Source of the DNA: Nitrososphaeraceae archaeon | GTDB taxonomy: Archaea; Thermoproteota; Nitrososphaeria; Nitrososphaerales; Nitrososphaeraceae | Length of the DNA: 13,464 nucleotides | Direction of reading: 5' to 3' | Assembly (NCBI GenBank): GCA_030038695.1 | Contig: JASHSN010000402.1 | Coordinates: 1 to 13,464, forward strand | In this document: one piece after another, positions 1 through 13,464 of the stretch | Numbering within the stretch: position 1 is the stretch's first letter | Layout of the letters: each line of letters opens with the position of its first letter | Translations under genes and position numbers: made by a program | The notes under the pieces: model-generated | Told to the model about the DNA's origin: nothing | Database searches by the model: none | What the model saw: only the letters and a program-made list of their open reading frames with translations

Positions 1-1
1 A

Positions 2-1345
2 ACCTTGATCAGACAATCGAGTGTTTCGGCAAAAAAGCAAGGATTGAACGAATGTGCAAGATTAGTTTCTCGGATTATGGTCAAAGCAGGTATAAAGGCC
101 GAAGTATTAAATCTAGACCTTTATGATCGAAATGAGAAAAGGGAAGCCGCCCCAATAGTCTATGGCGAGGTTAGATCGAAGGCGAATCCGAATGCGAAGA
201 CCATCCTGTTTTATAACCATTATGATGTCCAGCCAGAAGAGCCTGTAGAATTGTGGGAAGCAGACCCATTCAGTGGCAAGGTGAAAGGTAATTATATCTA
301 CGGGCGAGGTTCAGCAGATGATAAAGGGGAACTAATAACCCGTATTAAGGCTGTAGAGTACTATTTGAAGAAAACAGGTGACATGCCCTGCAACGTAAAA
401 TTCATCGTAGAAGGCGAAGAGGAAATCGGGAGTGTGAATATAGAGAAATACCTTTCCAAATATAGGCATAAACTTGCAGCCGATGTAGTAATTTGGGAAG
501 ACGGGTATGTTGACGAAAAGAATAGACCAATTATCGGCCTGGGAACTAAGGGATTACTTTATGTGGAGCTAATCGCTAGGGGTCCCTCGAGAGATGTTCA
601 TTCCAGTTTGGCAGTCTTGATTGAAAATCCTTCCTGGCGATTGGTCCAAGCACTAAATTCCATAAGAAACGCGAAGGGAAAAATATTGATCAAGGATTGG
701 TACAAAGAGGTGAGAGAATTTACGTCAGAAGAACTGGAACTTGTTTCTAGAGAGCAGTTTAATGAACAGGAATTTAAAAGAGAATATGCAGTCCGTAAAT
801 TCGTAAACGATCTGCGAGGCATCCAATCAAGAAAGGCTTTGGTAGGTATGCCTACGTGTAATATTGCTGGACTCGCAGCAGGATACGCCGGTCAAGGTGC
901 AAAAACCGTCCTTCCTTCTACTGCTGTTGCTAAAATTGATTTCAGGTTAGTTCCAAACATGGATCCCAAAAGGCAGTTTGTGCGTTTAACCAATCATTTA
1001 AAAAAACACGGATTTGGTAAGGACATTGAGATTAAATTTATTAATGGCGAAGCTCCATCTAGAACGGCTGTCAACGAACCCTTTGTAAAACAGGTTATGG
1101 ATTCCGCAGCGGAAACTTTCGGAGTAGAACCCATAATTAGAGTCTCATCCTCTGGCACCGGACCTATGCACTCATTCGTTAAAGTGCTAGGAACTCCATG
1201 CGTCTCTATTGGAAGCACTTCCATTCACGCACGAGTTCATTCGCCTAATGAATTTGCAAGAATTGATCTACTAAACAAGGCAACCAAATGTATTGCCGCA
1301 ATTATAGAAAATTTTGGCAAGGTGAACACGTTAGCTTCACAATAA
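2..1345 (+). CDS. M20/M25/M40-family metallopeptidase, 5' end cut by the window edge
   Basis: This is a di-zinc hydrolase of the M20 family (ArgE/DapE/carnosinase-like dipeptidase); it most likely cleaves small peptides or an N-acyl amino acid in the cytoplasm. Seen from the first visible codons: NHYDVQP near residue 71 (Zn His plus HxD acid), GRGSADDKG near 100 (bridging Asp), EGEEEIG near 136 (catalytic Glu and Zn Glu), WEDG near 164 (Zn Asp), DVHSS near 198 followed by NPSW, typical of the lid/dimerisation domain, and a C-terminal SIHARVHSPNEF carrying the last His ligand. All metal ligands appear to be present. The frame is open to the left edge, and family members usually have about 20 residues before the RQxSVSA motif seen here, so the TTG at 5 is probably not the true start. 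The stop is TAA at 1343. The exact substrate cannot be read from sequence; argE or dapE would be over-calling. Confidence 0.9.
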   Translation, partial: TLIRQSSVSAKKQGLNECARLVSRIMVKAGIKAEVLNLDLYDRNEKREAAPIVYGEVRSKANPNAKTILFYNHYDVQPEEPVELWEADPFSGKVKGNYIYGRGSADDKGELITRIKAVEYYLKKTGDMPCNVKFIVEGEEEIGSVNIEKYLSKYRHKLAADVVIWEDGYVDEKNRPIIGLGTKGLLYVELIARGPSRDVHSSLAVLIENPSWRLVQALNSIRNAKGKILIKDWYKEVREFTSEELELVSREQFNEQEFKREYAVRKFVNDLRGIQSRKALVGMPTCNIAGLAAGYAGQGAKTVLPSTAVAKIDFRLVPNMDPKRQFVRLTNHLKKHGFGKDIEIKFINGEAPSRTAVNEPFVKQVMDSAAETFGVEPIIRVSSSGTGPMHSFVKVLGTPCVSIGSTSIHARVHSPNEFARIDLLNKATKCIAAIIENFGKVNTLASQ

Positions 1346-1378
1346 ACGAATGAGTAAATAAAAAGCTCCAAATTTTAG

Positions 1379-1417
1379 AGGTGAGCAGTGAAGAGAGTAG
1401 AAAGTTGCTGATCACCT
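1379..1417 (+). other. Imperfect hairpin downstream of the peptidase gene
   Basis: AGGTGAGCAG (1379-1388) pairs with CTGATCACCT (1408-1417), giving a 10-bp stem with one mismatch and a 19-nt purine-rich loop. It lies 34 bp after the peptidase stop and about 120 bp before glnA. No T-run follows, so it is not a convincing terminator. Role unknown. Confidence 0.3.
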
Positions 1418-1462
1418 TCAACCATGCAAGAAGAAACACATTGAATAGGGATGCGCAAGAGG

Positions 1463-1512
1463 GATAAGGGCATTGGTTACCCTATCACGATATGACTTGA
1501 AAGCTTATTTAT
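1463..1512 (+). promoter_or_regulatory. glnA promoter region: TATA-like box and upstream inverted repeat
   Basis: A TATA-like element, CTTATTTA (1504-1511), is centred about 28 nt before the TTG start at 1536. That spacing predicts transcription starting at or next to the start codon, hence a leaderless mRNA. Just upstream, GATAAGGG (1463-1470) and CCCTATC (1480-1486) form a 7-bp inverted repeat with one bulged A, in the position expected of a regulator site or of BRE-flanking structure. The operator role is inference. Confidence 0.4.
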
Positions 1513-1535
1513 GACTTTAATTGCTATCATAACCG

Positions 1536-3002
1536 TTGCCCTATAAAGTAATTGACGGTAAAATTCAACCTTTGTCATTTACAGCCGAAGAAATTATGCA
1601 AAAAATCAAGAATGATGGGATCAAGTTTATTGATTTGCAGTTTACAGGCCTTACCGGGAGATTCCATCATACTACTATGGCATCCAGCATGTTTCACAAA
1701 GAAGACTTCGAGGATGGTCTCCCGAAACTTGATGGTTCTTCAATCAGGGGTTTTACAGAGATACATGAATCTGATCTAATTCTCAGACCCGATCCATCGA
1801 CATATGCCACGATCCCTTGGATCGAAAAGGATTCGACAGCAAGATTAATTTGTGATATCCTAAGCGGAGGCTCTGAGAGAAATTCCTTTCCGCGCGACCC
1901 ACGTGGAATCGCAATCAAGGCGTGCAAATTCGTTAAAGAGAAAGGCTACGAGTCTTCATTTTGGGGGCCTGAAATTGAATTTTTTGTCTTTGATAAACTC
2001 GAGGTAAACACGATGACACCGTATCATTGCCAAAGCTACAAAATAACTTCGAGAGAGGCGCCATGGTCCACTGAGGGCGTAGGATATGTCCTGAGACTAA
2101 AAGAGGGCTATCTTCCAAGTGCACCCGGTGACACTCTGATGGATTATAGAAATGAATGTGTTCATGTGCTCAACAACGATTTTGGGATCATTTGCGATAC
2201 TCATCATCACGAAGTAGCAACTGCTGGCCAATGCGAAATTGATATTCGATATGATACGCTTGTTAATGCAGGTGATTCGGTTCAAAGCTACAAGTATATT
2301 GTTAAAAACCTAGCAAAAAAATACAATATGATCGCGACTATGATGCCCAAACCGATTGCACTTGATAACGGCTCAGGTATGCATGTCAATGTCAGTCTCT
2401 GGGACAAAGAGAATAATCTCTTTTTTGATGAGAGGGACGAATACGCGGAGATGTCAGAGACTGCTCGGTATTTCGGAGGAGGCATTATAGACCATGCATT
2501 TGCATTAGCTGCTATTGTAGCACCGACTACCAATTCATACAGAAGATTGGTGCCCGGTTACGAAGCGCCAGTATATATTGCATGGAGTAGGGGCAACAGA
2601 TCCGCAATAATCAGGATTCCAGCTCATTACAAAGGAAGAAGATTTGCCAACATGAAGAGAATCGAATTTCGCGCGCCGGATCCGTCATGCAATCCTTACT
2701 TTGCATTCTCTGCCATAGTCGCAGCCGGCCTGGACGGAATTTTGAAGAAAAAACCATTGGGTGATCATATCGATGAAGATATCTTCAAGATGACTCCACA
2801 AAAACGGAGAGAACTTGGGGTAAAGCAACTCCCTGCAAGTTTAAGAGAGGCATATGAGGAGCTAGACTGTGATAGAGCTTTCTTGAAACCCATCTTTGGC
2901 GACGACGCGATAGATAACATAATTGAACACGAAGTAAAAGAACACAATGAGGTAGCAGTAAGACCGCATCCTCACGAATTTTCCATGTACGCAGACGTGT
3001 AA
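1536..3002 (+). CDS. glnA: Glutamine synthetase type I, canonical copy
   Basis: It catalyses ATP-dependent formation of glutamine from glutamate and ammonium, the main ammonium-assimilation step, as a cytoplasmic dodecamer. At 488 aa it has normal GSI length. The N-terminal beta-grasp carries LDGSSIRGF (65-73), the Asp that completes the neighbour's active site. Metal ligands are E146 and E148 in GPEIEFF, E226 and E234 in HHEVATAGQCE, H283 in NGSGMH, and E377 in RIEFR. Substrate-binding NSYRRLVPGYEAP (333-345) and the C-terminal RPHPHEF block are intact. At the position of the adenylylated Tyr397 of enterobacterial GS this protein has Phe (DIFKM, F417), so it cannot be regulated that way. The start is TTG because a TAA stop lies in frame at 1530-1532 and MPYKVIDGK fits archaeal GS; the next in-frame ATG (1596) would remove 20 residues. 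The context supports a single-gene transcript. Confidence 0.97.
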   Translation: MPYKVIDGKIQPLSFTAEEIMQKIKNDGIKFIDLQFTGLTGRFHHTTMASSMFHKEDFEDGLPKLDGSSIRGFTEIHESDLILRPDPSTYATIPWIEKDSTARLICDILSGGSERNSFPRDPRGIAIKACKFVKEKGYESSFWGPEIEFFVFDKLEVNTMTPYHCQSYKITSREAPWSTEGVGYVLRLKEGYLPSAPGDTLMDYRNECVHVLNNDFGIICDTHHHEVATAGQCEIDIRYDTLVNAGDSVQSYKYIVKNLAKKYNMIATMMPKPIALDNGSGMHVNVSLWDKENNLFFDERDEYAEMSETARYFGGGIIDHAFALAAIVAPTTNSYRRLVPGYEAPVYIAWSRGNRSAIIRIPAHYKGRRFANMKRIEFRAPDPSCNPYFAFSAIVAAGLDGILKKKPLGDHIDEDIFKMTPQKRRELGVKQLPASLREAYEELDCDRAFLKPIFGDDAIDNIIEHEVKEHNEVAVRPHPHEFSMYADV

Positions 3003-3188
3003 TGGTTCAGCATACCTAAACAACTGATGAAAACAGTATGAAATAGAATGAAGGTGGCGTGACAACCGTAAACGGCTCTTCCAGTTCTTTAACCGCGCGC
3101 ACTTCTATCTGTTATCTATTTGTTGTATACCTGTTTATACTTGTGTTTGATAAAGTCGTTCTATTAGCTCGAAAATTTCGGGGGGAGA

Positions 3189-3704
3189 TTATCGAAGAGC
3201 AATTCGTTCCGCAGATTCTGTTTTGATAGCTATGTCCTTTTTTAGTGAAACTATCTGTTCCTCTTTTCTTGATTTCAATACTGGCATCAATTCAGTCTCT
3301 AGAATATGTGGCAGGGTTCGGATTTTATTTTCTACAATATCTCTCATTTGTTCCAAATTCTTAGCACGGACCTTTAACATCAAATCGAAGGTACCATACA
3401 TTTCATGGACTTCTAATACCTCATCCACTAGGGAAAGGTCAGCAATTACGCTCTCTACGGAACCAGGTTCGGTTTTGATGCCCATAAATGCCAAATGATC
3501 ATATCCGAGCCGTCCGTTATCAACAGACAGCGTGAATTTATTGATTATCCCTGCATCAACCATTCGGCGAACCCGTATGTGTACCGTTGCGTCAGATATG
3601 CCTATTTGCCTTGCGATTTCTACGAATGGTGTTGACGAATCCTCACCTAACTTATCCAAAATCTTCAGATTTACGTCATCCAGTAAATCGTAATCGAACC
3701 GCAC
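3189..3704 (-). CDS. Lrp/AsnC-family transcriptional regulator
   Basis: This is a DNA-binding regulator of the feast/famine type, 171 aa, the usual length being 140-170. Residues 5-60 form the N-terminal winged helix-turn-helix (LDDVNLKILDKLGEDS, then EIARQIGISDATVHIRVRRM as recognition region). Residues about 65-145 form the RAM ligand-binding/oligomerisation domain, with the VHEMYGTFDLMLKVRAKN segment that usually lines the effector pocket. The last 20 residues are a charged tail. The start is GTG at 3704, about 30 nt from a TATA box. It lies convergent to glnA, 186 bp away. Lrp-type proteins in archaea often control amino-acid and nitrogen genes; regulation of glnA by this protein is only an inference from proximity. 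The ligand is unknown. Confidence 0.93.
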   Translation of the reverse strand: MRFDYDLLDDVNLKILDKLGEDSSTPFVEIARQIGISDATVHIRVRRMVDAGIINKFTLSVDNGRLGYDHLAFMGIKTEPGSVESVIADLSLVDEVLEVHEMYGTFDLMLKVRAKNLEQMRDIVENKIRTLPHILETELMPVLKSRKEEQIVSLKKDIAIKTESAERIALR

Positions 3705-3730
3705 TAAATCTAAGTTACGGCGTCACCTGT

Positions 3731-3740
3731 TATATACTTT
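3731..3740 (-). promoter_or_regulatory. TATA box of the Lrp/AsnC gene
   Basis: On the minus strand the sequence reads AAAGTATATA, centred about 31 nt before the GTG start at 3704. It is a strong archaeal TATA element predicting a leader of a few nucleotides at most. Confidence 0.6.
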
Positions 3741-3914
3741 TATTAGTTATTACTATGTAGTAAGGAACGGCAGCGAAAACCACTAAATGACCAGATTTAA
3801 CAGCTTTCAATAAGTAAGTTCACGTTCAGGATACTGTGCTATTTAACAATAAGAAAATTTCTGGGATAGGACTAAAACGTTGAAAAACAAATGCAAGGAA
3901 CTATATCAAGCCAA

Positions 3915-3928
3915 GGAATATAAATTCC
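3915..3928 (-). terminator. Possible tRNA-Gly terminator hairpin
   Basis: A GGAAT/ATTCC 5-bp stem with a 4-nt loop sits 7 nt past the encoded CCA end of the tRNA. A T-rich stretch (TTGTTTTTCA, minus strand, about 3881-3890) follows about 25 nt later. Archaeal termination depends mainly on T-rich tracts, so this is a weak call. Confidence 0.3.
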
Positions 3929-3957
3929 TATATATGGTGCGGTCACCGGGATTTGAA

Positions 3958-3979
3958 TTCCCGCTCCATCCTTAAGAGT
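3958..3979 (-). other. tRNA-Gly intron 2 (non-canonical, T arm 53/54)
   Basis: This is a 22-nt intron between G53 and T54. The predicted fold has a central 4-bp helix CCCG (exon 48-51) with CGGG (intron end), 3-nt bulges GG^A and AA^T, and a short CTC/GAG intron stem. The outer helix is weak, so this is the relaxed form of the motif. The cut points are unambiguous because only this excision gives CCGGG-TTCAAAT-CCCGG. Non-canonical tRNA introns are known in several archaeal lineages; splicing here is inferred. Confidence 0.82.
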
Positions 3980-3994
3980 CCCGGGTTACGGGCT

Positions 3995-4022
3995 AACCTC
4001 GTATTCATGTACATGAAATACC
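3995..4022 (-). other. tRNA-Gly intron 1 (position 37/38, canonical)
   Basis: This is a 28-nt intron after A37. It forms a complete bulge-helix-bulge: central 4-bp helix CTTC (exon) with GAGG (intron), 3-nt bulges CA^G and TT^A carrying the predicted cuts, the anticodon stem on one side and an intron hairpin (GTAT...ATAC extended by TCATG/CATGA) on the other. It is expected to be cut by the archaeal tRNA splicing endonuclease. Confidence 0.88.
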
Positions 4023-4125
4023 TGGAAGGCCAGTGTCCTAACCAAACTAGACGATGACCGCACGCATGCAAATAGCAGGACATGTAGTAGATATTAAATC
4101 TTAACGATTTAATTGAGTCATCATA

Positions 4126-4692
4126 CTACTTTTCGTGGAATACATAGCTGAGAAGCAAATCGATTCCTTTATCTTTTCCTTTCCTTTTGTAATATTCTAA
4201 TTTTCTTTTGGGAGCTTCCTGTGCCCTATCTTGATCGACTTCATAAACAGGTCTGTGATCTAATGCTCCCTCGAATTGAACTTTATAGCCCTTAAACTTA
4301 GATAGTACTATAGAATCGAAAATATCTTTCTGCCAAACAGAACCTACGAAATAAATATGTGGAGGATTAGTCTGCCCTTTGACCATGTCTAGAATTCGGC
4401 TCAAAGTCTGGGAGATATTCTTTGGTCTGGATTCTGTCAAAATCACTTTCTCCTTAACTCCTCCTTTCAGTAATGTTTCTTTAACTATTGCCCCAGATAC
4501 AGTGTTGGCGACGATTACTAATGTGGTTTTATGACTGTCTGGCTTCGAACTTGTGATGATTCTGTGGGTACCCAAACAAACGTTTACCCGTTCCTGAATG
4601 TGATCTGGTATGCTTCGTACATCAGCGGATCCTCCTCCATAAATAGCATATAATATGATTAGATTGCCCTGTGTATATCGCAGTTCGGACAT
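4126..4692 (-). CDS. Conserved hypothetical protein, weakly DUF218 (YdcF/ElyC)-like
   Basis: A 188-aa soluble protein that I do not recognise with certainty. The order hydrophobic N-terminal strand (NLIILYAIYGGG), a second strand (TTLVIVANTVSG), then KETLLKGGVKEKVILTESRPKNISQTLSRIL resembles the DUF218 fold, where a helix, a GVxxxxIxxE strand and an NTxxNA helix follow each other. The acidic residues typical of DUF218 active sites are not all present, so an enzymatic role is not claimed. The C-terminal third is Lys/Arg-rich (PKRKLEYYKRKGKDKG) and might contact nucleic acid or membranes; there is no transmembrane segment or signal peptide. The ATG start at 4692 lies about 30 nt from a TATA-like sequence (around 4722, minus strand), consistent with its own short-leader promoter. 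It is downstream of the 107-aa gene by 158 bp and ends 64 bp before the tRNA. Confidence 0.72.
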   Translation of the reverse strand: MSELRYTQGNLIILYAIYGGGSADVRSIPDHIQERVNVCLGTHRIITSSKPDSHKTTLVIVANTVSGAIVKETLLKGGVKEKVILTESRPKNISQTLSRILDMVKGQTNPPHIYFVGSVWQKDIFDSIVLSKFKGYKVQFEGALDHRPVYEVDQDRAQEAPKRKLEYYKRKGKDKGIDLLLSYVFHEK

Positions 4693-4850
4693 AATGTCTA
4701 ATGCAAGTAATGAGACATCTATATTTACCTGTTCTCCAGCTATCTAAATTTAAGGCCCAAACTGCGTTGAGATTATACGAGGATTTTGATTTGATATTAA
4801 GTCGCTTGAGGTAGTACAGGAGCAATTGAAAAAATGAAATCCCTTTGGTC

Positions 4851-5174
4851 TTACCAAGAAGAAACCTTTCTTGGAGTGGAAACCTGTCTTTCCAACTCGT
4901 CTAGACGTTGTACTGTCTCTGGATTCCCACGCAATTCGGAGAAAGACTTATCGAATCTAATTCGCTGCATTACTGCCAAAACCTCCTCGGTGGTTACCCC
5001 ATGCTTTATGTCATATTCGATCTGTCTAGCGCAGCTTGAAATGGTGCTATACTTTTTGAAGTTACGTTTTTCAAAAGATGATGCATCTGGAGATATACCC
5101 TTGATATAACGGATGATAACTTTTTCAACATGTTCTAAATGCCAATCTTTCATGGCAAAATTGTTGGGTTTCAT
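4851..5174 (-). CDS. Small conserved hypothetical protein
   Basis: A 107-aa, mostly helical, charged protein of unknown function. No signal peptide, membrane segment or metal-binding cluster is seen; only one Cys is present. Residues 9-60 (from KDWHLEHVEK to ARQIEYDIKHG) look like two or three amphipathic helices. The following TTEEVLAVMQRIRFDKSFSELRGNPETVQRLDELERQV is typical of a compact helical or helix-turn-helix-like fold, but no recognition helix can be assigned. The start is ATG at 5174; a second ATG seven codons later is an alternative. A TATA box (minus strand ATTTAAATATCC, 5211-5222) lies about 40 nt upstream, implying a short leader containing AAGGGG. Confidence 0.7.
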   Translation of the reverse strand: MKPNNFAMKDWHLEHVEKVIIRYIKGISPDASSFEKRNFKKYSTISSCARQIEYDIKHGVTTEEVLAVMQRIRFDKSFSELRGNPETVQRLDELERQVSTPRKVSSW

Positions 5175-5594
5175 CAGGCGCGTCGCTCAACCCCTTCTTA
5201 TCAAAAAAGGATATTTAAATGGATGTATAGTAGATATTTTGTGTAAACAATAAGGATCTGCTAGTTTTAGAATAATTTCAGTATGTATAGAATGAGTGGG
5301 GTTAGAAGCTAATAATGATAGTATTATAGGTGAACAATACTTAAACTCGGCTTACTTAGGTAGCTGTTTTAGGATAGGATCTGGATTAGGATAGTAATTC
5401 CTGGAATAAAGTTACGGACGAATTTTCACGGAAATCTTAGGAACTATGGTCTTTAGTATTGTTACTAAATGCATTTTATGTAGCGATGTGTTTGTAGTGG
5501 GATGAACTCACAGAACGCAGCATTGGAGACGGTCTGCGTAATGTATAATGGTCATATTCTAGTACAAATCACATGTCATAAATAAAGGTAGGAA
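5175..5594. other. Divergent intergenic region, 420 bp
   Basis: It separates the minus-strand 107-aa gene from the plus-strand secreted-protein gene. It holds the TATA box of the former (5211-5222) and a TATA-like TGTATAATG (about 5540-5548) for the latter. A short direct repeat, TTAGGATAG, occurs at 5369-5377 and 5386-5394. No convincing coding frame or structured RNA is seen. Confidence 0.5.
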
Positions 5595-6857
5595 ATGATT
5601 ACCAGTACACATAAACAGAGCGTAGAAATTTCAATCAGTTTGAGTTTTTGTACATTATTGGTTGTATTAGTCGGTACTGGCTCGACGGCAGCAATTCTGG
5701 CATACTCTTCGCCAGAATATGGCTTGTCTGGCGGTAGTAATACTAATAGTAATAGTAATAGTAATAGTAATAGTAATAGTAATAGTAATAGTAATAGCAC
5801 AGGTAATAATGCTGCCGGCGGCAGTAGTAGTAATGCCGAGAGAGGATTAGAAGATAGCGGCTACAAGGATTCCTCATCCAACAGTCAATCAGCAGAATCA
5901 ACAGCCCAGAATGATGCTACTTCAGATTCATCTGGCTCATCTGGCAGTAGTAGTAATAGTGCTGGCGGCGGCAGCAGTAGTAATGCCGAGAGAGGATTAG
6001 AAGATAGCGGCTACAAGGATTCCTCATCCAACAGTCAATCAGCAGAATCAACAGCCCAGAATGATGCTACTTCAGGTGGCTCGTCCAGCAGTAGTAGTGG
6101 TAGTAGTACTAATAATAGTACCGGCACAGCTTACGAAAAATCAGGAACCCAAGACACCAGTACCAGTAGTGACAGTAGTGTCGGAAGTAGTAGAGGAGGT
6201 ACTGAAAGCAATGACACAAATTCAGGAAAATCCGTCATTCAGCGAAGCATGGAATGTGATACTTCAACACATCAATCTTGTTCAAGTTTAAACACTGGAA
6301 TTGGAAAGATTCCTGGAAATATTTGTACCCATCGACATGGCGAAACGTTTTGTACGTCATATGGTACGGATGGAAGCTCCGCAAATGATAAAAATATACA
6401 AAACAATGAATCCTCATCCAATACTAACCCCTCTTCATCCCTCGGACAGACGAAGCTAGCTGGATTAGGAACAATACGCGAGATTGCGCCTGGTGCACCA
6501 TCTGGTCCACATACGTTGGAGTACATACAAGCATTCAACACTGCAGCAGGTAATCCATACAAGCCTGGAACGAAACAATATCAGAATTATGAGGCTGGAC
6601 TTAGGGCTGCAAAAAAAGTTGGCAGAGATTGCGACAAAATGGATACCTGTGGTGGGCCGGATCTCCTGGGCAATTATGTCAACGGAGCATTGCATCTTAG
6701 TGACAAACAGTATTGCGGTAACGGATTTGGGGTATATAGTAGCAAGTTGTGTAAGTTTCGCGAAGGTTGTATAGCAACCATAATGGGAACTCTAGAATGC
6801 CCATCGTCTGAGTCACCATTAGCAGGGAAGCTTGCTCTTTCATATCAAGGAAAGTAA
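5595..6857 (+). CDS. Secreted/surface Ser- and Asn-rich protein with a Cys-rich C-terminal domain
   Basis: A 420-aa protein probably exported and possibly part of the cell envelope; function unknown. Residues 12-36 form a hydrophobic export signal, possibly cleaved after the ILAYS region. Residues 48-70 are a Ser-Asn dipeptide tract. Residues about 73-160 hold two copies of a 50-aa repeat (core AERGLEDSGYKDSSSNSQ). Residues 160-205 are a Ser/Thr/Gly linker, likely to be glycosylated if the host modifies Ser or Asn. The C-terminal 215 residues are folded-looking, with ten Cys outside the signal region (MECDTS, HQSC, NICTH, TFCTS, DCDKMDTC, QYCGNG, LCKFREGC, LECP), an even number that suggests disulfides. 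Start ATG 5595 follows an AGGTAGGAA element that may act as a ribosome site, with a leader of about 25 nt. No sortase or GPI-like anchor or second membrane helix is seen. Convergent with the downstream gene. Confidence 0.85.
   Translation: MITSTHKQSVEISISLSFCTLLVVLVGTGSTAAILAYSSPEYGLSGGSNTNSNSNSNSNSNSNSNSNSTGNNAAGGSSSNAERGLEDSGYKDSSSNSQSAESTAQNDATSDSSGSSGSSSNSAGGGSSSNAERGLEDSGYKDSSSNSQSAESTAQNDATSGGSSSSSSGSSTNNSTGTAYEKSGTQDTSTSSDSSVGSSRGGTESNDTNSGKSVIQRSMECDTSTHQSCSSLNTGIGKIPGNICTHRHGETFCTSYGTDGSSANDKNIQNNESSSNTNPSSSLGQTKLAGLGTIREIAPGAPSGPHTLEYIQAFNTAAGNPYKPGTKQYQNYEAGLRAAKKVGRDCDKMDTCGGPDLLGNYVNGALHLSDKQYCGNGFGVYSSKLCKFREGCIATIMGTLECPSSESPLAGKLALSYQGK
5748..5795 (+). repeat. Hexanucleotide microsatellite (AGTAAT)x8
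   Basis: Eight perfect AGTAAT units, in frame, encode Ser-Asn repeats; the flanking codons (AGTAATACTAAT before, AGC after) look like decayed units. The unit is a multiple of three, so slippage would change protein length without a frameshift. Confidence 0.95.
5811..6075 (+). repeat. 150-bp internal direct duplication in the surface-protein gene
   Basis: 5811-5925 and 5961-6075 match over 115 bp with only two differences (5815/5965 and 5825/5975), including 100 bp of perfect identity (5826-5925 versus 5976-6075). The period is 150 bp, 50 codons. The identity includes third codon positions, so the duplication is recent or kept uniform by gene conversion. Confidence 0.97.
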
Positions 6858-7030
6858 TTTGCCGCCCTCAAAAATTGGTTTTGATTTCGTGCCTGAACGC
6901 CACTTGCATCCTATGTCCACATTTATTATATGTCACTTATGGATAGTATAGCATAGATTGACAGAATTCAAGGGACCTAGAGTAGCTTGTGCTTCAGCGT
7001 GCATGACTACAGGAATGTCTAAGATTCTGT

Positions 7031-7810
7031 TCAGAAGGATTTAGTGTGGTTAGCCAATAGTTCTTCAACTCCATGTCCAAAATCAGCATGAACTCCTTTT
7101 AACAGGTGTATGAACTTCTTGTCCTGAGAGAGATTTGTTTTCATAGTGGTTTCGAGTTCGTACATTGCTACTCTGGCACTGTCGTTAACAATATCTTCAG
7201 AATTAACTGTCATTAGTATATTTGACTGACTATACAATATTGCCAGCTTAAATGCGGCGATCTTGGCATGCCATTCTAAATCTGATTCTAGAATTTTTGC
7301 AAGCCTTCCATGATCCTTTATAATATTGTTAGTAGCTGTGTCACTTCCAACCGTCTCAATTCGATGAAGCGTCGTCCTACAACATTCTTGAAGATATTGA
7401 GTTATCACAGAGTAAAAGCGAGCAGTAGAACGCTCTATTGTTTCTACTTCGAAATATGGAGACAAAAGAGTGTTCAATATTATGTTGTTTTGATATTTTG
7501 TTAACAATTGTGGCGGGTAACTCACTAAATTCGAAAAGATGTAGAATAATCCATAGGTAGTCAGGACATAGAATATTTCTCTACCCATAAAAGATTTCTT
7601 TTTGTTCCGTACTTCAACCAAGTTAAGTTCTTGAAGTCGCTTAATAGCATTGTATTCATCTTTATTATACGGTTCACGAAGGCGTCTCAGCTTAAGGTAT
7701 GAAACTTGATGTGCGTTCATGATCTTAAAAAAGGTTGACCTCTCTATCTCGTTAAGTTTTTCTACTCTTTCGTATTTTGATATTTCTGCCAAATATCCGG
7801 ATAAGTTCAA
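7031..7810 (-). CDS. Hypothetical protein with an N-terminal winged-helix-like segment
   Basis: A 259-aa cytoplasmic protein, not recognised. Residues about 18-80 (EIERSTFFKIMNAHQVSYLK, then YNAIKRLQELNLVEVRNKK) have the pattern of a winged helix-turn-helix, where a helix containing LxxLxxLxLV is followed by a wing with basic residues and the strand IFYVLTTYGL. The remaining 170 residues are helical, with Cys149/Cys150 and no membrane segment; this may be a sensor or dimerisation part. It could therefore be a regulator, but the target is unknown. The start is uncertain: TTG at 7810 is the only plausible codon in this frame, with no well-placed TATA box, and an 8-bp duplication just upstream separates it from an ATG in another frame. 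It is convergent with the surface-protein gene (173 bp apart). Confidence 0.72.
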   Translation of the reverse strand: MNLSGYLAEISKYERVEKLNEIERSTFFKIMNAHQVSYLKLRRLREPYNKDEYNAIKRLQELNLVEVRNKKKSFMGREIFYVLTTYGLFYIFSNLVSYPPQLLTKYQNNIILNTLLSPYFEVETIERSTARFYSVITQYLQECCRTTLHRIETVGSDTATNNIIKDHGRLAKILESDLEWHAKIAAFKLAILYSQSNILMTVNSEDIVNDSARVAMYELETTMKTNLSQDKKFIHLLKGVHADFGHGVEELLANHTKSF

Positions 7811-8407
7811 TATTACAATATATCTTCTATTTTCATCAATAAGTGTTCTCGCATACCCTTAGCTCAGAGGATTAGCTATTAGCTCCTCTAATACTCCTTG
7901 TCATGATTGCTCGCTACACAAGATTGATTACAACCTCACAAAATTCCTCTCATATTTACGTTATTTCGCAAAATTGACCCGTTGATACTTATGCAGTATT
8001 TTTCGGGCAGTTGCATCCTTGCGTTTACCAATGGGTTCTGAGATCTGATTAGATGAAAATTTAGAAAGGACACACACAAATGATAACCGGAAGTAGGAGA
8101 TTACACGCGAGATTGAATTACCATCCCCGACACATCCAGTGATGATTACGGTAGATGCAATAAGAGCTGTAAGAGTCTATCATAATTTCAGCAGGACTTT
8201 TCGCATAGGCTCTAGGTAAAGAAAGATCTGGAGGAGAATCTTATTTTCCTCTGTAGAAGAATTAGCGCATACCATATTATTCGAAAATGCAAGTTTTTGA
8301 TTTAACCAGGCTGATAAACATTTGCTCCGCATTCTATGTGAAGTTAGAAGGATAGGTATTTTGACATCTGTTTTGTCAAGTCCAATATTATTCATCAATA
8401 TTTAACA

Positions 8408-8423
8408 GACAATAGCTATTGTC
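8408..8423. promoter_or_regulatory. Perfect 16-bp palindrome, candidate operator
   Basis: GACAATAGCTATTGTC is fully self-complementary. It lies 38 bp upstream of the predicted TATA box of the second glutamine synthetase gene. Its right half extended, TATTGTCAA (8417-8425), recurs at 8490-8498, over the predicted transcription start and just before the ATG at 8502. Two sites flanking a promoter suggest a dimeric regulator; the regulator is not known. Confidence 0.5.
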
Positions 8424-8460
8424 AATGAATACTTATCAAACATTAAATTAATACCTGTAA

Positions 8461-8470
8461 AATATTATAT
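8461..8470 (+). promoter_or_regulatory. TATA box of the second glutamine synthetase gene
   Basis: AATATTATAT is centred about 36 nt before the ATG at 8502, predicting transcription start near 8492 and a leader of roughly 10 nt. Confidence 0.55.
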
Positions 8471-8501
8471 CCTACTTTTATCCATATATTATTGTCAAAC
8501 G

Positions 8502-9995
8502 ATGTCATTTGCCAGAAGCAATTCGATACTACAAGGTGAAAAAAACTCTATAGACACGGGTTTTGTCCAGTTGAGATATACCGATGTGCTTGGCAAGTTT
8601 TTAGCAAAATATGTTTTCGGAAATAAAGAAAGCTTTGAGAGCCTTTTTAAAATAGGCGTAGGACTTGATGGATCATCTGTTCGAGGGTTTTCAAGCATCG
8701 ATGAATCTGACATACTACTTCTACCAGACATGTCAACGATAAGGATCTTTCCACCATCATTATTATCGGTAACAGAACTATCGCGATTATCCCATTCCAA
8801 TAAAGAGCTACTTGCAGTTATTGCCGATGTATATCAGGGCTTCAATGAGGGTAGGTTGGTAAGAGATCCGAGATATGTATCACAACTCATGGAAGGACAC
8901 CTAATAGAAAACAATCTAACCTGTCAATTGGGTCCAGAAGTTGAATGCTTTGTATTTGACAATATCATATTTAATCATAAATGCAGTAATGATGGAGGAG
9001 AATACGAACCCGAAATTATATCATCGGAACAATTCGGCACAGACGGTTGTAAGTACCCAATAAAAAGAAAAGGGGGATATGATGCGCCACCATTTCAAGA
9101 TTCCTTACTAGAATTTAGATTTGAGGTTGCGGAGATCTTAAGAAACTATTTTTCTATCGATGTTACGAACTTAAACCATGAGGTAGCGAGTTGCGGTCAA
9201 ATAGAGATTAACTTTACACATAGTACGCTTACGAAGGCGGCCGACAGCGTTCAGATATACAAGGACGTTGTCAGAAATGTCGCAAGGAGATACAATAAAG
9301 TAGCAAATTTTATGCCGAAGCCCCTTTTTGATATAAACAATCCTTTGAACGGAGGAGATAATGGTTCAGGTATGCATACTAGTATTAGCTTGTGGAATAA
9401 TTCATCAGATACGAATGTCTTTTATGATAGCGATGATTACTATGCGGAGATAAGTCAAATAGGAAGGTATTTTATTGGTGGTTTAATGGAACACGCGCAT
9501 TCCTTAGCCGCTATCGTCGCTCCCACGATAAATTCCTATCACCGACTTATTCCTGGTTTCGAAGCACCAGTGTATGTCGCCTGGGGCAAAGGAAACAGAT
9601 CTGCCATCATACGCATCCCTATCAATGAAAGAAATAATTCTCAATCAAAACGCATCGAATTCAGAGCCCCCGATCCGGCCTCTAACCCATATCTGGCATT
9701 TTCAGCTATAGTCGCCGCAGGGCTTGATGGTATCAAGAATGCCATAGATCCTGGTAGCTCTACTGATGAAAATATTTACAAAATGTCTGATTCCAAAAGA
9801 AAGAGTTTGGGAATAAAATCGCTGCCAGGAAGCTTAAGAGAATCACTTGATGCATTGAAGAGTGATTCAGAATACCTGAAGAATCAATTTCCAGACGAGC
9901 TTTTGGACACTTTTGTTATGCTCAAAAATGAGGAAGTTGCAATTTTTCAGGACAAATCAATTGCTCAAGAGCTTATGTTTTACTATGACATCTAG
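8502..9995 (+). CDS. Divergent glutamine synthetase type I paralogue
   Basis: A 497-aa GSI-fold protein with the full set of expected metal and substrate residues: LDGSSVRGF (55-63), E146 and E148 in GPEVE, E227 and E235 in HEVASCGQIE, H292 in NGSGMH, R348 and E354 in NSYHRLIPGFEAP, and E386/R388 in RIEFR. It is therefore likely active as an ATP-dependent ligase. It differs from the upstream copy in a short N-terminus, an acidic segment near 162-175, an insertion of about 7 residues before the metal-binding His (around 276-286, DINNPLNGGD), Tyr (Y426) rather than Phe at the Tyr397-equivalent, and a C-terminus in which the HPxEF signature is replaced by an unrelated sequence. It could be a second glutamine synthetase for other nitrogen conditions, a hetero-oligomer subunit, or a gamma-glutamyl-amine ligase. 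Start ATG fits the TATA spacing. Confidence 0.93.
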   Translation: MSFARSNSILQGEKNSIDTGFVQLRYTDVLGKFLAKYVFGNKESFESLFKIGVGLDGSSVRGFSSIDESDILLLPDMSTIRIFPPSLLSVTELSRLSHSNKELLAVIADVYQGFNEGRLVRDPRYVSQLMEGHLIENNLTCQLGPEVECFVFDNIIFNHKCSNDGGEYEPEIISSEQFGTDGCKYPIKRKGGYDAPPFQDSLLEFRFEVAEILRNYFSIDVTNLNHEVASCGQIEINFTHSTLTKAADSVQIYKDVVRNVARRYNKVANFMPKPLFDINNPLNGGDNGSGMHTSISLWNNSSDTNVFYDSDDYYAEISQIGRYFIGGLMEHAHSLAAIVAPTINSYHRLIPGFEAPVYVAWGKGNRSAIIRIPINERNNSQSKRIEFRAPDPASNPYLAFSAIVAAGLDGIKNAIDPGSSTDENIYKMSDSKRKSLGIKSLPGSLRESLDALKSDSEYLKNQFPDELLDTFVMLKNEEVAIFQDKSIAQELMFYYDI

Positions 9996-10087
9996 GGCAT
10001 TGTGACGGAATCAAGCAAACAATAACCATTCTGTGATCTGTAGATATGACTATTCTGTGATCCATACCATCGTCATTATACTAACTT

Positions 10088-10166
10088 ATTGGTTGTTCTT
10101 TTGTGTTAGGATAAACTTGAAAATAGAACCTCCTTATAATAGGTATTAGGAATACCAACAACCAAT
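10088..10166. repeat. Nested inverted repeat
   Basis: ATTGGTTGTT (10088-10097) is the exact reverse complement of AACAACCAAT (10157-10166). Directly inside the right arm, GGTATT-AGG-AATACC (10142-10156) forms a 6-bp hairpin. It might be a cruciform, an RNA element or the ends of a small mobile-element remnant; no target duplication was found. Confidence 0.5.
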
Positions 10167-10888
10167 ATAAGAACAAAAACTGTCAGAACGTATATCAACC
10201 TAAAGCATGGTGCCCTGGATGAATCTCAAGTCATACCGAAAGCTTCCGATCTAAAAACCAAGAAAAAACTGTTCCGACGTAGAGAAAACTATCGATACAC
10301 TTCATTCGAAAGAATCTCCTGTCAGGTAGCTTATAATGATTAGTATGATGTATAACACCATTATTCACATGTCGTTAATTTGGAGTAAGCATGAAAAAAT
10401 AGAAATCACATTGTTTCTAATTTCCTTTGTCTTCCATCCATCAATATTTACCCCTATTGGAAGGGTAAGCTCATGTTCGAATCTGTGCTGATGCCATAGT
10501 TCAGTCATTTTCTTTCGCTACCAGCCCTTTCTTTCCTCTTTTGCCCAAACGGTATGTCCAGTTTTTAAACTATGCTCTTTTTTTTAGAATCAAATTTTAC
10601 CTTGCAGCCTTAACATACAATTTTCATTTTATCACTCACTACTGATGACCCATAACAACAATCACAGATAAACGTGTCCCACCATGAAAAGTGAAAGACC
10701 ATTAGATAGCTGGCCGGTTAGTGATGTCAATTAACGTGAATTAATAATTGAGACTACACCTAGAAATAAATTCCACATCACACGAATGAATACGGAAAAT
10801 GTTTACGCATGTCTCGGTTCGTATGGCCAGACGAAACATGTTCTAATTCATCAGAAGAACTGCTTCTTTAACTTCTTTTGATAAGACG

Positions 10889-10896
10889 TATAAAAG
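10889..10896 (+). promoter_or_regulatory. TATA box of the small membrane-protein gene
   Basis: TATAAAAG matches the archaeal TATA consensus closely and lies about 24-30 nt before the candidate GTG starts at 10916 and 10922. Confidence 0.6.
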
Positions 10897-10915
10897 ATAA
10901 TATGATTGTGTTTCC

Positions 10916-11260
10916 GTGCTTGTGGTATTGTTACCTTACAAAACAATTATGTTTGCTTTGTTGATCCCAGGATCTGTAATTTTTGGCTTCACAATATTTC
11001 AAGCCGTATTTATGCATCAGCAGATATTGACTGATCACGAGATAATTAATAGGTGCTATGCGGTCCTAAATCAACCGTCTAACCAGCCACCCGTTGTTGA
11101 TGCATTAGAAGAATGCCAACAGCTCCAACAGATAACGACGGATCAGCAGGAACTTCTTAAATTGATATATGGGATAATGATTGTCGGATTAACGTTGATA
11201 ACTAGTGGTACAGTATTCGGATTTACCTATTCAAGCAAGCTGAAAAAGTCTCTTGAATAG
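10916..11260 (+). CDS. Small membrane protein with two transmembrane helices
   Basis: A protein of up to 114 aa. A hydrophobic helix (about residues 12-32, from MFALLIPGSV to FQAVF) and a second one (about 83-105, LIYGIMIVGLTLITSGTVFG) flank a 50-residue polar loop rich in Gln, with two Cys (NRCYAV and LEECQQL) that could pair if the loop is outside. The C-terminal KLKKSLE is basic, which by the positive-inside rule places both ends in the cytoplasm and the loop outside. Function unknown. The start is uncertain: TATAAAAG at 10889-10896 predicts transcription from about 10916-10919, so a leaderless GTG at 10916 or 10922 fits; the first ATG is at 10949 and would still include the first helix. 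Confidence 0.65.
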   Translation: MLVVLLPYKTIMFALLIPGSVIFGFTIFQAVFMHQQILTDHEIINRCYAVLNQPSNQPPVVDALEECQQLQQITTDQQELLKLIYGIMIVGLTLITSGTVFGFTYSSKLKKSLE

Positions 11261-11536
11261 AATAGTTAACTAATACCTCATTATGAAACGAGACTTTTAC
11301 TCGCGGGAAATTTTTCAGCAGATGTATCAACTATCTCCCAATATATCTTGCCTGAGCTATAATGAAGAGTCAGGAACTGATATGGTAACTAGTTCTCAGA
11401 TAGGTAGGAAGTACTAGATAATAACATGCAATGCGAAAAGTATAACTCAGGTTCGTGGTGGGATCGTTTCTTCACAAATTAAACGGACTTTCAAACAAGC
11501 ACACAAAATGCGCGTTATAATCATTTGAGGTATGGA

Positions 11537-11878
11537 TCATTTGATTGCTCTTTCCCCTCTATCTAGTGTTGCGATATTGATTGCCTCTTCCACGTTTGAG
11601 ACGGATATTAGGCCATCGCCATGTTCACCAGTTCGAGCATTTTCTGTGATAGTCTTGAGTACTAAATCCAGCTGATCATCTGGAATGATTATCTCAAACT
11701 TAGACCTAGGGATCAGGTCATAGGATACCGGTAATCCCCTCCACTGCAAATGTAGTTCTCTTTGTTTGCTCCAACCCGAAACAGACGTAATAGTCATGCC
11801 GCCAATCCCTATCTCTCTAAGGTGTTCCTTCACGATAGGCAACCGCTCGACCCTCACGATCGCTTCTACTCTTTTCAT
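11537..11878 (-). CDS. PII-family signalling protein with altered nucleotide site
   Basis: A 113-aa protein that aligns without gaps to E. coli GlnB over its full length: beta-1 MKRVEAIV, GIGGMTI (25-31), IIPDD (64-68), TGEHGDG (83-89) and VEEAI. PII trimers sense ATP/ADP and 2-oxoglutarate and bind transporters and nitrogen enzymes such as AmtB or glutamine synthetase. Gln39 and the GDG loop are kept, but Lys58 is Arg, Lys90 is Leu, Arg101 is Asn and Arg103 is Ala, removing the main phosphate-binding side chains. The uridylylated Tyr51 is Val, so modification at that site is impossible. I place the start at ATG 11878 because homology begins there; the frame is open to a TTG at 11908 (10 extra residues). 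A TATA-like CTTTAAAC lies around 11915-11922, giving a leader of about 14 nt. It is divergent from the MEDS gene. Confidence 0.92.
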   Translation of the reverse strand: MKRVEAIVRVERLPIVKEHLREIGIGGMTITSVSGWSKQRELHLQWRGLPVSYDLIPRSKFEIIIPDDQLDLVLKTITENARTGEHGDGLISVSNVEEAINIATLDRGERAIK

Positions 11879-11950
11879 GGTAAGAAAATTGATTGATTCT
11901 TCCTTCAATATTAAGTTTAAAGGATTTCAACATCCCTCAGCAAGTACATT

Positions 11951-11958
11951 TTTATAAA
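11951..11958 (+). promoter_or_regulatory. TATA box of the MEDS-domain gene
   Basis: TTTATAAA is centred about 23 nt before the ATG at 11978, predicting a leaderless transcript. It shares the 99-bp divergent gap with the PII promoter. Confidence 0.6.
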
Positions 11959-11977
11959 ATAAAAGTCTTGGACCAGT

Positions 11978-12745
11978 ATGGAACATTCGTTGTGCCTTCT
12001 AGAGGGAGAAAGTTCTTTCCCTGCGCTTTATGATATGATCAACCAGTATCTATCTGAAGGCTACGCCGTCATCTATTTGGTCGAAAATGATCCAAATAAT
12101 ATAATAATCCAGATGAAAAGCTTAGGCATAAAAGCCGAAAATCTCATTCAGAACGGGTCATTAAAACTCGTCGATAAAAGTGTATTTTTCTCAGAAGAGA
12201 ACATCAAACTTCATAACCATGAATTGTTGACTTCATGGCAGTCACTGGTGTCTGGTTTTGAAGGTTTCAAGTGGGTTTTGTGCATAGGTTCGAACGACAT
12301 TTTCTTAGAGACCGAAAAAAAAGAGGAGCTATTAGAATACGAGAAGAAATTGGCGATTTCAGGAATGTCTCTAGAAATCGTTTGTTGTTATAATACGAGT
12401 TTGATGGCTAATTTATGCCTTGGATATCTTATCAAGATTCTAAATCTTCATCAATTTACTCTTCATCATCATCATAGCCAATTTGTGTATCATGAGTGGC
12501 ATCCAAGTAAACTAGTAGAATTACTGTCCAGATGTATGAATAAAGCCATAGGGAAAGAGTCATCTCATAGGCTACTTAATACACTCAAAATGTTATACAA
12601 GATCGATGATTTAACTACATCTAAAATTACGAACTTAGAAGATGCGATAAAAGAATTACTCGGAGATTCGGCGAATGTAATCATTAACTGTCTATTCGAA
12701 GAGCTCAAGCAGGAGATTGCCTTTACTAGAACCAAGTCCTACTAG
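11978..12745 (+). CDS. MEDS (DcmR-type sensory) domain protein
   Basis: A 255-aa cytoplasmic protein. The first 165 residues fit the MEDS domain, a RecA/KaiC-like sensory domain found in DcmR regulators: HSLCLLEGESS at the start, LYDMINQYLSEGYAVIYLVENDP (18-40), a loop ending in NGSLKLVDKSVFFSEE (59-74), the GFKWVLCIGSND strand near 96-107, and VCCYNTSLM near 134-142 before a His-rich stretch (LHHHHSQFVYHEWHPS). There is no Walker A motif, as usual for MEDS, so signal binding rather than ATPase activity is expected. The C-terminal 70 residues (LLNTLKMLYKIDDL, then LEDAIKELLGDSANVIINCL) form a small helical output module resembling Nitrososphaera NitrOD5-type domains; this match is from memory. 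No DNA-binding domain is present. The start is fixed by the leaderless TATA spacing. Its divergence from the PII gene hints at co-regulation. Confidence 0.78.
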   Translation: MEHSLCLLEGESSFPALYDMINQYLSEGYAVIYLVENDPNNIIIQMKSLGIKAENLIQNGSLKLVDKSVFFSEENIKLHNHELLTSWQSLVSGFEGFKWVLCIGSNDIFLETEKKEELLEYEKKLAISGMSLEIVCCYNTSLMANLCLGYLIKILNLHQFTLHHHHSQFVYHEWHPSKLVELLSRCMNKAIGKESSHRLLNTLKMLYKIDDLTTSKITNLEDAIKELLGDSANVIINCLFEELKQEIAFTRTKSY

Positions 12746-12749
12746 TCTA

Positions 12750-13137
12750 GCCTTTACTAATTCAAGCTTGTCCAATTCAACTTTGAGCTTAGAGAATTGC
12801 TATTCTAGTCAATAACTGGTTCGTGCTTCTAATTCGTCTCCTTCTAGTTTTTTAATATCTTCTTATAGTTTTCGCTTTTGGGAATCTCCGAAAGCGGTAT
12901 AGAGCCTGATAAATCGAGTATCTGTTTTGTGTTATAAGCGATATACTCTGGTTTGAGACCGTCCTCGCATTGACTGTAAATCTGAGAAACAAACTCCCCG
13001 AAATTCTCTTCGTCAACACCTAGATCTTTTAGAACACTCTACCTAAAACCTATAGTAGACTGGGGTGCAGTAATCCCTAATTTTCTGAACATTATTCCAA
13101 GCTCCCTCAAGGCATCAGCATCAGAAACGGTCAGTTA
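12750..13137 (-). pseudogene. Decayed coiled-coil protein gene of thaumarchaeal type
   Basis: Reading the minus strand from about 13137, one frame encodes DADALRELGIMFRKLGI, then TIGFR followed by a TAG (13039-13041), then SVLKDLGVDEENFGEFV, SQIYSQCEDGLKPEYIAYN and TKQILDLSGSIPLSEIPK. Near 12855-12880 the frame must shift, after which another frame continues as IKKLEGDELEARTSY, a stop, LE, a stop, then FSKLKVELDKLELVKAR, a typical coiled-coil. Both blocks resemble the long coiled-coil hypothetical proteins common in Nitrososphaerales. At least three stops and one frameshift show it is dead. A further possible piece (DDGVDRIDDMIDEINLS, around 13210-13260) lies upstream in the same direction but is not clearly linked. 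Its 3' end abuts the MEDS gene tail. Confidence 0.68.
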
Positions 13138-13329
13138 CTTCGGTGGGAATCTTGGGAGTTAGTTATTTTATTAGAACGCTAAGCATACATCAAGCTTAGG
13201 TTAATCTCGTCAATCATATCATCAATACGGTCAACGCCGTCGTCAGTTCAGAAAAAGGTGAAAATGCGTAAAAAGAGACCAGAGAGAGAGCTGTGTGTAC
13301 TGCTGCGCTTCGGGTGATTCAGAAGAATT

Positions 13330-13337
13330 TTTATATA
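13330..13337 (+). promoter_or_regulatory. TATA box before a short reading frame at the right edge
   Basis: TTTATATA is centred about 26 nt before an ATG at 13360, the spacing expected for a leaderless archaeal gene. Confidence 0.5.
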
Positions 13338-13359
13338 GAAACCATTTTTCGTAGAATGT

Positions 13360-13425
13360 ATGCCATTTGACTTGCAGGATTATAAGTATTCACAAGACAC
13401 CATAACAGGTGGACCTGTTGCGTAA
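13360..13425 (+). CDS. 21-codon reading frame, tiny peptide or broken gene start
   Basis: It starts ATG-CCA-TTT and encodes MPFDLQDYKYSQDTITGG plus PVA, then TAA. Translation past the stop in the same frame stays open to the window end (FLKISLRYSSLIL), so it may be a gene with a premature stop whose remainder lies outside the window, rather than a true micropeptide. It is supported only by the precisely spaced TATA box. No homology is recognised. Confidence 0.3.
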   Translation: MPFDLQDYKYSQDTITGGPVA

Positions 13426-13464
13426 TTTCTAAAAATCTCTTTACGATACTCGAGTCTAATCCTG

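Follow-up and report, generated by a model that had tools for sequence, protein, structure and literature searches.

Among archaeal tRNA genes, several with multiple introns have been described, and position 53/54 is included among the known noncanonical intron sites (PMC4090602). T-arm introns are mentioned for archaea in general in PMC12397907, and a total of 107 noncanonical introns in Thaumarchaeota is reported with tRNAscan-SE 2.0, which includes a dedicated intron model trained on Thaumarchaeota (PMC8450103). The splicing endonuclease of the alpha2beta2 type is assigned to Thaumarchaeota and linked to noncanonical introns (PMC3218864 and PMC4090602). According to PMC4090602, tRNA-Pro(UGG) of Pyrobaculum islandicum carries a canonical and a T-arm intron in one gene, like the gene reported here, but differs from it in a third intron at 25/26, in the T-arm site (56/57) and in both isotype and phylum. 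Within the open-licence literature searched, mostly at the level of titles and the beginnings of abstracts, we met no paper on the particular T-arm intron analysed below.

The window, that is, the whole stretch of 13,464 nucleotides analysed here, is contig 617 in a bin of 3.75 Mb (679 contigs, 78.5% complete, 5.13% contamination). It carries a tRNA-Gly(UCC) gene on the minus strand at 3938..4061, 124 nt unspliced and 74 nt mature. A sequence-only reading had located the gene there, its strand not given, and the coordinates as well as both intron boundaries proved exact; the match of the Rfam tRNA model RF00005 also spans exactly 3938-4061. Exon 1 (4061-4023, minus strand, as are all parts of the gene) supplies mature positions 1-37, namely the acceptor 5' strand, the D arm, the anticodon UCC and A37. 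It is followed by intron 1 (4022-3995), 28 nt long at the canonical position 37/38, and by exon 2 (3994-3980; positions 38-53), which contains the anticodon stem 3' strand, the variable loop and the T-stem 5' strand CCGGG. Intron 2 (3979-3958), 22 nt in length, lies at the noncanonical position 53/54, between T-stem and T-loop, and exon 3 (3957-3938; positions 54-73) provides the T loop, the T-stem 3' strand, the acceptor 3' strand and the discriminator A. A TATA-like element, TTTAATA (4092..4098, minus strand), begins 37 nt upstream of where the tRNA starts and is the putative promoter element. With a probability of roughly 0.95, we take this gene to encode a functional, probably essential tRNA-Gly(UCC) of a soil ammonia-oxidising Nitrososphaeraceae archaeon, belonging to the genus that includes Ca. 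Nitrosopolaris, from which both introns would be spliced.

Both junctions had been proposed to form bulge-helix-bulge (BHB)-type motifs, CTTC/GAGG and CCCG/CGGG in DNA letters, and both motifs are indeed present, with the cuts falling where they had been predicted. For intron 1, the CUUC/GAGG helix is flanked by bulges with predicted cuts CA^G and UU^A. For intron 2, the predicted cuts are GG^A and AA^U, and its central 4-bp helix arises where the CGGG near its 3' end (3960..3963, minus strand) pairs with the exon CCCG (3982-3985). Each intron would thus be bordered by a 4-bp central helix between 3-nt bulges, with presumed cleavage two nt into each bulge. The outer helix past the second T-arm bulge looks weak, and the motif of intron 2 would fall short of the full textbook BHB.

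The expectation that standard gene finders would miss or misfold this gene was borne out. ARAGORN called no tRNA in the whole window, Rfam gave no match over the same stretch at the gathering threshold, and RF00005 at a relaxed threshold reached 26.7 bits (cut-off 29) and placed insertions in the anticodon loop and in the T loop. When the unspliced gene was submitted with introns allowed, or after removal of the 37/38 intron alone, ARAGORN gave no call, and removal of the 53/54 intron alone led to a false Trp(cca) with a shifted intron. The spliced 74-mer, from which both introns are taken out, was called as tRNA-Gly(tcc) with a cloverleaf, in agreement with the earlier claim that two segments must go to leave a paired tRNA. 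Since tRNAscan-SE 2.0 has a Thaumarchaeota-trained intron model, a run in archaeal mode may well find the gene.

Rejection by the finders (ARAGORN blank, Rfam below threshold), together with a mismatch in the anticodon stem, could be taken to indicate a decayed tRNA pseudogene with insertions that merely resemble introns. The mismatch in question, U28-C42, remains in the mature anticodon stem. Each of the 50 complete Gly(UCC) genes found via a 3'-end probe alone has it, and its occurrence in an intron-free Gly(UCC) gene of another family (L192, family f3) argues against decay. The probe, 22 bases from the 3' end of the gene with up to 2 mismatches, was run on 61 genomes of the same family and matched 52 of them. 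From 59 regions fetched at these matches, 50 contained a complete Gly(UCC) gene, and 50 out of 50 agree with a strict pattern written for the first two exons, while the introns vary in length and sequence. The other nine comprised three Gly(CCC) genes, three genes truncated at contig ends and three 3' ends standing alone. This retention of the exons, the TATA-like elements found upstream of most of the genes (see below) and the presence of a single Gly(UCC) gene among the 30 of 33 matches read in a nearly complete relative all speak against a pseudogene, which we consider very unlikely.

To this collection were added 53 named records from a scan of genome contigs with a 5'-half pattern, their names being mostly Nitrososphaeraceae, Nitrososphaerales, Nitrososphaera, Nitrosocosmicus and Ca. 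Nitrosopolaris wilkensis, with a few others. The gene in the Ca. Nitrosopolaris wilkensis record (L118) is the same in sequence as that of G029 (L062), a member of the window's genus. The final count, based on 133 loci and a wider gene pattern, gave 56 distinct genes, including 45 with both introns, 10 with the 37/38 intron only and 1 with the 53/54 intron only. Under a stricter count of 113 loci, 53 distinct genes were obtained (42, 10 and 1, respectively). Eleven of these 113 loci fell outside the strict pattern: by eye, L043, L070 and L072 are Gly(CCC); L069, L079 and L093 are truncated at contig ends; L075, L077 and L082 are isolated 3' ends; and L116 and L120 do carry both introns. TTTAATA or TTAATAT precedes 49 of 55 genes (raw count), in each case with a start in the range from -41 to -31.

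In 46 of the 56 distinct genes an intron lies precisely at 53/54 and shares the end motifs, a recurrence far beyond chance. In the 10 genes without it, the sequence CCCGGG|TTCAAAT is exactly the predicted splice product, and where the 37/38 intron is missing (L064/L149), CTTCCA|AGCCCG is exactly the spliced junction. The T-arm introns range from 19 to 33 nt, and all 44 distinct ones start with A and end in CGGGA[AGC]; the CGGG that matches exon CCCG is thus retained in 44/44 despite the variation in length. Likewise, a fully pairing partner of CUUC is found in 49 of 50 distinct 37/38 introns. Within the inner helix of the T-arm motif, pairs 1 to 7 are paired in 44, 44, 40, 39, 41, 34 and 39 of the 44 distinct introns. 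Against 2000 shuffles, which ignore relatedness, pairs 3, 5 and 7 (40, 41 and 39) exceed the shuffle maxima of 37, 38 and 37, pairs 1, 2 and 4 equal the maximum, and pair 6 stays below it. For the 37/38 intron, inner-helix pairs 1 to 4 are paired in 50, 49, 44 and 42 of 50 distinct introns, above the shuffle maxima (relatedness again ignored), and pairs 5 and 6 are not above them.

Minimum-energy folding of the precursors returned the T-arm BHB motif in 0 of 46 cases, forcing it at a cost of 1.0 to 8.2 kcal/mol (median 4.3). The canonical 37/38 motif, folded as a control, appeared in 3 of 55 folds, and in 9 of 55 after removal of the T-arm intron; because this canonical motif also failed, the folding test has little power and is used neither for nor against the motif. 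For the Gly(GCC) genes of other families described below, the T-arm motif lies within the minimum-energy fold in 5 of 9. The CGGG of intron 2 has two possible partners, the exon CCCG, which gives the cleavable motif, or the T-stem 3' strand, which gives a decoy one step off register. For the window precursor, the fold of lowest energy contains this decoy hairpin, as would be expected if only the 37/38 intron were spliced and the T-arm insert were retained, or if the precursor used the decoy T-arm CGGGA-AUUCAAA-UCCCG. On a reading of the sequence, however, the T-stem of the decoy is displaced by one position and an extra G is left before the acceptor strand, no tRNA is called when the 37/38 intron alone is removed, and the insert splits positions 53/54 exactly and is cleanly absent from 10 of 56 genes. 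We therefore give retention of the insert very little chance and favour the splicing of both introns. The precursor may toggle between the decoy T arm and the cleavable motif, in which case processing would have to follow a set order or pass a checkpoint.

Upstream of the tRNA, the window carries a minus-strand gene (4692-4126) without a Pfam match. For 51 distinct tRNA genes, 450 nt or more of upstream sequence could be inspected, and a homologue of this neighbour on the same strand was found at 40 of them, the window's own included. The 40 include 8 of 8 genes that lack the T-arm intron, as well as the single gene without the 37/38 intron, and the 11 genes at which the homologue is absent are all double-intron genes. 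The intron-bearing and intron-free versions are one locus. Elsewhere in the window, two different glutamine synthetases (1536-3002 and 8502-9995, both plus strand) and a P-II regulatory protein (11537-11908, minus strand) make up a nitrogen-assimilation neighbourhood inside 11 kb, and an ORF at 5595-6857 (plus strand) contains a long Ser/Asn/Gly-rich low-complexity stretch with a near-identical internal repeat inside. In genus g6, about 20 bp of the tRNA 3' end are repeated without the rest of the gene (L273 in G022, L274 in G053 and L082 in G050), about 1.6 kb (G022) and 4.9 kb (G053) from the intact gene. Such a repeat near an intact gene would be reminiscent of an attachment site left by an element once integrated there; the listed ORFs, inspected by eye, showed no recognisable integrase.

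The source bin is fragmented into 679 contigs and has 5.13% contamination, which might raise the suspicion of an assembly chimera or a binning artefact. The identical two-intron architecture is, however, carried by independent genomes, including the single-contig genomes G001, G013 and G021 (L048-L050), and by named isolate and MAG records. An artefact was rejected on this ground and is the least probable of the alternatives considered.

A second intact Gly(UCC) gene, which the sequence-only reading had named as a sign of a pseudo-tRNA, was not seen among the listed matches read in the window's genome and in the single-contig relative G013. In G013, which is 99% complete, 150 of 163 first-look candidates were scored, giving 33 matches to the tRNA-Gly model, and the 30 of these read by eye include a single gene each for Gly(GCC) and Gly(CCC) and a single Gly(UCC), which has both introns. 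In the window's genome, 150 of 196 candidates were scored, 39 matches to the tRNA model were listed, and the regions of all 39 were fetched. Besides the window gene, a Gly(GCC) (L006) and a Gly(CCC) (L010) were identified; a scan of the 39 listed matches for a UCC anticodon loop returned no second Gly(UCC), which, for a bin 78.5% complete, is weak evidence. Where ARAGORN gave other Gly labels in this genome, the anticodon was gcc or acc, and these calls seem to be intron-bearing tRNAs that were misread. A search of the same genome for a like intron signature returned the window gene only. Long inserts were also observed in other tRNAs of this genome, L012 (G000:C493), L028 (G000:C189) and L003 (G000:C610), and an Asp-like gene in L012 seems to be interrupted twice, in the D arm and again in the anticodon arm.

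The splicing endonuclease family (PF01974) was detected in 30 of 31 genomes, with two matches over the cut-off in 25 of the 31. From 16 endonuclease loci fetched, 11 had a readable C-terminal stretch, 6 with a His residue (L103 and L201 being the same gene) and 5 without; we take this His to be the catalytic residue. Subunits with and without the His were both read in G003, G012 and G013, and such a combination of catalytic and degenerate subunits in relatives would fit the alpha2beta2 type of endonuclease. The sequence-only reading had taken the two introns to imply an endonuclease with broad specificity, and an enzyme of this type would be consistent with that. In the window's genome, a bin 78.5% complete, only the His-less, degenerate subunit was found, and the missing catalytic subunit is put down to the incompleteness of the bin. 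The ligase RtcB was found in all 6 genomes tested, including that of the window. Based on these components, we can propose a path of maturation. The primary transcript would fold so that each intron lies inside a BHB-type motif; an alpha2beta2 endonuclease would cut two nt into each bulge; the exons would be joined by RtcB, with the release of two introns; and the mature 74-mer would read GGA codons.

As to distribution, the T-arm intron recurs in 11 of 12 sampled genera of Nitrososphaeraceae; g8 gave no probe match, and g12 is mixed. A T-arm intron pattern matched at least 49 of 300 genomes of the class, a lower bound because the pattern requires CGGG and the intron of G069, which ends in CGAG, escaped it. 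No genome among the 300 showed more than one match, and none matched in family f9, which is heavily sampled in the order. In the window's family, 39 matches start with ACU or ACC, and full reading of a part of them showed Gly(UCC) in every case. Ten further matches, in families f4, f10, f12 and f13, are all Gly(GCC), and an eleventh Gly(GCC) case, G069, was found with the tRNA-Gly covariance model. This model was used in place of two strict Gly(UCC) patterns, which matched G062 alone when applied to 30 other genomes. From the matches listed, 40 regions were picked, with families f5, f8, f15 and f16 left out. Fourteen Gly(UCC) genes from 11 other families (L192 and thirteen more), identified by eye, lack the T-arm intron, and several of them carry inserts in the D arm or the anticodon arm. 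In addition, a GUC-anticodon (Asp-like) tRNA in L208 (G062:C94) has an insertion inside the T loop and is a candidate for a T-arm intron at a different position.

The T-arm introns of Gly(GCC) in the other families (L161-L170 and L221) resemble that of the window gene in their position, 53/54, and in a CCCG/CGGG-like central helix, the variants of which include a U-G variant and CUCG/CGAG in L221 (family f10). In L221 the exon CUCG is matched by the intron CGAG. Eleven loci yielded 9 distinct genes for measurement (L165 fell outside the pattern, and L168 has no separate row), and their introns are 20-29 nt long. In contrast to the Gly(UCC) introns, they start with AG (TAG in L221) and have another inner helix, and by eye no likeness in sequence was noted between the two groups beyond the needs of the motif. 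The isoacceptor that is interrupted at this position thus differs from family to family. In the literature searched, no account was met of a 53/54 intron in tRNA-Gly(GCC) of the four other families. The family-specific choice of isoacceptor suggests either transfer between isoacceptors or repeated insertion at the T-arm target, CCCGGG, which already supplies half of the BHB; because the intron sequences share only what the motif needs, both transfer and independent insertion are possible. The wider proposal, that 53/54 is a recurrent site of tRNA-Gly introns in the order, reached by isoacceptor transfer or repeated insertion, with a precursor possibly toggling between decoy and cleavable motif, is tentative, and we hold it to be rather doubtful.

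To read GGA, the family's soil ammonia oxidisers apparently rely on a tRNA that escapes a common gene finder, and annotation of such genomes could wrongly list Gly(UCC) as missing. The recurrence of the intron, together with natural intron-free versions at the same locus, offers a good test case for intron gain and loss, and also for the handling by the endonuclease of a site inside the T arm. If a move between the GCC and UCC isoacceptors is true, it bears on the open question of the mobility of archaeal tRNA introns. Compared with the noncanonical BHB introns described in Crenarchaeota (Thermoproteales) and Thaumarchaeota, the introns analysed here agree in their BHB-type junctions, short length and presence of more than one per tRNA, and they may also have the alpha2beta2 endonuclease in common. 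In contrast to those systems, one intron at a single site in a single isoacceptor recurs here within one family, in 11 of its 12 sampled genera. The gene is a well-conserved case of a type of archaeal tRNA intron already in print.
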